Source: a virus
Reading direction: 5' to 3' (one strand)
IMG/VR virus record: IMGVR_UViG_3300046777_000588
Location: 1-62,098 of that record
Length of the DNA: 62,098 bases
Positions 1 through 62,098 of the stretch are shown here, piece after piece. The notes beneath the pieces were generated by a model. The model was not told where the DNA came from and searched no databases. It was given only the letters and a program-made list of their open reading frames with translations. The translations under genes and the position numbers were made by a program. Position 1 is the first letter of the stretch; every line of letters starts with the position of its first letter.

Positions 1-127
1 AGAAAGAGACTCTCGCGAAACTCTCAAAACACCAAGAAAAATAATTTCTCGCGCACGCATTTATTTTATTGACTAGCCCACGGAACCGCACTGGATGCGG
101 GTTTGCGGGCGTTTCAATTTCCAAAAA
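1..127. repeat. Direct terminal repeat, left copy
   Basis: Bases 1-127 are identical to 61972-62098. An exact overlap of 127 bases is what an assembler using k=127 leaves on a circular or terminally redundant molecule, so it most likely marks closure of the contig rather than a biological terminal repeat. It lies inside the divergent intergenic region. Confidence 0.97.
76..110. promoter_or_regulatory. Stem-loop in divergent control region
   Basis: An inner hairpin (CCGCA 86-90, loop CTGGA, TGCGG 96-100) is enclosed by GCCC 76-79 and GGGC 107-110 with imperfect pairing between. It sits between the leftward early genes and the rightward terminase gene. Neither side has a long T run, so it may be a regulatory hairpin or insulator rather than a classical terminator. 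Confidence 0.4.
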
Positions 128-205
128 TAATTGAAAAAAACATTTTGAGAGACCAAAAGAAAAATCAGATTTTGCAACTTCCCGCCCGTAAGAGGCAGGG
201 GAATG

Positions 206-215
206 TTGCTAGCAA
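206..215. promoter_or_regulatory. Palindrome TTGCTAGCAA
   Basis: Perfect 10-bp palindrome in the divergent region, a candidate protein-binding site. It is short enough to occur by chance; its weight comes from two further dyads nearby. Confidence 0.25.
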
Positions 216-274
216 TTTGCCAGATTCATTTTCCATGCCAATTTAATAACTTCACAAATTAATTATCATGCCAA

Positions 275-288
275 CTAATCCCGATTAG
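275..288. promoter_or_regulatory. Dyad CTAATC-CC-GATTAG
   Basis: Perfect 6-bp inverted repeat with a 2-base centre, same geometry as the larger dyad at 333-352. Candidate operator half-sites. Confidence 0.3.
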
Positions 289-332
289 ATGGCGAATACA
301 TTCAGTCTATTTACTGCAAGCAATCGACGGAA

Positions 333-352
333 AATATGATGAACATCATATT
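333..352. promoter_or_regulatory. 20-bp operator-like dyad
   Basis: AATATGATG, two A residues, then CATCATATT: a perfect 9-bp inverted repeat with a 2-base centre, 77 bases ahead of the small terminase start. Size and symmetry fit the site of a dimeric HTH repressor. The RNA form would need an impossibly tight loop without losing pairs, so a DNA-level role is more likely. No cognate repressor has been identified. Confidence 0.45.
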
Positions 353-428
353 GCCACCGCGTTGCGGCGGAGGGTAACATCAGAAAAAAAGACTTGGCAA
401 GCACAAAATCACTTCTAGGCTAAAAAAT

Positions 429-902
429 ATGGAAAAGAAAATGGGAAGGCCCACAGACTACACAGACCAAAAGGGAAAAGAAATCTGCATGATGGTTGAA
501 TCTGGAATGACGCTTACAAGCATATGCAACCTTCCAGATATGCCACACATATCCACGATCTATGATTGGCAGGATTCGCATCCCGACTTTGCCGAACGCT
601 ACTCACACGCGAGGGCGAGATGTGCAGACACTTTAGCAGGCAGAGTAATCGATGAAGCTATGAACTCACACGATGCGCCAATCGGCAGGCTCCGCATGGA
701 TGCATTGAAGTGGTATGCCTCCAAACTGGCTCCCAAGAAGTATGGCGATAAGGTAGAGGTTGAACAGACGGGAAGTCAGAACTTCAAGATTTCGTTCGCC
801 GTTCCAGAGCGTGACACGCGTGACTCACTGAAAGAACTATCGGTTCCAGTTTCTAGGTTAGCTGATGCTCCGATTGAGGCTGAAATCGTCGATTCAGAAT
901 AG
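429..902 (+). CDS. terS: Terminase small subunit
   Basis: DNA-recognition subunit of the packaging motor, which would bind phage DNA and load the large subunit at 4729-6585. The 157-aa protein opens with the signature MGRPTDYT (residues 5-12), followed by a helix-turn-helix-like stretch with STIYDWQDSHPDF and the typical KWYASKLAPKKYGDK near residues 90-106, as in the Sf6 gp1-like small terminases found widely in podophages. It is the first gene of the rightward unit. Unusually, about 3.8 kb of metabolic genes separate it from the large subunit. The start is the first ATG after an AT-rich stretch without a clear ribosome site. Confidence 0.88.
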   Translation: MEKKMGRPTDYTDQKGKEICMMVESGMTLTSICNLPDMPHISTIYDWQDSHPDFAERYSHARARCADTLAGRVIDEAMNSHDAPIGRLRMDALKWYASKLAPKKYGDKVEVEQTGSQNFKISFAVPERDTRDSLKELSVPVSRLADAPIEAEIVDSE

Positions 903-1162
903 CAATACGCATAGTGAATCCATGCATACTGGAATTGGCATATGGTGTTTTCAGATGTATGTCACTGGTAAATAGTGGGTTGTTCTGCGTAATCAGCCTA
1001 TAAGTTCAAATAATGCAGATTGTAGATAATCAAATCTGCTGGAATCTGTCATATTTCGACATTCCCGTGCAGGAATAATATCCCGTTATCCATCACGGAA
1101 TCGCGCATTCTTCCCGATAGGGAATTGACTCTGATTTGATTTGTGGCACACTCCGCGCCCCT
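903..1162. other. Intergenic spacer with a hairpin cluster
   Basis: No convincing gene. The second half (1061-1125) holds three small inverted repeats in a row: ATTCC/GGAAT (1061-1076), CCGT/ACGG (1083-1098) and ATT-CCC/GGG-AAT (107-109 and 113-115 with 120-125 of the 1000 block, i.e. 1107-1125). GGAAT recurs several times. The spacer may end the terminase transcript or start the metabolic operon. Confidence 0.4.
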
Positions 1163-1369
1163 ATGTCCAAAAAAACACGCACCGAACTAGAAATACTTTC
1201 ACACGCATACGAAAAGAACCCTACCCCCGAAAACTCCGCCATGTTTATCAAAACCCTACTGGAAGCCCTCAAATCCCGAGAAGAGGCCATTGATGAGTTG
1301 GAAAAGGGAATCCGCACGCTAGAGCTTTTTCTAGCTGAAAAAACCGATTGCGGTAGAAAAAAACCATGA
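1163..1369 (+). CDS. Small hypothetical protein
   Basis: A 68-aa, probably helical, charged protein (starting MSKKTRTELEIL) with no recognised family. An in-frame ATG exists at 1136, but the start at 1163 gives a more protein-like N-terminus. Its TGA overlaps the ATG of the MazG-like gene (ATGA at 1366-1369), so it heads a coupled series of genes running to 3062. Confidence 0.6.
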   Translation: MSKKTRTELEILSHAYEKNPTPENSAMFIKTLLEALKSREEAIDELEKGIRTLELFLAEKTDCGRKKP

Positions 1370-1854
1370 TAGAGGGAAAGTCTATGGAATATCAAACTCA
1401 CCGAGAATTTGTCCGAAAACTTTGCAAAGCTGGATCAGTCATTGCCGAAGAACTCACGCCCGATGATTGCCACCGCCTACATATGGCAATCGGTATCAGT
1501 GGCGAGGCTGGCGAACTTCTCGACGCCGTAAAGAAAGCCACTATTTACCGCAAGCAACTAGACATTGCCAACATTGTCGAAGAATGCGGGGATTTGCTTT
1601 TTTACATTGCTGGAATGCTCGATTCCATTGGCGTGGATATTGAATCCGCTATGGCCGCGAATGTGTCGAAACTCTCGATCCGATACGGGAAAAGTTACAG
1701 CGACGAATCAGCCATTGCGCGACTCGACAAGGTTGAGACGCTAGACAAAGACCACGGCGACGAAGTAAAGAAGCCAGAACCCGACGAAGATTTTAACGAG
1801 ATCGTTCCTCGCGCCTGTAGCCTCGAAGATGAAGATTGCGAATCATGCCAATGA
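1366..1854 (+). CDS. MazG-like nucleotide pyrophosphohydrolase
   Basis: All-alpha NTP pyrophosphatase family, which hydrolyses (d)NTPs to monophosphates and PPi; phage members are thought to tune nucleotide pools or ppGpp. Metal-binding acidic residues fit the family: GEAGELLDAV (E47, E50) and IVEECGDLLFYIAG (E72, E73, D76). After about residue 115 there is an acidic tail of unknown role. The start overlaps the previous stop (ATGA); an alternative ATG at 1384 is preceded by AGAGGG and could be the true start. It lies four genes before a dCMP deaminase, suggesting a nucleotide-metabolism cluster. Confidence 0.85.
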   Translation: MIEGKSMEYQTHREFVRKLCKAGSVIAEELTPDDCHRLHMAIGISGEAGELLDAVKKATIYRKQLDIANIVEECGDLLFYIAGMLDSIGVDIESAMAANVSKLSIRYGKSYSDESAIARLDKVETLDKDHGDEVKKPEPDEDFNEIVPRACSLEDEDCESCQ

Positions 1855-2243
1855 GTGACAAGTCACAACAATATTGGGAAGGGTTCGCAGATGGACAGCG
1901 TGATATTGAAAGCCAGATGGACATTGAGGAAAGTTACATCGACCCGAACGATTTCATTCAATCGCTCGATTTGTATGCGGGTTGGCTGATGGGATTGATT
2001 CAAAACAATGGAAGCGATGAGATAGACGATGAGGGTGCGCCGATATACGCGAAATATTCAGACGCTACCATTGCCGGAATTGCCGCCGCATTCACCTATG
2101 CAAGACTTTTGCGCGTTGTATCGGCTTGCATTTTTCGACTGAATCAGGGTGACTTCACCGAGGAACATTTCCATCACGAACTGAATCATGCTTTGCATAT
2201 GCTGGAAACGAACAGCCCCGAAACGCTAGACTATGAGGACTGA
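1851..2243 (+). CDS. Hypothetical protein
   Basis: A 130-aa acidic protein starting MSDKSQQYWEGFADGQ, with helical segments and no recognised family. The start at 1851 overlaps the MazG-like stop as ATGA; ATGs at 1836 and nearby are less likely. It is cotranscribed with the nucleotide-metabolism genes. Confidence 0.6.
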   Translation: MSDKSQQYWEGFADGQRDIESQMDIEESYIDPNDFIQSLDLYAGWLMGLIQNNGSDEIDDEGAPIYAKYSDATIAGIAAAFTYARLLRVVSACIFRLNQGDFTEEHFHHELNHALHMLETNSPETLDYED

Positions 2244-2553
2244 AAAGCAAATCACCGAACTTGCGGAGAAATATCACGCATTGATAGCGGGAGACCATCA
2301 CAAGGACAGGGATTGCCATTGGCACATTGAAACCCGTTGGAGTTACGGCAAGCCGCCTGTTTTCATCGTGGAACATTGCGGATATTTACACGAAACGGAG
2401 CGTGCTATTTTCGACAAATACGAAACGGCAATGGCATTCCTGCGCGATGAGTTAAAAGACGCGATAGAAATAGAAGAGTTTCACAAGGCTAACATCGACA
2501 GCATAAGATTCCCTGATGACATCCCCGGCGAACTCAGAGCGTTTGAACTATGA
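2233..2553 (+). CDS. Hypothetical protein
   Basis: A 106-aa protein of unknown family with several His and Trp residues (HHKDRDCHWHIETRW) and a helical acidic C-terminal half. It overlaps its upstream neighbour by 11 bases, and its own TGA overlaps the dCMP deaminase ATG (ATGA at 2550-2553), so it is translated as part of the same operon. Confidence 0.6.
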   Translation: MRTEKQITELAEKYHALIAGDHHKDRDCHWHIETRWSYGKPPVFIVEHCGYLHETERAIFDKYETAMAFLRDELKDAIEIEEFHKANIDSIRFPDDIPGELRAFEL

Positions 2554-3062
2554 ACTGGAACGAGTATGCGTTAGAGCTTGCAACTGTAGCAGCAAAGAAA
2601 AGCAAAGACCCATGGCGTCAAGTTGGAGCTTGTTTGCTTCGCCATGATAATACAGTGGCAGGGATTGGCTATAACGGCTTTCCCGCTGGTATGCGTGAAG
2701 ATTGGGTGGATAGGGATAAGCGAAGGCTCTACATCGTCCATGCAGAGCAAAATGCTTTGCGTTATGTAAAGCCAGATGAGTGTTCGACGATTGCTGTGAC
2801 ATTGTTGCCGTGCAATGATTGCTTGCGTTCTATTGCATCCTATGGAATCAAGACTGTGATCTATAGAGATATTTATGACAGAGACATCACGAGCATTTCA
2901 CTAGCGCAAGATTTCGGAATAAAGTTAGTGAGGATGCAGGATAAACGATTTTCCTCATATTGGGATCATTCAACAAAGCCGTCGATGTTTGTCGTGAAAG
3001 AAAATGGAGTTGAGATTTATCGTGGAGGGTATACAGAAGGCGAGAAGCTTTTAGGAAAATAA
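2550..3062 (+). CDS. dCMP deaminase
   Basis: Zinc-dependent deaminase that would convert dCMP to dUMP, feeding thymidylate synthesis. The 170-aa protein has the core signature HAEQNAL (H64, catalytic E66) and the second zinc motif LLPCNDC (C88, C91), plus the N-terminal GIGYNGFPAG loop typical of phage and bacterial dCMP deaminases. The C-terminal 35 residues extend beyond the usual domain. It sits with the MazG-like hydrolase; no thymidylate synthase was seen, so the host enzyme would have to use the product. Confidence 0.92.
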   Translation: MNWNEYALELATVAAKKSKDPWRQVGACLLRHDNTVAGIGYNGFPAGMREDWVDRDKRRLYIVHAEQNALRYVKPDECSTIAVTLLPCNDCLRSIASYGIKTVIYRDIYDRDITSISLAQDFGIKLVRMQDKRFSSYWDHSTKPSMFVVKENGVEIYRGGYTEGEKLLGK

Positions 3063-3066
3063 ATAT

Positions 3067-4173
3067 ATGCGGTTCCACATTCTTGGCCTTCCCCATACAG
3101 TAACATCAAAAGAGTTCAATGCCTGTGCATATACTCAGAAGGTTGTAAAGTTTGGCAAGATGATGGTGGAGCGAGGGCATGAAGTGATTCACTACGGTCA
3201 TGAGGATTCGGATTTAATCTGCACGGAGAATGTGCCAGTGTTGACGAATGATGACTTCCAGAAAAGCTATGGTTCGCATGATTGGAGAAAGACATTTTTC
3301 AAGTTCAATATGCAGGATCACGCTTATCAGACCTTTTTCAAGAATGCTATTGAGGAAGTAGGGAAAAGGAAACTGAAGCATGATTTCATTCTGCCTTTCT
3401 GGGGTAGTGGAGTAAGGCCGATTTGTGACGCACATCCTGACATGATTTGCGTTGAGCCGGGCATTGGGTATGCGGGCGGGCATTGGGCAAGGTGGAAAGT
3501 CTGGGAGAGTTACGCGATTTACCATGCTTATTACGGCTTGCAGGCTGTTGGAAATTGTCGGCAAGATTGGTATGATGTTGTGATACCGAATTATTTCGAT
3601 GTAGAAGATTTCGAGTTTAATCCTCACAAAGAAGATTACTTTCTGTATCTAGGCAGGGTTTACAGTGGAAAAGGTGTTGATGTAGCGATTCAGGCAACAG
3701 AGAGGGCAGGGGTGAAGCTAGTCATCGCAGGTCAGAAAGAAGAAGGATACAAATTGCCAGACCATGTGGAATATGTTGGGTATGCTGATGTGGAGAAAAG
3801 AAAGAAGCTAATGGCTAACGCAAAAGCTAGTTTCGTTCCTAGCCAGTATATCGAGCCATTCGGAGGGGTTCAGGTTGAGAATTTGCTGTGTGGAACGCCA
3901 ACGATTACGACAGACTGGGGTAGCTTTACGGAAAATAACCTCCATGGCATCACAGGATTCCGATGCAGGACGATGGGTGACTTTGTGGATGCTATCAATA
4001 ATATTGATGAGATTGACCCGAAAGATTGCAGGAAATGGGGCATGAACTTTAGTCTGGAGAAAGTTGCGCCGATGTATGAGAAATATTTCAGCGATGTGCT
4101 TGATGTCTACGAAGGCAAAGGTTGGTATGCAGAAGGCAATGGCTTGTTTTCCTCAGTAAAGAATTATCCATGA
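3067..4173 (+). CDS. GT4-type glycosyltransferase
   Basis: A GT-B fold retaining transferase that would move a sugar from a nucleotide-sugar donor to an unknown acceptor (host surface, DNA base or virion protein). The C-terminal donor-binding half is clear: FLYLGRVYSGKGVD (about 192-205) and the EX7E motif in EPFGGVQVE (E263, E271), followed by LLCGTPTITTDWG. The N-terminal acceptor half is divergent and starts MRFHILGLPH. It follows the dCMP deaminase by four bases. It is physically separate from the second glycan cluster at 11990-14818, so the two may act on different acceptors. Confidence 0.85.
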   Translation: MRFHILGLPHTVTSKEFNACAYTQKVVKFGKMMVERGHEVIHYGHEDSDLICTENVPVLTNDDFQKSYGSHDWRKTFFKFNMQDHAYQTFFKNAIEEVGKRKLKHDFILPFWGSGVRPICDAHPDMICVEPGIGYAGGHWARWKVWESYAIYHAYYGLQAVGNCRQDWYDVVIPNYFDVEDFEFNPHKEDYFLYLGRVYSGKGVDVAIQATERAGVKLVIAGQKEEGYKLPDHVEYVGYADVEKRKKLMANAKASFVPSQYIEPFGGVQVENLLCGTPTITTDWGSFTENNLHGITGFRCRTMGDFVDAINNIDEIDPKDCRKWGMNFSLEKVAPMYEKYFSDVLDVYEGKGWYAEGNGLFSSVKNYP

Positions 4174-4177
4174 ATAT

Positions 4178-4396
4178 ATGAAAAATAAAAAAATAGATCA
4201 GTTGAAAATTGAAAACGCAGTTCTTGAAAATAGAATACAATACTGTGTTGATTTTTCAAATTACATAATAAAGAATGATGCTAAGATTGATATTGTTAAG
4301 TTTTGTGGTCATTTGATTTCTGTATTTAGACCTCCTATTGGAGAATTGCCGATACCTCGTAAATTCCATTTCAGGATTCCGCCAGAAGAACCATGA
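4178..4396 (+). CDS. Small hypothetical protein
   Basis: A 72-aa protein with an N-terminal short coiled-coil-like stretch (KIDQLKIENAVLENRIQ) and a proline-rich tail (IPRKFHFRIPPEEP). No family recognised. Base composition is much more AT-rich than the flanking glycosyltransferase and terminase genes. Confidence 0.55.
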   Translation: MKNKKIDQLKIENAVLENRIQYCVDFSNYIIKNDAKIDIVKFCGHLISVFRPPIGELPIPRKFHFRIPPEEP

Positions 4397-4467
4397 ATTA
4401 TATTGTTGTTGGTGTTATTATTTATTGTATTATACTATATTATATTGAATATGAAAGCAATACTTGA
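4393..4467 (+). CDS. Possible single-span membrane peptide
   Basis: A 24-aa reading frame (MNYIVVGVIIYC then IILYYIEYESNT) whose ATG overlaps the previous TGA (ATGA). It is almost entirely one hydrophobic segment. It overlaps the start of the gene at 4451. Coupled start and clear membrane character support it; small size and AT-rich sequence argue for caution. Confidence 0.35.
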   Translation: MNYIVVGVIIYCIILYYIEYESNT

Positions 4468-4732
4468 ATTTAATCTGCCTGAAGACCAAGACGACCATGC
4501 CTATGCTCTCCATGGGCTGGATGCTTTGTTAGTCATTAACGACTTGGAGGAAGAAATTAGACGCAAACTGCGATATGATACTGGAGAGTTTAAGGAGTTT
4601 AATGTTGAAGGATACGACGATGATGGAAAACAAGTGAATCGTAGAGTTAAGGGTTGCTCTGATACACTGGAACAGGTTTGGAATGTGTTGCTTCGATTTA
4701 AGCGCGAAAGGAATTTGCCAGAGCTTACATGA
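4451..4732 (+). CDS. Conserved phage protein upstream of terL
   Basis: A 93-aa acidic protein beginning MKAILEFNLPEDQDDH. This N-terminal motif is familiar from small phage proteins of unknown function that often lie near DNA-packaging or replication genes. The start at 4451 is chosen over an upstream ATG at 4403 because it gives this conserved N-terminus and avoids a hydrophobic leader that belongs to the overlapping peptide frame. Its TGA overlaps the terminase ATG (ATGA at 4729). Confidence 0.7.
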   Translation: MKAILEFNLPEDQDDHAYALHGLDALLVINDLEEEIRRKLRYDTGEFKEFNVEGYDDDGKQVNRRVKGCSDTLEQVWNVLLRFKRERNLPELT

Positions 4733-6585
4733 TTGGCGGAAGCGTTAATAGGGTTATCAAGTTAGCCGAGGAGATTAGAGAAGAGGCTGACAAGGATGAA
4801 GATGTAGGAATTGTCTATGCGGCAAAGCATATTATTCTTAACGCTGGAATTGTTAAAGGTAAGGTCGAGTTGGACATTCCAAAGTCAAAAGAAGTTGTAC
4901 AGTCTTATGTCCAGAGCTTACTAGATGCAGACCAGTTTGAAGCAGCGGCAACGATTCTCTGGGGTCCGCAGGTCTATGATTGGAGGCCAATGTCCAGTCA
5001 AAACACATGGAGATGTTTGTTCGATCACGATAAGTTGCTGATTCAAGGTGCAGGCGCGATGGGTAAAACATTCGGTGCGGCGGCATGGTTCTTGTTGGAT
5101 TGGATGCGTGATCCTCACTATACTTGTATTAAAGTTGTGTCATTGACAGCAGAACACGCACAACGAAATGTATTTGCAGCTATTAAGAAGTTCTATACTA
5201 CTGCATTGGTTAGACCAGAATTTGAAGGCAGTGAGACACTTGTAAAAAGTATCCAAGCTAATAGTGATAATAAAAATGGCATTCACCTAGTTGCTGTTCC
5301 AAGGGGCGATAGCGGAACGGGAACATTGCGTGGTTTCCATCCTAGCCCAAGAAGTGGTAAGCCGCATCCGAAATGGGGCAGGATGTCTAGGACTCATGTT
5401 GTGCTGGACGAGGCGGAAGAAGTCCCTGCTGGAGTCTGGGAAGGCTTGCAGAACATCTTGTCAGCGGCAGATACAGAAGGCGCAAAAGGACGAATCAAGA
5501 TTTTTGCGGCAAGCAACCCGAAAGATAGGACTAGTGAATTTGGCAAGCGTTGTGAGCCAACAGCAGGCTGGGGTTCGATTGACTGCGAGGATGACTTGGA
5601 ATGGAAAAGTCGTGATGGTTGGCATATCTTGCGATTGGATGCCGCTAGGTGCGAGAATGTGATTGAGAAGAAAATCGTATTCCCCGGTCTTCAGACTCAC
5701 GAAGGCTATCAAGCCTACGAATCTAAGGGCAAGACGGCAGAATATTATACAATGGCTAGGGGTTGGTTCCCACAGGAAGGTGTGTCCATGGCGATAATGA
5801 CGCCAGCAATGATGGACAATGCCATGGGAATTACCCGCTTTGTTGGGCCTGTAGTGCCTCTGTGTGCGTTCGATTTGGCTTTGGAGGGCAATGACCAAGT
5901 AATCTGTTCTTTTGGCAGATTTGGGCTATCTGATGGCTATACGCCAATGAGTGGTAGATTTGTTGATTACAAGAAGCCAAAGGTTGTCTTGCAACTTGAC
6001 TCACAGATTCCATTTCCAAAGGCCGCGACATTGGAGCAAGCGAATAACATTATCAAATTCTGCAAGAATATGCGTATTGCTCCGAACTGGGTATGCGTTG
6101 ACCGAACAGGCAATGGTGCTGGTATCCATGACTCTCTTGTTTCTGTGTGGGGAGATGTTCTTGGAGTCAACTACTCAACAGCGGCTACAGATACTCACAT
6201 TCTTGGCGACGATTCATTGCCAGCATCGCAACTTTATTCTGGTGTAGTCACCGAATTGATTTTCGGTCTAGCAAAGTATCTGGAGTTTGAGTATCTGAAA
6301 ATCTCGCCGGGGTTCCGTAGCGAAGAGTTGGTGCGACAAGCTACTGCGAGACGATACAAGCAGAAAGGCCAAGGCTTGGTTCGTGTGGAAAGCAAAGGAG
6401 ATTATTGCAAGCGCACACGGCAACATTCACCAGACGCATTGGATTCGCTTTCCTTGCTTGTGTTTCTTTTGAGACAACGAGGAGGCGCAATTGCGACGAT
6501 GACAGATGCAAAGCCAGAGTTACCAACAAGAACAAAAGCCTTGCAAGGAATTGAAAAAATGGAATATGTAGATTTTTCAGAATAA
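4729..6585 (+). CDS. terL: Terminase large subunit
   Basis: ATP-driven packaging motor and headful or site-specific nuclease. The ATPase half shows Walker A GAGAMGKTF (about 107-115) and Walker B HVVLDEAEE (about 223-231), with the catalytic Glu following Asp. The RNase H-like nuclease half has its acidic triad in CAFDLAL (D382), WVCVDRTGNG (D458) and SPDALDSL (D569, D572). At 618 aa it is within the usual range, with an N-terminal extension of about 80 residues. The ATGA start couples it to the preceding small gene. It would act with the small subunit at 429-902 and the portal at 7173-9596. Confidence 0.95.
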   Translation: MIGGSVNRVIKLAEEIREEADKDEDVGIVYAAKHIILNAGIVKGKVELDIPKSKEVVQSYVQSLLDADQFEAAATILWGPQVYDWRPMSSQNTWRCLFDHDKLLIQGAGAMGKTFGAAAWFLLDWMRDPHYTCIKVVSLTAEHAQRNVFAAIKKFYTTALVRPEFEGSETLVKSIQANSDNKNGIHLVAVPRGDSGTGTLRGFHPSPRSGKPHPKWGRMSRTHVVLDEAEEVPAGVWEGLQNILSAADTEGAKGRIKIFAASNPKDRTSEFGKRCEPTAGWGSIDCEDDLEWKSRDGWHILRLDAARCENVIEKKIVFPGLQTHEGYQAYESKGKTAEYYTMARGWFPQEGVSMAIMTPAMMDNAMGITRFVGPVVPLCAFDLALEGNDQVICSFGRFGLSDGYTPMSGRFVDYKKPKVVLQLDSQIPFPKAATLEQANNIIKFCKNMRIAPNWVCVDRTGNGAGIHDSLVSVWGDVLGVNYSTAATDTHILGDDSLPASQLYSGVVTELIFGLAKYLEFEYLKISPGFRSEELVRQATARRYKQKGQGLVRVESKGDYCKRTRQHSPDALDSLSLLVFLLRQRGGAIATMTDAKPELPTRTKALQGIEKMEYVDFSE

Positions 6586-6588
6586 TAT

Positions 6589-7170
6589 ATGCCAAGAGTA
6601 ATTCAAGGAATGGTCCCACCCGGAGGTTATCACTATATTGATGGTGATGTTAAAATTGTTGGTTATACATATCGCAATCTTATAGATAATGTAACAAGTT
6701 ATAGGGCAGAAAACCACTTGCCTATTAACGATGTTGAGGGAGATATAACCAACTACATCTGCGGTAATTGGCCGCATTTTTGTCATGGTGTCGATATGGT
6801 TACTGTAACGAGCATAAAACCTCCTACTCGGCAAGGTGACTTAATGAATGACATCTCCACTTGGGCTAGGAATATATTGCACTCTACAAAGCAGAATCAA
6901 CTTGTCAGCGATGAATTGGCTGAACAACGAGCTAAGATTTGTAGGCAATGTCCGAATAATGTGAACTGGCGAGGAGGATGTTCTTCTTGCATTGCGGCAA
7001 CAGATCGCATCTGCGCGAGTATCCGAAATGCTAGAGATACAAAATCATCACAAGTTCTAGGCGGATGTAAGTTATTGCGACACGATAACCGAACGGCGAT
7101 TTTCTTTGACAAAGACAATCTATCAGAATCAAATGATTTGCCAGAATTTTGCTGGTTGAATAATAAATAA
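6589..7170 (+). CDS. Cys-rich protein between terminase and portal
   Basis: A 193-aa protein of unrecognised family. The C-terminal half has a cluster of cysteines in ICRQCPNNVNWRGGCSSC followed by further Cys at GGC and FCW near the end, a pattern that fits one or two zinc sites. The N-terminal half begins MPRVIQGMVPPGGYHY and looks like a compact beta domain. Its fixed place between large terminase and portal suggests a virion or packaging accessory role, but this is inference. Confidence 0.65.
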   Translation: MPRVIQGMVPPGGYHYIDGDVKIVGYTYRNLIDNVTSYRAENHLPINDVEGDITNYICGNWPHFCHGVDMVTVTSIKPPTRQGDLMNDISTWARNILHSTKQNQLVSDELAEQRAKICRQCPNNVNWRGGCSSCIAATDRICASIRNARDTKSSQVLGGCKLLRHDNRTAIFFDKDNLSESNDLPEFCWLNNK

Positions 7171-7172
7171 TT

Positions 7173-9596
7173 ATGGCAGATGTTTTAAAACCGCTACCCG
7201 CAATTGTTACCGATACTTACGCTAACAAGGCTCCGCGCATTTCAGATCAAAGCAAACCAAGGACATTAAACCTTGATGTTGTTGATCCTTCTCCTACTAG
7301 CAATGGAGATACTGTTGATCCAAAGACGCTACAAGTTCGTCGCACATTCAAAGATGCTGCCCAAGCTCACTCTGCCTATCGTCGCTTGAAACAACAGAAT
7401 GTTGAGCGCAACCGCAAGAATCAACTGATCCAAAAGAAGCTCAACAACGAGCCTCCATATAGCGCAAAGAAGCTGGAGAGCATGGGGCAGAACTGGCGCA
7501 GCAATCGTCCGACAGGATTCTTGTCCACGATGGTTAGCCGCATTCAGCCTCCGTTCAAACAAGTCATTGAGCAAGCTCCTACGCTGACATACACAAAGTT
7601 TCCTGTTGAGGGAGTTGACTCTGAAAACAAGACCAAGGTTTTCCGCGAAGAGATTACAAAATGTATCCGTGGATGGAAGGGCCATGACGACATCGTTGCA
7701 CAAGTTGTTCACGAGAATACCACCTTTGGATTCTGTGCATTGTGCTGGGATGATCTTCGTGATTGGAAGCCAGAGTTCCTTCGTCAAGACTACACATTCT
7801 TTTCTATCGAGACTCCGCAAGAAACAGAAGCAACTCCAATCTGGGCGCGGAAACGCCGCTATCAAATTGCAGAGTTGTTGCCAGTTCTCGAAGACCCGCA
7901 GATGTCCGCAATGGCTGGTTGGCACATCAAGAATCTTGTTAAAGCAATCAACAATGCTATCCCTGCTGGACGCACGCTTGATTCTGATGACGATGCTCGC
8001 CGATACGAGGATTGGATTCGTGAAGGAAGCTACGGAGCAAGCTACGAGAACGATGCGAAGTATGTCGAGCTAGGCGAGCTTTTGGTTCGTGAGCCAAATG
8101 GTAAGATTAGCCGTTTCCTTTTTGATGATAAATCTGGCGACGAGATTTGCACACAGATTGATCGTTACAGCAAAATGAGCGAATGCCTCGCGTTGTTTTC
8201 TGTTGAGATTGGTAGTGGTGCATTGATGAGTTCCCGTGGTGCTGGGCGCGATCTTTACAATACTCATATTGCTGTTGAGAAGGCTCGCAACCTTGTTGTG
8301 GATAATTCCTATCTATCTGGAATGTTGCTTCTCAAGAAAGGCCCGAATGCCAAGGCTGGGGCTGCTCCGCTGACTGTCCATCATCCTGTCGCTTATATCG
8401 CGGAGGGATATGAAGTGATTCCGCAGAATATGCCTGCGAATGTGAATGACTTCTTGAACTTGGATCGCTTCATTTCTGGTCTTGCTGAAATTCAGATTGG
8501 CACATTCCTTCCAAGTTCTGCTCTTGGAATGCGCGACCAGAAAGTTACTGCTTCTGAGATTAACAGGGTGGCGGCTATCGAGAATCAAATCCGCGAAGGA
8601 ATCTTGATGCGGTTTACCAAGCAATACAGCAAAGCAGTTGAGCGTATGCAACGAGGCATATGCCATCCAGAACATATCAAAGCTGCCGCTGAGTTGAAGA
8701 CCAAGCTAGACATCGCTCGCCAGATGGTTCCTAACGCTGTTTGGGCTAGGGCTGATGTTGTCGATGCGTTTGATCGTAGCGTCATGGAATTGCCATCGTT
8801 CATGGTTCCATTCCAAGTTCCAGATCATTTGGATGAGGAGGCGATTGCTTGTTGTCTTAATATGCTTGAGCGCAATCTTCCTCCTTCGGATATTCTTCTC
8901 ATGGCATATAGCCCTGCTGAAGAGTTGTTGCCAGATACCCAAGCTCAGAACGATCAGATTCTTGACATGATGATCCAACGATACATGGGCAATCCTAATG
9001 TCAATCAAGACGAATTGCTCAAGTTGGATTGGAGTCGTAAACTTGGTGAGAGTATTGCGAATAGTGTAATTCTTCCAAAAGACCAAGTTGAGTCTCTGGC
9101 TATCGAAGCAACCCGCCAGCAGATTATCGAGCTTCAATCCATCATCGCTGGTCAAGAGGTTCCAGTCTCTCCGCGAGATAATGACATGGTTCATTTGAGT
9201 GTCATGGCTCAAAAGCTAATGCCGCTTATTGAAAACGCTCCTGCTGGTTCATTGCCTCCAGAGATGGTTCAACCGCTGAACAAAGCATTGGAGCATTTCA
9301 TGGGACATATCATGCAAGCTCAAGCCAAGGGAGCAGATAATAAAAAATTGGCAGAGTTTCGTTCTGCCGCAGAACAAGCATTCAGTCATCTTACCGCAGG
9401 ATATGGTGTTCCTCCTCCACAAGACTTAATGCCAGCAGCCGCAGGTGGCGCACCATCTCCAGCAGCAGGCGGACGGACTGGCCGTGTTGCACTTGGTCAA
9501 TCACGCGAGTTTGGAAAACTTGAAGGAGAAGTTCCTACACAATTTGGGATGGTTAATGATGTGGCTAACCCTCCAAAGCCTCCAACTGCTGGATAA
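7173..9596 (+). CDS. Portal (head-tail connector) protein
   Basis: Forms the dodecameric ring at the packaging vertex. The 807-aa sequence carries hallmarks of podovirus portals: NTTFGFCALCWDD in the wing region, and VTASEINRVAAIENQIREG (about 458-476), which matches the conserved T-A-x-E-I segment of T7 gp8-like connectors. The C-terminal about 90 residues are Ala/Pro/Gly-rich and probably disordered. The length is above T7 gp8 (about 535 aa) and closer to larger P22-like portals. The start follows AATAATT with no Shine-Dalgarno. Confidence 0.88.
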   Translation: MADVLKPLPAIVTDTYANKAPRISDQSKPRTLNLDVVDPSPTSNGDTVDPKTLQVRRTFKDAAQAHSAYRRLKQQNVERNRKNQLIQKKLNNEPPYSAKKLESMGQNWRSNRPTGFLSTMVSRIQPPFKQVIEQAPTLTYTKFPVEGVDSENKTKVFREEITKCIRGWKGHDDIVAQVVHENTTFGFCALCWDDLRDWKPEFLRQDYTFFSIETPQETEATPIWARKRRYQIAELLPVLEDPQMSAMAGWHIKNLVKAINNAIPAGRTLDSDDDARRYEDWIREGSYGASYENDAKYVELGELLVREPNGKISRFLFDDKSGDEICTQIDRYSKMSECLALFSVEIGSGALMSSRGAGRDLYNTHIAVEKARNLVVDNSYLSGMLLLKKGPNAKAGAAPLTVHHPVAYIAEGYEVIPQNMPANVNDFLNLDRFISGLAEIQIGTFLPSSALGMRDQKVTASEINRVAAIENQIREGILMRFTKQYSKAVERMQRGICHPEHIKAAAELKTKLDIARQMVPNAVWARADVVDAFDRSVMELPSFMVPFQVPDHLDEEAIACCLNMLERNLPPSDILLMAYSPAEELLPDTQAQNDQILDMMIQRYMGNPNVNQDELLKLDWSRKLGESIANSVILPKDQVESLAIEATRQQIIELQSIIAGQEVPVSPRDNDMVHLSVMAQKLMPLIENAPAGSLPPEMVQPLNKALEHFMGHIMQAQAKGADNKKLAEFRSAAEQAFSHLTAGYGVPPPQDLMPAAAGGAPSPAAGGRTGRVALGQSREFGKLEGEVPTQFGMVNDVANPPKPPTAG

Positions 9597-9638
9597 AACA
9601 TTTGCACAATAACAAAATAACATATAACTAATAAAAAT

Positions 9639-9896
9639 ATGGGCGGATCACCTACAGAAATGCGAAAGAATGAAGCTGGCTCGGCTATGCCTAGCCAACC
9701 TGCTAAACTTGATACTCCTTACGAGCCTCAAGCATACGATAAATTCTATTCTCAGAAAGCTAATGCTAACGATCAAGAGATGCTTCGCAGTCTTGCTCGT
9801 GATCTTTACAACTCCGCTAAGGGAGCATTGAGCCAGAACTTTACTGGCCGCGATGCTTCTCCTGCCGCGAGTGCTGATAATACAAAAAATAAATAA
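9639..9896 (+). CDS. Small MGG-type structural protein
   Basis: An 85-aa protein beginning MGGSPTEMRKNEAG, hydrophilic with Ala/Ser/Asn-rich ends. Three later genes in the internal-protein block (39318, 40254, 42203) also begin MGG, which suggests a shared N-terminal constraint. The function is unknown; its place between portal and scaffold suggests a head component. Confidence 0.6.
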   Translation: MGGSPTEMRKNEAGSAMPSQPAKLDTPYEPQAYDKFYSQKANANDQEMLRSLARDLYNSAKGALSQNFTGRDASPAASADNTKNK

Positions 9897-9899
9897 TAA

Positions 9900-10139
9900 A
9901 TGAATTGGACGAGTGAAGACTCTGCCAAGTTTAGAGACTACTCACAAAAGAGTGGCTATAAGCTACGAGCATATTTGCAATCAATGGTTCCGCTTTGTGA
10001 CGGCAAAACAATCGAAGAGGTTGCTTTGCAGGCAAAATACAAAGAGGGCTATGAGCGAGTTTTGAAAGAAATTGATAGTATTGTTTCTTCCAAGACAAAT
10101 GAAGACGATGCCTCTAATGGCGGATTCACAACGATGTAA
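9900..10139 (+). CDS. Hypothetical protein
   Basis: A 79-aa helical protein (MNWTSEDSAKFRDYSQ) of unknown family, located in the head-assembly block. It starts 3 bases after the previous stop. Confidence 0.6.
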   Translation: MNWTSEDSAKFRDYSQKSGYKLRAYLQSMVPLCDGKTIEEVALQAKYKEGYERVLKEIDSIVSSKTNEDDASNGGFTTM

Positions 10140-10141
10140 TT

Positions 10142-10297
10142 ATGGCAAGAACTAAACAACAAGGTCTGTGGGCCAATATTCATGCTAAACGCGAGCGCAT
10201 TAAAGCTGGCAGTGGAGAGAAGATGAGGAAGCCGAGTAGCAAAGGCGCACCAACAGCGAAAGCATTTAAGAAGTCTGCCAAAACTTCTAAAAAATAA
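10142..10297 (+). CDS. Small very basic protein
   Basis: A 51-aa reading frame starting MARTKQQGLWANIHAKRER and rich in Lys/Arg/Ser with a lysine-rich end. It begins two bases after the preceding stop. Similar short basic proteins with the phrase RIKAGSGEKMRKP sit beside portal genes in many aquatic podophages. The charge suggests nucleic-acid contact, perhaps inside the head; the function is not established. Confidence 0.7.
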   Translation: MARTKQQGLWANIHAKRERIKAGSGEKMRKPSSKGAPTAKAFKKSAKTSKK

Positions 10298-10299
10298 TT

Positions 10300-10569
10300 A
10301 TGGCAACTATTAAAAAACGATTCACAAAGATCATAGTTAATAAAGCCACTGGCCGCACTCGCACAGTTAAGTATGGGCAAGCAGGGAAAGCAGCAGATGG
10401 AGGAGATCGTATTCGCCCTTCCACAAAAAAGGCGGACGCGTATTGCAGTAGAAGTCTTGGAATTAAAAAGCGTCTGCCAAAATCAAAGCAGAATGACCCT
10501 AATACTCCCAACAATTTGAGCCGCAAGAAGTGGAAGTGCAAAGGCGCAAAATCAGTTCGCAAAAAATAA
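10300..10569 (+). CDS. Basic protein, probable DNA-associated
   Basis: An 89-aa protein rich in Lys and Arg (MATIKKRFTKIIVNKATGR at the start) with a conserved-looking centre GDRIRPSTKKADAYCSRS and end KKWKCKGAKSV. This arrangement recurs next to the previous small basic gene in aquatic phages. It starts two bases after that gene's stop, so the two are likely coexpressed. The role is unknown. Confidence 0.7.
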   Translation: MATIKKRFTKIIVNKATGRTRTVKYGQAGKAADGGDRIRPSTKKADAYCSRSLGIKKRLPKSKQNDPNTPNNLSRKKWKCKGAKSVRKK

Positions 10570-10572
10570 ATT

Positions 10573-10594
10573 TTAGATAAAATCATTTATCTAA
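10573..10594. promoter_or_regulatory. AT-rich perfect hairpin
   Basis: TTAGATAAA (10573-10581), loop ATCA, TTTATCTAA (10586-10594): a perfect 9-bp stem right after the basic protein gene and before the scaffold-like gene. It has little GC, so it is a weak terminator at best; it could be an mRNA processing or protection element. Confidence 0.35.
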
Positions 10595-10596
10595 TA

Positions 10597-10630
10597 AATC
10601 AATCAACCAACCAACCAACCAAAAATAAAT
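10597..10630 (+). promoter_or_regulatory. CCAA-repeat leader
   Basis: A tandem CAAC/CCAA tetranucleotide run leads directly into the scaffold-like start codon at 10631, with no Shine-Dalgarno. Comparable A/C-rich leaders precede 16038, 17367, 17871 and 29549. Such unstructured leaders may aid ribosome loading. Confidence 0.4.
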
Positions 10631-11917
10631 ATGGCAGATACCGACGAAAACATTGTCGAATCCGATGTTACTGGATTCGGAAACCCATCACTTGATGCAG
10701 ACAAGATTGATGACTCTACCGAACAGCAAATTGATAATTTGCTTGATGAGGTAATTAAACAACAAGAAGAACCAAGCAATGAAATTGAAACAAGCAATAG
10801 TGATGTTCCTGAACAAAATCTACTTCAAGATGATGTGGAGCCTGTTTTGGAAACCAAAACTGAAGAGGGAAATGTCCCAGATCAAGTTGACGCTGGACAA
10901 CTGGAGCAAGCGAAACCCCAAGTCGAAATCGACCCTGAAATCGCGGCTATTGAACAACCCCGAAATCTTTCGGAAAAGAACCAAAGTAACTGGCGTAAGC
11001 TCCAAGAAACTGCAAGCACCTACAAAAAGCAAGCCGAAGAAGCGGAAAACCTCCGTCAAAGGATCGCGCAGCTTGAGCAAGCCCCAGCCCAAACGCCGCA
11101 AGACTACGAAGAACTAAAGAAGTTCCGTCAGATTTTCGACATCAAGAACGATCCAGAGTTCCAGTCGAAATATTCTAAACCGATTGAGAATGCAAAGGAG
11201 AATGTCTATGGCATCCTTCGTAAGCACGGAGCATCTGATGAAGTCATTGCTAGCATTGAGAAAGCTGGTGGCCCAGATAAGATCAATGACGAGTTCTGGC
11301 GCAATCCAGCATTCGGAAACCTGCCATTTACTGATTCTGAAAAACTGAAGCGTAATCTTGTTGATGTTGCTGATCTTCGTGAGAAGCAAGAACAGGAAAT
11401 CCAATATGCTGCTGAAAACGCTGACAAGATTCTTCAAGAGCGCGAGCAAGAGAAGGGTCAGTGGTATGAGAAGACTGTTACCGAGATTGACCAAGAGCTT
11501 GATAACATCACAAAAGAGTTGCCTTGGGCTAGGTTTGCAGAAGTTCCCGCTAATGCTACTCCAGAGCAACTTCAGCAAGTGAAGGCACATAATGCTCGTG
11601 TTTCAGACCTAGCAACTAAGTTTGAAGCTGCTCTTTGGCCTACAACTGCCAAGGATCGCACGAACATTGCCGCTGCCGCAGTATTCAGTCATGTGCTTTC
11701 AGACCAACTACGCACAGAGCAAACGCAAAAGAACGCATTGCTAGAACAAGTCAAGAAACTGACTGCTGAGAATAATGCTTTGAAGTCATCAAGTAAGATG
11801 CCAAAGCAAACTATCGCCAATCAGTCCGTTAATAAACCATCTAGCATGAGTGATCGTATCAAGATGAATGCCGCTGACGCTATTGATCTTGGTATTGATG
11901 AAGCTATTGGCGGATAA
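10631..11917 (+). CDS. Scaffold-like head assembly protein
   Basis: A 428-aa protein with an acidic, low-complexity N-terminus (about 1-110), coiled-coil segments (QAEEAENLRQRIAQLEQ around 137-153 and again near 380-395) and a C-terminal tail after about 400. Position between portal and capsid genes, acidic N-terminus and predicted coiled coils fit internal scaffolding proteins, which guide capsid assembly and leave before packaging. There is no sequence-level match I can name, so the call rests on context and composition. Confidence 0.65.
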   Translation: MADTDENIVESDVTGFGNPSLDADKIDDSTEQQIDNLLDEVIKQQEEPSNEIETSNSDVPEQNLLQDDVEPVLETKTEEGNVPDQVDAGQLEQAKPQVEIDPEIAAIEQPRNLSEKNQSNWRKLQETASTYKKQAEEAENLRQRIAQLEQAPAQTPQDYEELKKFRQIFDIKNDPEFQSKYSKPIENAKENVYGILRKHGASDEVIASIEKAGGPDKINDEFWRNPAFGNLPFTDSEKLKRNLVDVADLREKQEQEIQYAAENADKILQEREQEKGQWYEKTVTEIDQELDNITKELPWARFAEVPANATPEQLQQVKAHNARVSDLATKFEAALWPTTAKDRTNIAAAAVFSHVLSDQLRTEQTQKNALLEQVKKLTAENNALKSSSKMPKQTIANQSVNKPSSMSDRIKMNAADAIDLGIDEAIGG

Positions 11918-11939
11918 GTATTGATAAACGATACTATAG

Positions 11940-11969
11940 TTATACAAAAGTTATTACATTTTTGTATAA
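11940..11969. promoter_or_regulatory. 10-bp perfect inverted repeat
   Basis: TTATACAAAA (11940-11949), 10-base spacer, TTTTGTATAA (11960-11969), in the 72-bp gap after the scaffold-like gene. The neighbouring ACTATAGT (11933-11940) is itself a palindrome. It may be an operator or a weak terminator at the border of the glycan module. Confidence 0.4.
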
Positions 11970-11989
11970 AATCATAATAAATACAAAAT

Positions 11990-12982
11990 ATGGAATCAAA
12001 AATGTCTCCTGATGAGAAAATTACAATGAATGCTCTTGAATCTGCTGATCCTTTTGCAAGAAAAGGCGTTCAAAGTAAACCTATAAATAGTAATATGCCC
12101 AAAAAACCACAACGAGACTTCTCGCATTACGACGAGCCAGTTGAAAATAAAAAGCAAAAAGTTGATAAAACAGAAGTTATAGAGGAGCCTAAAGCTCAAA
12201 AGCGTGGGAGAAAGCCAAAAGTGGAAGAGAAAGAAGTAGAGAAATTCAACAATCCTATCATGCAATCCCGCAATCAAGATGGTATGCCTTCATATCGTTG
12301 TGAGTTTGCAGGAAGGGACATCTTTGTTGGTTTCCCTTGCTACAAAACTACCAATCCAGTCACTGCATTTGCTCTGATTGCGATGGCACTTGACTTTGGT
12401 AAAGACAAGATTCGCTTCGATATGTCGATTGGTGATGCGATGATCTATCATTCTCGCAACAAGATCGCTCAAAAGTTCCTTGAGACAGACGCAAAGTGGC
12501 TACTGATGATTGATGACGACATCATTCCTTGCATTGGACGGCCTAACTGGATGCGTTCAACTGTTTCTAATGCTAGGACATTGCCAGATGCGCCACTCCA
12601 GCGTCATGTATTGCAACGACTCATCGGAGCTAACAAAACATTGATTGGTGGAGCATACTTTGGAAGGCAAAAAGACGCTCCGCTCATGTGTTCTGATCCA
12701 TCTCTGACAGCAAAAGCTCGCGCATATCAAGATGAGGTTGCTCCTGTTGATTGGGTGGCTACTGGATGTATGCTTGTTCATCGAAAAGTCTTCCAAGACA
12801 TCGAAGAAAAGTATCCAGAACTAAAATCGCCAATCGCGAATGGCGAATTTGACTACTTCCATCCGATTAACTCTGTTACTGGAGAGGATGTTTCGTTCTG
12901 CAAGCGTGCAAAACAAGCTGGACATCAACCACACATTGATCTTGGTCTTCCAGTCTTCCATGTTGGATACGCCTGTTATTAA
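11990..12982 (+). CDS. GT-A fold glycosyltransferase
   Basis: A nucleotide-sugar-dependent transferase of GT2-like type. The catalytic domain starts near residue 110 (DIFVGFPCYK) and shows the metal-binding WLLMIDDDIIP (D175-D177), GGAYFGRQ, the VATGCMLVHRKVF segment and GEDVSFCKRAKQAG, a typical acceptor/base motif. The first about 100 residues are lysine-rich and disordered, with KRGRKPK (71-77) resembling an AT-hook. It heads four coupled genes (11990-14818) that together look like a glycan-modifying module beside the capsid gene. Confidence 0.82.
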   Translation: MESKMSPDEKITMNALESADPFARKGVQSKPINSNMPKKPQRDFSHYDEPVENKKQKVDKTEVIEEPKAQKRGRKPKVEEKEVEKFNNPIMQSRNQDGMPSYRCEFAGRDIFVGFPCYKTTNPVTAFALIAMALDFGKDKIRFDMSIGDAMIYHSRNKIAQKFLETDAKWLLMIDDDIIPCIGRPNWMRSTVSNARTLPDAPLQRHVLQRLIGANKTLIGGAYFGRQKDAPLMCSDPSLTAKARAYQDEVAPVDWVATGCMLVHRKVFQDIEEKYPELKSPIANGEFDYFHPINSVTGEDVSFCKRAKQAGHQPHIDLGLPVFHVGYACY

Positions 12983-12984
12983 TT

Positions 12985-13548
12985 ATGAAAAACATTTACG
13001 CATTTTACACTAGCATTCAGCTTGCAGATCAGAACGAGGAGTTCGCTTGCATTAATTTGTGGAAAAAGTCATGGGAAAAACTTGGCTGGAAAGCAGAATT
13101 GTTAAATAACTCTCACATTCAAGGCTCTCATCTCTACAATAAGATCATTGCTAAAATGGTTAATTCCAAGGCAACATTGCCTCGTGAGCGCAGTGATGAA
13201 TTTAATTGGCTTATAGCTCGCTTTTCTAGGTGGTGCGGATTACACGCTGCTGGTGGTGGATGGATGAGTGACTATGATGTGTTTAATCTTGATTTCACTC
13301 CAGATAAAGCTAATGAAATTGAGAAAAATCAATCTTTGTATTTATGTGGTGAGCCAGCATACTTGTTTTACGCAACACGAGAAATGTGTTCTGCTGCAAT
13401 TATTAAATTCATAAATCAAAACATATTCAATTTGACGGAAAAGAGTATGGTAAATTCCGTCGATAAAGATTTGTCTAACAAATTGGTTAAACATTGCCAA
13501 TTCACTCCCAAAAAGAAGCGTTCAGAAGTGATGCGGTTGTTGGCGTGA
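12985..13548 (+). CDS. GT32-like glycosyltransferase
   Basis: A 187-aa protein with the region RWCGLHAAGGGWMSDYDVF (about 83-101), which matches the sugar-binding DXD segment of GT32/Gly_transf_sug proteins (usual form GGIYxDxD). The N-terminus (MKNIYAFYTSIQ) fits a short nucleotide-binding beta-alpha unit. It is shorter than most members. It overlaps the next gene through GTGA at 13545-13548. Confidence 0.65.
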   Translation: MKNIYAFYTSIQLADQNEEFACINLWKKSWEKLGWKAELLNNSHIQGSHLYNKIIAKMVNSKATLPRERSDEFNWLIARFSRWCGLHAAGGGWMSDYDVFNLDFTPDKANEIEKNQSLYLCGEPAYLFYATREMCSAAIIKFINQNIFNLTEKSMVNSVDKDLSNKLVKHCQFTPKKKRSEVMRLLA

Positions 13549-14246
13549 AGACATTTCTCCATTCTGGTCATATTGGGGACATAATTGCGTTCCTTCCACT
13601 TATGCGGAAGCTAGGTGGTGGTCATTTAGTAATTACAGACCACAATTCCACTCCGCAGTTGAAGATGGAAGGGTTCAGATACCAGTCAATAAAGCCTTTA
13701 TTGGAGCAACAAGATTACATTACAGGGGTGTCTTTTGAGAAAGCCCCTAAAAACATAGATTTCAATGTTTGTGGCTTCAGAAAATACTGGGGGACTGGCA
13801 CAATCATTGAAATGCAGGCTAAAGAGCTTGGAGTTGAGCCTTGCATAGAAAAATGGTTACAGGTTAAGCCAAACTTGATCTTACAAGGTAAGATTGTGTG
13901 TTGCAGGTCGCCTAGATACCGCAATGATTTGTTCCCATGGCGGGAACTTATTGATAAAATCAGAGATCGTGCTGTTTTCATCGGAGTCCACGATGAATAT
14001 GGTGATTTTGTAAATAAATTCGGCAAGGTTGATAGATTTTTGACGAATAATTGTCTGGATATAGCTCAAGCTATCGCTGGAAGTGATATGTTCATTGGAA
14101 ATCAATCATCTCCATTCTGGATAGCCGCTGGACTCCATCATCCGCTAATCCAAGAGACTTCTCTTGATGTCCCAGACAGTATTGTTAGATACAAAGGCGC
14201 AAATTACTTTATAGACGGAATCAACCCACTAAAACTAATCAAATGA
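13545..14246 (+). CDS. GT9/GT-B-like glycosyltransferase
   Basis: A 233-aa protein resembling heptosyltransferase-type GT-B enzymes: the N-terminal HIGDIIAFLPLMRKL loop and the C-terminal SDMFIGNQSSPFWIAAGL segment, which in this family contacts the donor. The start is taken as GTG at 13545, because it overlaps the previous stop (GTGA) and gives the conserved N-terminus; an in-frame ATG at 13494 would add 17 residues inside the upstream gene. Its stop overlaps the methyltransferase ATG. Confidence 0.65.
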   Translation: MKTFLHSGHIGDIIAFLPLMRKLGGGHLVITDHNSTPQLKMEGFRYQSIKPLLEQQDYITGVSFEKAPKNIDFNVCGFRKYWGTGTIIEMQAKELGVEPCIEKWLQVKPNLILQGKIVCCRSPRYRNDLFPWRELIDKIRDRAVFIGVHDEYGDFVNKFGKVDRFLTNNCLDIAQAIAGSDMFIGNQSSPFWIAAGLHHPLIQETSLDVPDSIVRYKGANYFIDGINPLKLIK

Positions 14247-14818
14247 AAGAATCAAGCAAGGCAATGGAGCGTCGATTTAACTCAGAAAAACGAGAACTAT
14301 TTTCTAAGATATTCAAAGGCTCTGGATTGGATATTGGGTGTGGCGATGACATCATAACAGTCAAAGGTGCAACTGTTGGGCCTTTCGACATGGAGCATGG
14401 TGACGCAAACCATCTCGACCAATACTTTGAAGACGAATCTTTCGACTTCATTCATGCCTCACAATGCTTGGAGCATATGCGCGATCCTAAAGCTGCATTG
14501 GAGTCTTGGCTGAAAGTTCTCCGCAAAGGTGGTTATGCAGTTATCTCTATTCCATCTTGGGAACTCTACGAAGGCATGATTTGGCCTAGCCGATTCAATC
14601 CAGACCACAAGTCAACTTGGTCTTTGTGGCAAAAAGGTTCGCCAGCACCAACCCATGTAAAACTTCCAGAGTGGTTGGCAAACTTTAATTGCGAAATAGT
14701 CTACTGCGAGCTAATCGACACAAACTATAATTACAAGATTGGAACTCGCGTCGATCAGACATATCCATACGAGAATCGCGTAGAAGCCTTCATTGAATTT
14801 GTTCTACAGAAAAGGTGA
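14243..14818 (+). CDS. Class I SAM-dependent methyltransferase
   Basis: A Rossmann-fold methyltransferase of 191 aa with motif I LDIGCGD (29-35), an acidic residue after GPFDMEHGD, and the FDFIHASQCLEHM segment (about 68-80) typical of methyltransferase type 11. The substrate is unknown; the coupled glycosyltransferases suggest methylation of a sugar or of a glycolipid intermediate. The start overlaps the previous TGA (ATGA). Confidence 0.82.
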   Translation: MKESSKAMERRFNSEKRELFSKIFKGSGLDIGCGDDIITVKGATVGPFDMEHGDANHLDQYFEDESFDFIHASQCLEHMRDPKAALESWLKVLRKGGYAVISIPSWELYEGMIWPSRFNPDHKSTWSLWQKGSPAPTHVKLPEWLANFNCEIVYCELIDTNYNYKIGTRVDQTYPYENRVEAFIEFVLQKR

Positions 14819-14820
14819 AC

Positions 14821-14859
14821 ACTACACACGCTTATATTATCATTTAAGATAAGTGTAGT
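14821..14859. terminator. Bidirectional terminator candidate
   Basis: ACTACAC (14821-14827) pairs with GTGTAGT (14853-14859), with further CTTAT/ATAAG pairing inside after a 3-base bulge. It lies exactly between the convergent ends of the methyltransferase and the antisense HNH gene. Confidence 0.45.
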
Positions 14860-14862
14860 ATT

Positions 14863-15555
14863 TCAGAATGGATTTACTATTTTAGGTTGTCTTATTCCTA
14901 ATTCAATTTTCATTTGTTTTAATCTTTCTTTTTCTTTTCTGCTAATTTCTGGAGGTTTTGTTGCTTTTGCGTATTCACTCAATCCAGATGTAGGCTTTGT
15001 TTTTGCAATCCATTCAAGATGATTTATTTGATCTCTTGTTGCCTTTAAATTTGGAGGGATTGAACAAAATGTATTGATTGTAATTTTCAGTATACCGCAA
15101 GCCATTTTGATTCCATGCCATGATCCATGATTCACTATATTACTAATAAGCATCATTGAAACTAAATGCTTTTTCTTGCTTTTGCTGTTTTGATTCTTTA
15201 CCGCGTCTTCAGTTATTTTTAATATTTGATCCTTATAGTGTGGGAATTTGAGAATTTTGCATTTGATTGCTGAATGAACCAAGTTGTGGCATTGTCTACA
15301 CAAGAATATCATTCTTGACTTTTGTTCTGCATTTGTTCGTAGAAACCTATATTCCATGTGATGAATATCGCTTCCCGTATTGCCGCATTTTTCGCAATTA
15401 CCATCATGGTTTCTTAAAAAAGAATCTCGCAATCTTTTCCACTCTTCTGATTTTAGATATTCATTCCTATACTCGTGACGAGTCATTTTGAACCCGCCAA
15501 TGCCTTTTAACTTTCTTTGTAGTTTTCTGTAGTTTTTAGGATTTAGTTTTTGCAT
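14863..15555 (-). CDS. HNH endonuclease
   Basis: A 230-aa protein with a zinc-supported HNH core: CEKC (C54, C57), DIHH (H65, H66), CRQCH (C86, C89, H90) and LVH (H94). The rest is Lys-rich and may bind DNA. It is the only gene on the minus strand within the rightward unit, and it splits the glycan module from the capsid gene, as free-standing homing endonucleases do. A shorter start at 15486 (MTRHEYRNEY) is possible. Confidence 0.82.
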   Translation of the reverse strand: MQKLNPKNYRKLQRKLKGIGGFKMTRHEYRNEYLKSEEWKRLRDSFLRNHDGNCEKCGNTGSDIHHMEYRFLRTNAEQKSRMIFLCRQCHNLVHSAIKCKILKFPHYKDQILKITEDAVKNQNSKSKKKHLVSMMLISNIVNHGSWHGIKMACGILKITINTFCSIPPNLKATRDQINHLEWIAKTKPTSGLSEYAKATKPPEISRKEKERLKQMKIELGIRQPKIVNPF

Positions 15556-15565
15556 ATAAAAGAAA

Positions 15566-15599
15566 ACCCGCCCTGATGGTCGTAGTCATCAAGACGGGT
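15566..15599. terminator. Strong hairpin beside HNH gene
   Basis: ACCCGCCCTGATG (15566-15578) pairs with CATCAAGACGGGT (15587-15599): 13 positions with two mismatches and an 8-base loop. TCTTTCT follows on the plus strand and TTTTCTTTT on the minus strand, so it could stop transcription both ways and insulate the capsid promoter. Confidence 0.6.
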
Positions 15600-15723
15600 C
15601 TTTCTAGTTGGGGAAATTTTGGATTGATTCTACGACAAATCAATATGTGCATTTACGCTACTTTAGTTTTTGCTTGAGTCAACTTTTTTATTCTCTGTCA
15701 AAAATATTTTCAGAAAAAATGAT

Positions 15724-15750
15724 TTGACGAAATACTAAATATATTATAGC
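15724..15750 (+). promoter_or_regulatory. Candidate capsid promoter
   Basis: TTGACG at 15724-15729 followed after 15 bases by TATAGC (15745-15750) inside a very AT-rich tract. The surrounding TTTGAC word recurs ahead of two fibre genes (22462 and 26842). If used, transcription would begin near 15757 and place the structured segment in the capsid mRNA leader. Confidence 0.35.
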
Positions 15751-15945
15751 AGTTCACACATCGGCGACGAGCTATGCGTTAATGGCAACTCCGTGGTAGT
15801 TTAAGAAACCACATCACAGGCCGCACAATAAGCCCAGCGTGCCGGGGCGAAAAAACAACTTGCAAGCTATCCAGCAATGGATCGCCTCGCACTTGAATTT
15901 CGCCCGAAGTTTTCTAAACGGAGGGTAGTTCAAGCAGAACAAAAC
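15746..15945 (+). ncRNA. Structured RNA candidate, capsid mRNA leader
   Basis: Multiple helices can be drawn: ATAGC/GCTAT (15746-15750 with 15771-15775), a TCG-GCGA-CGA mini-hairpin in its loop, GTGG/CCAC (15793-15812), CCGCAC/GTGC-GG (15821-15845), GGGCGAAA/TTTCGCCC (15845-15852 with 15898-15905) enclosing ATCCA-GCAA-TGGAT (15869-15882), GTTT/AAAC, and GTTC-AAGCA-GAAC (15928-15940). Two helices end in GNRA tetraloops. There is no open frame. I do not recognise a known RNA family; it may be a cis-regulator of the capsid gene or a stable small RNA. Confidence 0.5.
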
Positions 15946-15995
15946 CCAAACACACTCGATTCTCCTCTAGCAGAAATGCAATGGGAATAAAGGTC

Positions 15996-16037
15996 GAGTA
16001 AAACAACAAACAAAACTAAAACTAGAAAACTAATAAT
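15996..16037 (+). promoter_or_regulatory. A/C-rich leader of the capsid gene
   Basis: A run of AAAACAACAAACAAAAC-like sequence with no Shine-Dalgarno precedes the ATG at 16038 (context AACTAATAATATG). The lack of structure contrasts sharply with the folded segment just upstream and would keep the start site open. Confidence 0.45.
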
Positions 16038-17270
16038 ATGCCTACTTGTCAAACTATCCCTTTGAATGCAATTCAAGACTTTGCATCCAAAGATACACTT
16101 CGCATCATCGGTCAGATTGGCCGCGTGCTTGCTCGTAAATCCCCATACATCAACTCGATTGATGGTGGAACTCTCCCCAATGTCTCGGATGTTGTCCGTA
16201 GCGTTGTTGAGGAAATGGCCGTTCCATCTAATGCTGGTGTCAATGGTGCTGGTGCGCTTGCCGCTCCTTTGTTTTTGAATGACACCTCGCTTTGCGGTGC
16301 TGGTGCTACTCCTGATCAAGTTGGTTCGACTGAATACACATTCCAACTCCAGACCCTCCGTGGTGCTGGTCCTCGCGTTTGTGTCAAGCAAGCTCGCACG
16401 GCCTTCAAGGGTTCCTACCTCCAAGCTCAAATTGCGTTGGAAAAGACGATCCTTCAGCTCATCAACGCCGACATCCGCTATCAATACCTGATTCAGTCTG
16501 GCATCAAGTATGTTGTCAATAGCACCAAAACATTCTCTCAGAATCTGACTGGTGATATGCAAGTTCAGGGCGCACCTTGGGCTTCACACCTTCCAGATGC
16601 TCCGATGAACTTCAAGACCCTCTATCGTATCGGAACCTTCCTCCGTGAAGAGATGCTTGCAGAGCCTTTCGCCAGCAAAGATGGCGAGTTCTTCCAAGTT
16701 CTTGCTTCCTCCGACCAGATTGAAAACTTCCGCAACGATGCAGATGTCAAAGAAGACCTCCTGTATCTTTCCGCTGGTAGCTTCAAGCTCGGCGAAGAGA
16801 GCATCAGTGGTTATCAGTTCATGGGTTATCGTGGTTTCGCCTTTGGTATCGACCAACAGCCGCTTCGTGCGACTGGCTTCGATGGCAGCGGTAACCTCGT
16901 TCTCGTGAATCCTATCATTAGTCAAGCTGTTGACACAGGATTTGCTCAACGCCGCAACCCAATCTGGGTTGATGCTCCTTACGAAGTTATGTTCGTCATC
17001 GCTGGTGAAGCCTTCAAGCGTCTCATTCCTGAGCAGTATGTTGGTGAGGGAACCTTCAAGTTCGCTCCTCAACTCGCCATGGGTGAACTTGAGTGGACTT
17101 ACTTCCGTGATAACGATTGCAACCTCTATGGTGATTATGGTCAGCACATCTACCAAATCTCTCGTGCGATTCAGCCGATTCGCCCGCAGAATGTGTGCGC
17201 CATCGTCTACAAGCGTTGTCAGCTTGATGTAAATCCTCTCCCCTGCTCGACCTCTGCTACGGGTCTGTAA
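16038..17270 (+). CDS. Major capsid protein
   Basis: A 410-aa protein whose position after portal and scaffold, isolated transcription context and composition identify it as the main shell subunit. The N-terminus MPTCQTIPLNAIQDFASKD and the central QLQTLRGAGPRVCVKQAR are reminiscent of HK97-fold capsid proteins in podophages. Codon use shifts towards C-ending codons (for example TTC, CTC, ATC) relative to neighbours, as expected for a highly expressed gene. A long leader lies upstream and a strong hairpin downstream, so it may be regulated as its own transcript. Confidence 0.82.
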   Translation: MPTCQTIPLNAIQDFASKDTLRIIGQIGRVLARKSPYINSIDGGTLPNVSDVVRSVVEEMAVPSNAGVNGAGALAAPLFLNDTSLCGAGATPDQVGSTEYTFQLQTLRGAGPRVCVKQARTAFKGSYLQAQIALEKTILQLINADIRYQYLIQSGIKYVVNSTKTFSQNLTGDMQVQGAPWASHLPDAPMNFKTLYRIGTFLREEMLAEPFASKDGEFFQVLASSDQIENFRNDADVKEDLLYLSAGSFKLGEESISGYQFMGYRGFAFGIDQQPLRATGFDGSGNLVLVNPIISQAVDTGFAQRRNPIWVDAPYEVMFVIAGEAFKRLIPEQYVGEGTFKFAPQLAMGELEWTYFRDNDCNLYGDYGQHIYQISRAIQPIRPQNVCAIVYKRCQLDVNPLPCSTSATGL

Positions 17271-17273
17271 TAG

Positions 17274-17329
17274 GTAAGTTGGTATCGGTGGGGGGTGGTC
17301 CGAACCCGCCCCTCACCTAATCAGCTTAC
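17274..17329 (+). terminator. Long hairpin after the capsid gene
   Basis: An outer stem (GTAAG 17274-17278 with CTTAC 17325-17329, extended by weaker pairs) encloses a GC-rich stem of about 12 pairs between GGTGGGGGGTGG and the CCCGCCCCTCACC side, with a short loop. ATTTTAC follows. It fits an intrinsic or attenuating terminator, or a 3-prime stabiliser of abundant capsid mRNA. Confidence 0.6.
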
Positions 17330-17366
17330 ATTTTACAAACTAAATCAAAACAACTACAATACCATT

Positions 17367-17636
17367 ATGGATATTCCTTCTATTCTCGACACAGCAAAAT
17401 ATCGCCACCTAGTCCTTGATGGTGTTCAAAGTGTATCTACTGCCCTTGCAAGTATTCAAGGTTTTCAGATTCCAGAGTATGACGAACTTTCTTTGACTTA
17501 CTACGGAGTCACCAACAACATCGCTACTGTTGTTTACAAAAAGGCATCTGCTCCTGTTGCAACATTGACTCTGACCTATTCTGTTCAGCCTCCTACCGCC
17601 AATGATGCCAATCTTGTCAATGTCAGCATATCTTAA
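17367..17636 (+). CDS. Small virion-associated hypothetical protein
   Basis: An 89-aa protein, MDIPSILDTAKYRHL at the start, then a beta-rich domain with YYGVTNNIATVVYKK and a repeated T-L-T-x-x-Y strand pattern. Short proteins with this pattern are common in aquatic phage fibre regions; their role is unknown. The start at 17367 (after TACCATT) is preferred to an ATG at 17295 inside the hairpin-flanking sequence. Confidence 0.65.
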   Translation: MDIPSILDTAKYRHLVLDGVQSVSTALASIQGFQIPEYDELSLTYYGVTNNIATVVYKKASAPVATLTLTYSVQPPTANDANLVNVSIS

Positions 17637-17638
17637 AT

Positions 17639-17812
17639 ATGGCAGTAAGATTCAATCCATTTACTGGGAAACTGGACTTAAGTTCTAATTCAACGCTTCA
17701 AATTAGCGAAGACGGAACTCTGCCAAATGGAAATGAAATTGCTCAAATACAAAGTGGAGAACTTACAAATGTAGCTGAAATTGATGCAGGAGAATATACA
17801 GAACCAGTTTAA
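17639..17812 (+). CDS. Small FNPFT-motif protein
   Basis: A 57-aa frame starting MAVRFNPFTGKLDLSS. The motif FNPFTxKLD also opens the collagen-like fibre at 22499 ([16 protein letters not shown]), which suggests a shared attachment peptide. The remainder is acidic and short. It begins two bases after the preceding stop and may be a truncated relative of a fibre protein. Confidence 0.6.
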   Translation: MAVRFNPFTGKLDLSSNSTLQISEDGTLPNGNEIAQIQSGELTNVAEIDAGEYTEPV

Positions 17813-17870
17813 AACTTTCTGAATAACCAGAAAAACCACCACAACAACAACAACAATAAAATAAAAAACT

Positions 17871-18659
17871 ATGGCAAATCCCATCATTCGTATTAAACGC
17901 GGTTCTAGCACCCCAGTTAGCTTGTCTTCTGGTGAGTTGGCAATCGACCTGACAAACCTCAACCTCTTCGTTGGTAAAGCTGACGGAACAGCACTCGCCG
18001 TTGGCGGTTCTGGAACTTTCGCTACCAAGAGCTATGCTGATAGTGCAGTCTCGACTGCGAACACTACTCTCTCTGCTGCTATCGCCGCTGAAGAGTCTGC
18101 TCGTATCGCTGCTGATGGCGTTCTGACAACCGATCTTAGCAATGAGATCACTCGCGCTACCGCCGCTGAAGGCGTTATCGCCAGCAATCTTGCAACTGAA
18201 ATCAGCGACCGCACCGCTGCTGTTTCGGCAGAAGCCACTGCTCGCAGCAATGCTGACACCGCCCTCGACGGCAAAATCACCACGGAGAAAAATCGCATCG
18301 ACGCGATCCTTTCCGCTGCTGACGCTGACAAAGACACCTTCGCTGAAATCGTAAGCCTCATCAACAGCGTTGATACTGCTAACGATTCTGCTTTTGCTGG
18401 TTATGTTACTAGCAACAATGCGGCTCTCGCCCAAGAGGTGACTGACCGCACGAATGCAGACACCGCTCTTGGTATTCGCATTGATGGCGTTGAGTCTGAT
18501 GCGACTGCTCTTGAAGCTCGCGTCACTACTGCTGAAGCTGACATTGTTACTAATGCTGGAGCCATTTCTAGCGAAGCGACCACTCGCGCCAATGCTGACT
18601 CGGCTCTTGACACCCGTGTTACTGCTCTCGAAACCACCATCGACGGCGGAGTTTACTAA
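17871..18659 (+). CDS. Tail fibre with Mtd-like head and coiled coil
   Basis: A 262-aa protein. Residues 1-45 (IIRIKRGSSTPVSLSSGELA, then LFVGKADG) resemble the N-terminal domain of phage fibre and Mtd-type proteins. From about 55 to 250 there is a long Ala/Thr/Asp-rich alpha segment with repeats such as ITRATAAEGVI, SDRTAAVSAEATARSNAD and TDRNAD-like turns, the pattern of a trimeric coiled-coil shaft. There is no C-terminal lectin domain, so it may be a shaft or adaptor to which another fibre attaches. A CAA-repeat leader precedes the ATG. Confidence 0.75.
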   Translation: MANPIIRIKRGSSTPVSLSSGELAIDLTNLNLFVGKADGTALAVGGSGTFATKSYADSAVSTANTTLSAAIAAEESARIAADGVLTTDLSNEITRATAAEGVIASNLATEISDRTAAVSAEATARSNADTALDGKITTEKNRIDAILSAADADKDTFAEIVSLINSVDTANDSAFAGYVTSNNAALAQEVTDRTNADTALGIRIDGVESDATALEARVTTAEADIVTNAGAISSEATTRANADSALDTRVTALETTIDGGVY

Positions 18660-18675
18660 AATAAAACAAACAAGT

Positions 18676-18701
18676 CCTCCGTGGGGTAAAACCCACGGGG
18701 G
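18676..18701 (+). promoter_or_regulatory. GC-rich hairpin between fibre genes
   Basis: CCTCCGTGGG (18676-18685), loop GTAAAA, CCCACGGGGG (18692-18701): a 10-pair stem with one G-T pair, placed 17 bases before the next ATG. No T run follows, so it may act as an mRNA boundary or translational element. Confidence 0.5.
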
Positions 18702-18718
18702 CAACCCTCTTCAATAAG

Positions 18719-19240
18719 ATGGCAAATCCTAGGATCATTCCTAAAAAATCGACTGTCGTTGCTAAAGTCCCTATGACTGGCGACCTCGAAAACGGCGAGA
18801 TTTGTATAAATCACGCTGACAAGAAACTCTACGCTAAACATCCTAGCACGGGAGCTATACAAGAAATTGGCGGAATGCTCGTCCATTCTCACGATGAGCT
18901 TTACTCACCCGATAGCAGTCAGGTTTTAGAACTGCAAAATAATAGCGACCTCACAATAACAGCAGGTGGTTCTACAAAGACTTTCGTTCTACCTAGTGCA
19001 TCTGGAACGATTGCTACATTATCTGACATAACGGCAAGTGTGGCTGGAGTTACATCTGTAAACACTCGCACTGGTGCTGTAACGCTCACTATATCGGATA
19101 TTCCGGGGGCCGTCTCAAGCAGCACAACGGGCATGACTGGCGCAACGGCTTTAACAAATATAGTGCAAATCACTCAAAGCGGCTATAATGCGTTAGGCGC
19201 AAGCGTAAGCGCAAGCACTTTGTATATTATTGTGGGATGA
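18719..19240 (+). CDS. Tail fibre adaptor protein
   Basis: A 173-aa protein whose first 50 residues (PRIIPKKSTVVAKVP, GDLENGEICINHADKKLY) are a second copy of the short fibre N-terminal domain seen at 17871. The middle has GVTSVNTRTGAVTLT, a segment very common in phage fibres just before receptor-binding parts. Its TGA overlaps the ATG of the PATR-repeat gene, so the two products may assemble together. Confidence 0.72.
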   Translation: MANPRIIPKKSTVVAKVPMTGDLENGEICINHADKKLYAKHPSTGAIQEIGGMLVHSHDELYSPDSSQVLELQNNSDLTITAGGSTKTFVLPSASGTIATLSDITASVAGVTSVNTRTGAVTLTISDIPGAVSSSTTGMTGATALTNIVQITQSGYNALGASVSASTLYIIVG

Positions 19241-22197
19241 TACTTTCGGATTCCAGTTCAGCACGAGTTGGAGCCAGTGTGGTAAGTGCGGCATTGTCGA
19301 TTGTTGGAGCGATCAGGAATTTTTTTGTTTACACGGATTTTTTATTTAGTTCGGCGTTGTCCGGGGCTGTGGACTTGATAAAGGTGGGTGTGGGAACACT
19401 TACTTTGTCTGGAAATAATACTTACTCGGGGACGACAAAGATAAATACAGGAGTTCTTTCGATTGCGGACATAGCTTCCCTACCCGGTTGGAATGCTAAC
19501 GGAAGATATTCTGTAGAGTCAGGCGCAACGCTTGCGGTCTATAACGCAGTAACCGATGCGAATGTTGTCACGATTCTAGGAACGACTAACTTTAACGCAG
19601 GATCGGCTATAGGTTTCGATACGACATCAGGCAATAGGACATACTCGAATGTCATAGCAAACACTGCCAAAGGGGCTTTGGGGCTAACCAAGCTAGGGGC
19701 TAATACGCTGACGATCTCTGGCGCGAATACATATACCGGACCAACGCTTGTTATCGCTGGGACTCTCGCTACATCTACAGCTAACAGAATCCCTGATGCG
19801 TCTGCCGTTACGATCTTGTCTGGCGCGACAATTACTCTCGGAGGTGCGGACACCTTTGCCACTCTTGCGGGTTCAGGGACATTAACCTGTGGTGCAAACT
19901 CATTAACACTTAACTCTGCAAACTCTGCGACATTCAGCGGAACATTAACCAATACAGCAGGAACATTCTTTAAGTTAGGGTCAGGAACGCAAACGCTCTC
20001 TGGATCAACAACTGTTGCCACACAGGTTCGACTTGATGGTGGGGGAATTATATCCAGCGGGACATTTACTCAAACGGCAGTGGCTGGCGCGCGTAACTTC
20101 CAAATAGCTCTTAATGGAGGGACAACAGCCGCGCTAACTGTATCTAGCGGAACTATGACTGTTACTGGGTTATTCTTTGGAGAGAATAACGGCGGATCAG
20201 GGACAGTTAATTGCAATGCTGGAACGCTTCAGGTTAATGGCGAGACATGGATGACTGGTCTTGCCAGCATACTTAATGTTAATGGCGGAACATTTAATGG
20301 ATCAGCTTATGATATTGGTGGTGGTAGTGGAACTACGACAAGTATTGTAAACATAATATCTGGGACATTTGCATTAACTGGGAACCTTCGCTGGGGTATC
20401 GGCGGCGTGTCTGCAACATCTGTAATAAACCTAGATGGTGGAATATTTCGTTGCAATAACTGGTTTAGAAATGGCGGGACGAATACATTCAACTTTAACG
20501 GTGGAACATTTACTACAAACGCTAATAATTTAACGATAACTCAGCCGCTTATATCCTGCTTGATTAAAAGTGGTGGAGCTATATTTGGAAATGCTGTTAC
20601 GCTTATCTTCGATACTGTTCTAGCAAATGCACCTAGCGTTTCAGGGAATCTCGTAATGAATGGAACTGGAACACTGATTCTTCGTCAGGCCAATACATTC
20701 TCTGGAACGATTACAATCAATGCTGGCATACTTCAATTTGGGAATGGTTCTACAACTGGATCGGCTGGCTCAAGCAGTGGAATAACCAACAACGCAACAC
20801 TTACATTTAACCGCACTAATACAATAACGCAGGGAACAGACTTCCCTGTTATTAGCGGAAGCGGAATTCTTATTCAGTCTGGCAGCGGAACCACTATACT
20901 CGGTCTATCAAATAGTTATACAGGAGAAACTAGGATCAACGCTGGAACTTTGAGATTAGGCAACGCTAATGGATTTGGTTCTGGGAGCATTCGATTTAAC
21001 GGTGGAACGATGCAGTATGGAAGTGGCATTACAACAGATGTCTCATCTAGAATTGTAAATAATTCTTCCGCGATTCGCATAGATACAAATGGGCAGAATG
21101 TTGATTTCACATCTCTTGGATCAACCAATACTGGAGGACTGGTTAAAACCGGAACTGGGATATTAACAATGTCTGGTTCTGGTAATACTTATACTGGTGT
21201 CAATACAATTAGCGTAGGGGAAATGACATTCTCTGGAACCTATACTGCAACAAATGATGTCAAAATCAATGGTTCAGCTAATCCAATATTAAATATCAGC
21301 GGTAATTTTACACAGACATTTACTGGAAGCGGTGTGCGTAGCTTTCAACTCGCAGGCAGTGCAGGAAATACAGGAACCGTAAATGTAAGTGGATCAGCAG
21401 TTGTTACACTTAATGGCGGAATGATGCTTGGTGATAACGGCGGTGGCAACGGAACATTCAATCAAACTGGCGGGACGGTTAGCACTAGCACTAGTGGAAC
21501 TTGGTTGGCTGGCGCTGTCTGCTTGTTGAATGTATCAGGGGGAACTTTCACAACACCCGGCATTGAGTGCGGTGGTGGAACTGGCGCTGGGACTTTAACC
21601 GTTTCTGGAACAGGAACAATCAATACGGGTAGCCTTTTTCTAAATCGCGGAAGCGGGGCTGGTGTATCTGCTGTATTGAATGTAAATGGAGGAACGCTGA
21701 CAACTACTGGCATAACGCATGTTACTACCGCTAGACCAGCGACTATAAATTTCAACGGTGGAGCATTCACAAGTCTTAATGCAATGACGATACCATCAAC
21801 AGTATCGTGTATTGTTAAGTCTGGCGGAGCCGTTTTCAATGTGGCAGGCGCATTAACAATCAATAGCGCACTGACCGATGGCATAGGTGGCGGCGGGCTA
21901 ACGAAACAAGGCTCTGGCACGCTGGTTCTTAATGGGGCAAATACTTTCACTGGGGCGACAGCTATTTCGGCAGGATTGATCCGAGTCGCCAAAGCAGTTG
22001 GCGGCATCACGGGAACGGCCACTTACTCGCCGACTTCTTTGACCGTTGATTTTGCAAATGTGACCCCTACGAGCGGCGCGGCTTACCGATTCTTTCCCGG
22101 CTCAACAGCAACCACCGGATTGACAATCTCCCTCACTAACGCAGGGGGTAAGACGGCTACTTACGATTACTCAAACTCAACTCTCACCATCGTATGA
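19237..22197 (+). CDS. PATR-repeat (autotransporter-type) fibre protein
   Basis: A 986-aa beta-helical protein made of repeats of the autotransporter-associated kind. Clear units are GTLTLSGNNTYSGTTKINTG (about 53-72), LTKLGANTLTISGANTYTG (about 148-166), GTLILRQANTFSGTITINAG (about 477-496), GETRINAGTLRLGN (about 563), LVKTGTGILTMSGSGNTYTG (about 636-655) and LTKQGSGTLVLNGANTFTG (about 889-907). Between them lie N-x-NGGTF-type strands. There is no signal peptide and no outer-membrane barrel, so it is not a working autotransporter. It is coupled by ATGA to the adaptor at 18719. It is probably a virion fibre or adhesin acquired from a bacterial surface protein. Confidence 0.8.
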   Translation: MILSDSSSARVGASVVSAALSIVGAIRNFFVYTDFLFSSALSGAVDLIKVGVGTLTLSGNNTYSGTTKINTGVLSIADIASLPGWNANGRYSVESGATLAVYNAVTDANVVTILGTTNFNAGSAIGFDTTSGNRTYSNVIANTAKGALGLTKLGANTLTISGANTYTGPTLVIAGTLATSTANRIPDASAVTILSGATITLGGADTFATLAGSGTLTCGANSLTLNSANSATFSGTLTNTAGTFFKLGSGTQTLSGSTTVATQVRLDGGGIISSGTFTQTAVAGARNFQIALNGGTTAALTVSSGTMTVTGLFFGENNGGSGTVNCNAGTLQVNGETWMTGLASILNVNGGTFNGSAYDIGGGSGTTTSIVNIISGTFALTGNLRWGIGGVSATSVINLDGGIFRCNNWFRNGGTNTFNFNGGTFTTNANNLTITQPLISCLIKSGGAIFGNAVTLIFDTVLANAPSVSGNLVMNGTGTLILRQANTFSGTITINAGILQFGNGSTTGSAGSSSGITNNATLTFNRTNTITQGTDFPVISGSGILIQSGSGTTILGLSNSYTGETRINAGTLRLGNANGFGSGSIRFNGGTMQYGSGITTDVSSRIVNNSSAIRIDTNGQNVDFTSLGSTNTGGLVKTGTGILTMSGSGNTYTGVNTISVGEMTFSGTYTATNDVKINGSANPILNISGNFTQTFTGSGVRSFQLAGSAGNTGTVNVSGSAVVTLNGGMMLGDNGGGNGTFNQTGGTVSTSTSGTWLAGAVCLLNVSGGTFTTPGIECGGGTGAGTLTVSGTGTINTGSLFLNRGSGAGVSAVLNVNGGTLTTTGITHVTTARPATINFNGGAFTSLNAMTIPSTVSCIVKSGGAVFNVAGALTINSALTDGIGGGGLTKQGSGTLVLNGANTFTGATAISAGLIRVAKAVGGITGTATYSPTSLTVDFANVTPTSGAAYRFFPGSTATTGLTISLTNAGGKTATYDYSNSTLTIV

Positions 22198-22454
22198 TTA
22201 TCAACCCCAACTGGACTGTTAGTGACCAAGGCCCTTGGCAACTGATTTACAACAATCAGCAGATTATTTATTTGCACGAAGCGCAAGGAACTACTTCAAC
22301 TCAGGGCAATTTGTTTGTCGGAACAAAAGAGGAGTGTGAGGCTGAGATCACTCGCCTCGGACTGCCATTCCCGCAAGTCGAAGACCCAGAGATCGAGCCA
22401 TTATCGACTTTCCAAACTCTCCCAAACCTTCAGCCACTTGAGATTGAATTATAG
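22194..22454 (+). CDS. Small hypothetical protein after PATR fibre
   Basis: An 86-aa protein (MIINPNWTVSDQGPWQ) with an acidic, proline-containing C-terminus; the start overlaps the PATR-protein stop (ATGA). No family recognised. Tight coupling to the fibre suggests an assembly chaperone or capping role. Confidence 0.55.
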   Translation: MIINPNWTVSDQGPWQLIYNNQQIIYLHEAQGTTSTQGNLFVGTKEECEAEITRLGLPFPQVEDPEIEPLSTFQTLPNLQPLEIEL

Positions 22455-22462
22455 GTGAATAT

Positions 22463-22492
22463 TTGACAAATTTACAAAAAAAACACTAATAA
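22463..22492 (+). promoter_or_regulatory. Candidate promoter, TTGACA-N18-TAATAA
   Basis: A consensus -35 TTGACA at 22463-22468 and TAATAA at 22487-22492 lie in the 44-bp gap before the collagen-like gene. If correct, transcription would begin within a few bases of the ATG at 22499, giving a nearly leaderless mRNA. Confidence 0.4.
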
Positions 22493-22498
22493 TAAATT

Positions 22499-24304
22499 AT
22501 GGCACTCACATTTAATCCATTTACTAGTAAACTTGACTTTACTGGAAGTCAAGCCAGCGCAGCAATTGGTGCGACTGGTGCTACAGGGCCTGCTGGCGGT
22601 CCAACGGGAGCAACTGGAGCAACTGGCGATGCTGGGGCTACTGGAGTAGGTGCTACTGGCGCGACTGGGTTGGTTGGTGCTACAGGGATTCAAGGATCAA
22701 CAGGGTTGACTGGAGCTACAGGGATTGGGGCTACTGGTTCTACTGGACTGACTGGCGATACTGGGTCAACAGGCGCAACAGGAGCAAGCGGAGCTACTGG
22801 CATTGCTGGAAATGATGGGGCTACAGGAGCTACTGGTATTGCTGGAAATGATGGGGCTACGGGATCAACTGGAGCCACGGGTGCTACTGGTTCTTTTGGA
22901 GCGACAGGGGCAACTGGTGTTGCTGGAACTAATGGCTCTACTGGAGCCACAGGTGCTACTGGATTATCTGGAAGCACAGGAGCAACTGGAATCGGTTCTA
23001 CTGGAGCTACTGGAAGCGTTGGTTCTACAGGTGCAACAGGCGTTGGAGCAACAGGAGCAACTGGCCCTACTGGTGCTGGTGGTGCTTCTGGATACTACGG
23101 ATCGTATTTCAGCAATGTAGACCAAGTTGCCGCATTGCCTAGCACGGCCTACGCGATGACTGTAAACAATATCGTTGGTGAAAATGGTGTATCAGTTGTT
23201 AGCGGTTCTCAAATTACTTTTACAAGCACGGGAACTTACGACATCCAGTTCTCTGCTCAATTTCATAACAATGGCGGTGGAGGCTCTGGCAATACAGTCC
23301 AAATCTGGTTCCGTAAAAATGGAACAGATATTCCAGAATCTGCTACTAGAATTTCAGTCCCAACAAACAATCCTTATGTCGTAGCGGCATGGGACTTCAT
23401 GGATAATTTTACTGCTGGAGATAACTTCCAGATTATGTGGTCAACTGATAATACAAATATCAGTATTGACCACAATACAGCAGTTGCTCCTGCTCCCGCA
23501 ATTCCATCAGTAATCATCACAGTAATGCAGGTGATGTATAATCAGCTTGGTCCTCAAGGAGCTACTGGGTTGACTGGAGTTAGGGGGGCGACAGGGGCAA
23601 CTGGTCCTGATGGAGCGACTGGAGCGACTGGGGCATCTTATCTTGCCTATGCCTTTGAAGCAATGGATCATTTCAATGGCTCATCATCCCCATTGCAATT
23701 AACTGGTGCTGGTGTTGCTGGAGGATCGGCAGCATATGTTAATCCAACAACATACAATGGATTTGGAATTTTTAGAATAGAAACTCAAAATAGCACAACC
23801 GCAAATAGCGGAGCCAGAATAAATCAAACTGGAAATACTATTTCATTTTCTCCAAAAGGAATTGGAGAGTTCCGTCATATTAGCAGAGCAATGCGAATTT
23901 CTGCTGATATGTTTGATGGAACAATACAAGGAACATTTAGGACGGGAATTGGAGATGTCATAAATGCGCTGCCAAACAATGGAATTTATTTTCAATGTAT
24001 AAATAGCAATTCTGTTTCATTTGTTACAAGAAGCGCAGGAGTTGAAACGCTCACAAACACAGGATTCTCAATTCTGCAAGACGCATGGAATAGCTTTGAA
24101 TTTATTCTTGCAACAGATGGATTGAGTGTTGTCGCAAAAATAAACAACAATATTGTCGCAACACATACCACAAATATTCCAAATGCCTACATGGGTGTTA
24201 TCACATTCTTGCAAAAACAGGTTGCCGTTGCTGGATATGTTCGTTTTGATTTAGATTTCATATATCAAAAATTTACTCCTTCACCAATACCATTTAATCC
24301 ATGA
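22499..24304 (+). CDS. Collagen-like tail fibre
   Basis: A 601-aa fibre. Residues 1-16 ([16 protein letters not shown]) form the attachment motif shared with 17639. Residues about 24-200 are Gly-X-Y triplets dominated by GATGATG, which would form a collagen triple helix; a C1q/BclA-like beta domain follows (about 200-350), then a second short collagen stretch (about 351-381) and a C-terminal beta-rich domain (about 382-601) likely to bind the receptor. Two triple-helix segments in one fibre are unusual. The repetitive DNA may drift in repeat number. Confidence 0.88.
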
Positions 24305-24468
24305 TAACTGTTTACAAAATTATTTTAGATAATGGATATATTGAGTTTTTGAATATGGATGAAGCAATTCAGTATAGAGATAAAAACCATAAAAATTCAG
24401 AAATAGAAACCATCCAAAGAGAAAATGTAATCAACCCAATCGAAGTAGAATATAATGAACTCAGATAG
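24301..24468 (+). CDS. Small hypothetical protein
   Basis: A 55-aa frame ([17 protein letters not shown]) whose ATG overlaps the fibre stop (ATGA) and whose end overlaps the holin-like start at 24455. Acidic and unrecognised; possibly a fibre accessory. Confidence 0.5.
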
Positions 24469-24649
24469 CGGATTTTCACATGGAACGGGGTATGCTGGCA
24501 CGATCTATAGCGTGCTTGCTGTTGCAGTATCTATGCTCCCAGAACTTGACATTTGGTTCCGTATCCTAGCCTCTCTGAGTGCGATTGCTGCCGCATGGGT
24601 GTCTATCTACATAATGTTGGCAAAATTCAAAAAAGATAAAGACAAGTGA
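24455..24649 (+). CDS. Holin-like membrane protein
   Basis: A 64-aa protein with two predicted membrane segments (about 13-28 and 34-55) and a basic tail KFKKDKDK. Size, topology and place at the head of the lysis cassette fit a class II holin. A second small membrane protein (24878) also looks like a holin; one may be the antiholin. Confidence 0.6.
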   Translation: MNSDSGFSHGTGYAGTIYSVLAVAVSMLPELDIWFRILASLSAIAAAWVSIYIMLAKFKKDKDK

Positions 24650-24876
24650 AGTCTCTTGGAATAATTCTGCTTGCGTTTGCGCTTAATTCATGCGTCAATA
24701 TTCCAATACCTCCAGTAGGACAGAATCAAGGTAAGCTTGGTTCAGTTCAATTAAAGCTGGCAGTATCCTACATTCCATACATCGACCCAGATAAACCAAA
24801 AGAAGATAAACCAGCAGAAGACCCAAGTGTGATGTATGCTTGGGAACACTTCTCAAAAACAATAAAAGACAAATAA
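24646..24876 (+). CDS. Small lipoprotein, possible spanin subunit
   Basis: A 76-aa protein starting at GTG (GTGA overlap with the holin-like stop). It has a short signal peptide ending in the lipobox LNSC (Cys16), then a proline-rich mature part. In a lysis cassette this suggests an outer-membrane lipoprotein, such as an o-spanin; no matching inner-membrane spanin was found, so that role is uncertain. A lipoprotein points to a Gram-negative-type envelope in the host. Confidence 0.6.
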   Translation: MKSLGIILLAFALNSCVNIPIPPVGQNQGKLGSVQLKLAVSYIPYIDPDKPKEDKPAEDPSVMYAWEHFSKTIKDK

Positions 24877-24877
24877 T

Positions 24878-25054
24878 ATGAAAATCGTAAATGTTCTGAT
24901 TGAGAAATTGAGTGAAAATAGCACATGGCGTGGGCTAATCTTGGTGGCGACTGCTCTTGGCGTTAAACTTGATCCCGCAATGCAAGAGGGAATTTTGGCG
25001 GCTGGATTGAGCCTCGTTGGACTCATCAATATCATCCGCAAAGATAAAAAATAA
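24878..25054 (+). CDS. Holin candidate
   Basis: A 58-aa frame with an amphipathic N-terminus, the stretch WRGLILVATALGVKLDP, and a second hydrophobic segment ending LINIIRKDKK. This layout (a first segment, an acidic/proline turn, a second segment, a basic tail) matches a widespread small phage holin type. It lies directly before the endolysin, with no gap (TAA then ATG). Confidence 0.68.
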   Translation: MKIVNVLIEKLSENSTWRGLILVATALGVKLDPAMQEGILAAGLSLVGLINIIRKDKK

Positions 25055-25579
25055 ATGTTAGAAAAACTAATTGCCATTGCGGAATCGCAAGTTGGCGTTA
25101 GAGAAATTGGCGGAAATAATCGCGGAGATAAAATCCGTGAATATCAAACCGCAACAGACCTTGCTCCGGGTGCTTGGCCTTGGTGTGCCGCTTTTACGGA
25201 TTGGTGCATCAAGGAATGGCTTGAAGACTCTCAAGTTGCTAAATGGCTCAATCTGAAAAACAGAACTCCAGAAGAGTGGCGACCAAAAACTGCGCTTGCT
25301 TATGGCTTAACTGCATGGGCAAAAAAGCGTCCAAATACTACTCGTGTTTTTTCTGAAAAAGACAGAGCGAAACTTGGAGATATTGTGACATTTGATTTCT
25401 CTCATGTTGGTTTTGTTGTCAGTGACAATGGAATCTGGATAGAAACACTAGAGGGAAATACGAATGGAAAAGGCGAGCGAGATTCAGAGTCTGGTGATGG
25501 CGTTTGGAGAAAAGTAAGAAAAAAAACTCTTGTAAAAGATTTAATTCGTATTAATCCAAGCGGCTCCATCAATAAATAA
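25055..25579 (+). CDS. Endolysin (CHAP-type amidase/peptidase)
   Basis: Peptidoglycan hydrolase of 174 aa that would be released by the holins at the end of infection. Catalytic Cys lies in WPWCAAFTDW (C44), His in FDFSHVGFVV (H117) and the third residue in ETLEGNTN (E133/N135), the pattern of CHAP and related NlpC/P60 cysteine hydrolases. There is no signal peptide and no separate wall-binding domain, so it depends on a holin. Confidence 0.85.
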   Translation: MLEKLIAIAESQVGVREIGGNNRGDKIREYQTATDLAPGAWPWCAAFTDWCIKEWLEDSQVAKWLNLKNRTPEEWRPKTALAYGLTAWAKKRPNTTRVFSEKDRAKLGDIVTFDFSHVGFVVSDNGIWIETLEGNTNGKGERDSESGDGVWRKVRKKTLVKDLIRINPSGSINK

Positions 25580-26344
25580 ATGGCAAACATAAATCATAAG
25601 TGGAAGCGGATACTAGCTGTGTCTTGCTCACATGCTCGTTATTGTGACCGCGAAGCATGGAAGGCAGTAATGTCTTTCAAAGAAAAATACAAACCAGATA
25701 CAATTCTTCATCTAGGAGACTTCATTGATATGTCTGCGCTGATGGCGAATGGTGCTGGTTCTGGAAGCGATGGAGATGAGGTAACTCCAGACATTGATAC
25801 TGGGTTAACTCATCTCCGCGAATTGATGGCTGGATGTAAAGACCCATACATACTTTGTGGAAATCACGAAGATAGAGCATGGAAGCTCACGAATAGCAAA
25901 AATGCTGTAACACAATATTGCGCTCACAAGATTGTTTGCGCGATTGAAGATACATCAAAAAAACTAAAAGCTCGTCTCATTCCATATTCTGGTATTGAAC
26001 AAATTGTTGATATTGCAGACATGGGTTTCACGCATGGAACTTGCTTTGGTGAATCAGCCGCTAGAGACATGGCGGAGCAGTATTGCGATAGGAATAGGCG
26101 CAAGATAATCATGGGGCATACCCATCGTGTAGCAATTCAGAATGCCAGAACATATCATGGTGGAACCTGCTACAATATCGGGACACTTACTGCTCGCGGC
26201 GCATTAGAATATGCTAAAAATCGCAGAAGCACATTCAGTTGGTGTCAAGGATGGTTGTGGGGCGAGTATTGCGAATCACTACACCAATCCTCGCTTCAAA
26301 TTACACAACGCGCAAAGGGAGATATATGGAGATTGCCCATATGA
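25580..26344 (+). CDS. Calcineurin-like metallophosphoesterase
   Basis: A 254-aa two-metal phosphoesterase: HLGDFID (about 47-53), CGNHEDR (about 94-100), FTHG and GHTHR (about 175-180) are intact. The first motif reads VSCSH where the family normally has SDxH, so the usual metal-ligand Asp is a Cys; activity or metal choice may be altered. The substrate is unknown. It directly follows the endolysin. An ATGA overlap leads into the next gene. Confidence 0.8.
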   Translation: MANINHKWKRILAVSCSHARYCDREAWKAVMSFKEKYKPDTILHLGDFIDMSALMANGAGSGSDGDEVTPDIDTGLTHLRELMAGCKDPYILCGNHEDRAWKLTNSKNAVTQYCAHKIVCAIEDTSKKLKARLIPYSGIEQIVDIADMGFTHGTCFGESAARDMAEQYCDRNRRKIIMGHTHRVAIQNARTYHGGTCYNIGTLTARGALEYAKNRRSTFSWCQGWLWGEYCESLHQSSLQITQRAKGDIWRLPI

Positions 26345-26652
26345 CACCAAATGATTTCCTAAAAATCATCCAGCAAGAATCTATGCCATTGGATGTAATT
26401 CCTGACGGCTGGTATTCCGCTATTGAATTAACAAAAATGTGGGGAGTGACTATAAGTAATGTCCAGAAGAAAATAAAAACTGGAAAAGAACTTGGATATG
26501 TTACAGAGAAGAAGTTCTTGATTAAAAGAGATCGTATAATGAGGATTCCTCACTACAAATTCCATGAAAAAGAAAATAATCAAAAAGACAATCAACGGAA
26601 AGTCATGGAAGATACGATTGGGTCACGCAGGAAAGACAAACGGAGTCGATAA
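26341..26652 (+). CDS. Winged-helix-like small protein
   Basis: A 103-aa protein with WYSAIELTKMWGVTISNVQ, a plausible helix-turn-helix, and a very basic C-terminus. It may bind DNA. The ATG at 26341 overlaps the phosphoesterase stop; an upstream ATG at 26326 preceded by AAGGGAG is an alternative. It overlaps the next gene by 89 bases. Confidence 0.6.
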   Translation: MTPNDFLKIIQQESMPLDVIPDGWYSAIELTKMWGVTISNVQKKIKTGKELGYVTEKKFLIKRDRIMRIPHYKFHEKENNQKDNQRKVMEDTIGSRRKDKRSR

Positions 26653-26836
26653 CGATGGAATTTGTGACTATTCAAGTAGAACTATTTTCATCAATCCAAA
26701 ATGCGAAAGGTCAATGTTAAATGTTCTCTGCCATGAATTGCTTCATGCAAGGTTCCCTGATCTTGAGGAAGAAGCCGTCGAAGACATGGGGACGCTTTTG
26801 GCGGAAAGTTACGAAGAAATGGAACAGATTTCTTGA
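26564..26836 (+). CDS. Small HExxH metallopeptidase-like protein
   Basis: A 90-aa protein with the zinc-protease signature CHELLHARFPDLEEEA (H57, E58, H61), preceded by a SprT-like YSSRTIFINP strand. Such minimal HExxH proteins are common in phages and are of unknown substrate. It overlaps the winged-helix gene in a different frame, and both frames read well, so both are retained. Confidence 0.7.
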   Translation: MKKKIIKKTINGKSWKIRLGHAGKTNGVDNDGICDYSSRTIFINPKCERSMLNVLCHELLHARFPDLEEEAVEDMGTLLAESYEEMEQIS

Positions 26837-26842
26837 TATGTT

Positions 26843-26870
26843 TTGACAAAGTAATTTCAAACAATTAAAT
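26843..26870 (+). promoter_or_regulatory. Candidate promoter, TTGACA-N16-TTAAAT
   Basis: TTGACA at 26843-26848 and TTAAAT at 26865-26870 lie in the 44-bp gap before the fibre gene at 26881. The word TTTGACAAA is shared with the site at 22462. The predicted start of transcription is close to the ATG. Confidence 0.38.
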
Positions 26871-26880
26871 CAAAGAAATT

Positions 26881-27645
26881 ATGTCCTGCAATTGCAATAA
26901 TTCTACCTATGTCAGCACTTGCTGCCCCGACATTCCATATCCTACGATTTCCCCAGAATCGGTTCCATCGCTAATTTCCAATCTTGTAAACGCTCTTTAC
27001 GGAGAAATTACTAAATCAGTTGTGGATGGACGAGTAGTTTGGAATATTCCGTGTGATCCAAACAATACTGCCGAGATTGATGGGTTCCCAAGGTTGCCAG
27101 ACGAAGGATTGCTTTGCTACATCATTCGTTATTTTGATGTTCTTGCTCCATCTTTAATTAATGCTGTTACGATTAATGGAACTCAAACAATTACTGGTCA
27201 GAAAACATTTACTCTTCCAGTTCTTGGCGATGCGGTAAACAGCAGTCTTACTCAAACAATTGCAGGTCAAAAGACATTTACACTCCCAGTTCTTGGAGAT
27301 GCGGTAAATAACACTCTTGCTCAAACAATCACAGGGAATAAAACATTTAACTGGATTAAACTTCCTGTAGGAACAACTGGAACTCGTCCAACTGGCGAGA
27401 CTGGCCTTGTTCGTTTTAATACTGATCGCAATCAATTTGAGGGTTACAACAACACAGCTTGGACTGGCATTGGAGACCAGCCTGTTGGTGGCGGAACAAA
27501 TCGTCTTTTCTTTGAAAACGACCAAGTAATGACAACAAATTACACAATTACATCTGGCAAAAATGCAATGTCAGCAGGGCCAATCACAGTAAACCCCGGA
27601 GTTGTATTAACAGTTCCATCAGGAAGCACCTACACAATCGTATAA
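26881..27645 (+). CDS. Tail fibre with tandem repeats
   Basis: A 254-aa protein. The N-terminus is Cys-rich (MSCNCNNSTYVSTCCPD), the centre has repeated QTITGQKTFTLPVLGDAV units, and the C-terminus (SGKNAMSAGPITVNPGVV) is a short beta motif common at phage fibre ends. It probably forms a trimeric beta-structured fibre or an adaptor for the tailspikes that follow. Confidence 0.72.
   Translation: MSCNCNNSTYVSTCCPDIPYPTISPESVPSLISNLVNALYGEITKSVVDGRVVWNIPCDPNNTAEIDGFPRLPDEGLLCYIIRYFDVLAPSLINAVTINGTQTITGQKTFTLPVLGDAVNSSLTQTIAGQKTFTLPVLGDAVNNTLAQTITGNKTFNWIKLPVGTTGTRPTGETGLVRFNTDRNQFEGYNNTAWTGIGDQPVGGGTNRLFFENDQVMTTNYTITSGKNAMSAGPITVNPGVVLTVPSGSTYTIV
27181..27351 (+). repeat. 69-bp tandem repeat in fibre gene
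   Basis: Copies start at 27181, 27250 and 27319 (ACTCAAACAAT-type start, third partial), an exact 69-bp period that keeps frame and encodes a 23-residue unit. Confidence 0.85.
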
Positions 27646-27649
27646 TATT

Positions 27650-29533
27650 ATGTCACTAATTCTCGACGGAACATCTGGACTATTTGGCAATGTAACTGGA
27701 GGAGACATCTCTGGTAATTTCATTGGATTGAACGGGAATGGTAGTTCGCTTACAGCAACCGCTACAGGCAGCACAACCGCTCGCTCGCTTGCGAATCGTT
27801 TTGCTGATGTGGTGAATGTATTGGATTTTGGAGCATTTAATGATGGCACAAATGCGGCAGCTACAACAACTGCAATTCAAAACGCCGTTGCTTTTGTTGC
27901 AACAAGCGGAAAACAAATATTTTTCCCTGCTGGAACATATAAAATATCATCTGTTATTTCTACTACTGGACACCTAAATATTTTAGGTGAAGGTGAAAAA
28001 ACTATATTAGATTTTAGTGGAATAGCATCTGGTTCTTCTGGAATTACTGTTACTGGATCAATTACACAAATACAAAATGTAACAAGCGCAAGCAAGGGAA
28101 GTTTAACAATTACATTTGCCAGCGCACCTTCATTAACAACTGGAGATGTATTCTGCTTGTTTGACAATGCTGTTTTATGGAATAGTGTAAGAGCATATTA
28201 CTATTCTGGTGAGTGGCTTGAATGCCGTGGGACAAGTGGTTCGAACGCTACAACAACAAATCCACTTTATGACAGCTACACTCCAGCAACAGTAAAAGCA
28301 TACAAATTATCAAGCCCAGAAGTTTCATTTAAAAACTTTAGGATTGTTGGTGGAGCAAACATCTTTGGGCTTATTCAAGTATCGTTTTGCGATAAGCCTA
28401 TATTTGAGAACATATCTGCCTACAACGAAAACTATCAATGTATTATTATTGATCGTTGCTACCGCGCAATGGTAACGAACTGCGTGATGTATAACAAAGG
28501 CACAGGAACTTTGGATGATTACGGATTGACTATTGGCAATAGTCAAAAAGTTCAAGTTACTGGAGGAGACTATTATGGTAGACGGCATGGAATAGCAATT
28601 GGTGGAGGAGATTATCCTTGTGCCGTTACCAATAGAAATATACGCATTTCAAATTCAACTATTAGCAATGATATTCTTTCTCAAGTATCTTCTGCTGATA
28701 TGCACGGGAATGTTGAAGATGTATATTATCAAGGTTGTCAAATTTATCAAGGTGCTGCTATTGCTGGTAAAAATACTGGTTATGACAATTGCACAATTGT
28801 GAATCAATATAATGGTATTGTTGTATATGCGTCTGAATTAAAAGGAGGAACTTTTTCAGTAAGAAATTGCACACTAATTACAGCTGCTGATTCTTCAGTA
28901 ATAAGCAGAAGCATAATTGATTTTGGTGGTAATGGTGGAGCAATTGAGAGTTCAACAAATGAAACTGTATCTATTATTATAAATAATTGTCATATTGAAG
29001 GAACTGGACAAAGTTCTGCAACAGATGTTTTGCGTATGGCAAACAACGGGTCTTCTGCTTATGTAAATATTTATATTAATGGATTAACAGCAAATGTAAA
29101 TGCTATGGGTGCAATTTTGAGAACTGGAGTTAATGTAGGCAGCGCACTTTCACAAGCTATTGTTGTAGATAATATTAGTAATTTCCCAAGCGGAGTTTAT
29201 TTACACCTTCCAATGGGTGGTGCATATAGCAATATTCCTCAACGCATGATGCGTCAGTCTGGATATTTAAATATGGCAGCATCAAGTGGAACAAAATTTA
29301 CAGTAGCATCACCAATTTCTTATAAATATTTTTATCCTAAAACTCCTCAAGCGTCTTTTTCTATTGGAGGAACAACAGGATTTTCAAATCCAGCAAGTGA
29401 AAATGTTGGAGTCACTGGCTACAGCGTTACAACTTCAGCTATTAGGCCAGCTTTAGTTTCGACCAGTAACGCAAACTGGACAGCAACATTTACCGCTACA
29501 GCAAATTGGATAGTTGGAATAGAAGAAGTTTAA
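27650..29533 (+). CDS. Tailspike, pectate-lyase fold (copy 1)
   Basis: A 627-aa protein with a short N-terminal anchor (GNVTGGDISGN, residues 13-23), LANRFADVVNVLDFGAFNDG (48-67), then a right-handed beta-helix of the Pectate_lyase_3 type (IFFPAGTYKI, repeated N-C-x-I turns). It probably degrades or binds host polysaccharide. Copy 2 at 29813 shares the anchor and the LANRFADVVNV junction; the receptor-facing parts differ. Confidence 0.85.
   Translation: MSLILDGTSGLFGNVTGGDISGNFIGLNGNGSSLTATATGSTTARSLANRFADVVNVLDFGAFNDGTNAAATTTAIQNAVAFVATSGKQIFFPAGTYKISSVISTTGHLNILGEGEKTILDFSGIASGSSGITVTGSITQIQNVTSASKGSLTITFASAPSLTTGDVFCLFDNAVLWNSVRAYYYSGEWLECRGTSGSNATTTNPLYDSYTPATVKAYKLSSPEVSFKNFRIVGGANIFGLIQVSFCDKPIFENISAYNENYQCIIIDRCYRAMVTNCVMYNKGTGTLDDYGLTIGNSQKVQVTGGDYYGRRHGIAIGGGDYPCAVTNRNIRISNSTISNDILSQVSSADMHGNVEDVYYQGCQIYQGAAIAGKNTGYDNCTIVNQYNGIVVYASELKGGTFSVRNCTLITAADSSVISRSIIDFGGNGGAIESSTNETVSIIINNCHIEGTGQSSATDVLRMANNGSSAYVNIYINGLTANVNAMGAILRTGVNVGSALSQAIVVDNISNFPSGVYLHLPMGGAYSNIPQRMMRQSGYLNMAASSGTKFTVASPISYKYFYPKTPQASFSIGGTTGFSNPASENVGVTGYSVTTSAIRPALVSTSNANWTATFTATANWIVGIEEV
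27686..27717 (+). repeat. 32-bp direct repeat, tailspike anchor copy 1
   Basis: Identical to 29927-29958. It encodes the anchor GNVTGGDISG in both tailspikes and could mediate homologous exchange between them. Confidence 0.9.
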
Positions 29534-29548
29534 CAAACAAACAAAACT

Positions 29549-29806
29549 ATGGCACTAAAATTAACAAAAACTACACCGCAAGGATTTATCGCAACTGATG
29601 CTTATCATCGTGTTGAGTATATTAGTTTACAAAATAAAAACTCTATTGTTTTTATGGTATCAAGTTACAAAGATGAATCAGAATCTCAAGCCTTTCGTTC
29701 TGAAAGGAATTTCTGCTCTTACGACCTAAACGGAGAAAACCCAATCAAGCAAGCCTACCTACATCTTAAAACCTTGCCAGAGTTTGCGGATGCGGTAGAC
29801 TGCTAA
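29549..29806 (+). CDS. Small tailspike-linked protein (copy 1)
   Basis: An 85-aa protein (MALKLTKTTPQGFIATDAYH) that follows tailspike 1, with a close paralogue at 31830 after tailspike 2. The conserved end is PIKQAYLHLKTLPEF. Similar small proteins occur beside phage fibre genes; a chaperone or accessory role is an inference from the repeated linkage. Confidence 0.72.
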   Translation: MALKLTKTTPQGFIATDAYHRVEYISLQNKNSIVFMVSSYKDESESQAFRSERNFCSYDLNGENPIKQAYLHLKTLPEFADAVDC

Positions 29807-29812
29807 TACACT

Positions 29813-31810
29813 ATGAGCGCAAACATTAAAGCATCAGTAGACGGAACACAGGCAATCATCGGGGTAGGTGGTGTAGACCAGATGACTGTGAGCAACGCTG
29901 GCGTAGTCACGGCAAATAGCTTTGTAGGCAATGTAACTGGAGGAGACATCTCTGGTAACGCATCAAGTGCTACGGCTATTGCAACTGGATCAACTGGAGT
30001 ATCCGCAGGATCATTCGTTGTTGGACAGCAATACAAAATTACTTCTCTTGGAACAACGACACAAGCGCAATGGAATACAATTGCTGGAACAACAGGACAA
30101 ACTTATGTAGTTGGGTCTTTGTTCACGGCAGCTACTACTGGAGCAAGTTCTGGAAATGGATCGGCAGCAGTAGCAAGGACATTGGCAAATCGCTTCGCTG
30201 ATGTAGTGAATGTAAAAGATTTTGGCGCGGTTGGAGATGGGGTTGCGGATGATACTGCTGCGATTCAAGCCGCGATTAATACTGGGAAATCTATTGTTTT
30301 TCCAGAAGGAATATACATTGTTTCATCCCTTAACATTAATTCAAAAACAAAATTATTTGGCTTGGGTACACTCAAGAAAACAACCGTAACTGGGACATCA
30401 ATTTTAAATATTGCATCAAACGATGTAGAAATTGATGGACTTACATTTTTGGGTGCTAGTGTTGATACATTGATTCCGACAACTAATGACGCAGACAACG
30501 CAATTACTATTTCTGGAACATCAACTCCAACTCAATTTCAAAACATAAAAATCCAAAATTGCACTATTAACGGAGTAGCTGGTTTTGGTGTTAGAGTTAA
30601 CTATGCAACAAATGTTTGGGTTTTGAACAATAACATTTCTTACTGCGGATATGCTGGTATTCTTTTGTTATCTGTAATTCATGGAATTGTTGATGGAAAT
30701 AGAGTAAGAAATATTGACTCTTCTGCTAGTGCAACTAATAATTGGTATGGAATCTCCATTACAAGAGATGCGACTAAAACAATAGCAAATTCTGCAAGAT
30801 CAACAAATTGTGTGATTACAAATAATGTAGTTTCCAATGTTACGAAATGGACAGGCATTGACATCCATGCAGGATATAAAAGCATTATTGACAGCAATCA
30901 AGTATACTATTGCAAAAAGGGAATGTATGCACAATATGATGATGCTACAGAAACAAACAGACAACCATCAGAAACAATTGTCTTTTCAAACAACATTGTA
31001 GAAGGTAATCTTGCGGCAGCAGACTCATCTTTGGGTATTGCATCGCTAGGTCTAGCAGGAATGCCTAACCTAGATATAACAATTACTGGCAATCAAATTA
31101 TTAGAGGCGGAGGTTATGCGTCGAGCAATGGCGGTTTGTATGTTACAGAAACTAAAACCTGCATTGCATCAAACAACATCATAAAAAATAGCTGGCGATC
31201 TGGCATTTCTATTGGAGCAAACTGTGATGACATTGTTTTTGAAAATAATAAAATTAATGGTATACAACCAGATGGATCAGGATTAAGCACATATTATTGT
31301 TATTTTCCAAGCACTACTGTCACAAATACTGTATTGAGAAATAATTATTTCTTAAACAATACTGGAGTATCAGCAAATACTCCAACATATGGAATATTAT
31401 ATTTTGCTGGAACATATACTGGAATAACATTAGATAGAAATAGAATGAATGAATTCCCAACAGTTTCATTTTTATTTAACGCATTAAATTCCAATCGTTA
31501 TCAAGATTTTAAATTTATTCTTGAACCAACATCACAATATGCATCATTGAATGTAACTTCAGCAAATACGACAGAAGTAACAAGCGTCACGATTGGTAGA
31601 AATGTATATGGAACTCAACTTACTGCTACATTAATATATAATGTAAATAGAACTACAGTAACAAATCCAAAAATATTTGCCTGCATTACTGGACAAGCAG
31701 CACTAAATACCTATCAAGTAACTGCATATACATCAGACGCAACAACATTTGGTGTTACTGGAACTATACCAGTAACTTTAACAGTTCAAGGAATATGTTG
31801 GACAGAATAA
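29813..31810 (+). CDS. Tailspike, pectate-lyase fold (copy 2)
   Basis: A 665-aa protein: an N-terminal beta domain with VSNAGVVTANSFVGNVTGG, an inserted SFVVGQQYKITSLGTTTQAQ module, then NVKDFGAVGDGVADDTAAIQ (about 133-152) and a right-handed beta-helix. The Pectate_lyase_3 start is textbook. Relative to copy 1 it carries an extra N-terminal module, so the two spikes may stack or attach at different points. Confidence 0.87.
   Translation: MSANIKASVDGTQAIIGVGGVDQMTVSNAGVVTANSFVGNVTGGDISGNASSATAIATGSTGVSAGSFVVGQQYKITSLGTTTQAQWNTIAGTTGQTYVVGSLFTAATTGASSGNGSAAVARTLANRFADVVNVKDFGAVGDGVADDTAAIQAAINTGKSIVFPEGIYIVSSLNINSKTKLFGLGTLKKTTVTGTSILNIASNDVEIDGLTFLGASVDTLIPTTNDADNAITISGTSTPTQFQNIKIQNCTINGVAGFGVRVNYATNVWVLNNNISYCGYAGILLLSVIHGIVDGNRVRNIDSSASATNNWYGISITRDATKTIANSARSTNCVITNNVVSNVTKWTGIDIHAGYKSIIDSNQVYYCKKGMYAQYDDATETNRQPSETIVFSNNIVEGNLAAADSSLGIASLGLAGMPNLDITITGNQIIRGGGYASSNGGLYVTETKTCIASNNIIKNSWRSGISIGANCDDIVFENNKINGIQPDGSGLSTYYCYFPSTTVTNTVLRNNYFLNNTGVSANTPTYGILYFAGTYTGITLDRNRMNEFPTVSFLFNALNSNRYQDFKFILEPTSQYASLNVTSANTTEVTSVTIGRNVYGTQLTATLIYNVNRTTVTNPKIFACITGQAALNTYQVTAYTSDATTFGVTGTIPVTLTVQGICWTE
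29927..29958 (+). repeat. 32-bp direct repeat, tailspike anchor copy 2
   Basis: Identical to 27686-27717; see the tailspike entries. Confidence 0.9.
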
Positions 31811-31829
31811 TATATTAGAAAACAAAATT

Positions 31830-32087
31830 ATGGCACTACAATTAACAACAACTACACCGCAAGGATTCACGGCAACTGATGCTTATCATCGTGTTGAGAA
31901 TATTAGTCTACATAATAAAAATTCTATTGTCTTCTCAATATCAAGCTATAAAGATAATCTGCATACTAATTTATTTAAGTCTGAAATAAAACACTGCGAC
32001 TACGACCTCAACGGAGAAAACCCGATTAAACAAGCATATCTCCATCTAAAAACCTTGCCAGATTTCGCAGACGCAGTAGATTGCTAA
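31830..32087 (+). CDS. Small tailspike-linked protein (copy 2)
   Basis: An 85-aa paralogue of the gene at 29549. Amino acids 1-30 and the last 25 are nearly identical while the centre differs, and the DNA of the first 80 bases is highly similar, so the duplication looks fairly recent. Confidence 0.72.
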   Translation: MALQLTTTTPQGFTATDAYHRVENISLHNKNSIVFSISSYKDNLHTNLFKSEIKHCDYDLNGENPIKQAYLHLKTLPDFADAVDC

Positions 32088-32096
32088 ATTATTAAT

Positions 32097-32495
32097 ATGC
32101 CATACACATCCAAAAAAGTAAGTTTGCCAGAGGGCTTTGTTGACCTTGGCGAAGAAATGAAGCCAGCGATGGCTATTGAAATTGAGCGTGAACCATCTTC
32201 TGTTCACTATCCTTCTCTCTATTTTAGCAATGCTAAAGAGTTGATGGATTTTCCAAAAGAAGGAACTGCTGTCATTCACTTCAAGAAAGTCATGGAGAAG
32301 AAAGAGACAATCATGCGCGATGGCGAAGAAAAGAAATGCTATTGCGTAGAACTTGAAATCCACGGCATTAAATCCAATGGCAAATCCAAGATGGAGCCAA
32401 TGATGGAGGAAGAAGAGGATGATGAGGACGCTATTGAAAAAGGCTTGAAAGAAGCCGAAGGCGAAGAAGAAAACGAAGAAGAATACGAAGATTAA
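32097..32495 (+). CDS. Acidic-tailed structural protein
   Basis: A 132-aa protein with a beta-rich N-terminal domain (SSVHYPSLYFSNAKEL, GTAVIHFKKVMEKKE) and a strongly acidic, probably disordered C-terminal tail. This arrangement is common in small aquatic-phage structural proteins beside tail genes; the function is unknown. Confidence 0.65.
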   Translation: MPYTSKKVSLPEGFVDLGEEMKPAMAIEIEREPSSVHYPSLYFSNAKELMDFPKEGTAVIHFKKVMEKKETIMRDGEEKKCYCVELEIHGIKSNGKSKMEPMMEEEEDDEDAIEKGLKEAEGEEENEEEYED

Positions 32496-32499
32496 TTTT

Positions 32500-32823
32500 A
32501 TGGCTAAGAAAAACGAAATGCTCACTGAGGCTCCAACACCAACACCAGAAGCGATGCCGGGGGAAATGGCCGCACCAACTCCTGACATGGCTCCTCCTGC
32601 TGGTGGCAAGGTTATGGTTCAAATGCCATCTGATGCTTTTGATTCTATCTATACCCTCGTTAGCCAACTCCAATCTGGCCTTGAAACCCTCAAGGCTGAA
32701 GTTGATGCTCAAAAGGGTGGCGAAGCCGTTGCTGTTGCCGAAGAAATGGCTCCAGAGGCTGTTGCAACCGCTGAAGACGAAGAGTTTCTTAAATCACTTG
32801 CGGCAGAAGGTTCGATGCGATAA
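32500..32823 (+). CDS. Ala/Pro-rich small protein
   Basis: A 107-aa protein, Ala/Pro/Glu-rich with one helical core (DSIYTLVSQLQSGLETLKAE). It forms a pair with the acidic-tailed protein upstream and is probably a virion accessory. No family recognised. Confidence 0.6.
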   Translation: MAKKNEMLTEAPTPTPEAMPGEMAAPTPDMAPPAGGKVMVQMPSDAFDSIYTLVSQLQSGLETLKAEVDAQKGGEAVAVAEEMAPEAVATAEDEEFLKSLAAEGSMR

Positions 32824-32832
32824 TGTCGCGCC

Positions 32833-35800
32833 ATGTTTGTCTCGCAAATCTTCGATGAATGCGCTGAAATTTTAGGAACGACAGACGAAAATAAAGTCTT
32901 TCGTAAAATTCAGCAAGCCGTCCAGACTCTACTTGAATCTGGACATTGGACTCACGCAACGGCTGAAGTTGATGTATGCACTGGCTGGGATCGTTGCAGC
33001 CTTGCGCTTCCGCGAGGCGTTGATGTTCCTCTAGCTGTAAACATTGATGGTTCTCCTACATACTTCCGTAATCGTTTATTTCAATACCATGTAAATAAAG
33101 GCGGAATGTTTAATTCCGTTGAATGGGCTTGGGATGATCGCGGATATGTTGCGACACTCATGGACATCATTCAGCCTTCACAGCTTATTGCTGTAGCTGA
33201 AAGCAACAATGATGTTGGCAAGAAGATTCGCGTTCTTGGTCTTGACCAGAATAATCGCAATCTTCGCTCGCAGATGCCAAATGGGGCTGGTGTTGACGGA
33301 ATATTGATACCCATTCATTCACAGCAAGATTTCCAATATGGCACGATTGCGCCTGATGATGCAACAATTGCAACACGCAATGTCTCTATCACTCCTATTA
33401 AAAATTTTACGACTACAACTCCTCATGGTCTTTCATCGGGCCAAGGAATGTCTGCTAGACTTATTTCTGGCACTATTCCGATTCCGCTGAGTGATGGTCA
33501 GACATATTATATTGGAGTAATTGACGCATATACTGTTCAGTTATTCAATGATTCTTTAAATGCACAAGCATTGCAATATCCAATCTCATTGCAATCTATT
33601 GTCGGATTTGGGTCAATGCAGTTGCAAGATCGCAGGAATGCAAGCGTAGTAACTTCAATGGAATTTGCATCTGCTCCAACATTTGCAATTAACTCGCCAA
33701 ATGAAGTTGTATTTCCAAATACTCCTCTTCCCGCGCCACTAGAAGCAGACAAGACATACTTTGCTCAACCAATTGATTCAACTCATCTGAACATATTTTC
33801 GAGTCTTTCTGATGCTCAGAATAACACGAATCCAATTTATACTACTGGTTCAACAAGTCCAATAGACATTGATATTCGTAAGGAAATTGTTCCAGAAACA
33901 AAGCTGGTTTTTTCTGTCAAACATTATTTTAATGATGGAGACCAAGTTCAAGCATTCACATCTGGTGGAACATTGCCGCAACCATTGATTGCCAATCAGA
34001 ATTACTTTGTAAATGTCATTGATGACTTTTCTGTTTCACTGCATGAAAATCAAGCCGATGCGCTTGCATCATCCCCGACAAACTTTGTTAATCCGATTAA
34101 GCTAATTACTGCTGGTGCAGGGACAAACTCTCTTGTTAAGCTGATTCAAGCAACATCTACAGTTGGAACAACAAGTCAAATCACGGCCCAAGGACTTTCT
34201 ATTGGAACACCATCTGGTTCTGGAGCAAATTTCCAAGCTGTTGTTGTTGGTTCTGTGACTGAAGTGAATATTACTGCCGCTGGCGGTGGATATACAACGA
34301 CTCCCAATATAACATTCTCTGCTCCACCAACCCCGCCAGTTGGAAGCCCTATTACTCCAGTAACAGCGACTGGATATGCTGTTCGCAGTGCTATTAATAA
34401 TACGATTACTGGAATTGTAATCACGAATCCGGGCCTTGGATATTCAGCCCCTCCCTCGATTACAATTGATCCTCCTCCAGTAAATCCATCAATTTCAATA
34501 ACAAGGCTTACATCATCTGGAACTACAGCAACTTGCACAACTTTAAATCCACATGGTTTTACAAGTGGAAATGAAGTTACAATTGCTGGAGCATCGCCAA
34601 CTGGATACAATGGAACATATATTGTAAATTCCACTGGTCCTAATACATTTACATATACATTAAATGCTTCAGTTGGATATGATGTTGCTGTAACTTCTAT
34701 TACAAGCACAGGGACAACGGCTACAGTAACAACAACAATCAATCACGGATTTAGCAATGGTCAGAGTGTTCTTATTACTGGAGCAGTTCCAACAGAATAT
34801 AATGGTCAAGTAACAATTTCAACTGCTGGACCAGCGACAAATACATTTACATATACAGTTCAAAGTGGGCTTTTAAGTCCCGCAACTGGAACTATTAGTG
34901 TATTTTCTCGCCCAGCAACTGGAACAATGACTTGCGCGTTGAAGGCTGGAAGTCAAGCCGTAGCAACCGCAAATATAACCACATCATTTGTATCGCATTT
35001 CACTCTTATTTCTGGAGGTTCTGGATATACTGAACCCCCTCAAGTTAAAATTACTGGAGGAAACGGAAGCGGGGCAACTGCAACCGCCAATGTAAGTGCA
35101 GGAGTTGTTACTGGACTTAATCTGATAACATCTGGAACTGGGTATACATCTGTTCCAACAGTCACGATAACTCCATCAACTGGCGTATTTGTAAACTTTT
35201 CTTCTACTGGATCACTACCATCTCCACTTGTTTCTGGAACTGCATATCGTGCAGAAACTCCACTTAACACGCTTACTGGAACATTTACAGTAAAGAATGC
35301 AGATTTTAGTGATGTAAATATAACTTCAGCTCCAACTGGAACATTTTATGTTGTCCTTTCTCGTTCGTTTGGAGTTGATTTCACAAATAACTGGCTAGGT
35401 GATTTTACAAGCCTATCAACTGGTCAACAAATTTACTTTGGAACTGACTACTCGCTTCCAATAACTACTCCATCTATTGATAATGGTGTAACTCCAGCAT
35501 ATTTGAGCATTATATCAACATCGCTTGCTAAAGCATATTCAAATGTTGGTTTAACAACTCTTATCAACATTGATTCGTTTGGAACTGGTCAGACATATTA
35601 TGCAATTCGGACTCAAGTTTCACCATCGGTTGATTCTAACTTAATAAAGCCAATCAATACGGCATACTTGAGTGAAAATGAAGTTGTTCAATTTTCAACT
35701 TCTGGAACATTGCCAACTCCACTTCTTGCATCGACTGACTATACTATAAAAATTATTGGGGATTCTGTCCGTGTTTATAGTGGATCATCTCCAGTTGTTA

Positions 35801-36558
35801 TTACAAGCACAGGAATTGGTCAGTTGAGCCTAGACATCATTCGTAGCGTCAATGTCCAGCCATCTACAAGTATGGTTGCTACATCGTCGCTTTACGAGAC
35901 TGGAACTCAGCTTGTGGCTAGAGCAAATACTGGAGATGTTCTTCCGAATGGATTGCTTGCAAATACGAACTACTATGTTCGCAGGATTAATAATAATTCT
36001 TTCGAGCTTTACGACACGGCGGCTCACGCCATCAATCTTGCATCGACAACTGGGCGCAGGAACTACACAACATCTGGCAACTCTGTTTCATCCACATTCT
36101 TTGTTGATGCCATTTACGATCCAATCTTCGTTAAAAGCGTTGCTCATGTTGAGAAACCTATCACAGATGGATATGTAAGCCTTTACGCATGGGATTATGG
36201 CCGTAGCAATGACATGACCCTTATTGGGCAATATCACCCAACTGAAGTCAACCCAAGCTATCGTAGGATTCGCATTGGTAAACCTTGTGCATGGGCTAGG
36301 ATTATCTACAAAGTAACATCGCCTAGTATTTCTAGCGTGCATGACTTTATCCCTCTTGAGCAAGAAAGGGCGATCATTGCCGCTGTTCACGCTGTTGATT
36401 TGGAAGATAAGGACTTCGCTGATCAATCGGCTCGCTATTGGCAGATTGCTTTTGCTTATTTGAAAAACCAACAAGAATCTATTGATGGTCATGCAATGTC
36501 AGTCCCGCAGATTAATTCGATCACTTATGGCGATACGACTGACCCTGTAATGTGGTAA
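32833..36558 (+). CDS. Tail tube protein with large repeat insertion
   Basis: A 1241-aa protein. The first about 175 residues (SQIFDECAEILGTTDENKVF) and the last about 140 (SVHDFIPLEQERAIIAAVHA) look like the two halves of a T7 gp11-type tube/adaptor subunit. The roughly 900 residues between are repeats: LP-x-PL-x4-YY units near 210, 295, 377, 791, 956 and 1033; HGF-x-x-G-x-x-V units near 572 and 637; and GxGYxxxP units between about 480 and 780. The insertion would project from the tail and may bind the host. Confidence 0.72.
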   Translation: MFVSQIFDECAEILGTTDENKVFRKIQQAVQTLLESGHWTHATAEVDVCTGWDRCSLALPRGVDVPLAVNIDGSPTYFRNRLFQYHVNKGGMFNSVEWAWDDRGYVATLMDIIQPSQLIAVAESNNDVGKKIRVLGLDQNNRNLRSQMPNGAGVDGILIPIHSQQDFQYGTIAPDDATIATRNVSITPIKNFTTTTPHGLSSGQGMSARLISGTIPIPLSDGQTYYIGVIDAYTVQLFNDSLNAQALQYPISLQSIVGFGSMQLQDRRNASVVTSMEFASAPTFAINSPNEVVFPNTPLPAPLEADKTYFAQPIDSTHLNIFSSLSDAQNNTNPIYTTGSTSPIDIDIRKEIVPETKLVFSVKHYFNDGDQVQAFTSGGTLPQPLIANQNYFVNVIDDFSVSLHENQADALASSPTNFVNPIKLITAGAGTNSLVKLIQATSTVGTTSQITAQGLSIGTPSGSGANFQAVVVGSVTEVNITAAGGGYTTTPNITFSAPPTPPVGSPITPVTATGYAVRSAINNTITGIVITNPGLGYSAPPSITIDPPPVNPSISITRLTSSGTTATCTTLNPHGFTSGNEVTIAGASPTGYNGTYIVNSTGPNTFTYTLNASVGYDVAVTSITSTGTTATVTTTINHGFSNGQSVLITGAVPTEYNGQVTISTAGPATNTFTYTVQSGLLSPATGTISVFSRPATGTMTCALKAGSQAVATANITTSFVSHFTLISGGSGYTEPPQVKITGGNGSGATATANVSAGVVTGLNLITSGTGYTSVPTVTITPSTGVFVNFSSTGSLPSPLVSGTAYRAETPLNTLTGTFTVKNADFSDVNITSAPTGTFYVVLSRSFGVDFTNNWLGDFTSLSTGQQIYFGTDYSLPITTPSIDNGVTPAYLSIISTSLAKAYSNVGLTTLINIDSFGTGQTYYAIRTQVSPSVDSNLIKPINTAYLSENEVVQFSTSGTLPTPLLASTDYTIKIIGDSVRVYSGSSPVVITSTGIGQLSLDIIRSVNVQPSTSMVATSSLYETGTQLVARANTGDVLPNGLLANTNYYVRRINNNSFELYDTAAHAINLASTTGRRNYTTSGNSVSSTFFVDAIYDPIFVKSVAHVEKPITDGYVSLYAWDYGRSNDMTLIGQYHPTEVNPSYRRIRIGKPCAWARIIYKVTSPSISSVHDFIPLEQERAIIAAVHAVDLEDKDFADQSARYWQIAFAYLKNQQESIDGHAMSVPQINSITYGDTTDPVMW

Positions 36559-36562
36559 AAGC

Positions 36563-38665
36563 ATGAAATCTGCTCAAATCACCAAAGACAGGCAAGTTAA
36601 AACCAATGCTGGCTGGGTGCAGGGTGTTAATAGCGTCCGCAATCCTTGGTTTTTACAAGAGAATCAAGTGAAGTGGGCTGTAAATTGTCAGTTCCGTGGT
36701 GGCATTGCACAAACTAGGCCGGGACAAGCAATGCGCTTGTCGCTTCCTCCGGGTAATTTCCAAGGCGGAATCCTCTTTCTAGCCAACAAACAATATGCGG
36801 CTGCCACTGCAACAACATCAACTTTGATTTACGATGTAAATGGCAATGGAGTTGAAGCAGACGAAATCCCATACATTGTATTTGCTGTAAATGGCAAGGT
36901 ATATTGGAGTCCATTCCCATTAACTCAACCTGAATCATGGAAGCCATTCCAATTGTCGGGAATTTCACTTGATCCAAATGTAAAACAATTTGTTTTTGCT
37001 CTTGCAACTCAGTCTGCAAATGTATCAACAGGCGGAGATGTAAGCATCACTCCAGCGCATCGTGTTGTTTTCATTCAAGACGGGGTTTCTTCTCCCGCTT
37101 ATTGGGATGGCAGTAATACAACTGGCTTCCAATCATCTGAAATTCCAGTTGGGACATGGATGGCATTTTCTGGAAATCGACTTTGGATAGCCAACAAGAA
37201 TGTAGTTCTAGCTTCTGATTTGGGCGACCCTACTAGCTGGCAAGAACGCACAACTGGTGCTGGTCGAGGAGACTTTTCTTTTACTAGGCCAGTTACCGCA
37301 ATGGTAAATTATGTTGGTCAAAACAACGACCAGAAATTGTATGTTTTTACAGATAGGGAAACATACGCCCTAGCAAGTGGAATCTACGATAGATCAACAT
37401 GGGCAAATACTGCTAACTTTCAAACAACCTTGTTCCCAACTGTTGGATGTGTAGCTGGAAAATCAATCGCATTCCAAGCAGGTCAAATGTGGTGGTTTTC
37501 GCAAGGTGGATTGGTTTCTGCTGATGTCGCTGGCAACGCTTACCTGTCCTCTCAAGTTCTATACAAAGACCTAGAAATGGTGCGAGCAAAAGCATACATG
37601 GCTGGAGATCAGTCTGGAATTTGCGCTACATCATTTGAGAATTATCTACTTTATTCTATTCCTTACCTTGAGCCTCTAAATTCAGCAACGATGGTTATGG
37701 ATTGGGCGGTTGCCGCTGAATTTGGCTCGCAAAGGCAACCAGCTTGGTGCGGTGTCTGGACTGGAACAAGGCCCGTAGAATGGACTACTGGGATTGTTAA
37801 TGGTCAGCCTCGATGCTTTCATTTTAGCGTGGATTATTCGCCAACAAATGATGGCTCCTACAACTCGCTTTGGGAGTCATTCACACCAAGTAGAGCTGAT
37901 TCGTATTTGAGCATCAATGCTGACGGAACAACGACTCAACTTTTTAATAGAATTTATTCTCAAGTTGAAACCGCATTGCTTGGTGACACCATGGATTACA
38001 AGCAATTCATCTATGCTGAACTTGAGTGTTGCGAGATTGGCGGAACTGTTGATGTGAATGTTTCCTATCGAGGTAGCAAGGGGCAGTATCAAGGAATACT
38101 TAAAACACGATTGCTTGCTGTTACTGAAGATTACCAATGGATGGATACTCCATACGAAGCTGAAATCAAAAAGCTAGGTCTTCTTAATTCTCAATATCGC
38201 CGACTGATTACTGAATCTGCGTCCAGAAATGCAACATCGGTGACTTGCGAATCACATTTGACAACGGACATTGACAAGGGATTTTCTTTGCTAGTTGAAT
38301 GGTGTGGAGAGTTTGGAGTAGAAGTCGTTCGTATGTTCCAAGACCCGTGGAGCGAGCGTTCAACTGGTGTTCCGCAAGCGGACGAAACAAAGTCTTGCGT
38401 TCTTGCTCAAGATGGACAAACGCTGACTATTGATTTGCTTCCTAGCCCGTATGACACGCCACAACCAGATCAAAAATCTTGGTATGCTAAAGTGTATCGA
38501 ACTGTGACATTGACCTGCCCTTCATCTCCGTCAATCTCAGCTACGGCAGCGGCATCATTCCTTTCAACTGTTTCGTTTTCTCACGCTGAAGAACAAGCTG
38601 GAATACTTGCAGAACAAGCCGCAAACGCAGCGGCGCAGCAGTATCGCATTCAACATCCTTGTTAA
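36563..38665 (+). CDS. Tail nozzle/stabilisation protein
   Basis: A 700-aa beta-rich protein that follows the tube gene, the order of T7 gp11-gp12 and P22 gp4-gp10. Repeated blade-like segments such as QKLYVFTDRETYALASG, RVVFIQDGVSSPAYWDG and GNRLWIANKNVVLASDLGD fit a beta-propeller nozzle closing the tail tip. The C-terminus is Ala-rich. The call comes from order, size and fold-like pattern rather than an obvious motif. Confidence 0.72.
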   Translation: MKSAQITKDRQVKTNAGWVQGVNSVRNPWFLQENQVKWAVNCQFRGGIAQTRPGQAMRLSLPPGNFQGGILFLANKQYAAATATTSTLIYDVNGNGVEADEIPYIVFAVNGKVYWSPFPLTQPESWKPFQLSGISLDPNVKQFVFALATQSANVSTGGDVSITPAHRVVFIQDGVSSPAYWDGSNTTGFQSSEIPVGTWMAFSGNRLWIANKNVVLASDLGDPTSWQERTTGAGRGDFSFTRPVTAMVNYVGQNNDQKLYVFTDRETYALASGIYDRSTWANTANFQTTLFPTVGCVAGKSIAFQAGQMWWFSQGGLVSADVAGNAYLSSQVLYKDLEMVRAKAYMAGDQSGICATSFENYLLYSIPYLEPLNSATMVMDWAVAAEFGSQRQPAWCGVWTGTRPVEWTTGIVNGQPRCFHFSVDYSPTNDGSYNSLWESFTPSRADSYLSINADGTTTQLFNRIYSQVETALLGDTMDYKQFIYAELECCEIGGTVDVNVSYRGSKGQYQGILKTRLLAVTEDYQWMDTPYEAEIKKLGLLNSQYRRLITESASRNATSVTCESHLTTDIDKGFSLLVEWCGEFGVEVVRMFQDPWSERSTGVPQADETKSCVLAQDGQTLTIDLLPSPYDTPQPDQKSWYAKVYRTVTLTCPSSPSISATAAASFLSTVSFSHAEEQAGILAEQAANAAAQQYRIQHPC

Positions 38666-38666
38666 T

Positions 38667-38921
38667 ATGCCATCTATCATTGACGCATCTGTAGCTATTA
38701 CTGAATTCCCAAATCGGTTTGTAACTCCTTTTAAGGACGATCCCGTTGTTCCACTTTATTCATCTATTCCAATACCAATCGACACAGAGAATTGTTTGCC
38801 TTGCGTTGTGTGTGGAAATCTTGCTACAAGAAATAAAGCAATCCAGCAACAAGCTGAAAGATTCAAAAACTATATTCCTACTGAATTGAGTGGAAACGAA
38901 ATTGTAGTAGGATCAAATTAA
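38667..38921 (+). CDS. Small hypothetical protein
   Basis: An 84-aa protein (MPSIIDASVAITEFPNRF) with a central CLPCVVC cysteine cluster that could bind a metal. The start at 38667 follows a TAAT spacer immediately after the nozzle stop; a longer frame beginning at 38607 would lie inside the nozzle gene. Confidence 0.6.
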   Translation: MPSIIDASVAITEFPNRFVTPFKDDPVVPLYSSIPIPIDTENCLPCVVCGNLATRNKAIQQQAERFKNYIPTELSGNEIVVGSN

Positions 38922-38926
38922 TAAAT

Positions 38927-39316
38927 ATGAAAACCAGAATCGACTATCGACTCATCCCTAAAGACTCATTTGAATTTGGAAACCTACAAGACTTCGCTGA
39001 ATCGTTTGACCACAAAATTGTCGAACACCCTAATGTCAATGTTTACGCTCATTATCGGAATGGCGAGTTGTTTGGCTATTCTGATCATGTTTTCCTTCCT
39101 ACTGTCTATCCAGCTTTTCACCCGGCTCATACAAGGCCGCAGGATGTAATCCAAGTAATGAGCGATTGGCGCGCTCACGCTCAACTTTCTGGTGGCCTTG
39201 GATACATTGGTGTTCCACTTATTGATGATCGTCCTAAGTTCACAAATGAAGTTATGAATAAATTAGGATTGACTAAAATGAATAGGGAGATTTATAGTTA
39301 CGATTCATTGACTTAA
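38927..39316 (+). CDS. Hypothetical protein of the ejection block
   Basis: A 129-aa protein (MKTRIDYRLIPKDSFEFG) with mixed alpha/beta character, including VFLPTVYPAFHP and a GGLGYIGVPLID stretch. Similar-sized proteins before internal virion genes in other podophages resemble acyltransferase folds, but I see no decisive motif, so no function is assigned. Confidence 0.6.
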   Translation: MKTRIDYRLIPKDSFEFGNLQDFAESFDHKIVEHPNVNVYAHYRNGELFGYSDHVFLPTVYPAFHPAHTRPQDVIQVMSDWRAHAQLSGGLGYIGVPLIDDRPKFTNEVMNKLGLTKMNREIYSYDSLT

Positions 39317-39317
39317 A

Positions 39318-40250
39318 ATGGGTGGAGCAAAAACAGTAAGCGCAGGAAAATACATTAAGCCACGCGATCCAGCGAGGGATGTTGCTGTCATGCAGATGAT
39401 GATGCAAGTTCAGAAGCAACAGCAGGATGAGCAAGCGGCAATGTTGAGCAAATATGCTCAAATGGCTCCACAAGTTCAAACATTTGATCCAAGAGAGATT
39501 TCGCAGGGGTCCGCAGAGCTTGGAATGGCAAATCTTGCTCAACAACGCGAGCTTGAAAAAATGACAAGCCCAGAAGCCGCCGCGATGCGCTTGTCTCAAT
39601 CAAAGCAAATGGAGCAACTTACAAGCCCAGAAAATGTTCGCCAATATATGAATGAGTATATGCGAACTCAAGGCTTGCCATCGCAGTATGCAACAGGTCT
39701 AGGCGATTCCACCATTGGCCGTGCGGCGATGTATGATCGTGCATTGGCGGCAAAGAAAGCATACGAGGAGAATCTTGCCGCGCAACAACAAGCGTATCTT
39801 GCTCAAACAGAAGCACCAGTTGGCGGTCTGTCTCCAGCGGCACTCATGGCTGCAAAACAAGCTGCACAAGCTCAAAATATTGCATCTGGAGAAGCATATA
39901 AACAAGCAATGCTTGGGACTGTTGGTCAATTTGGTCAAACTGGCGCAGATGTCGCTAATCGTCAATTTTCTACGCTTTCTAATTTACAGAATGCTATTCA
40001 GCAAAGTGATCTTGGAAGGCAGCAAGCTATGATTGATAGTTCTGCACAAAATGCCGCAGCTAAAAATGCAATGACAGGGGCATACATACAAGCTGGGGGT
40101 CAAGTTGCTTCATCTGCTATCAGTGCTATGGGAGGAATGGCTGGCGGCGGCGGCGGCGGATCAATTGCTGGATATGGCGGACAGCAATATATTCCAAAAA
40201 CATCTGCAACAGGAGGGCAATATTACGCTCCAAGTAGCGGAAGAATATAA
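39318..40250 (+). CDS. Internal virion (ejection) protein A
   Basis: A 310-aa Ala/Gln-rich helical protein starting MGGAKTVSAGKY, with a glycine-zipper C-terminus (GGMAGGGGGGSIAGYGG) that could insert into membranes. It fits the small internal/ejection proteins (T7 gp14-like) that extend the tail channel. The next gene is a clear paralogue, sharing the order MGGAK, AQTEAPVGGLSPAALMAA / AQTPAPIGGLDPATAIEA. Confidence 0.7.
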   Translation: MGGAKTVSAGKYIKPRDPARDVAVMQMMMQVQKQQQDEQAAMLSKYAQMAPQVQTFDPREISQGSAELGMANLAQQRELEKMTSPEAAAMRLSQSKQMEQLTSPENVRQYMNEYMRTQGLPSQYATGLGDSTIGRAAMYDRALAAKKAYEENLAAQQQAYLAQTEAPVGGLSPAALMAAKQAAQAQNIASGEAYKQAMLGTVGQFGQTGADVANRQFSTLSNLQNAIQQSDLGRQQAMIDSSAQNAAAKNAMTGAYIQAGGQVASSAISAMGGMAGGGGGGSIAGYGGQQYIPKTSATGGQYYAPSSGRI

Positions 40251-40253
40251 AAT

Positions 40254-41069
40254 ATGGGAGGAGCAAAAGCAAACACAGGCGGAATCAAGAGGCCAGAGGA
40301 TGCGCCAATGTATCAAATTATTGCCGCCAAACAAGGCGTTGGTCAGCAATACTTGCAGAATCAAGCACAACTTCTCCAAATGTATTCGCAGATGCCTCCA
40401 GCAACTCAGGCATTTGATTCTGGTCAAGTATCAAAAGAGGCATCAGAACTTGGAATTGAAAATACAATTCGCTCTCGTGAATTTGAAAGGCTAACCGATC
40501 CTTCCGCTTCAAGGATGCGTGGAGAAATGGGCAGCCGTGTTGCTGAGTTGACAAGCATGGAGGCAACTCAACGCAGCATGGATGAGTTGGCTAAAAAGCA
40601 GGGCTTGACTTCTGGATATTCTTCTGGAGCCGCAGGAACAATTAGGGCATCTGGAATGTATGATGCTGGAACGGAAGCTGGGCGGCAAGCTAGATTGCGA
40701 AATCTTGCGCTTCAGCAGGGATACTTGGCTCAAACTCCCGCTCCCATTGGTGGACTTGATCCTGCTACTGCGATTGAAGCTGAAATGGCGGCGAAAGCAG
40801 CTAATTTTCAAGCAATGCAACAATTCCAGCAAAATGTAATTACTGGTGGGCAGAGGCTGCAACAATCCACATCAGACTTCATCAATCAGAATCTTGGTGA
40901 ATTGGCTCAGGCTAATCAGACTGCCGCGCAAAACAAGAGGGCGCATGAGGAGGCACTGTATAAAGCTGCTGTCCAAACTGCCGCATCACAAAATGCAATG
41001 AGTGGTCAAATGATTGGTGCTGGAGGTGCTGTGGCTGGAGCCGCGCTAGGTGCTGCAATTATGATTTAA
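40254..41069 (+). CDS. Internal virion (ejection) protein B
   Basis: A 271-aa paralogue of the preceding gene: MGGAKANTGG start, LAQTPAPIGGLDPATAI in the centre, and a hydrophobic glycine-zipper end (GAGGAVAGAALGAAIMI). Tandem duplication has probably given two subunits of one ejected channel. Its TAA overlaps the next ATG (TAATG). Confidence 0.7.
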   Translation: MGGAKANTGGIKRPEDAPMYQIIAAKQGVGQQYLQNQAQLLQMYSQMPPATQAFDSGQVSKEASELGIENTIRSREFERLTDPSASRMRGEMGSRVAELTSMEATQRSMDELAKKQGLTSGYSSGAAGTIRASGMYDAGTEAGRQARLRNLALQQGYLAQTPAPIGGLDPATAIEAEMAAKAANFQAMQQFQQNVITGGQRLQQSTSDFINQNLGELAQANQTAAQNKRAHEEALYKAAVQTAASQNAMSGQMIGAGGAVAGAALGAAIMI

Positions 41070-41905
41070 TGAATAAAAACATAATAAATAAAACAATAAA
41101 TAGAATAAAAGAGTGGAACAAAAGATGGCCTAGAGCAGTTGTAATGTGGAGTGGAGGGAAAGACTCTACTGCATTACTTCATCTTATCCGATACGGAGCA
41201 GAAATTGAGATTCCTGTAATTCAGTATCGTCAGCCAAAATTCCGTGAGCGATATGCTTACTCTGATCAATTAATAAAGGAATGGGGATTGGAAGTATATG
41301 AATATCCTCCGATGAAGGTGTCATTGGCAGATGGCCCTGATGTCAATACTGGAGAGGTTCGCTTCGATATGCTGCATTACTTCCAATGGGGTCAGAATTG
41401 CGTTGTATTGTCTCTAGGAACAGAGAAGCCAAAGAATGGCGAGAAGTTTCTGTGTGGAGTTACGGACTTTTTACAACGACCTACTGGAACATTCAACTGG
41501 CCGTGGGGAGCAGTTTATATTGGAACAAAGTATGAAGATACTGACCTAATCAAAGGTCATGTTCCACTTGCTCAAGATATACGCATTGTTGATGGCGCGC
41601 CAGTGTCGCTATACCCAATGCGTGATTGGAGCGATGATGATATATTTGAGTATTTAGAGGAAAGCGGAGTTTCGGCTGATCCAACTCGATATGTTAAAGA
41701 AAATGGGAAATGGAAGAACAATCCAGACAAGTCACTCAATGCTGACTTCTACCCTACTTGTTTTAATTGCGTTAATCGCCATTTAGGTCGCCATGTTCAT
41801 TGTCCAAAACTAGACGCTACTATCACGAATATAAGCGAAATAGTTCCATACGAGGACATCGTTATTGATGATCTTGGATTCCGCCCTGTGGAATGGAAGA
41901 AGTAA
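41069..41905 (+). CDS. PP-loop ATPase (PAPS reductase/DndC-like)
   Basis: A 278-aa member of the adenine-nucleotide alpha-hydrolase group with PP-loop SGGKDST (28-34), the segment LYPMRDWSDDDIFEYLEESG as in PAPS reductase/CysD/DndC, and a C-terminal CFNC ... HVHCPK Cys cluster that could hold a metal or sulfur. It may activate sulfate, use sulfur, or modify nucleic acid; no other dnd genes are present. It is embedded in the ejection-protein block and overlaps the next gene by 13 bases. Confidence 0.8.
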   Translation: MNKNIINKTINRIKEWNKRWPRAVVMWSGGKDSTALLHLIRYGAEIEIPVIQYRQPKFRERYAYSDQLIKEWGLEVYEYPPMKVSLADGPDVNTGEVRFDMLHYFQWGQNCVVLSLGTEKPKNGEKFLCGVTDFLQRPTGTFNWPWGAVYIGTKYEDTDLIKGHVPLAQDIRIVDGAPVSLYPMRDWSDDDIFEYLEESGVSADPTRYVKENGKWKNNPDKSLNADFYPTCFNCVNRHLGRHVHCPKLDATITNISEIVPYEDIVIDDLGFRPVEWKK

Positions 41906-42189
41906 CAAGTGAAGACTGTATTTCTTGCGGTGCTTGCTGTGCTTACAAATGGTCTTGGCCGATTTTTAAGCGTGACAGATCGGATGCAGAAAAGATACCG
42001 AAAGAAATGCAACGAGGAGACTATCCTTTGATGAAGACAGAAAACAACCGATGCGTAGCCCTGCAAGGTGTTGTAGGAAATTGCGTATCATGCTCAATTT
42101 ATTTTGACAGACCAGACGCTTGTAGGCATTTTAAGCCGAATGGCGAACTCTGCCTTGAAGCAAGAAGCAAACTAAATATTAAAAATTAA
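41893..42189 (+). CDS. YkgJ-type Cys-cluster protein
   Basis: A 98-aa protein with the CxxCxxCC start (C9, C12, C15, C16 in DCISCGACCAYKW) and later CVSCSIYFDRPDACRHF, the pattern of the YkgJ/zinc-iron-chelating family. It overlaps the PP-loop gene and is probably its partner; an Fe-S or zinc role in sulfur chemistry is plausible but unproven. Confidence 0.8.
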   Translation: MEEVTSEDCISCGACCAYKWSWPIFKRDRSDAEKIPKEMQRGDYPLMKTENNRCVALQGVVGNCVSCSIYFDRPDACRHFKPNGELCLEARSKLNIKN

Positions 42190-42202
42190 AATACTGAATA
42201 AT

Positions 42203-42703
42203 ATGGGAGGAAAGAAACCATCAAAATCTAAACCTGAGCAACCCAAGCCCGATCCAATGATTCCCTTGATGGCTCAAATGCAAACTCAACAAAAAGAGCA
42301 AGCAGCCGCTGCCGCTGAAGCTCAACGACAAGCATTGACTCAACAACAAGCTCTCGCTGGACAACAAGCAGAACAAATGGGTGAGACTGCCGCTAAACAA
42401 CAACTCGCTCAAATGGGTTCTATGCAATCTATCCGTGATGCCAATGCACTTGCCGCCGCTCAACAAGCTCAAGCAACCGCTGGACAACAAGCAACTGGTG
42501 GTGGGTTTGATCTTGGCCGCGCTCGTGAAGAGTCCTTGGCTAATATGGGAGCAGTTGGAAGTGCTATTCCTCCTACCCCTGTTAATATTGCCGCTAATCC
42601 AGCATTGAGTGGCATGGCTAATCAAGGAGCTTATGGGACATCCAGACGCGCAAATATGTTTTCGCTTCCCTCATCTAGTGATTTGAGGTTTGGAGGAGCT
42701 TAA
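42203..42703 (+). CDS. Gln/Ala-rich internal protein
   Basis: A 166-aa protein, MGGKKPSKSKPEQPKPDP then a long Gln/Ala-rich helix and a Gly/Pro-rich tail. It is a third MGG-type member of the ejection block; composition suggests an extended helical internal virion protein. Confidence 0.65.
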   Translation: MGGKKPSKSKPEQPKPDPMIPLMAQMQTQQKEQAAAAAEAQRQALTQQQALAGQQAEQMGETAAKQQLAQMGSMQSIRDANALAAAQQAQATAGQQATGGGFDLGRAREESLANMGAVGSAIPPTPVNIAANPALSGMANQGAYGTSRRANMFSLPSSSDLRFGGA

Positions 42704-42705
42704 AA

Positions 42706-44421
42706 ATGGCTGAATATTCCTTCTCTCCTCAATTTGCTAACCTAGCTGGTTTGCAACCGCTGCCAGCAATTGATTTGACTCGCGGCGGAGCATTGCAGTT
42801 CCAGCCACTCCAAGCTATCCAAGTTCAGCCCTCTCGACCAGAGCTTGTCGCTGAAGGTATCGCTAGTGCTGTTTCTAGTATCGCTAAAGGTGCGTTGGGT
42901 GGGATTACTGCTAGGTATGAGAAGAAGGAAGAGGAAGCTAAGGAGAAGCGCAAGTATGCACATGAGATTGCGATTGCTGGCATTAGGGCAAAAGAACTTG
43001 ATCCATATCTTGAAGCATTAAAAACCCGCAAACTTGTAGCAGAAACCGAGTCTGCTGAAAACAGGTTAAATGCTGTTCTTCCACCTCTACCATCTGGTGC
43101 AAAAAGGAGGATTCCAATGGTTGATGATGAACCTCTTCCAGAAAAGGGTGAAGACACATCAGGTGAAATTAATTTTTCTTTAACACCATCAGAGGCTGAA
43201 TTAATTGAACCTCCAACAACAAGCAGCATAACTCCTGATTATGCAAAGGGAATAGCTGAAAATGTATCAAGGGATGTAGGATATTTGAGTGGATTGCCAG
43301 CATCTGAATTAACTGCATCTACTGGTGCTGGGCCAATTTCTAAAATGCCAGAAGTTGAACCACCATCAATGACTCTTGGTAAGGTTACTTCCAGTCTTGT
43401 ATCTCCTAAACAAGAAGAAGAAATAAAGGCTTCCTTTGAAAAATATGGAGTTACTCCTGCTGCTTTAGAGAAGCCAGAGCCTAAACGATTACTTTCGCTA
43501 GAAAAAGCAGAGCCTAAGAAAGAAGAAAAAGTAAAGCCCCCTCGTGCTGGCGACTTTGACACAGAGGCACAAGCTCAAGCTGAAGCGTATCGAGATATTC
43601 CCGGCTTCAAGCCCGGAACATACACTGCTGAAATTGATGAAAATGGGCAACCATTCTTCCGTGTTCCTCCTCGTGAAAAAATGACACCCGCTGAAATTTC
43701 TGCTGAACAAAAAAAGACTGAAGCGGGAGCGGACTTTGATACTGAAAAGAAATTGCGTGATGAATATATCGGTCAAACAAAAGACTTTAAAGTAATCCAA
43801 AGTGCATGGAGAAGCATAAAAACATCTGGCATGGAACCATCTGCCGCTGGCGATATGTCATTGATTTTTGGATACATGAAACTCCTTGATCCAGCGTCAA
43901 CAGTAAGGGAAGGAGAGTATGCAAATGCTCAAAATGCTGGAGGAGTTCCAGATAGAGTTATTGCTTCATATAACAAAATTGTAAGCGGACAGATATTGTC
44001 TGAATCGCAAAGAAAAGACTTCTTAAATCAAGCTAAAAAACAATATGATTCAAGACTTGGAGAATATGAAGGTCTTAAAAAATCATATTCTGATTTGGCA
44101 AAACAATACAAACTTGATCCAGAAAGAGTTGTTGTAAAATTTGATATTCCAGAAGTTAAAGCTGAAGAAGGAAAGTTTGATGAAATTGGAAGTTTGTCAA
44201 TGCAACTTGAGCAATTTCCTTTAGAGCAAAGAAATTCTGCTGAATTCCTTGCTTTGCGTAAAAAATTATACAATCTTGTTCGTGAAGAACAATTGCAGAA
44301 AAAAGGAACTCCAAAACCAGCACCGCAAGCCACTCCACCACCTGCTCCTCAATTCCCACTTGCGACTCCTAGAACTACAGAAACCACCGAATCACTTGAA
44401 TCCTTTCTTGGAAGCAAATAA
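42706..44421 (+). CDS. Internal virion protein C
   Basis: A 571-aa protein. The N-terminal half is low-complexity with a coiled region (ARYEKKEEEAKEKRKYAHE). Residues about 345-480 carry a recognisable phage internal-protein domain: LIFGYMKLLDPASTVREGEY, NAGGVPDRVIASYNKI and the following helix. The tail is Pro-rich. This domain recurs in ejection proteins of many podophages. Confidence 0.75.
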   Translation: MAEYSFSPQFANLAGLQPLPAIDLTRGGALQFQPLQAIQVQPSRPELVAEGIASAVSSIAKGALGGITARYEKKEEEAKEKRKYAHEIAIAGIRAKELDPYLEALKTRKLVAETESAENRLNAVLPPLPSGAKRRIPMVDDEPLPEKGEDTSGEINFSLTPSEAELIEPPTTSSITPDYAKGIAENVSRDVGYLSGLPASELTASTGAGPISKMPEVEPPSMTLGKVTSSLVSPKQEEEIKASFEKYGVTPAALEKPEPKRLLSLEKAEPKKEEKVKPPRAGDFDTEAQAQAEAYRDIPGFKPGTYTAEIDENGQPFFRVPPREKMTPAEISAEQKKTEAGADFDTEKKLRDEYIGQTKDFKVIQSAWRSIKTSGMEPSAAGDMSLIFGYMKLLDPASTVREGEYANAQNAGGVPDRVIASYNKIVSGQILSESQRKDFLNQAKKQYDSRLGEYEGLKKSYSDLAKQYKLDPERVVVKFDIPEVKAEEGKFDEIGSLSMQLEQFPLEQRNSAEFLALRKKLYNLVREEQLQKKGTPKPAPQATPPPAPQFPLATPRTTETTESLESFLGSK

Positions 44422-44423
44422 AG

Positions 44424-47400
44424 ATGGCAAGCATTCTTGATGAAATTAGGTCAGAGGTTGAATCTGAGCTATCTGCACAACCAGAAGAAAAGCCGAAAAG
44501 CATTCTTGATGAAGTTAAGCAAGAAGTATCTGCTGAACTAGCTCCGCAAGAACCTAAAACAGATTTCTTCAAGACAGCACAGCAGTCTTTAGAAGAAAAG
44601 CCTCCCACTACAATATCTGGAGGAGATGTTTTTCTTAATGCTATTTCTCACAAACGATCAAACGAACTTGATGACGAAGATAAAGGTTTGTTCAACGCAT
44701 TAAGCGATGATGAGCAGTATAAGGTAGCTCAAGCTCGAAAAGATATTCCGCTTGATGATGCACAGGCTAGAAAGATATTTGAGATTGAAAAATCTAAAAT
44801 GCCATCCATTCCAACATCGTGGGAAGATTGGTATAATCTCGGTGGAGATGCTGTTGATGTCGTAAAGAATGTAGCTAAAATACCAATCAAAGTTGGCCTT
44901 GGAGCAGGTGAATTAGCTCGTGATGTTATCAACGCTACAGACATGACTGTTAGCGATGAGCAAGCATTAAAAAATCTTCAGAAAGCCAAAGGATCGGTAT
45001 ATTCCTTCATGGCTCCAGTATTTGAGCTTCCAGAAAGCGTTACTTGGGCAGCTACAAAAGCAAAAGAAGGTGGTTTCTCATGGGCTGATGCTCTCGGCGA
45101 GAAATCTGGCCTTGTTGATCCAGAGGATCGTTTTGAGCGTTGGAAAGGTAGGCGGCTTGTTGATCAAGCTCACGCAGAGTATTTCAGGGAACATCCCACT
45201 GTTTACGGAAGGATGCTTGATAATCCTCTTACTAAAGACGCTCTTGCTTTCATCGCTAAATCAGAAATGGAATCGCCAAAAGAATTGTCGGCAAGAACTG
45301 GTATTAGTGTTGAAGAAGCCAAAAAACAACAAGATGATCTTGTAAAAAAAGGCATTGAAGATTTGACATCCCAAATGGAATCGGAGCTTCCAGAGGAGCA
45401 AGCTGGGCCTAGAATCGCAGGCGAGTTCCTCTTGCCGGGAGAGCTTGGCATGGGAACAATGGGTGCGGTTAGCTTGGTTGCCAAGGTAACTCCAGAAATT
45501 GCCAAAGGATTAAAATATATCGGCAAAACGGACGATGAAATAGCTGAAATAAATAAAGCTGCTCAAGTTCTGGAAAAGCAAAAGTTTGAAAAGATTCTTG
45601 AGCAAAGGACGGCAAGAGCCGAATCCGTTGCAAGGGGGGCGGAAAAACTTGAAGAAGCAGTTCAGAAATTCAAGCCGATTGCTGAAAAAGCAACTGGAAC
45701 ATTAAGCAAAATTGCCGCTCCTGTTATTGGTGGCGTGGCTGGCTATGAAGCAGCTCCAGAGAGTCCGTTGGCTGGACTTTTGACAGGCGCATTAGGTGGT
45801 GCTGCCGCAAGGTCTGTGTTGAAAGGAACGAAGCTCGGACTTGAGATTCCAACACTGGTAAAAGAAGTTGCAGAGGCGAGGAAAGTGGCTCCTCTAGGAA
45901 AGACATTTGAAACTCTTGGAAGGTCTGCCGAAGGGTCTGCATTGAAGGCTAAACTATTGTCTCATGGCGGCAAGACCATTGATAACATTCTTTCAAATGC
46001 TTCGGAATACGCTAAAGCAGGAATCCATGGAACTACGCTTGCTCTTACTACGGGAGCTTTAGAGTCTGCTGATCCAGAAGAAATGAAGCAGATTCTTTCT
46101 GATGGTCTTGCAATTAGCCTTGGAGGAAGGGCATTGCAACACATCAAGGGTAAATTCATGGGTATTGATCCCGTGATTGCCCAGCGTGAACGAATCTCTG
46201 ATGATTCTCGTATTCATCGTAGGTTCCAAGAGTCTGACGCAGATACGCAAGCCAACCTAAATCAAATATCAGATTTCAATAATGCTATTTTGTTTAGAGA
46301 TAAAAAATTGTCAGAATCACAAGCGGTGTTGGCTAGTGCTATTACTTCAAATGATTCTGCAAGAATAAAAGAAGCGCAATCATTGGTTGATGCAAATACA
46401 AAGGCACTATCGCTTACTAAACGAGCAAATGTTCAAACTCGTAACGAATTTGGTCGTCAATTTCTTAAAACATACGCTGACTTGCAAGACATAACCAATG
46501 GTGTTTTGAGGACTGGTCAGAATAATGTTGGATTCAACATCCTATCCACGGATCAGATTTATCAAAAACTTCGCAACGACCCAGCAAACAAAGATGTTCC
46601 AGATGCCGATTTGGCGCAAATGGCAAGCCAAGCTGGATTTTACTCTAACCCCGCACAGGAGGGGGTTGTATTTGATCGCAGGAAACCATCGATTGTTCTT
46701 AATGCTGATTCCATTCGGGAGAGGATTCGCACATTTGGTGAATCTCCACAAGAAGCATTGGTTCACGAGTCCAGCCACTTTATGGATGCTGTTCCAGAGT
46801 TTCAAGATGCTCTTGGAGATGTCCGTTCAATGTTGTTCCAGAATGAAATTCGTGATGCTGCTGGAAACATAAAGGCAACGACTCCCGGTGTCTTTTCAAA
46901 AGCAAAATTGGTCGAGCTTTTCAACGATGGATACCTTCGCCACTTAGACCCACAAGGCAAAGAATCTTTCGCAAAGCTAAACAAACTTTGGGATGAATCC
47001 CGTGGTCAGTTAGACGAGAACAGGGTGTCTGAATACATGAAAAGAGAGGTTATGGCTGACCTCCTTGGCGAAGTTACTAGCAGGCATCTTGGAAAAGATT
47101 TAAGCTCTGCAACGCTTGCCATGTTTGATCGTGCAAAGATCAAAGCAAGGAAGAACCTGCTTGATCGCGCCATCAATCGTTTCTACGGATTCGGTGGTCG
47201 TGGAGACATTGTAGCAGCGGCAAATACTAGAGCAGAGTTCCCACCAGAAGCGATGGCAGCGGCTCGTGATGCGATGCGCCAGATCGTTGCTTTGAATGGT
47301 GAAATTTCTCCTCCTGTTGCAGAAGCTCAAATGCCTAAAATCAGCAGGGCGCAGATGATGAAAAACTCTGCGTTGCTTGATCGCTTTGGCAAAGATTCTC

Positions 47401-50400
47401 CTCTATTCAAGACTGAATTTAAGGTAAAAGTATTTGATAAAGATGGAAACCAGATTGGTGATTCAATGCCAGTCACAACACCAAATCCACGGGAAGGAAC
47501 ATTCCAAAGCTCGGAAGGTGGATTTAAAAAACTATCTGGATACGGAGACATCCCTGTTGAGGCGCAAGGATTGCAAGTTCCCGAAGGTGGAACGCTTGTT
47601 GTCTCACGCGATTTAGTCATGCAACCAGACGGGGTAACACCTGTCATGTATGACGCGAAAGACGCAAAGAAGATTGCCTCAGAAAGACGCAAGCTGATTG
47701 TTGAAGCATTGGATACCGATGACTACGGAACTCCAAATCGTTTTGAACAAGTTTCGGAAGGATCAGAAACATATCGAGGCACATTCACTCCAGCGCAAAT
47801 CAAAGCCATTCAAGATATGCCAGAGAGCCTTATTCCAAAGACTCTCAAACAGCATATGCTCAAGGTGAATGATGCTATCGCTCGCGGAGATGGCACTAGG
47901 TTCATTACGGACTACGCAGCGGTGATGAATGACAATGGCACATACCAAGCATTCTCACCTAAAATTTATGACTTGGTTCCAATCGGAATGCACCTGTCAA
48001 AAGCTGGCAATTTCCTTGTCACCACAATTTCGGTTGGACGCATCTTTGATAAAATGCGCTTGTGGAACGAGCGTATGCCGGGACGCTTGCGTTTTTGGGA
48101 CAATAATCTTGAGCGCACATTTGATGATTTTACAAAGTATTTGAATAATTGGCAGCAAGGAAAGCCCGGCGAGACTGGTCTTGATGCTAATCCACAAATT
48201 GCTTTGCAAAAGAAGAACATCTTTAACGATCTTCTTAACCTTTACGATAAAGCTACAGAGTATACGAATCTTGATAGGACTGTAATCCCTCGCAAAAAAG
48301 GTGATCCTCGTGGGAAAGACCCTAATCGCACAATCATGTCAATTCGCGTGGATCATATTGCAGAAATGCTTGAAAATCCTAATGCGACGAAGTTGCCAGT
48401 AAGCTACGGGTTTGCAAAGCAAAACTTCATGCCAGAACGCATGGAAGGTGAAGTTGTAGTAGAAACCAAATATCCGATTGAAGAAAAAGGAAAATGGTAT
48501 TCTAACGAAGACTATGCAAAGCGTGGCGGGAAAATTGTAAAAATGTCACCAGACGAGTTTTTATCTCAAGTAAGACCACTTGAAATTGACGAAGCATCTC
48601 GTGATAACATTGATGATCTAAAAAACATGATGCAAGAAGGGCGCAAGCTTGACCCTCTTGCAATTTATCAAGACGGAAAAGAGGATGGGAGACATCGTGC
48701 AATTGCAGCAAAAGAACTTGGAATAACTGAAATTCCTGTAATTGATTTTAGGCAAGAAAAACCAACTGAACAAGAAAGAATCGTTGCCGCGACATACACC
48801 GATCCTCGCACTGGCGAAGTTCGTGAAGGCGTAAATCACAAGGCAGCAAATCCAAATGCTCCTGATGAGCAGACTGATCGTGAATCGCGTTACTATGGCT
48901 TTAAAACTGACACAGGGCGTGTTGTAGATCGTGAGGAGGCATATCGTATTGCCGAGGAATCTGGACAGCTTAAGGAGGCAACCAGCGAGGAAGACAGGTT
49001 CAATGCTGATAGAGGCGTGCTACACAGCAACATGGTTGAGATGGGTGATAAATTAAAAACAATTTACCATGGGACAACGGAAGACGCCGTAAATGCAATT
49101 GAAAAAGGCGGATTTGATGTATCTAAATCAGCAGACGGAACTATTTGGTTTACCAGCAATAAAGATAAAATAATTGGGGGTGAAGTCGCTGCGAGTGGAA
49201 AAGGTGGGATAATTGAACGCCAAATTGACGAAAGTAAACTAAAACTTGGGAGTTGGGAAGAAAGCGATAAATACTCAACAGACGAACTTATTCAAAAAGG
49301 TTACGATGGGTTAAAACTTGATGATGGAGACGAAATTACATATCAAATTTTTTATCCAGAAAAACTTTCTAAAATAATTGAACCTACTATCTCGGAAAAA
49401 CCGCAAAGTTCCGAAATGATAGGTGGAATGCAGTTCATGCCAGAGCGTCCGATTGGAAGAACTGAACAACTTCCAGATTTTGAAAAAACAATTATTAAAG
49501 GTGTTACTCCAATAAATAAGTTTAATTGGGAAAAAGCTACAAATGTTGAGTTTGATATTGGAAATGGTAGAAAAATGTCGTTTTCATACGATCCTAAATA
49601 TCTTGAAAAGCCAGTATTCAAAGATTTGATAAAAGAACTAAAGGGTCAACCAGTAATTCTTCTTGAAGCAGATCGTCAAAGAGCAACTGGAGGAGATATG
49701 GGTGGCCCATTGCACCCATTCCTAAAGTCAAATCAAGTCACAATTACTGGACCTGATGGAAAAGAATACAAAGCGGTTTGGGCTAACATGACATCCACTT
49801 TTGTTTCTGGAGCTAAAAACAGGTTGGCCTCTCATGGCGCAAAATACGCTTTGGTTCATTTAATGGATTCACTCGCGCATAAATCAAACAAGAGAACTGC
49901 AAGAACTCTTGATAAGATGATGAGAGATTCAAATCTCAATCAAAGAGAAAAGGAAATTATTTCTTTGTCTATGCAAGCTGGCATTATTGCAGGTGAAAAG
50001 TCAGCAATGAATGCAGCAGTAACTGCTTTAAAACGCCAAATAAATGCTGCTAAAGGTGATAAAAATAAAATAAAATTAATAAATGATAAAATAAGTAAAA
50101 TTAATAAAGAAAGAGAAAATATTACTCCAAAAGGGATTTATGGTGAAATATTTGATGCAATTTCTAAAATTAAAACTGCTCATAGTAATGTTAAAACTGG
50201 AAATTGGGGGCAGGATAGCATTGAAAAAGCAAATAAAAAATTAGAACAATATATTAAATCAAAACAATATAAAGAATTATTAAGCAAAAATAAATCTTTG
50301 TATATTTCTGATAATATTGGAAATACATTTTCTGATAGAGGGTCAGCAATTGGAAGCATTTTGTCATTCAAATTTAATAAATTTGATCCAAGTCTTGTTA

Positions 50401-50819
50401 TGCGCGAATCTTCTGATTTTAAAGAAGGCGAAAATCTTGACATTATAACTGCGGTTGAACTATCTCAAAACCCAGAAATTTTTGCTTTATATTTTGGGAA
50501 TGATCCAAAAGAGGAAGCTGCAATGTCTCCAGCAGAACGAAAAGCAAGAGACGAGATGAGGGCAAATCCAGATTTTGTAGAGCATGAATCCTACGACTGG
50601 GTAATGCTTGGACCAAAAAACGGAAACAATTTTTTGGTTCAAAATCCAGTAAAACCAGAAGAAGTATTCAAGAAATACAGAGAAACGCACGCTGGTAAAA
50701 CAGTGGTTGATGGTTCTGCTGAAACAGTAGCAGGCGCAATGCGAAAAAATGCTGGATTTATCTTGCGTGTTGGCGAAAATACTGAAAAATTATCTTTGCC
50801 AAAAAATAAAAATAAATAA
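44424..50819 (+). CDS. Giant polyvalent-type internal protein
   Basis: A 2131-aa protein, by far the largest here. The N-terminus repeats SILDEIRSEVESEL / SILDEVKQEVSAEL. A hydrophobic glycine zipper lies near 435-480. HESSHFMD (H781, E782, H785) is a zinc-protease-like site. DGRHRAIAAKELG (about 1421-1433) resembles a ParB/sulfiredoxin nucleotide-binding motif. IYHGTTEDAVNAIEKGGFD (from about 1547) with IWFTSNKD matches an ADP-ribosyltransferase-like domain. The last 450 residues are unassigned. Such multi-domain polyvalent proteins are co-injected with DNA to disarm the host. The 3-prime third is markedly more AT-rich. Confidence 0.75.
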   Translation: MASILDEIRSEVESELSAQPEEKPKSILDEVKQEVSAELAPQEPKTDFFKTAQQSLEEKPPTTISGGDVFLNAISHKRSNELDDEDKGLFNALSDDEQYKVAQARKDIPLDDAQARKIFEIEKSKMPSIPTSWEDWYNLGGDAVDVVKNVAKIPIKVGLGAGELARDVINATDMTVSDEQALKNLQKAKGSVYSFMAPVFELPESVTWAATKAKEGGFSWADALGEKSGLVDPEDRFERWKGRRLVDQAHAEYFREHPTVYGRMLDNPLTKDALAFIAKSEMESPKELSARTGISVEEAKKQQDDLVKKGIEDLTSQMESELPEEQAGPRIAGEFLLPGELGMGTMGAVSLVAKVTPEIAKGLKYIGKTDDEIAEINKAAQVLEKQKFEKILEQRTARAESVARGAEKLEEAVQKFKPIAEKATGTLSKIAAPVIGGVAGYEAAPESPLAGLLTGALGGAAARSVLKGTKLGLEIPTLVKEVAEARKVAPLGKTFETLGRSAEGSALKAKLLSHGGKTIDNILSNASEYAKAGIHGTTLALTTGALESADPEEMKQILSDGLAISLGGRALQHIKGKFMGIDPVIAQRERISDDSRIHRRFQESDADTQANLNQISDFNNAILFRDKKLSESQAVLASAITSNDSARIKEAQSLVDANTKALSLTKRANVQTRNEFGRQFLKTYADLQDITNGVLRTGQNNVGFNILSTDQIYQKLRNDPANKDVPDADLAQMASQAGFYSNPAQEGVVFDRRKPSIVLNADSIRERIRTFGESPQEALVHESSHFMDAVPEFQDALGDVRSMLFQNEIRDAAGNIKATTPGVFSKAKLVELFNDGYLRHLDPQGKESFAKLNKLWDESRGQLDENRVSEYMKREVMADLLGEVTSRHLGKDLSSATLAMFDRAKIKARKNLLDRAINRFYGFGGRGDIVAAANTRAEFPPEAMAAARDAMRQIVALNGEISPPVAEAQMPKISRAQMMKNSALLDRFGKDSPLFKTEFKVKVFDKDGNQIGDSMPVTTPNPREGTFQSSEGGFKKLSGYGDIPVEAQGLQVPEGGTLVVSRDLVMQPDGVTPVMYDAKDAKKIASERRKLIVEALDTDDYGTPNRFEQVSEGSETYRGTFTPAQIKAIQDMPESLIPKTLKQHMLKVNDAIARGDGTRFITDYAAVMNDNGTYQAFSPKIYDLVPIGMHLSKAGNFLVTTISVGRIFDKMRLWNERMPGRLRFWDNNLERTFDDFTKYLNNWQQGKPGETGLDANPQIALQKKNIFNDLLNLYDKATEYTNLDRTVIPRKKGDPRGKDPNRTIMSIRVDHIAEMLENPNATKLPVSYGFAKQNFMPERMEGEVVVETKYPIEEKGKWYSNEDYAKRGGKIVKMSPDEFLSQVRPLEIDEASRDNIDDLKNMMQEGRKLDPLAIYQDGKEDGRHRAIAAKELGITEIPVIDFRQEKPTEQERIVAATYTDPRTGEVREGVNHKAANPNAPDEQTDRESRYYGFKTDTGRVVDREEAYRIAEESGQLKEATSEEDRFNADRGVLHSNMVEMGDKLKTIYHGTTEDAVNAIEKGGFDVSKSADGTIWFTSNKDKIIGGEVAASGKGGIIERQIDESKLKLGSWEESDKYSTDELIQKGYDGLKLDDGDEITYQIFYPEKLSKIIEPTISEKPQSSEMIGGMQFMPERPIGRTEQLPDFEKTIIKGVTPINKFNWEKATNVEFDIGNGRKMSFSYDPKYLEKPVFKDLIKELKGQPVILLEADRQRATGGDMGGPLHPFLKSNQVTITGPDGKEYKAVWANMTSTFVSGAKNRLASHGAKYALVHLMDSLAHKSNKRTARTLDKMMRDSNLNQREKEIISLSMQAGIIAGEKSAMNAAVTALKRQINAAKGDKNKIKLINDKISKINKERENITPKGIYGEIFDAISKIKTAHSNVKTGNWGQDSIEKANKKLEQYIKSKQYKELLSKNKSLYISDNIGNTFSDRGSAIGSILSFKFNKFDPSLVMRESSDFKEGENLDIITAVELSQNPEIFALYFGNDPKEEAAMSPAERKARDEMRANPDFVEHESYDWVMLGPKNGNNFLVQNPVKPEEVFKKYRETHAGKTVVDGSAETVAGAMRKNAGFILRVGENTEKLSLPKNKNK

Positions 50820-51037
50820 TGAACGAAAACTATTCCATACTTGTAAAAGATGCTGATAAAAATTTATCAGATATAAATGACTACAAAAAAATTGGATTTG
50901 AAGAATATCAACTTCCAGAAAACATGGTCTTGATGGTTGCAGAGGATGCACCAGAAGAAATCAAGAATGCCGCTCTTGATGCAGGGAACGGCGATTACAA
51001 CTCCCTCCAAGTAGCACTTGGAATTTCAGAATATTAA
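50819..51037 (+). CDS. Small acidic hypothetical protein
   Basis: A 72-aa acidic protein (MNENYSILVKDADKNLSD), coupled to the giant gene through TAATG. Tight coupling suggests a binding partner; no family recognised. Confidence 0.6.
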   Translation: MNENYSILVKDADKNLSDINDYKKIGFEEYQLPENMVLMVAEDAPEEIKNAALDAGNGDYNSLQVALGISEY

Positions 51038-51041
51038 AATT

Positions 51042-51203
51042 ATGCCAATCCGTAAATGTGCCTCACAAAATTGTTTCACACGCAATCTTAAAACTGAACT
51101 AAAATCTGGCAAGCCATTAAAGCAAAGTTTGGCTATCGCCTATAGCGTTCAGCGCAAGGCTCGCGCCAAGAAGGCAGCGATGACCCGCAAGAAAGGCAAG
51201 TAA
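51042..51203 (+). CDS. Small basic Cys-containing protein
   Basis: A 53-aa basic protein (MPIRKCASQNCFTRNLK) with two Cys at the N-terminus and a lysine-rich end. The start at 51042 follows AAAATT; an upstream ATG at 51018 lies inside the previous gene. It may bind nucleic acid. Confidence 0.55.
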   Translation: MPIRKCASQNCFTRNLKTELKSGKPLKQSLAIAYSVQRKARAKKAAMTRKKGK

Positions 51204-51218
51204 TGACTGGGAGAAGCC

Positions 51219-51314
51219 ATGACGCATGATTCTCTGGTTTCTCTTGTTCTTGCTATTGCTACTTTCGTCGGAGGTGGATACGCGATGGCATCGGCGTTCT
51301 GGTGGGACGAGTAA
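51219..51314 (+). CDS. Small membrane peptide
   Basis: A 31-aa frame (MTHDSLVSLVLAIATFVGGG start, then YAMASAFWWDE) with one clear membrane span. GGGAGAAG lies just upstream, one of very few good Shine-Dalgarno matches here. A role in lysis or superinfection exclusion can only be guessed. Confidence 0.5.
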   Translation: MTHDSLVSLVLAIATFVGGGYAMASAFWWDE

Positions 51315-51339
51315 GGATTCTAAAGATATAAATAAATAA

Positions 51340-51942
51340 ATGAAGTTTGAGGCTAAGTCAGTTGATCCATCACTAATGCCGTTTAGTGATTCTGAGATTA
51401 TCGGAGATCATCTGATTATTCCTGTTGTTGATTATGGTGGCAGGGAGGATAATTCGTTCTTGGTAGCTCTTGGCAAACTGGTGGAAACTTTCCTCCGCTC
51501 AAAGTCCATTAGTGGCAGTTCGATTGCTGATGATGTCGAGAAGATGGTCTGTGAGCATATTGGATTGAACTGGGATGAACATTGCGACTGGGTTCAGCGA
51601 GCATTGGATGAAGCAGGGCGTAGCCGCAATCTATCACAATCTGTGATACTCCGCGATGGGCCTAGATACTGGGCGGAACTACATTTGTTCTCACTTCGCA
51701 ACAGGGAATGCCAAGACCTAGCATTCATGCAGAGTTGGTTTAAGAACTGGGCTGATTCTATTCCGTGGAATGGTTGTCCGTGCCAACAACATTTTGAGGA
51801 CTATTGCAAGCAATTTCCTCCAGATTTTTCAGACTTGTGGAAATGGGGAATTGGTATACATAACGATGTCAACTCGCGGAATGGAAGGTCAGTATTGTCT
51901 CTTTCTGATGCAGAGAATTTATGGAAAAAAAGACTTACATAA
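51340..51942 (+). CDS. Erv1/Alr-like helical domain protein
   Basis: A 200-aa protein whose C-terminal half has the order Cys cluster (NGCPCQQHFEDYC), a helix, then HNDVNSRNGRSVLSLSDAE. H-N-x-V-N-x(2)-x-G is the signature of Erv/ALR FAD-linked sulfhydryl oxidases, also common in aquatic phages. The usual CxxC appears as CPC followed by a distant Cys, so redox function is doubtful. The N-terminal half (about 1-120) is unassigned. Confidence 0.6.
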   Translation: MKFEAKSVDPSLMPFSDSEIIGDHLIIPVVDYGGREDNSFLVALGKLVETFLRSKSISGSSIADDVEKMVCEHIGLNWDEHCDWVQRALDEAGRSRNLSQSVILRDGPRYWAELHLFSLRNRECQDLAFMQSWFKNWADSIPWNGCPCQQHFEDYCKQFPPDFSDLWKWGIGIHNDVNSRNGRSVLSLSDAENLWKKRLT

Positions 51943-52115
51943 GAGATTCAGCGCATGACCATAGGAAGGCTGGCGTTGATGGCAGCGACTATGATCCGTG
52001 GTTCTATGAGACTTGCAAGTTAGTTAATATTGCTTGCGATAAATTCTGGACAATGACAGCAGAACGAGTTAGGCTTAACGAACTTTACTATAAATCTAGG
52101 TGGGGCAGAATATAA
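51921..52115 (+). CDS. Small hypothetical protein
   Basis: A 64-aa protein (MEKKTYIRDSAHDHRKAG) with many aromatic and charged residues; it overlaps the Erv-like gene by 22 bases in another frame. Unrecognised. Confidence 0.5.
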   Translation: MEKKTYIRDSAHDHRKAGVDGSDYDPWFYETCKLVNIACDKFWTMTAERVRLNELYYKSRWGRI

Positions 52116-52117
52116 AT

Positions 52118-52369
52118 ATGGTTAATAAATCAAATACATTAGGTGGAAATCACCCTGCATTTCCTGTGCAAGCGTATCCGGGCGATGCTGCAAATCCAAA
52201 GGTGCGCCCGAATACTGGCATGAGCATGAGGGACTACTTTGCGGCTCAAGCCATGAATGGATTGCTTGCTAATCCAGAGGAGTTCGGTGAAAATATTCCC
52301 GTTAAGGATGTCGCAGAATTTGCTTTTGAAATGGCAAATGCCATGATTGAACAGCGAGAAAAACAATGA
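52118..52369 (+). CDS. Conserved small phage protein
   Basis: An 83-aa protein with TGMSMRDYFAAQAMNGLL, a phrase found in many small phage proteins of unknown function, and a helical acidic end. The start at 52118 is preferred to 52100. The TGA overlaps the next ATG (ATGA). Confidence 0.68.
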   Translation: MVNKSNTLGGNHPAFPVQAYPGDAANPKVRPNTGMSMRDYFAAQAMNGLLANPEEFGENIPVKDVAEFAFEMANAMIEQREKQ

Positions 52370-52509
52370 AAAAACAAACATCCGCGAGTCTTAAATTTGG
52401 GACTCCAACAATAACAACAACAGCAGACAGCAAACCGAAGAAAACAAGCATTAGCGTTTCCATGATGAAACCTAAGAAGTCAAAAATAAATATCATCCGA
52501 AAGAAATAA
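52366..52509 (+). CDS. Small basic hypothetical protein
   Basis: A 47-aa Lys/Ser/Thr-rich frame (MKKQTSASLKFGTPTITTTA), coupled by ATGA to the gene before and followed one base later by the next ATG. Unrecognised. Confidence 0.5.
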   Translation: MKKQTSASLKFGTPTITTTADSKPKKTSISVSMMKPKKSKINIIRKK

Positions 52510-52510
52510 T

Positions 52511-52762
52511 ATGAGCCAAGAAAATACACAACCAGAGCAAATCAGCGAAGACCATACTAAGGCCATTGACCATGTGCTGAAGCAAATCGACATTACTACT
52601 GTCTCTGCTCACGATGTCTTTGCTGACATCATCAATCGAGCAAAGCGTTTCAACTTTGAACTGATGGTTGCTTGCTCTTTAATGGAGAAAGTTCTTATTA
52701 AAGAAAAAACCGAATCTATTGAACAAGGAAATGAAGATGAAGGACAGCGAGTGGAATCGTAA
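52511..52762 (+). CDS. Small acidic helical protein
   Basis: An 83-aa protein (MSQENTQPEQISEDHTKA), acidic and helical with no family recognised. It overlaps the next gene by 32 bases. Confidence 0.6.
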   Translation: MSQENTQPEQISEDHTKAIDHVLKQIDITTVSAHDVFADIINRAKRFNFELMVACSLMEKVLIKEKTESIEQGNEDEGQRVES

Positions 52763-52895
52763 CGGAAAAGGCGACAAACCGCGCACCAAGACATGGGAGC
52801 GCAAGTGGCAAGATAACTACGATGAGATTGACTGGTCAGAGCATCGTAAGAAAAAGAAGAATACTGATCGCAAAAAAGAGCGAATCAAGTATTGA
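52731..52895 (+). CDS. Small basic protein at end of late unit
   Basis: A 54-aa frame (MKMKDSEWNRNGKGDKPRTK, then a DNYDEIDWSEHRKKKK core). The motif YDEIDWSxxRKKK is familiar from small phage proteins. It is the last rightward gene; the three-way-junction RNA candidate begins 13 bases after its stop. ATG at 52737 is an alternative start. Confidence 0.6.
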   Translation: MKMKDSEWNRNGKGDKPRTKTWERKWQDNYDEIDWSEHRKKKKNTDRKKERIKY

Positions 52896-53033
52896 GATTT
52901 AAGCAGGCAGATGGACATACGACTAGTTGGGCCTCTCGTGGAAGCATACTTCAACTAGTGGGATGGGCGGCTTACTATAAGTCCTAGACTCCCGAAAGCC
53001 CACATCTGAAAAGGGAATGCATACCCGTTCCTG
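52896..53033. other. Convergent intergenic region
   Basis: The stretch between the last rightward and last leftward gene. It has no gene of note (one 14-codon frame inside the folded segment) and is largely occupied by the RNA-like structure at 52908-53008. Confidence 0.7.
52908..53008. ncRNA. Three-way-junction RNA candidate
   Basis: Outer stem CAGATG (52908-52913) with CATCTG (53003-53008); arm A with perfect ACTAGTTG (52922-52929) and CAACTAGT (52952-52959); arm B with GGGC (52965-52968) and GCCC (52998-53001) enclosing GGCTTA-cta-TAAGtCC (52969-52984). It lies between converging units, so it may be a bidirectional terminator, a 3-prime stabiliser, or a distinct small RNA. The strand of the active form is unknown. 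No known RNA family is recognised. Confidence 0.5.
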
Positions 53034-53390
53034 CTACTCTCTCAACCAATCATTGTAATACTTGGCAAGAAGTAGTTTGTTCTCGTTTTGTATATCCTCG
53101 TAGGCTTGTTCGTGTTTCACTGGAAGGTCTGGATTCACATACTTCCAATCTTCCTGAGTGCTTACAGGCTCAACTGGAGTAGCTGGGGCAACCATGACAT
53201 TGTTATTATTGATTGGATTTACTCCATGCGTTGACATATTCCCGCTATTGTCATTACGCAGATACATATCTTTAATGTGAGGATAACCACCTTTGGGATA
53301 TGTTAGAGTGCGTGACTCTGTATATGTTTCTTTGCTAACGCTAGAGCAAGCTGGTATTGCTAGTGCTATTAGTAGTATGTATTTATTCAT
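53034..53390 (-). CDS. Lipoprotein
   Basis: A 118-aa protein with a signal peptide MNKYILLIALAIPACSS (lipobox IPAC, Cys15) and an otherwise hydrophilic mature part. It would be anchored in the host envelope. As the last gene of the early unit it may act in superinfection exclusion; this is inference from location and lipoprotein type. Confidence 0.68.
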   Translation of the reverse strand: MNKYILLIALAIPACSSVSKETYTESRTLTYPKGGYPHIKDMYLRNDNSGNMSTHGVNPINNNNVMVAPATPVEPVSTQEDWKYVNPDLPVKHEQAYEDIQNENKLLLAKYYNDWLRE

Positions 53391-53394
53391 ATAT

Positions 53395-53769
53395 TTATAT
53401 TTGTTTTATTTCGATTTCCGTTCTTTCTTGCGTTTTCTTTGGAACTTTGACTTGGATGAACTCAATCTGGACGCTTTCTGGATCATCGTCTCTGATGAGT
53501 TTAGCGTATCGTAGCTGGTCAATAAGCGGCTTACATCCTCCCGCATAGTTGTCGCAATCGAGTGGTCTGCAACTATATCTCGTAATGCGGACAAAAGAGC
53601 GTTTCTTGCTATTTTCTTTTCGCGCATCAGTATTCGGAAGTGTTTTCCTAGCAACTGGTTTAGGCTTGGGGTCAGATACCCGTGTAGCGTTAGTTTCAGA
53701 GCGTGAGTAGTTTCCATCGGCATCTATCTTATATCCCATTTGTCGCAGAATCTCATGGGTAAAGTTCAT
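53395..53769 (-). CDS. rusA: RusA-type Holliday junction resolvase
   Basis: A 124-aa endonuclease with the RusA signature: RPLDCDNYAGGCKPLIDQL (D71, D73, N74, K80, D84) followed by LIRDDDPESVQIEF (D94-D96), which supply the metal-binding acids. It would resolve branched DNA before packaging, in line with the recombination genes upstream. An N-terminal extension of about 55 residues precedes the domain. Its start overlaps the stop of the gene before it. Confidence 0.82.
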   Translation of the reverse strand: MNFTHEILRQMGYKIDADGNYSRSETNATRVSDPKPKPVARKTLPNTDARKENSKKRSFVRITRYSCRPLDCDNYAGGCKPLIDQLRYAKLIRDDDPESVQIEFIQVKVPKKTQERTEIEIKQI

Positions 53770-53969
53770 TGTTGTTGTAATTTCATTCTAGCATCGTCGC
53801 GTTGAAGCATCATTGCGTTTGCTTCTAGCCTGTATCGTTCAGCTTTCTCTAGTGCCTCATCCCTCTCCCGCTCCAACTTTCTAGCGAAACTAGCTTCCAC
53901 TACTTCATGTAGGATACCTTCGCTATGGTCTGACCATGCTCTTGCGTCTGTTTCTGGAGTATTATTCAT
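53766..53969 (-). CDS. Small coiled-coil protein
   Basis: A 67-aa protein (MNNTPETDARAWSDHSEG) with a charged heptad-like helix (KLERERDEALEKAERYRLEA). The phrase TPETDA at the N-terminus is common in small phage proteins. Coupled to both neighbours by overlaps; function unknown. Confidence 0.65.
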   Translation of the reverse strand: MNNTPETDARAWSDHSEGILHEVVEASFARKLERERDEALEKAERYRLEANAMMLQRDDARMKLQQQ

Positions 53970-54097
53970 TTAATTTGTTGCCCACATAAAGGACATTTCT
54001 TGAAGTCAGGCTTTGTCATCACTTTTTCCCATGCCATGCAGAATGACATATAGGCAATTACTAAAAGCGTAAATGCTGTTATAGTAGTTGTTTTCAT
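53966..54097 (-). CDS. Small membrane-anchored zinc-ribbon-like protein
   Basis: A 43-aa frame: an N-terminal hydrophobic span (TFTLLV... region of MKTTTITAFTLLVIAYMSFC) then KKCPLCGQQIK, a single CxxC knuckle. The stop overlaps the next ATG and the start overlaps the stop of the nuclease gene (TAATG). Confidence 0.5.
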   Translation of the reverse strand: MKTTTITAFTLLVIAYMSFCMAWEKVMTKPDFKKCPLCGQQIK

Positions 54098-54564
54098 TAT
54101 ATGAAATTTAATAATTCAAAATTATTTTTAGGTGAACCATCCCATGTTATACCAGATTTTCCTGATATGTCTTTTAACCTCCACAATGCCCAACAATTTT
54201 GTTCTACAATGTGCGCTGCAAGAATATCAAAATCTCCTTCAACATAATTAGTGTGTAATGATGATTCTTTATTTGAATTTAAGCACGATGGTTTTTTGCT
54301 TGATGTTGATATTTGCCAAGTTCCGCTTTCTCTTAATACCCCCTTTTTTACTTGAACACTAATAGGTCTATTTGGTTTTTTCCAAACAATTAGATCAGCT
54401 TTTTGAGAGTGTCCAATTGGTGTAAATACAACAAATCCATTTTTAACGGCCTCTGACATGAAATTTATTTCACAGAATGTTCCAATGTCACAATTTGAAT
54501 TTCCTTCTTTTTTGCTATAAACAATGTAAGGAGATTCATCAAACAACGAGTGTTGCAATTCCAT
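54097..54564 (-). CDS. PD-(D/E)XK nuclease-like protein
   Basis: A 155-aa protein with GTFCEINFMSEAVKNGFVV (E32), SQKADLIVWKK (D57) and ISVQVKKG (Q71, K73), the spaced acids and Lys of the PD-(D/E)XK fold as in PDDEXK_5 / intron-endonuclease-like proteins. It may resolve or cut DNA during replication, alongside RusA. It is preceded by a 99-bp structured gap. Confidence 0.72.
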   Translation of the reverse strand: MELQHSLFDESPYIVYSKKEGNSNCDIGTFCEINFMSEAVKNGFVVFTPIGHSQKADLIVWKKPNRPISVQVKKGVLRESGTWQISTSSKKPSCLNSNKESSLHTNYVEGDFDILAAHIVEQNCWALWRLKDISGKSGITWDGSPKNNFELLNFI

Positions 54565-54583
54565 AATTTATAGGTTGAGAGCG

Positions 54584-54608
54584 AGCCGTTTTATGTGGTT
54601 ACGGCTCA
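54584..54608 (-). promoter_or_regulatory. Hairpin ahead of nuclease gene
   Basis: GAGCCGT (54584-54590) with ACGGCTC (54602-54608), 7 perfect pairs, in the only sizeable gap (54565-54663) of this stretch of the early unit. It may be a terminator/attenuator or a leader structure for the nuclease mRNA. Confidence 0.4.
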
Positions 54609-54663
54609 GGGGCAAATGATAACCAGATACCACTCCGCCACAATCCCCTTGTTCTCTCAAAGG

Positions 54664-55164
54664 CTAGAAGGGTATGGCATCTCCTTCATCATCATGTGTT
54701 TTCGGAGTATGCTTTCCTCCAATAGCAAGATGTGGGTAGTCTTTTTTCAACTGCTCAAGAACTGACTTGCGCTTCTTGTCGTATTCCTCTCGGTTCTTCT
54801 CACGCTTTGTTGCAAGAGGATTTAGCCAGCGAGCCTTCACTTGTGTCTTGCCTTGCCATTCAGATTCGTCGCATTGCAAGCGAACCCTGCGGCCAATGAA
54901 GGCATCAAGACTATCTTCGTTGTCCCAGTTGCCGTCCCATTGGAAAACTTGTTTAAGAGTCTCCTCAGTGCGTTCACGGCTCTTTTCTGTTAGGTATCCA
55001 TACCAGACCGACTCGCATCCATGCTGATCGCTCTCTGGCATATCAACAATGCAAGGAATGCGAATGAATGGTGCTTTGCCTTCTGGATGATCCAGCCATC
55101 CGTTGCCGGGGGACTTGACTGTGCAAATATATTTGCCGGGTTTATCAATGTATTTTTTATCCAT
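54664..55164 (-). CDS. ssDNA-binding-like replication protein
   Basis: A 166-aa protein, MDKKYIDKPGKYICTVK at the start, GNGWLDHPEGKAPFIRIP and GKTQVKARWLNP as OB-fold-like strands, and an acidic terminus DDEGDAIPF as in single-stranded DNA-binding proteins. It resembles phage DUF669-like/SSB families. It would coat replication intermediates and probably interact with the helicase and annealing protein. Confidence 0.68.
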   Translation of the reverse strand: MDKKYIDKPGKYICTVKSPGNGWLDHPEGKAPFIRIPCIVDMPESDQHGCESVWYGYLTEKSRERTEETLKQVFQWDGNWDNEDSLDAFIGRRVRLQCDESEWQGKTQVKARWLNPLATKREKNREEYDKKRKSVLEQLKKDYPHLAIGGKHTPKTHDDEGDAIPF

Positions 55165-55197
55165 AGTATTTATTTAGTAGCGTTGCTACGCGAGAGA

Positions 55198-55383
55198 TCA
55201 GAACTCAAAATCATCCTCCGCGCAAATCTTTTTTTCTACAAATTTTTCTTGGTAGATTTTTACTCCGAGTTCGTATGCCTTCATCGCATCATCATACTTG
55301 TCTGATTGGCGCGAAGCCCAGATATGATTTGCAAAGTCGAAGCAATTACTGGCCTCAATGAATGCTGCATCAGTGTCACTCAT
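55198..55383 (-). CDS. Small hypothetical protein
   Basis: A 61-aa helical acidic protein (MSDTDAAFIEASNCFDFA) without a recognised family. Its start overlaps the end of the next upstream gene by eight bases. Confidence 0.55.
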   Translation of the reverse strand: MSDTDAAFIEASNCFDFANHIWASRQSDKYDDAMKAYELGVKIYQEKFVEKKICAEDDFEF

Positions 55384-55552
55384 TTGCTTTTTTCTTTATG
55401 TAATCAAGAATGATTTTTAGCTTGCGAACTTCTTCCAACGCTTCGTCGCGCTCCTTTTCTAGTCGATGAATTACATCCATCGCAAGATCGCGCTGATTTT
55501 GCATATTGTCTAATTCCTCCAATGCCTCGTCTAAGGTTTTTATGTTTTTCAT
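55376..55552 (-). CDS. Small coiled-coil protein
   Basis: A 58-aa frame (MKNIKTLDEALEELDNMQNQ, then DVIHRLEKERDEALEEV) that is almost wholly heptad-like. Its ATG overlaps the helicase stop (ATGA), so it is coupled to the helicase and may oligomerise with it. It reads better than competing frames in the same stretch. Confidence 0.6.
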   Translation of the reverse strand: MKNIKTLDEALEELDNMQNQRDLAMDVIHRLEKERDEALEEVRKLKIILDYIKKKANE

Positions 55553-56799
55553 TTTTTCTTTTCTTGTTTTTCTCCTTGCTCAAATCGTGAGATTTCTCCG
55601 CGCATGACAACTGGGAAACCTACCCCCCGCGCGCCTCGGCGGTTCTTTTCCACAACGATGCTGGAATTGTTTTTCTCGTGAATGATGAACAACGCATGGT
55701 CTGCATGATGCCCGATTGCGCGAGACTCGCGGAGCTTTCCATCATCGTTCAGTTGGCTTGCAGTGACCACAAGAGACTGACTTTTTAGGGCAGTCAATTT
55801 TAATCTGCGAGTCAATTCTGAAATCGCTTGCTCACGATTATCAGCTTTCGGCATGGATACAATTTGCAGGTAGTCCACGATAATCACATCAGCTTTTCCT
55901 AGCGATGCCAGTCGTTGTGCTTCAGCGTCGATTGCTCCAACTTCAGAGAGATCATCGCGGAGAGTGATTGGCATTTTATTCAGGGCTTGAAGTGCATTGG
56001 CGATTTCCTTGAATGATGCGACGAATGATGTCCCATCTCCAAAGTCACCTTGATTCACAATCTTCTTTCCAATGATGTTTGAAGCCATACGGCGAAGGAT
56101 CGTTTTGCACGGCATTTCAAGCGAGAAGATCGCAACCGACTTATTGTCCATCAGAGCCTCAAGAGCGATTTGGTAAAGTAAGATTGATTTACCTCCCGAA
56201 GTCTGCGCTCCGACGACAACCATTTCTCCACGATGGAATCCACCACCGAATCCCATGTCGAGATCGTGCATTCCAGTTTTGAATGTATCCAGCTTGTTCT
56301 TGTTCTCAAGATCATCGACTAGCTCATTGATGTGTTGATTGATCGTTTTGATTTCGGAATCAGTGACAACGCATCCTGCGATTTGCTCTGAGAGTTCATT
56401 CAAGTCCATTCGCATCTCACGAATGTCTCTGTCTGAATTTGTGATTAGCTTGATAGCATCTCGGTAGGATTTAGCCTTGATGAGTTGCTGGCGGTAGTCG
56501 TCAGCGATGGATACCGATACTGGGCCGGGAGCAATGTAGATTGTCTTAATCATCTCCATCACGGAATCAGTTCCACCGACCTCTGCGAGTTTACCAGTTG
56601 TCTCTAGCTCTGAAATGACAGAAACTGCCGTGATAACTCCAGTTCGGCTATGGATGGCCTCGATTGCCTCAAAAACGCTTTTAGTGGCATTGTGGAAGAA
56701 ATACGAGGGTTCCCAGTGAAGTTGTGAATAACAATCTGGATTGGATACGAGCAAAGAGATGGCTGCATTCTCTGCTGTGTTTGCGATTGGGATAGTCAT
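55549..56799 (-). CDS. dnaB: Replicative DNA helicase (DnaB-like)
   Basis: A 416-aa ring helicase that unwinds DNA at the phage fork. It has an N-terminal DnaB-type domain (about 1-150), Walker A GAQTSGGKS (197-205), Walker B VIIVDYLQIV (305-314) and the arginine-finger region near the end. DnaB proper is about 450-470 aa, so this is slightly short. No primase or polymerase is encoded nearby, so it probably works with host replication proteins recruited by the loader-like protein at 57462. Confidence 0.92.
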   Translation of the reverse strand: MTIPIANTAENAAISLLVSNPDCYSQLHWEPSYFFHNATKSVFEAIEAIHSRTGVITAVSVISELETTGKLAEVGGTDSVMEMIKTIYIAPGPVSVSIADDYRQQLIKAKSYRDAIKLITNSDRDIREMRMDLNELSEQIAGCVVTDSEIKTINQHINELVDDLENKNKLDTFKTGMHDLDMGFGGGFHRGEMVVVGAQTSGGKSILLYQIALEALMDNKSVAIFSLEMPCKTILRRMASNIIGKKIVNQGDFGDGTSFVASFKEIANALQALNKMPITLRDDLSEVGAIDAEAQRLASLGKADVIIVDYLQIVSMPKADNREQAISELTRRLKLTALKSQSLVVTASQLNDDGKLRESRAIGHHADHALFIIHEKNNSSIVVEKNRRGARGVGFPVVMRGEISRFEQGEKQEKKK

Positions 56800-56805
56800 A
56801 ATAAA

Positions 56806-57465
56806 TTAAAAAATAAAAACTTCTTGTGACATTCTTTTAGCTGCTATCTCGCAGTATCTTTCATTCATCTCTATACCGATTGATTTTATTCCATTGTCTT
56901 TGCATACTCGCATGGTTGTCCCGCTTCCCATAAATGGATCGAGAACAATCATCTCTTTTGTTGCTACCTTCTGAACCAGCCAAGACCATGCCTTCTCTGG
57001 TTTAGGGCATGGATGCCCGTTCTTTTCTGGGGATTCAGTCATCTTGTAACTTGCCGCTTCTGGTTTTTTGCCCTGCAAATGATGCCATCCATAATAAAGA
57101 ATCGGCTGTGCGTCTGCATACCCAAATCGGTGCATACCGCATGAAGATGGAGAATAAAAACAACCGAATCCATCTGGAGAAGGATAAAGCGTTAGGTTTT
57201 TCCACCCGCTTGTTAACGCCATTGTTTTCCATTTTGCCACTTCAAACAATGCCTTTACAACAACTGACTTGATATATTCTGGAGTATCATCAAAGTCAGA
57301 AGAGTAGTTTCCTTTTCCTCTGAGTTTCGATGTTCCTCCGTTGCCTCCATCAATTCCGTATGGTGGATCAGTAACAATGCAATCAACCTCTCCAATCACA
57401 GGAAGTGCAGTAATACAGTTAGCGTTATAAATCGTCACTAGCGAGTCTTCGTAGTATTTTTTCAT
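56806..57465 (-). CDS. DNA adenine methyltransferase (beta-class)
   Basis: A 219-aa enzyme with the catalytic motif DPPYG (33-37) before the SAM motif DPFMGSGTT (176-184), an order typical of beta-class N6-adenine enzymes, and GHPCPKPEKAW (motif X) near 150. The short middle region leaves little room for a separate target-recognition domain. No partner nuclease is seen, so it is an orphan methylase, likely protecting phage DNA or mimicking host marks. Stop and start overlap by 4 bases with the next gene. Confidence 0.85.
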   Translation of the reverse strand: MKKYYEDSLVTIYNANCITALPVIGEVDCIVTDPPYGIDGGNGGTSKLRGKGNYSSDFDDTPEYIKSVVVKALFEVAKWKTMALTSGWKNLTLYPSPDGFGCFYSPSSCGMHRFGYADAQPILYYGWHHLQGKKPEAASYKMTESPEKNGHPCPKPEKAWSWLVQKVATKEMIVLDPFMGSGTTMRVCKDNGIKSIGIEMNERYCEIAAKRMSQEVFIF

Positions 57466-58265
57466 AAGCTAGGGCGGTAGCCTTCAGTAATTCCAAGCAT
57501 TGAGCCGGGAACATAGGATTGTTTCTCCATTGGTTTTTCAATTCGATTCATCCAGTTGGTAACGAAACGACGAGTTTTCTTGCGGTCTGGGTGAGTTGCA
57601 ATCCAAGCATCAATTTTTTTGAGTTCTATATCAACATTTACCCAGTCGTAGGTTTTTTTGAGATATTCTACAAATTCTTCAGTTGTTCTATTATCTTTAA
57701 CTTGTCTTTTTGGCTTGTTGACTTCACAGGGTGAAGGCAATGAAGCCTCCTGCTCCGCTACTGTCTCTTGCATTTCTTTACCAGTATTAGGTATTTTATT
57801 ATTAGTAATAGGTATTTGGGTGCGGTTTAGCCACACTCTGGTGGAACCACCCTGTGGTAAAACCGGAGGGTGGTTTTCTTGAACATCAGCAATGGAGAAA
57901 TTCCCCATCGTTGCGTTCTGTGCAAACTTGACTCCGACATACCAACCAATGACTTTTCCTCCTGCATCTTTGCGCTGAATGTCCTCAATGAATCCAGCTT
58001 CTTTGAGTTGAGACTTTGCCTTGGCAAACCTTTCCCTGCCCCAAGCCATAGCCTTCATCGCATATTCAGATGTTGCGTAAACAGCATTGTTCTTCTGCCA
58101 TTTTCTGGTATAGGCATAGAAGGTATACAATGCTATGCAGTCTGATGGATTATCCATCTTGAGTATTCGGTCAATTGTTGGCTTTGTGATTCCTATGAGA
58201 TGATCCTCAATGGAACCTTCTGCCATTGACTGGCATCTTTCATATTGTTCTATTTTGAATTGCAT
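57462..58265 (-). CDS. Replisome-organiser-like winged-helix protein
   Basis: A 267-aa protein. Residues about 60-115 (YAMKAMAWGRERFAKAKSQL, EAGFIEDIQRKDAGG) form a winged helix as in phage replication initiators and DnaD-like loaders; the C-terminus (RRFVTNWMNRIEKP) matches the end helix of replisome organisers. A hydrophilic linker joins them. Its place ahead of the helicase suggests origin recognition or helicase loading. Confidence 0.68.
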   Translation of the reverse strand: MQFKIEQYERCQSMAEGSIEDHLIGITKPTIDRILKMDNPSDCIALYTFYAYTRKWQKNNAVYATSEYAMKAMAWGRERFAKAKSQLKEAGFIEDIQRKDAGGKVIGWYVGVKFAQNATMGNFSIADVQENHPPVLPQGGSTRVWLNRTQIPITNNKIPNTGKEMQETVAEQEASLPSPCEVNKPKRQVKDNRTTEEFVEYLKKTYDWVNVDIELKKIDAWIATHPDRKKTRRFVTNWMNRIEKPMEKQSYVPGSMLGITEGYRPSL

Positions 58266-58274
58266 TATGGTCTT

Positions 58275-58583
58275 TCATTTCAAGATCAATGGCTTAATCG
58301 TTTTTCCAGTAATGTTGCACTTGCGCTTCTCTGTGCATTGCAATACACCTTTCTTCTTGAGTCCATTGCATCGGCCAGAGACTGCATTGATTGCGATACC
58401 AGTTAGTTCAGACAACTCTTGCAGAGAATAATCTGATCCTCGTTTCATCTTTTCAAGAATCTGCTTCTCTTGTCTTTGCAGGGTTCCATCATACTGAATT
58501 TCATTATATGCTTCAAGCGATGTGCTTTGCATATCTGTCTTCTTACTCCAACCGAATAGTTCTGTTAGTGATATATCAGTCAT
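58275..58583 (-). CDS. Winged-helix DNA-binding protein
   Basis: A 102-aa protein with a clear wHTH: EKQILEKMKRGSDYSLQELS, then LTGIAINAVSGRCNGLKKKG and a wing before the end. It may regulate the early unit. This family is common in phage early regions. Confidence 0.75.
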   Translation of the reverse strand: MTDISLTELFGWSKKTDMQSTSLEAYNEIQYDGTLQRQEKQILEKMKRGSDYSLQELSELTGIAINAVSGRCNGLKKKGVLQCTEKRKCNITGKTIKPLILK

Positions 58584-58607
58584 ATATTTATTTATTATTG
58601 TTTATGT

Positions 58608-58832
58608 TTATTTCATTCCAAATATGGACATTAGATCGTTTATACTTGATGGCCGTTGTTGAAAATTGTGTGATGTTTTTTCAACAGGCTCATCTTCTCC
58701 ATCCCAATATGCAGTATCCCATGTCGTATCAAATAGCTTGCGTAAGCCTTTGGCCGACATGGTAACATTGCCATCTCCTTCAAACGAAGGATTGCGTTTA
58801 ACATAGATTCTCCACAATTCATTTTTTGTCAT
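58608..58832 (-). CDS. Conserved small early protein
   Basis: A 74-aa protein (MTKNELWRIYVKRNPSF, NVTMSAKGLRKLFDTTWD). This pattern is common in small phage early proteins of unknown role. Confidence 0.68.
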   Translation of the reverse strand: MTKNELWRIYVKRNPSFEGDGNVTMSAKGLRKLFDTTWDTAYWDGEDEPVEKTSHNFQQRPSSINDLMSIFGMK

Positions 58833-58846
58833 AGTTTTGTTAATAA

Positions 58847-59191
58847 TTAGAATGCCATTAGACGCAGATCAATTCGGTATTGAGGGTAACCAACAGCCTT
58901 GAGGCATTTGATTATCATTGTCTTTGGAACTGGATCAGTTTCTTCCCTTGGATCAAATTGAAGCCAATGGTCGAACTCAGTCCATCGTTCACCAACTAGG
59001 CGATTGCTCCAGAAATCCCACCAGACCATGCGAGCAATCTGCCCTTGTGCGCGTTCTGGAAGGCTCTTAATGCGTTCCACCCATTCAGCAGGCTTAATCC
59101 TCTGGAGTGACTTCCACTCACGGATTGCTGACTTCTCACTCAATGACATATGATGCCGACTCTTCTGTTTATATCCTGTTCTAATTCTCAT
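58847..59191 (-). CDS. Hypothetical protein in recombination cluster
   Basis: A 114-aa basic, Trp-rich protein (MSLSEKSAIREWKSLQRI and PERAQGQIARMVWWDFW). The ATG at 59191 overlaps the stop of the Cas4-like nuclease (ATGA), so it is coupled; a later ATG at 59149 is possible. Confidence 0.62.
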   Translation of the reverse strand: MRIRTGYKQKSRHHMSLSEKSAIREWKSLQRIKPAEWVERIKSLPERAQGQIARMVWWDFWSNRLVGERWTEFDHWLQFDPREETDPVPKTMIIKCLKAVGYPQYRIDLRLMAF

Positions 59192-60195
59192 TTCTTTGCT
59201 TTCTTATCTTCAATAATTTTGTTAAATCCATCTTTGCGTTTAGCTTCTTCCTCAATAACTGGAGTCCTATACTTCTCGCATAGCTCACGGAATGTTGATC
59301 CAGACATTGTGCCGCCAAGAGCATCAACCAGATCATCCATTGACCACTTACCGCGAATAGCCGCACGGACGATGGAAACCCTGTCAAAATACTCTGATCC
59401 CTTGACACTGGATAGCTTGAACCCCGGCAGATAATCGCCAGACTCTAGCTTTTTCTTGGCTAAATCCTTGAGTGGCTTTACTAGCTCAGACTCAAATACC
59501 TTGTTGATTTCAAGGAATCGAGCGTGCCTAGCTGGATCGTTGGCGATTTCATCACGCAACACCGCAAGGTTAGCTGACTCCATTATAGCATGAGCCTCTT
59601 GAACTGGTTGGACAACCATGGGGCATGAGTCTTTTTTGGCACACCAGCTACAATACTGACACGGCTGGGGCAAACGCTCTGGATCATGGTAGGCATCCAG
59701 AATGCCATTAACGACATTCTTGGCTTGGTGGAGCGTGAACTTATGCTCTACGATTTCCTTTTGATCGCAGAACACAAGATAGCAAGTCCATTCCTCGCAG
59801 AAGTGCGCCTCCATGTTACCCCAAGCGTATGCCCCCATTTGTGCGTAGTAACTCCGCTGGATTCCCGCTTTCAAATCTAGGCTGGTCTGAATATCTGGAA
59901 TGCGAACATCTTCTGTTCCTTCATGCTCAATGCCGGGGGTTTGAACCTTGAGAAGTGCCTCATCGGAGATTATAGGATTATTCCCCGCAATCTTGCGGAC
60001 TTGCTTCAATGCCCATTTCAGAGCCTTGATGTCATCCTTAGGCAGATCAACCTCGTTCAACTCTCCAGTTGCTAGAGCCTCGCGGAATCTTCCATCTAGC
60101 TTGGTTCCTCGTTGTGCGGCTGGACCTGCTTCACCTTGCTTGGACTCATAGCAAGGACACTCAGCCAGCTTGGGCAATAGTGAATGTCTAATCAT
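59188..60195 (-). CDS. Cas4/RecB-like Fe-S PD-(D/E)XK nuclease
   Basis: A 335-aa nuclease-like protein. Core motif GTEDVRIP (93-100) and DLKAG (107-111) followed by Q119 match the RecB/Cas4 branch. Cys residues before (C13, C15) and after the core (CQYCSWCAKKDSC, C179-C191) fit an Fe-S cluster as in Cas4. It likely resects dsDNA ends to feed the ERF annealing protein. Similar to DUF2800-type phage nucleases. Confidence 0.78.
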   Translation of the reverse strand: MIRHSLLPKLAECPCYESKQGEAGPAAQRGTKLDGRFREALATGELNEVDLPKDDIKALKWALKQVRKIAGNNPIISDEALLKVQTPGIEHEGTEDVRIPDIQTSLDLKAGIQRSYYAQMGAYAWGNMEAHFCEEWTCYLVFCDQKEIVEHKFTLHQAKNVVNGILDAYHDPERLPQPCQYCSWCAKKDSCPMVVQPVQEAHAIMESANLAVLRDEIANDPARHARFLEINKVFESELVKPLKDLAKKKLESGDYLPGFKLSSVKGSEYFDRVSIVRAAIRGKWSMDDLVDALGGTMSGSTFRELCEKYRTPVIEEEAKRKDGFNKIIEDKKAKK

Positions 60196-60200
60196 ATTTA

Positions 60201-60305
60201 TTAATTGAGTTTAAGTGTGATATATCCGATTATTGCTACTGGGACTAGAAACTTTGCTGCTTCAAAAACCGCACAGATAATAAAGAGAGTATGGTCTGGA
60301 TTCAT
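60201..60305 (-). CDS. Small membrane peptide
   Basis: A 34-aa frame (MNPDHTLFIICAVFEAAKFL...) with one membrane span. Its ATG overlaps the preceding stop (TAATG), as elsewhere in the early unit. No assigned role. Confidence 0.48.
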   Translation of the reverse strand: MNPDHTLFIICAVFEAAKFLVPVAIIGYITLKLN

Positions 60306-60538
60306 TAGTCTGAGTAACGAGTTGATTTCCCATTATAGAGATGCTGACCATCTGGATTCATGGAGTAGTCAAACGAGAATGTCTGACCTCCACATCCGTG
60401 AGCATTAACTAGCTCCTTGATTGTATCGTGATCAAGCTTCTTGTCGCTGATAATAGTAAACTCAAACCATTCAGTATTGCCAGAGGCGGACATTGAAGTC
60501 CGCTCTCCTTGGAAGTTGATGGTATTATTGATTTTCAT
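60305..60538 (-). CDS. Hypothetical early protein
   Basis: A 77-aa beta-rich protein (MKINNTINFQGERTSMSA) with a GNTEWFEFTIISDKKLD strand and a tail containing YSMNPDGQHLYNG. Unrecognised. Confidence 0.6.
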   Translation of the reverse strand: MKINNTINFQGERTSMSASGNTEWFEFTIISDKKLDHDTIKELVNAHGCGGQTFSFDYSMNPDGQHLYNGKSTRYSD

Positions 60539-60605
60539 TTTGTGGCTCTTGTGGGTTGTCTTGTGGTTCGTCTTGAGTGCGGACGGAATAACGCACGCTT
60601 TCCAT
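60525..60605 (-). CDS. Possible Pro/Gln-rich micro-gene
   Basis: A 26-aa frame (MESVRYSVRTQDEPQDNPQ, then EPQNENQ) whose ATG overlaps the annealing-protein stop (TAATG) and whose end overlaps the next start. The sequence contains three CCACAAGA-like direct repeats. Coupled starts support it; length and repeat content argue for caution. Confidence 0.4.
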   Translation of the reverse strand: MESVRYSVRTQDEPQDNPQEPQNENQ

Positions 60606-61252
60606 TATTTACCTTTCTCTACGGCTGCGACAAAGCGAGCCAATCCAGTGTTAATATTCTTTCGGTAGGTTTCATCGTTAACATCGCGCCATGTTTGTCC
60701 TTCCTTAATCTTTCCACGGCCAACAAGGAATGCGTTTACTTGTGGCAACTCAGAGAGGGTTGCTGCAACTTCTGAAGTCCACCAGTTAGATTCCTTCTCG
60801 ATTTCTGGAGCATCTACCTTGACTTCTACAGGCGCAGGTTTGACTACTGGAGTCTCAACCTTTGGCTTGGGACGGCTAGCGGCATTGCCATCGTCATCTT
60901 CAGGGGCGATGCCACAAGCGGCCATGAGGCTATATCGGCGAGCATAGGTTAAAGCTGATCCATAGCCTTGCGCGTCTTGCTTGGTAGCAGGAACGGAAAA
61001 CTTGCCAGCGGAGAGCATTTCACCAGACTCGTGCAGAAAGATCGTTTCTACAGACACTCCATGCTCGCAATCATGTGTCTGTTGGATCAATGCAATGCCA
61101 TGTTCGTTAAGGCCACCAATGACTGCTTCAACGCAAGCCGCTAGGTCTGCGTAGCGAGAACGGAAATGAGGGTTGGTGGATGATTTGAGCGCAGGGCCGA
61201 ATGCTCGTTGAGCGCGGACTAATGCTGATGCGATGTTCTTTTGGTTTTCCAT
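60605..61252 (-). CDS. erf: ERF-family single-strand annealing protein
   Basis: A 215-aa recombinase that anneals complementary ssDNA. The ERF signature is clear: KQDAQGYGSALTYARRYSL and MAACGIAPEDDDGN (92-123). The Pro/Val-rich middle is a linker to a C-terminal helical region. Together with the Cas4-like nuclease, SSB-like protein and RusA it makes a complete resection-annealing-resolution set. Confidence 0.9.
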   Translation of the reverse strand: MENQKNIASALVRAQRAFGPALKSSTNPHFRSRYADLAACVEAVIGGLNEHGIALIQQTHDCEHGVSVETIFLHESGEMLSAGKFSVPATKQDAQGYGSALTYARRYSLMAACGIAPEDDDGNAASRPKPKVETPVVKPAPVEVKVDAPEIEKESNWWTSEVAATLSELPQVNAFLVGRGKIKEGQTWRDVNDETYRKNINTGLARFVAAVEKGK

Positions 61253-61254
61253 AT

Positions 61255-61404
61255 TTATTTATTTTTGGTTTTTTTGGTTTGTTGCTTCTGGGGATAGACT
61301 GATGATTTGAACTTGGGCAGAGCATCGGATTGTGCGCTGCGGATGATTCGGATGTATGCTTCTGGAGGAAGGCAGGTCTGGTATTGTTTTTCGATGGCAC
61401 TCAT
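61255..61404 (-). CDS. Small basic protein upstream of erf
   Basis: A 49-aa frame (MSAIEKQYQTCLPPEAYIRI, basic Gln/Lys-rich end) that stops two bases before the ERF ATG. Two other frames cross the same DNA but start inside ERF or lack an upstream signal; this one fits the operon spacing best. Unrecognised. Confidence 0.5.
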   Translation of the reverse strand: MSAIEKQYQTCLPPEAYIRIIRSAQSDALPKFKSSVYPQKQQTKKTKNK

Positions 61405-61442
61405 TTTTCTTTTGGGTTTGTTCTGAGGGGAACAGGGAATGG

Positions 61443-61652
61443 TTAGGCTAGGCAGATTTGAGATTGTTTGACTTCAAACAAATCCTCGGATGGAATCCGA
61501 TGCGCGGGATTTTCAATTGTGGAAACAATAACCGAACCGCTTTCGCATTCTTTCACATAGTAAACCAGCGTTCCGGGTTCAAGCTGGTAAAAGTAACCAG
61601 CAAGTGAGCGAGGGGAGCGAGTGACTTTTGAGGTTAGTTGGTAGGTTATCAT
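61443..61652 (-). CDS. Small early protein
   Basis: A 69-aa beta-rich protein (MITYQLTSKVTRSPRSLA, VYYVKECESGSVIVST). Its upstream leader contains the T-arm-like hairpin at 61676-61698. No family recognised. Confidence 0.6.
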   Translation of the reverse strand: MITYQLTSKVTRSPRSLAGYFYQLEPGTLVYYVKECESGSVIVSTIENPAHRIPSEDLFEVKQSQICLA

Positions 61653-61675
61653 TTTGGTTTTTCTATTTGAGTTGT

Positions 61676-61698
61676 GGCGCGGGGATTGAACCCGCGCC
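61676..61698. promoter_or_regulatory. GC-rich hairpin with tRNA T-loop sequence
   Basis: GGCGCGGG (61676-61683) pairs perfectly with CCCGCGCC (61691-61698) around a 7-base loop; on the minus strand the loop reads TTCAATC and its closing bases GGGTTCAATCCC are the textbook T-arm of a tRNA. No full tRNA surrounds it. It may be a processing or attenuation hairpin, or a remnant of an attachment site. Confidence 0.5.
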
Positions 61699-61707
61699 GA
61701 TGAGTGG

Positions 61708-61920
61708 TTAGGAAAGGTTAGCTTCTATGGTGTTCTCGCCGCCGGTTGTTAGAACGATTCCGTCACGCTCTGCGCCGAAAACGGTGATCGGTGTATCCAA
61801 GTCAATAAAGTGAAGGTAAGAATCGTTCATGGTATGAGGGCGTCCATAATTAACAACGCCGGTAAATTTCACTCCGTAGTATTGTCCTTTCACTTTTGCG
61901 CCGTCTTTGTAGATATTCAT
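61708..61920 (-). CDS. First gene of the early unit
   Basis: A 70-aa protein starting at 61920 (MNIYKDGAKVKGQYYGVKF), beta-rich, with FTGVVNYGRPHTMNDSYLHF and IDLDTPITVFGAERDG. A longer upstream frame would run through the promoter region and is rejected. No family recognised; position suggests immediate-early expression. Confidence 0.62.
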   Translation of the reverse strand: MNIYKDGAKVKGQYYGVKFTGVVNYGRPHTMNDSYLHFIDLDTPITVFGAERDGIVLTTGGENTIEANLS

Positions 61921-61971
61921 TTTTGGTTTTTCTATTTGGTTTTTTGCTCTCAGCGGTTGTCGCTGATCACG
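61921..61971. other. Divergent control region, right part
   Basis: Short leader of the early unit; CGCTGATCACGAG-like sequence precedes the terminal repeat. No -10/-35 pair can be named. With 1-428 it forms the whole divergent spacer of about 480 bp. Confidence 0.45.
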
Positions 61972-62098
61972 AGAAAGAGACTCTCGCGAAACTCTCAAAA
62001 CACCAAGAAAAATAATTTCTCGCGCACGCATTTATTTTATTGACTAGCCCACGGAACCGCACTGGATGCGGGTTTGCGGGCGTTTCAATTTCCAAAAA
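61972..62098. repeat. Direct terminal repeat, right copy
   Basis: Identical to bases 1-127; see the left copy. Confidence 0.97.

Follow-up and report, generated by a model that had tools for sequence, protein, structure and literature searches.

A family of pseudoknotted RNAs before the putative major capsid gene of uncultivated tailed phages, and its probable role as a translational switch

Introduction

What does a GC-rich, apparently non-coding segment do when it sits directly before the gene that probably encodes the main shell protein of a virus? The question is raised by a 62,098-nucleotide stretch of DNA (hereafter the window) from an uncultivated tailed phage, in which a 200-bp segment (15746–15945) is flanked by a − strand gene for an HNH endonuclease and a gene for a 410-aa protein (16038–17270, + strand). 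The GC content of the segment is 49.5%, compared with 27.4% upstream, 33.7% downstream and 42.7% genome-wide, and no + strand open reading frame of at least 60 aa overlaps it. Both properties had been noticed in an initial annotation made from this one sequence, which proposed a structured RNA acting as a capsid-translation switch, a processed stable RNA or a packaging/assembly RNA. The intergenic gap (15556–16037) is large, as stated there, but is not clearly one of the two largest in the genome.

The HNH gene lies directly upstream at 14863–15555 (− strand), and a strong terminator-like hairpin adjoins it at 15563–15602. An HNH gene is also found upstream in one relative (L002), and most other loci checked have none.

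Results

The element accompanies a putative capsid gene in a group of uncultivated phages

Neither Pfam nor PHROG contains a match to the 410-aa protein. Its AlphaFold model is of low confidence (pLDDT 46.5), and the 22 best PDB matches of the model are all capsid entries from tailed phages or phage satellites, with E values of at least 0.05. The gene is extremely conserved and sits among terminase-like and virion genes. Position, conservation and these weak-E-value fold matches to a predicted model agree, and 16038–17270 is likely the major capsid gene. Just past its stop codon, a GC-rich imperfect inverted repeat without a clear U tract was found by eye at 17286–17322, possibly a processing site or an mRNA 3′ stabiliser. 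Further downstream, 17871–18659 gives a weak, sub-cut-off Pfam match to Mtd_N, the N-terminal domain of the major tropism determinant.

About 150–160 relatives of the 410-aa protein are present in IMG/VR. No cultured relative was detected among 50,697 phage records by blastn with the leader or tblastn with the capsid and terminase proteins, and a capsid-alignment scan of GTDB genomes gave no relative either. In the first set of homologous loci examined, the element was located upstream of the capsid gene in 81 of 81, 79 by a covariance model trained on 18 leaders and two (L036 and L043) by an iterated nucleotide profile HMM (nhmmer). A scan with an RNA pattern that ignored the capsid gene returned 48 contigs. 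Every contig confirmed as carrying the element had a capsid gene downstream, except one truncated at the contig end, and the four contigs without a model or profile match lacked the capsid gene too; this RNA-only scan thus found no element away from a capsid gene. Altogether, 98 distinct versions of the element were gathered for comparison. The capsid proteins are 77–90% identical to the reference member and the leader sequence diverges, a regime well suited to covariation analysis.

The segment originally delimited is nearly the entire 5′ leader of the capsid gene, but its boundaries shift on comparison: the element extends from about 15758 to 15955, and a pairing partner reaches 16031. The view that it belongs to no known RNA family held up, since a search of the window and nine relatives against Rfam 15 gave no match at gathering scores and, at E≤10, chance models only. 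A protein-coding stretch was rejected given the missing + strand frame of at least 60 aa, indels of any length and the covariation of stems described below. A group I intron or another HNH-linked RNA was likewise rejected because the element occurs with differing upstream genes, most of those listed being non-HNH, and has no Rfam match.

A conserved promoter pattern predicts that the element starts the capsid mRNA

A sigma-70-type promoter precedes the element on the + strand (15724–15752), with a −35 hexamer TTGACG (15724–15729), a 17-nt spacer and a −10 hexamer TAGCAG (15747–15752). A TTGACA-like hexamer and the 17-nt spacing recur at the same place in nearly all 98 distinct elements, and the −10 hexamers of the relatives mostly begin with TA. 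A generic promoter scan did not list this promoter because the −10 hexamer of the window is weak. From the promoter pattern, transcription is predicted to start at 15758–15760, about 4 nt before the structure. The element would therefore be a 5′ UTR, with the RNA beginning at the first pseudoknot.

The sigma-70-like promoter is present although the start regions of the phage are A/T-rich (AATAAATAATATG) and almost devoid of Shine-Dalgarno sequences, which are missing from nearly all of its genes. No intrinsic terminator was found on the + strand between 15600 and 16037. A transcriptional attenuator was rejected, there being no + strand terminator in the leader. With neither a Shine-Dalgarno site nor a terminator, access to the start site is the natural reading of any control exerted by the leader.

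Two pseudoknots, a hairpin and a long-range stem are established by covariation

The proposed 5′ domain (+ strand) is a row of compact knots followed by a long stem. PK1 (15758–15786) contains hairpin P1 (15771–15775/15782–15786) and a possible helix P0 between the P1 loop and the 5′ end, in the window ACG 15767–15769 with CGU 15777–15779. PK2 (15787–15812) is an H-type pseudoknot with stems S1 (15787–15790/15798–15801) and S2 (15793–15797/15808–15812). PK3 (15819–15848) is a second H-type pseudoknot, with S1 at 15819–15823/15838–15843, including one bulge, and S2 at 15832–15835/15845–15848. P4 (15845–15905) is the 8-bp long-range stem GGGCGAAA/TTTCGCCC (15845–15852/15898–15905) drawn in the initial annotation, and it closes a variable arm that carries a GCAA hairpin (15870–15881).

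Covariation was assessed against a phylogenetic null (FastTree tree, parsimony-matched substitutions) and by swap tests with 254 unrelated segment pairs as controls, of which the largest z was 3.6; relatedness is only partly corrected for in the swap tests. A fast alignment (A1) was left out, as the groups were misaligned with one another over its 3′ half. In alignment A2, a standard pair count found 91% of cells paired, a value reached by 0 of 500 shuffles, compared with 33–42% for slid controls. Eight pairs were significant against the phylogenetic null, and all eight are Watson-Crick pairs of the proposed helices. Five of them fall in P1 (helix z 22.6; swap z 16.3). The two stems of PK2 covary independently, with helix z of 6.0 and 9.9 and swap z of 8.8 and 15.0. 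For PK3, S1 has a helix z of 6.2, and compensatory changes give S2 at least eight versions, including GCCC:GGGC, CUUCC:GGAAG, GCUAG:CUAGC, GCACC:GGUGC and GCUCA:UGAGC, a result above all 2000 swaps (swap z 7.8). P4 has a core that covaries beyond the phylogenetic null (helix z 4.4, and 7.7 within the window's group; swap z 9.5). The main helices contain 129 G-U pairs compared with 70 A-C mismatches, which is what a + strand RNA should show.

The stems of PK2 cross each other, as do those of PK3, and all four covary; both are therefore real H-type pseudoknots. On this comparative evidence PK2 and PK3 are proven, and so are hairpin P1 and the long-range stem P4. P0 is complementary in several versions without reaching significance, and PK1 is likely a third pseudoknot. 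P5 is conserved or paired without clear covariation. The prediction of a structured RNA in the capsid leader is thereby strongly borne out, while the simple helices first drawn give way to a pseudoknotted architecture. Of the two GNRA tetraloops proposed, GCGA corresponds to no conserved hairpin, its bases being placed by comparison in the 5′ pseudoknot region; the GCAA loop exists, but as part of the variable arm rather than as a conserved motif.

Folding energies point the same way once the whole leader is considered. From the predicted start to the AUG (15758–16040), the folding z is −4.31 and none of 200 shuffles is as good, whereas the 200-bp segment alone gives −1.65, with 14 of 200 shuffles as good. 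The weak value of the short segment arises because nested folding is blind to pseudoknots and because the 3′ pairing partner is cut off. Taken together, the comparative data identify the element as a real and new structured RNA family.

The 3′ part can pair with the capsid start region

Downstream of P4, hairpin P7 (15903–15925) pairs CCC 15903–15905 with GGG 15923–15925 and, inside, GUUU 15909–15912 with AAAC 15916–15919. Within it lies an anti-start sequence, AGUUUUCUA (15908–15916), which is a perfect 9-nt complement of UAGAAAACU (16023–16031). The resulting helix, P10, spans about −15 to −7 and ends 6 nt before the capsid AUG. The word AGTTTTCTA occurs in the window only at these two sites, one per strand. 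The pairing is kept in relatives with different letters, with UUUUUCUUG:CAAGAAAAA and GUUUUAGG:CCUAAAAU as replacement versions; two further versions, AGUUUUUAA:UUAAAAACU and GGUCUCG:CGAGAUC, both occur before an inserted gene (see below). When start regions were exchanged between phages, the observed value of 14.06 exceeded the 11.99±0.29 of the swaps, with relatedness only partly corrected for (z 6.8, compared with a maximum of 3.6 in the 254 controls), and after removal of the majority motif 0 of 2000 swaps reached the observed value.

RNAfold predicts P10 at 0.90–0.99 in the window leader. In nested folding, pairing of P7 to the start exceeds 0.5 in 51 of 95 relatives and is not above 0.5 in the other 44. 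The helix is AU-rich and moderately stable, about −7.7 kcal/mol alone. In a second clade, represented by L045, the anti-start sequence appears to be GGUUG, on the 3′ side of P7, pairing with CAACC just before the AUG.

A further helix, P9 (15923–15947), pairs GGGU 15923–15926 with ACCC 15944–15947 and encloses P8 (15928–15931/15937–15940), which is conserved and predicted at 0.995 with little covariation. P9 excludes the outer pairing of P7, and both of these mutually exclusive pairings covary: the outer P7 pairing has a helix z of 3.3 and a swap z of 3.7–3.8, barely over the largest control (3.6), and P9 has a swap z of 5.7 (0 of 500), compared with 0.7 for an unrelated control pair when P9 was set beside outer P7 (3.7). 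Since P10 and P9 exclude P7, the 3′ part can adopt two states.

The A/C-rich start region, first taken to be unstructured, thus contributes one strand, the 3′ one, to a conserved long-range helix. It also contains an extra hairpin in the window phage (15954–15999, arms ACTCGA/TCGAGT), which leaves P10 unaffected, and an extra stretch at this position is found in two near relatives, L001 and L230. Part of the complementarity in P10 may reflect a common start motif, as both start regions of some insertion loci complement P7 and the gene at 31830 has a similar start motif. The start-region word UAGAAAAC (16023–16037) is repeated at 31808–31829, equally far ahead of the gene at 31830, where it could be a target for pairing in trans with the P7 loop or a general start motif.

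These data bear on the alternative that the element is a processed stable RNA, a packaging/assembly RNA or an antitermination element that merely happens to precede the capsid gene. Such an RNA might well have its own promoter and a compact, highly structured domain, and be transcribed just ahead of a long run of structural genes, as this one is. A stand-alone RNA would not be expected always to lead the next gene, however, and the element was never found apart from the capsid gene, its P10 pairing with the start region of that gene covaries, and Rfam matches to known stable or packaging RNAs are absent. We regard this alternative as very improbable. Among the three roles first proposed, the conserved and covarying start-site pairing favours a capsid-translation switch.

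The element stays at the operon head when a gene is inserted

In about 16 phages, a gene of ∼325 aa with an FGE-sulfatase domain (PF03781) lies between the element and the capsid gene, as at L041:1951–2934, L070:1973–2950, L002:2198–2953 and L026:1977–2939. The encoded proteins have a signal-peptide-like start, and their AUG is directly behind the element. The insertion falls behind the element, which thus still leads the operon. Complementarity to P7 is found in the start region of the inserted gene in L041, L053, L055, L063, L145 and L146, and also in that of the capsid gene itself in L002, L026, L057 and L145. In L035, L044, L047 and L065 (about 2818–3001), the capsid protein has an N-terminal extension of ∼40–55 residues, rich in Ser, Thr, Gly and Asn, directly behind the element.

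That operons with inserted genes still begin with the element, and that the predicted start site is about 4 nt from the structure, would also fit an mRNA stabiliser that protects a long-lived capsid message from 5′-end-dependent decay. In E. coli leaders a simple stem suffices as a 5′ protective structure. A protective cap calls for no covarying contact with the start region and no series of elaborate pseudoknots, and we consider this explanation unlikely.

Discussion

The element is probably a new class of cis-acting translational switch, or operator, for the capsid operon. The capsid mRNA, transcribed from its own sigma-70 promoter, would open with the PK1–PK2–PK3 row, followed by the long P4 stem. 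In a closed state, 15908–15916 would pair with the nine bases that end 6 nt before the AUG, forming P10 together with P9, and this state would be expected to hinder loading of the 30S subunit in a phage without Shine-Dalgarno sites. In an open state, the same bases would fold into the local P7 and release the start region. We infer that P10 represses and that the upstream domain is a sensor. The pseudoknotted domain would most likely tip the balance through a trans-acting factor or the order of cotranscriptional folding. The first candidate factor is the capsid protein itself, in autogenous control, by analogy with T4 gp32 and the ribosomal protein operators; a pseudoknotted 5′ UTR and a pairing to the start region are the features that match an operator of the gp32 or S15/S4 type.

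The same parts could be arranged for activation, with the pseudoknots recruiting or positioning the ribosome, for example via S1, and P10 docking, rather than hiding, the start region in a leader that acts as a translational enhancer for a highly expressed gene. Nearly all genes of the phage lack a Shine-Dalgarno sequence, the start region is AU-rich, the element always precedes whichever gene comes first, and an affinity of S1 for pseudoknots and AU-rich sites has been described (PMC10931766). However, a 9-bp helix over about −15 to −7 that competes with a local hairpin resembles occlusion, and many other genes of the phage manage without such a leader; positive action of this kind seems improbable. 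A riboswitch proper, with the pseudoknot domain as receptor for an ion or small molecule and a P7/P9/P10 platform as the readout, would account for the aptamer-like domain and the mutually exclusive expression-platform pairings, of which outer P7 is weakly above controls. Few bases are invariant (6 invariant columns in A1), which argues for a protein- or folding-based signal over a small molecule; there is also no Rfam riboswitch match and no metabolic gene context, and little weight indeed can be given to this possibility.

The translational switch proposed here has partial parallels. The gene 32 operator of T4 and RB69, a pseudoknot of ∼28 nt with a Shine-Dalgarno site through which the single-strand-binding protein represses its own synthesis, likewise places a phage mRNA pseudoknot upstream of an AU-rich initiation region (PMC535899). 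Autogenous repression is known for gene 32 (PMC535899), whereas its counterpart in the capsid leader is a candidate by analogy. Unlike gene 32, the element has two proven pseudoknots and a likely third, includes a long stem, pairs explicitly against the start region and serves a capsid gene. The rpsO (S15) and alpha operon (S4) operators are also pseudoknotted 5′ UTRs upstream of the gene or operon that they control, the E. coli rpsO knot enclosing the Shine-Dalgarno sequence and start codon, but they belong to cellular genes with known protein ligands, while the element has no Rfam match (PMC10931766). The cyanophage manA and wcaG motifs were likewise recognised by comparative genomics, mostly in marine metagenomes and phages, as presumed 5′ UTRs, but of metabolic, exopolysaccharide or light-induced genes rather than capsid genes (PMC2864571). 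Neither motif was matched by Rfam search in the window and nine relatives, and no Rfam match linked the element to GOLLD or ROOL. These last two are stand-alone RNAs, several times larger than the element, with no leader function. Like the element, they are intricately structured RNAs, found in phages and mobile elements, and first became known through comparative genomics (PMC12286853). Among open-licence papers, no report of a structured RNA before the capsid gene of a dsDNA phage was found.

A fuller account, which we put forward tentatively and hold to be possible rather than probable, is that the tandem pseudoknots sense a signal related to assembly, perhaps some virion factor such as free capsid protein, and switch the anti-start helix on or off. 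Capsid synthesis would thereby be matched to assembly in a dsDNA phage, and insertion of a new gene for a virion or surface protein downstream of the switch would leave it in place.

As a side observation on the phage itself, the glycosyltransferase encoded at 3067–4173 of the window is ∼75% identical to proteins of Synechococcus phages (S-CAM7, ACG-2014f), which makes horizontal transfer within aquatic phages likely.

Promoters and gene order are the usual explanation for how much capsid protein a tailed phage makes. An RNA switch on the capsid message, if true, would add a layer of RNA control at the heart of virion assembly, and one common to a group of uncultivated phages (∼160 loci) without a cultured-phage or Rfam relative. 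For structural studies the element is of use as a compact RNA with multiple pseudoknots, and it can also serve to mark an aquatic phage family that has so far gone unrecognised.
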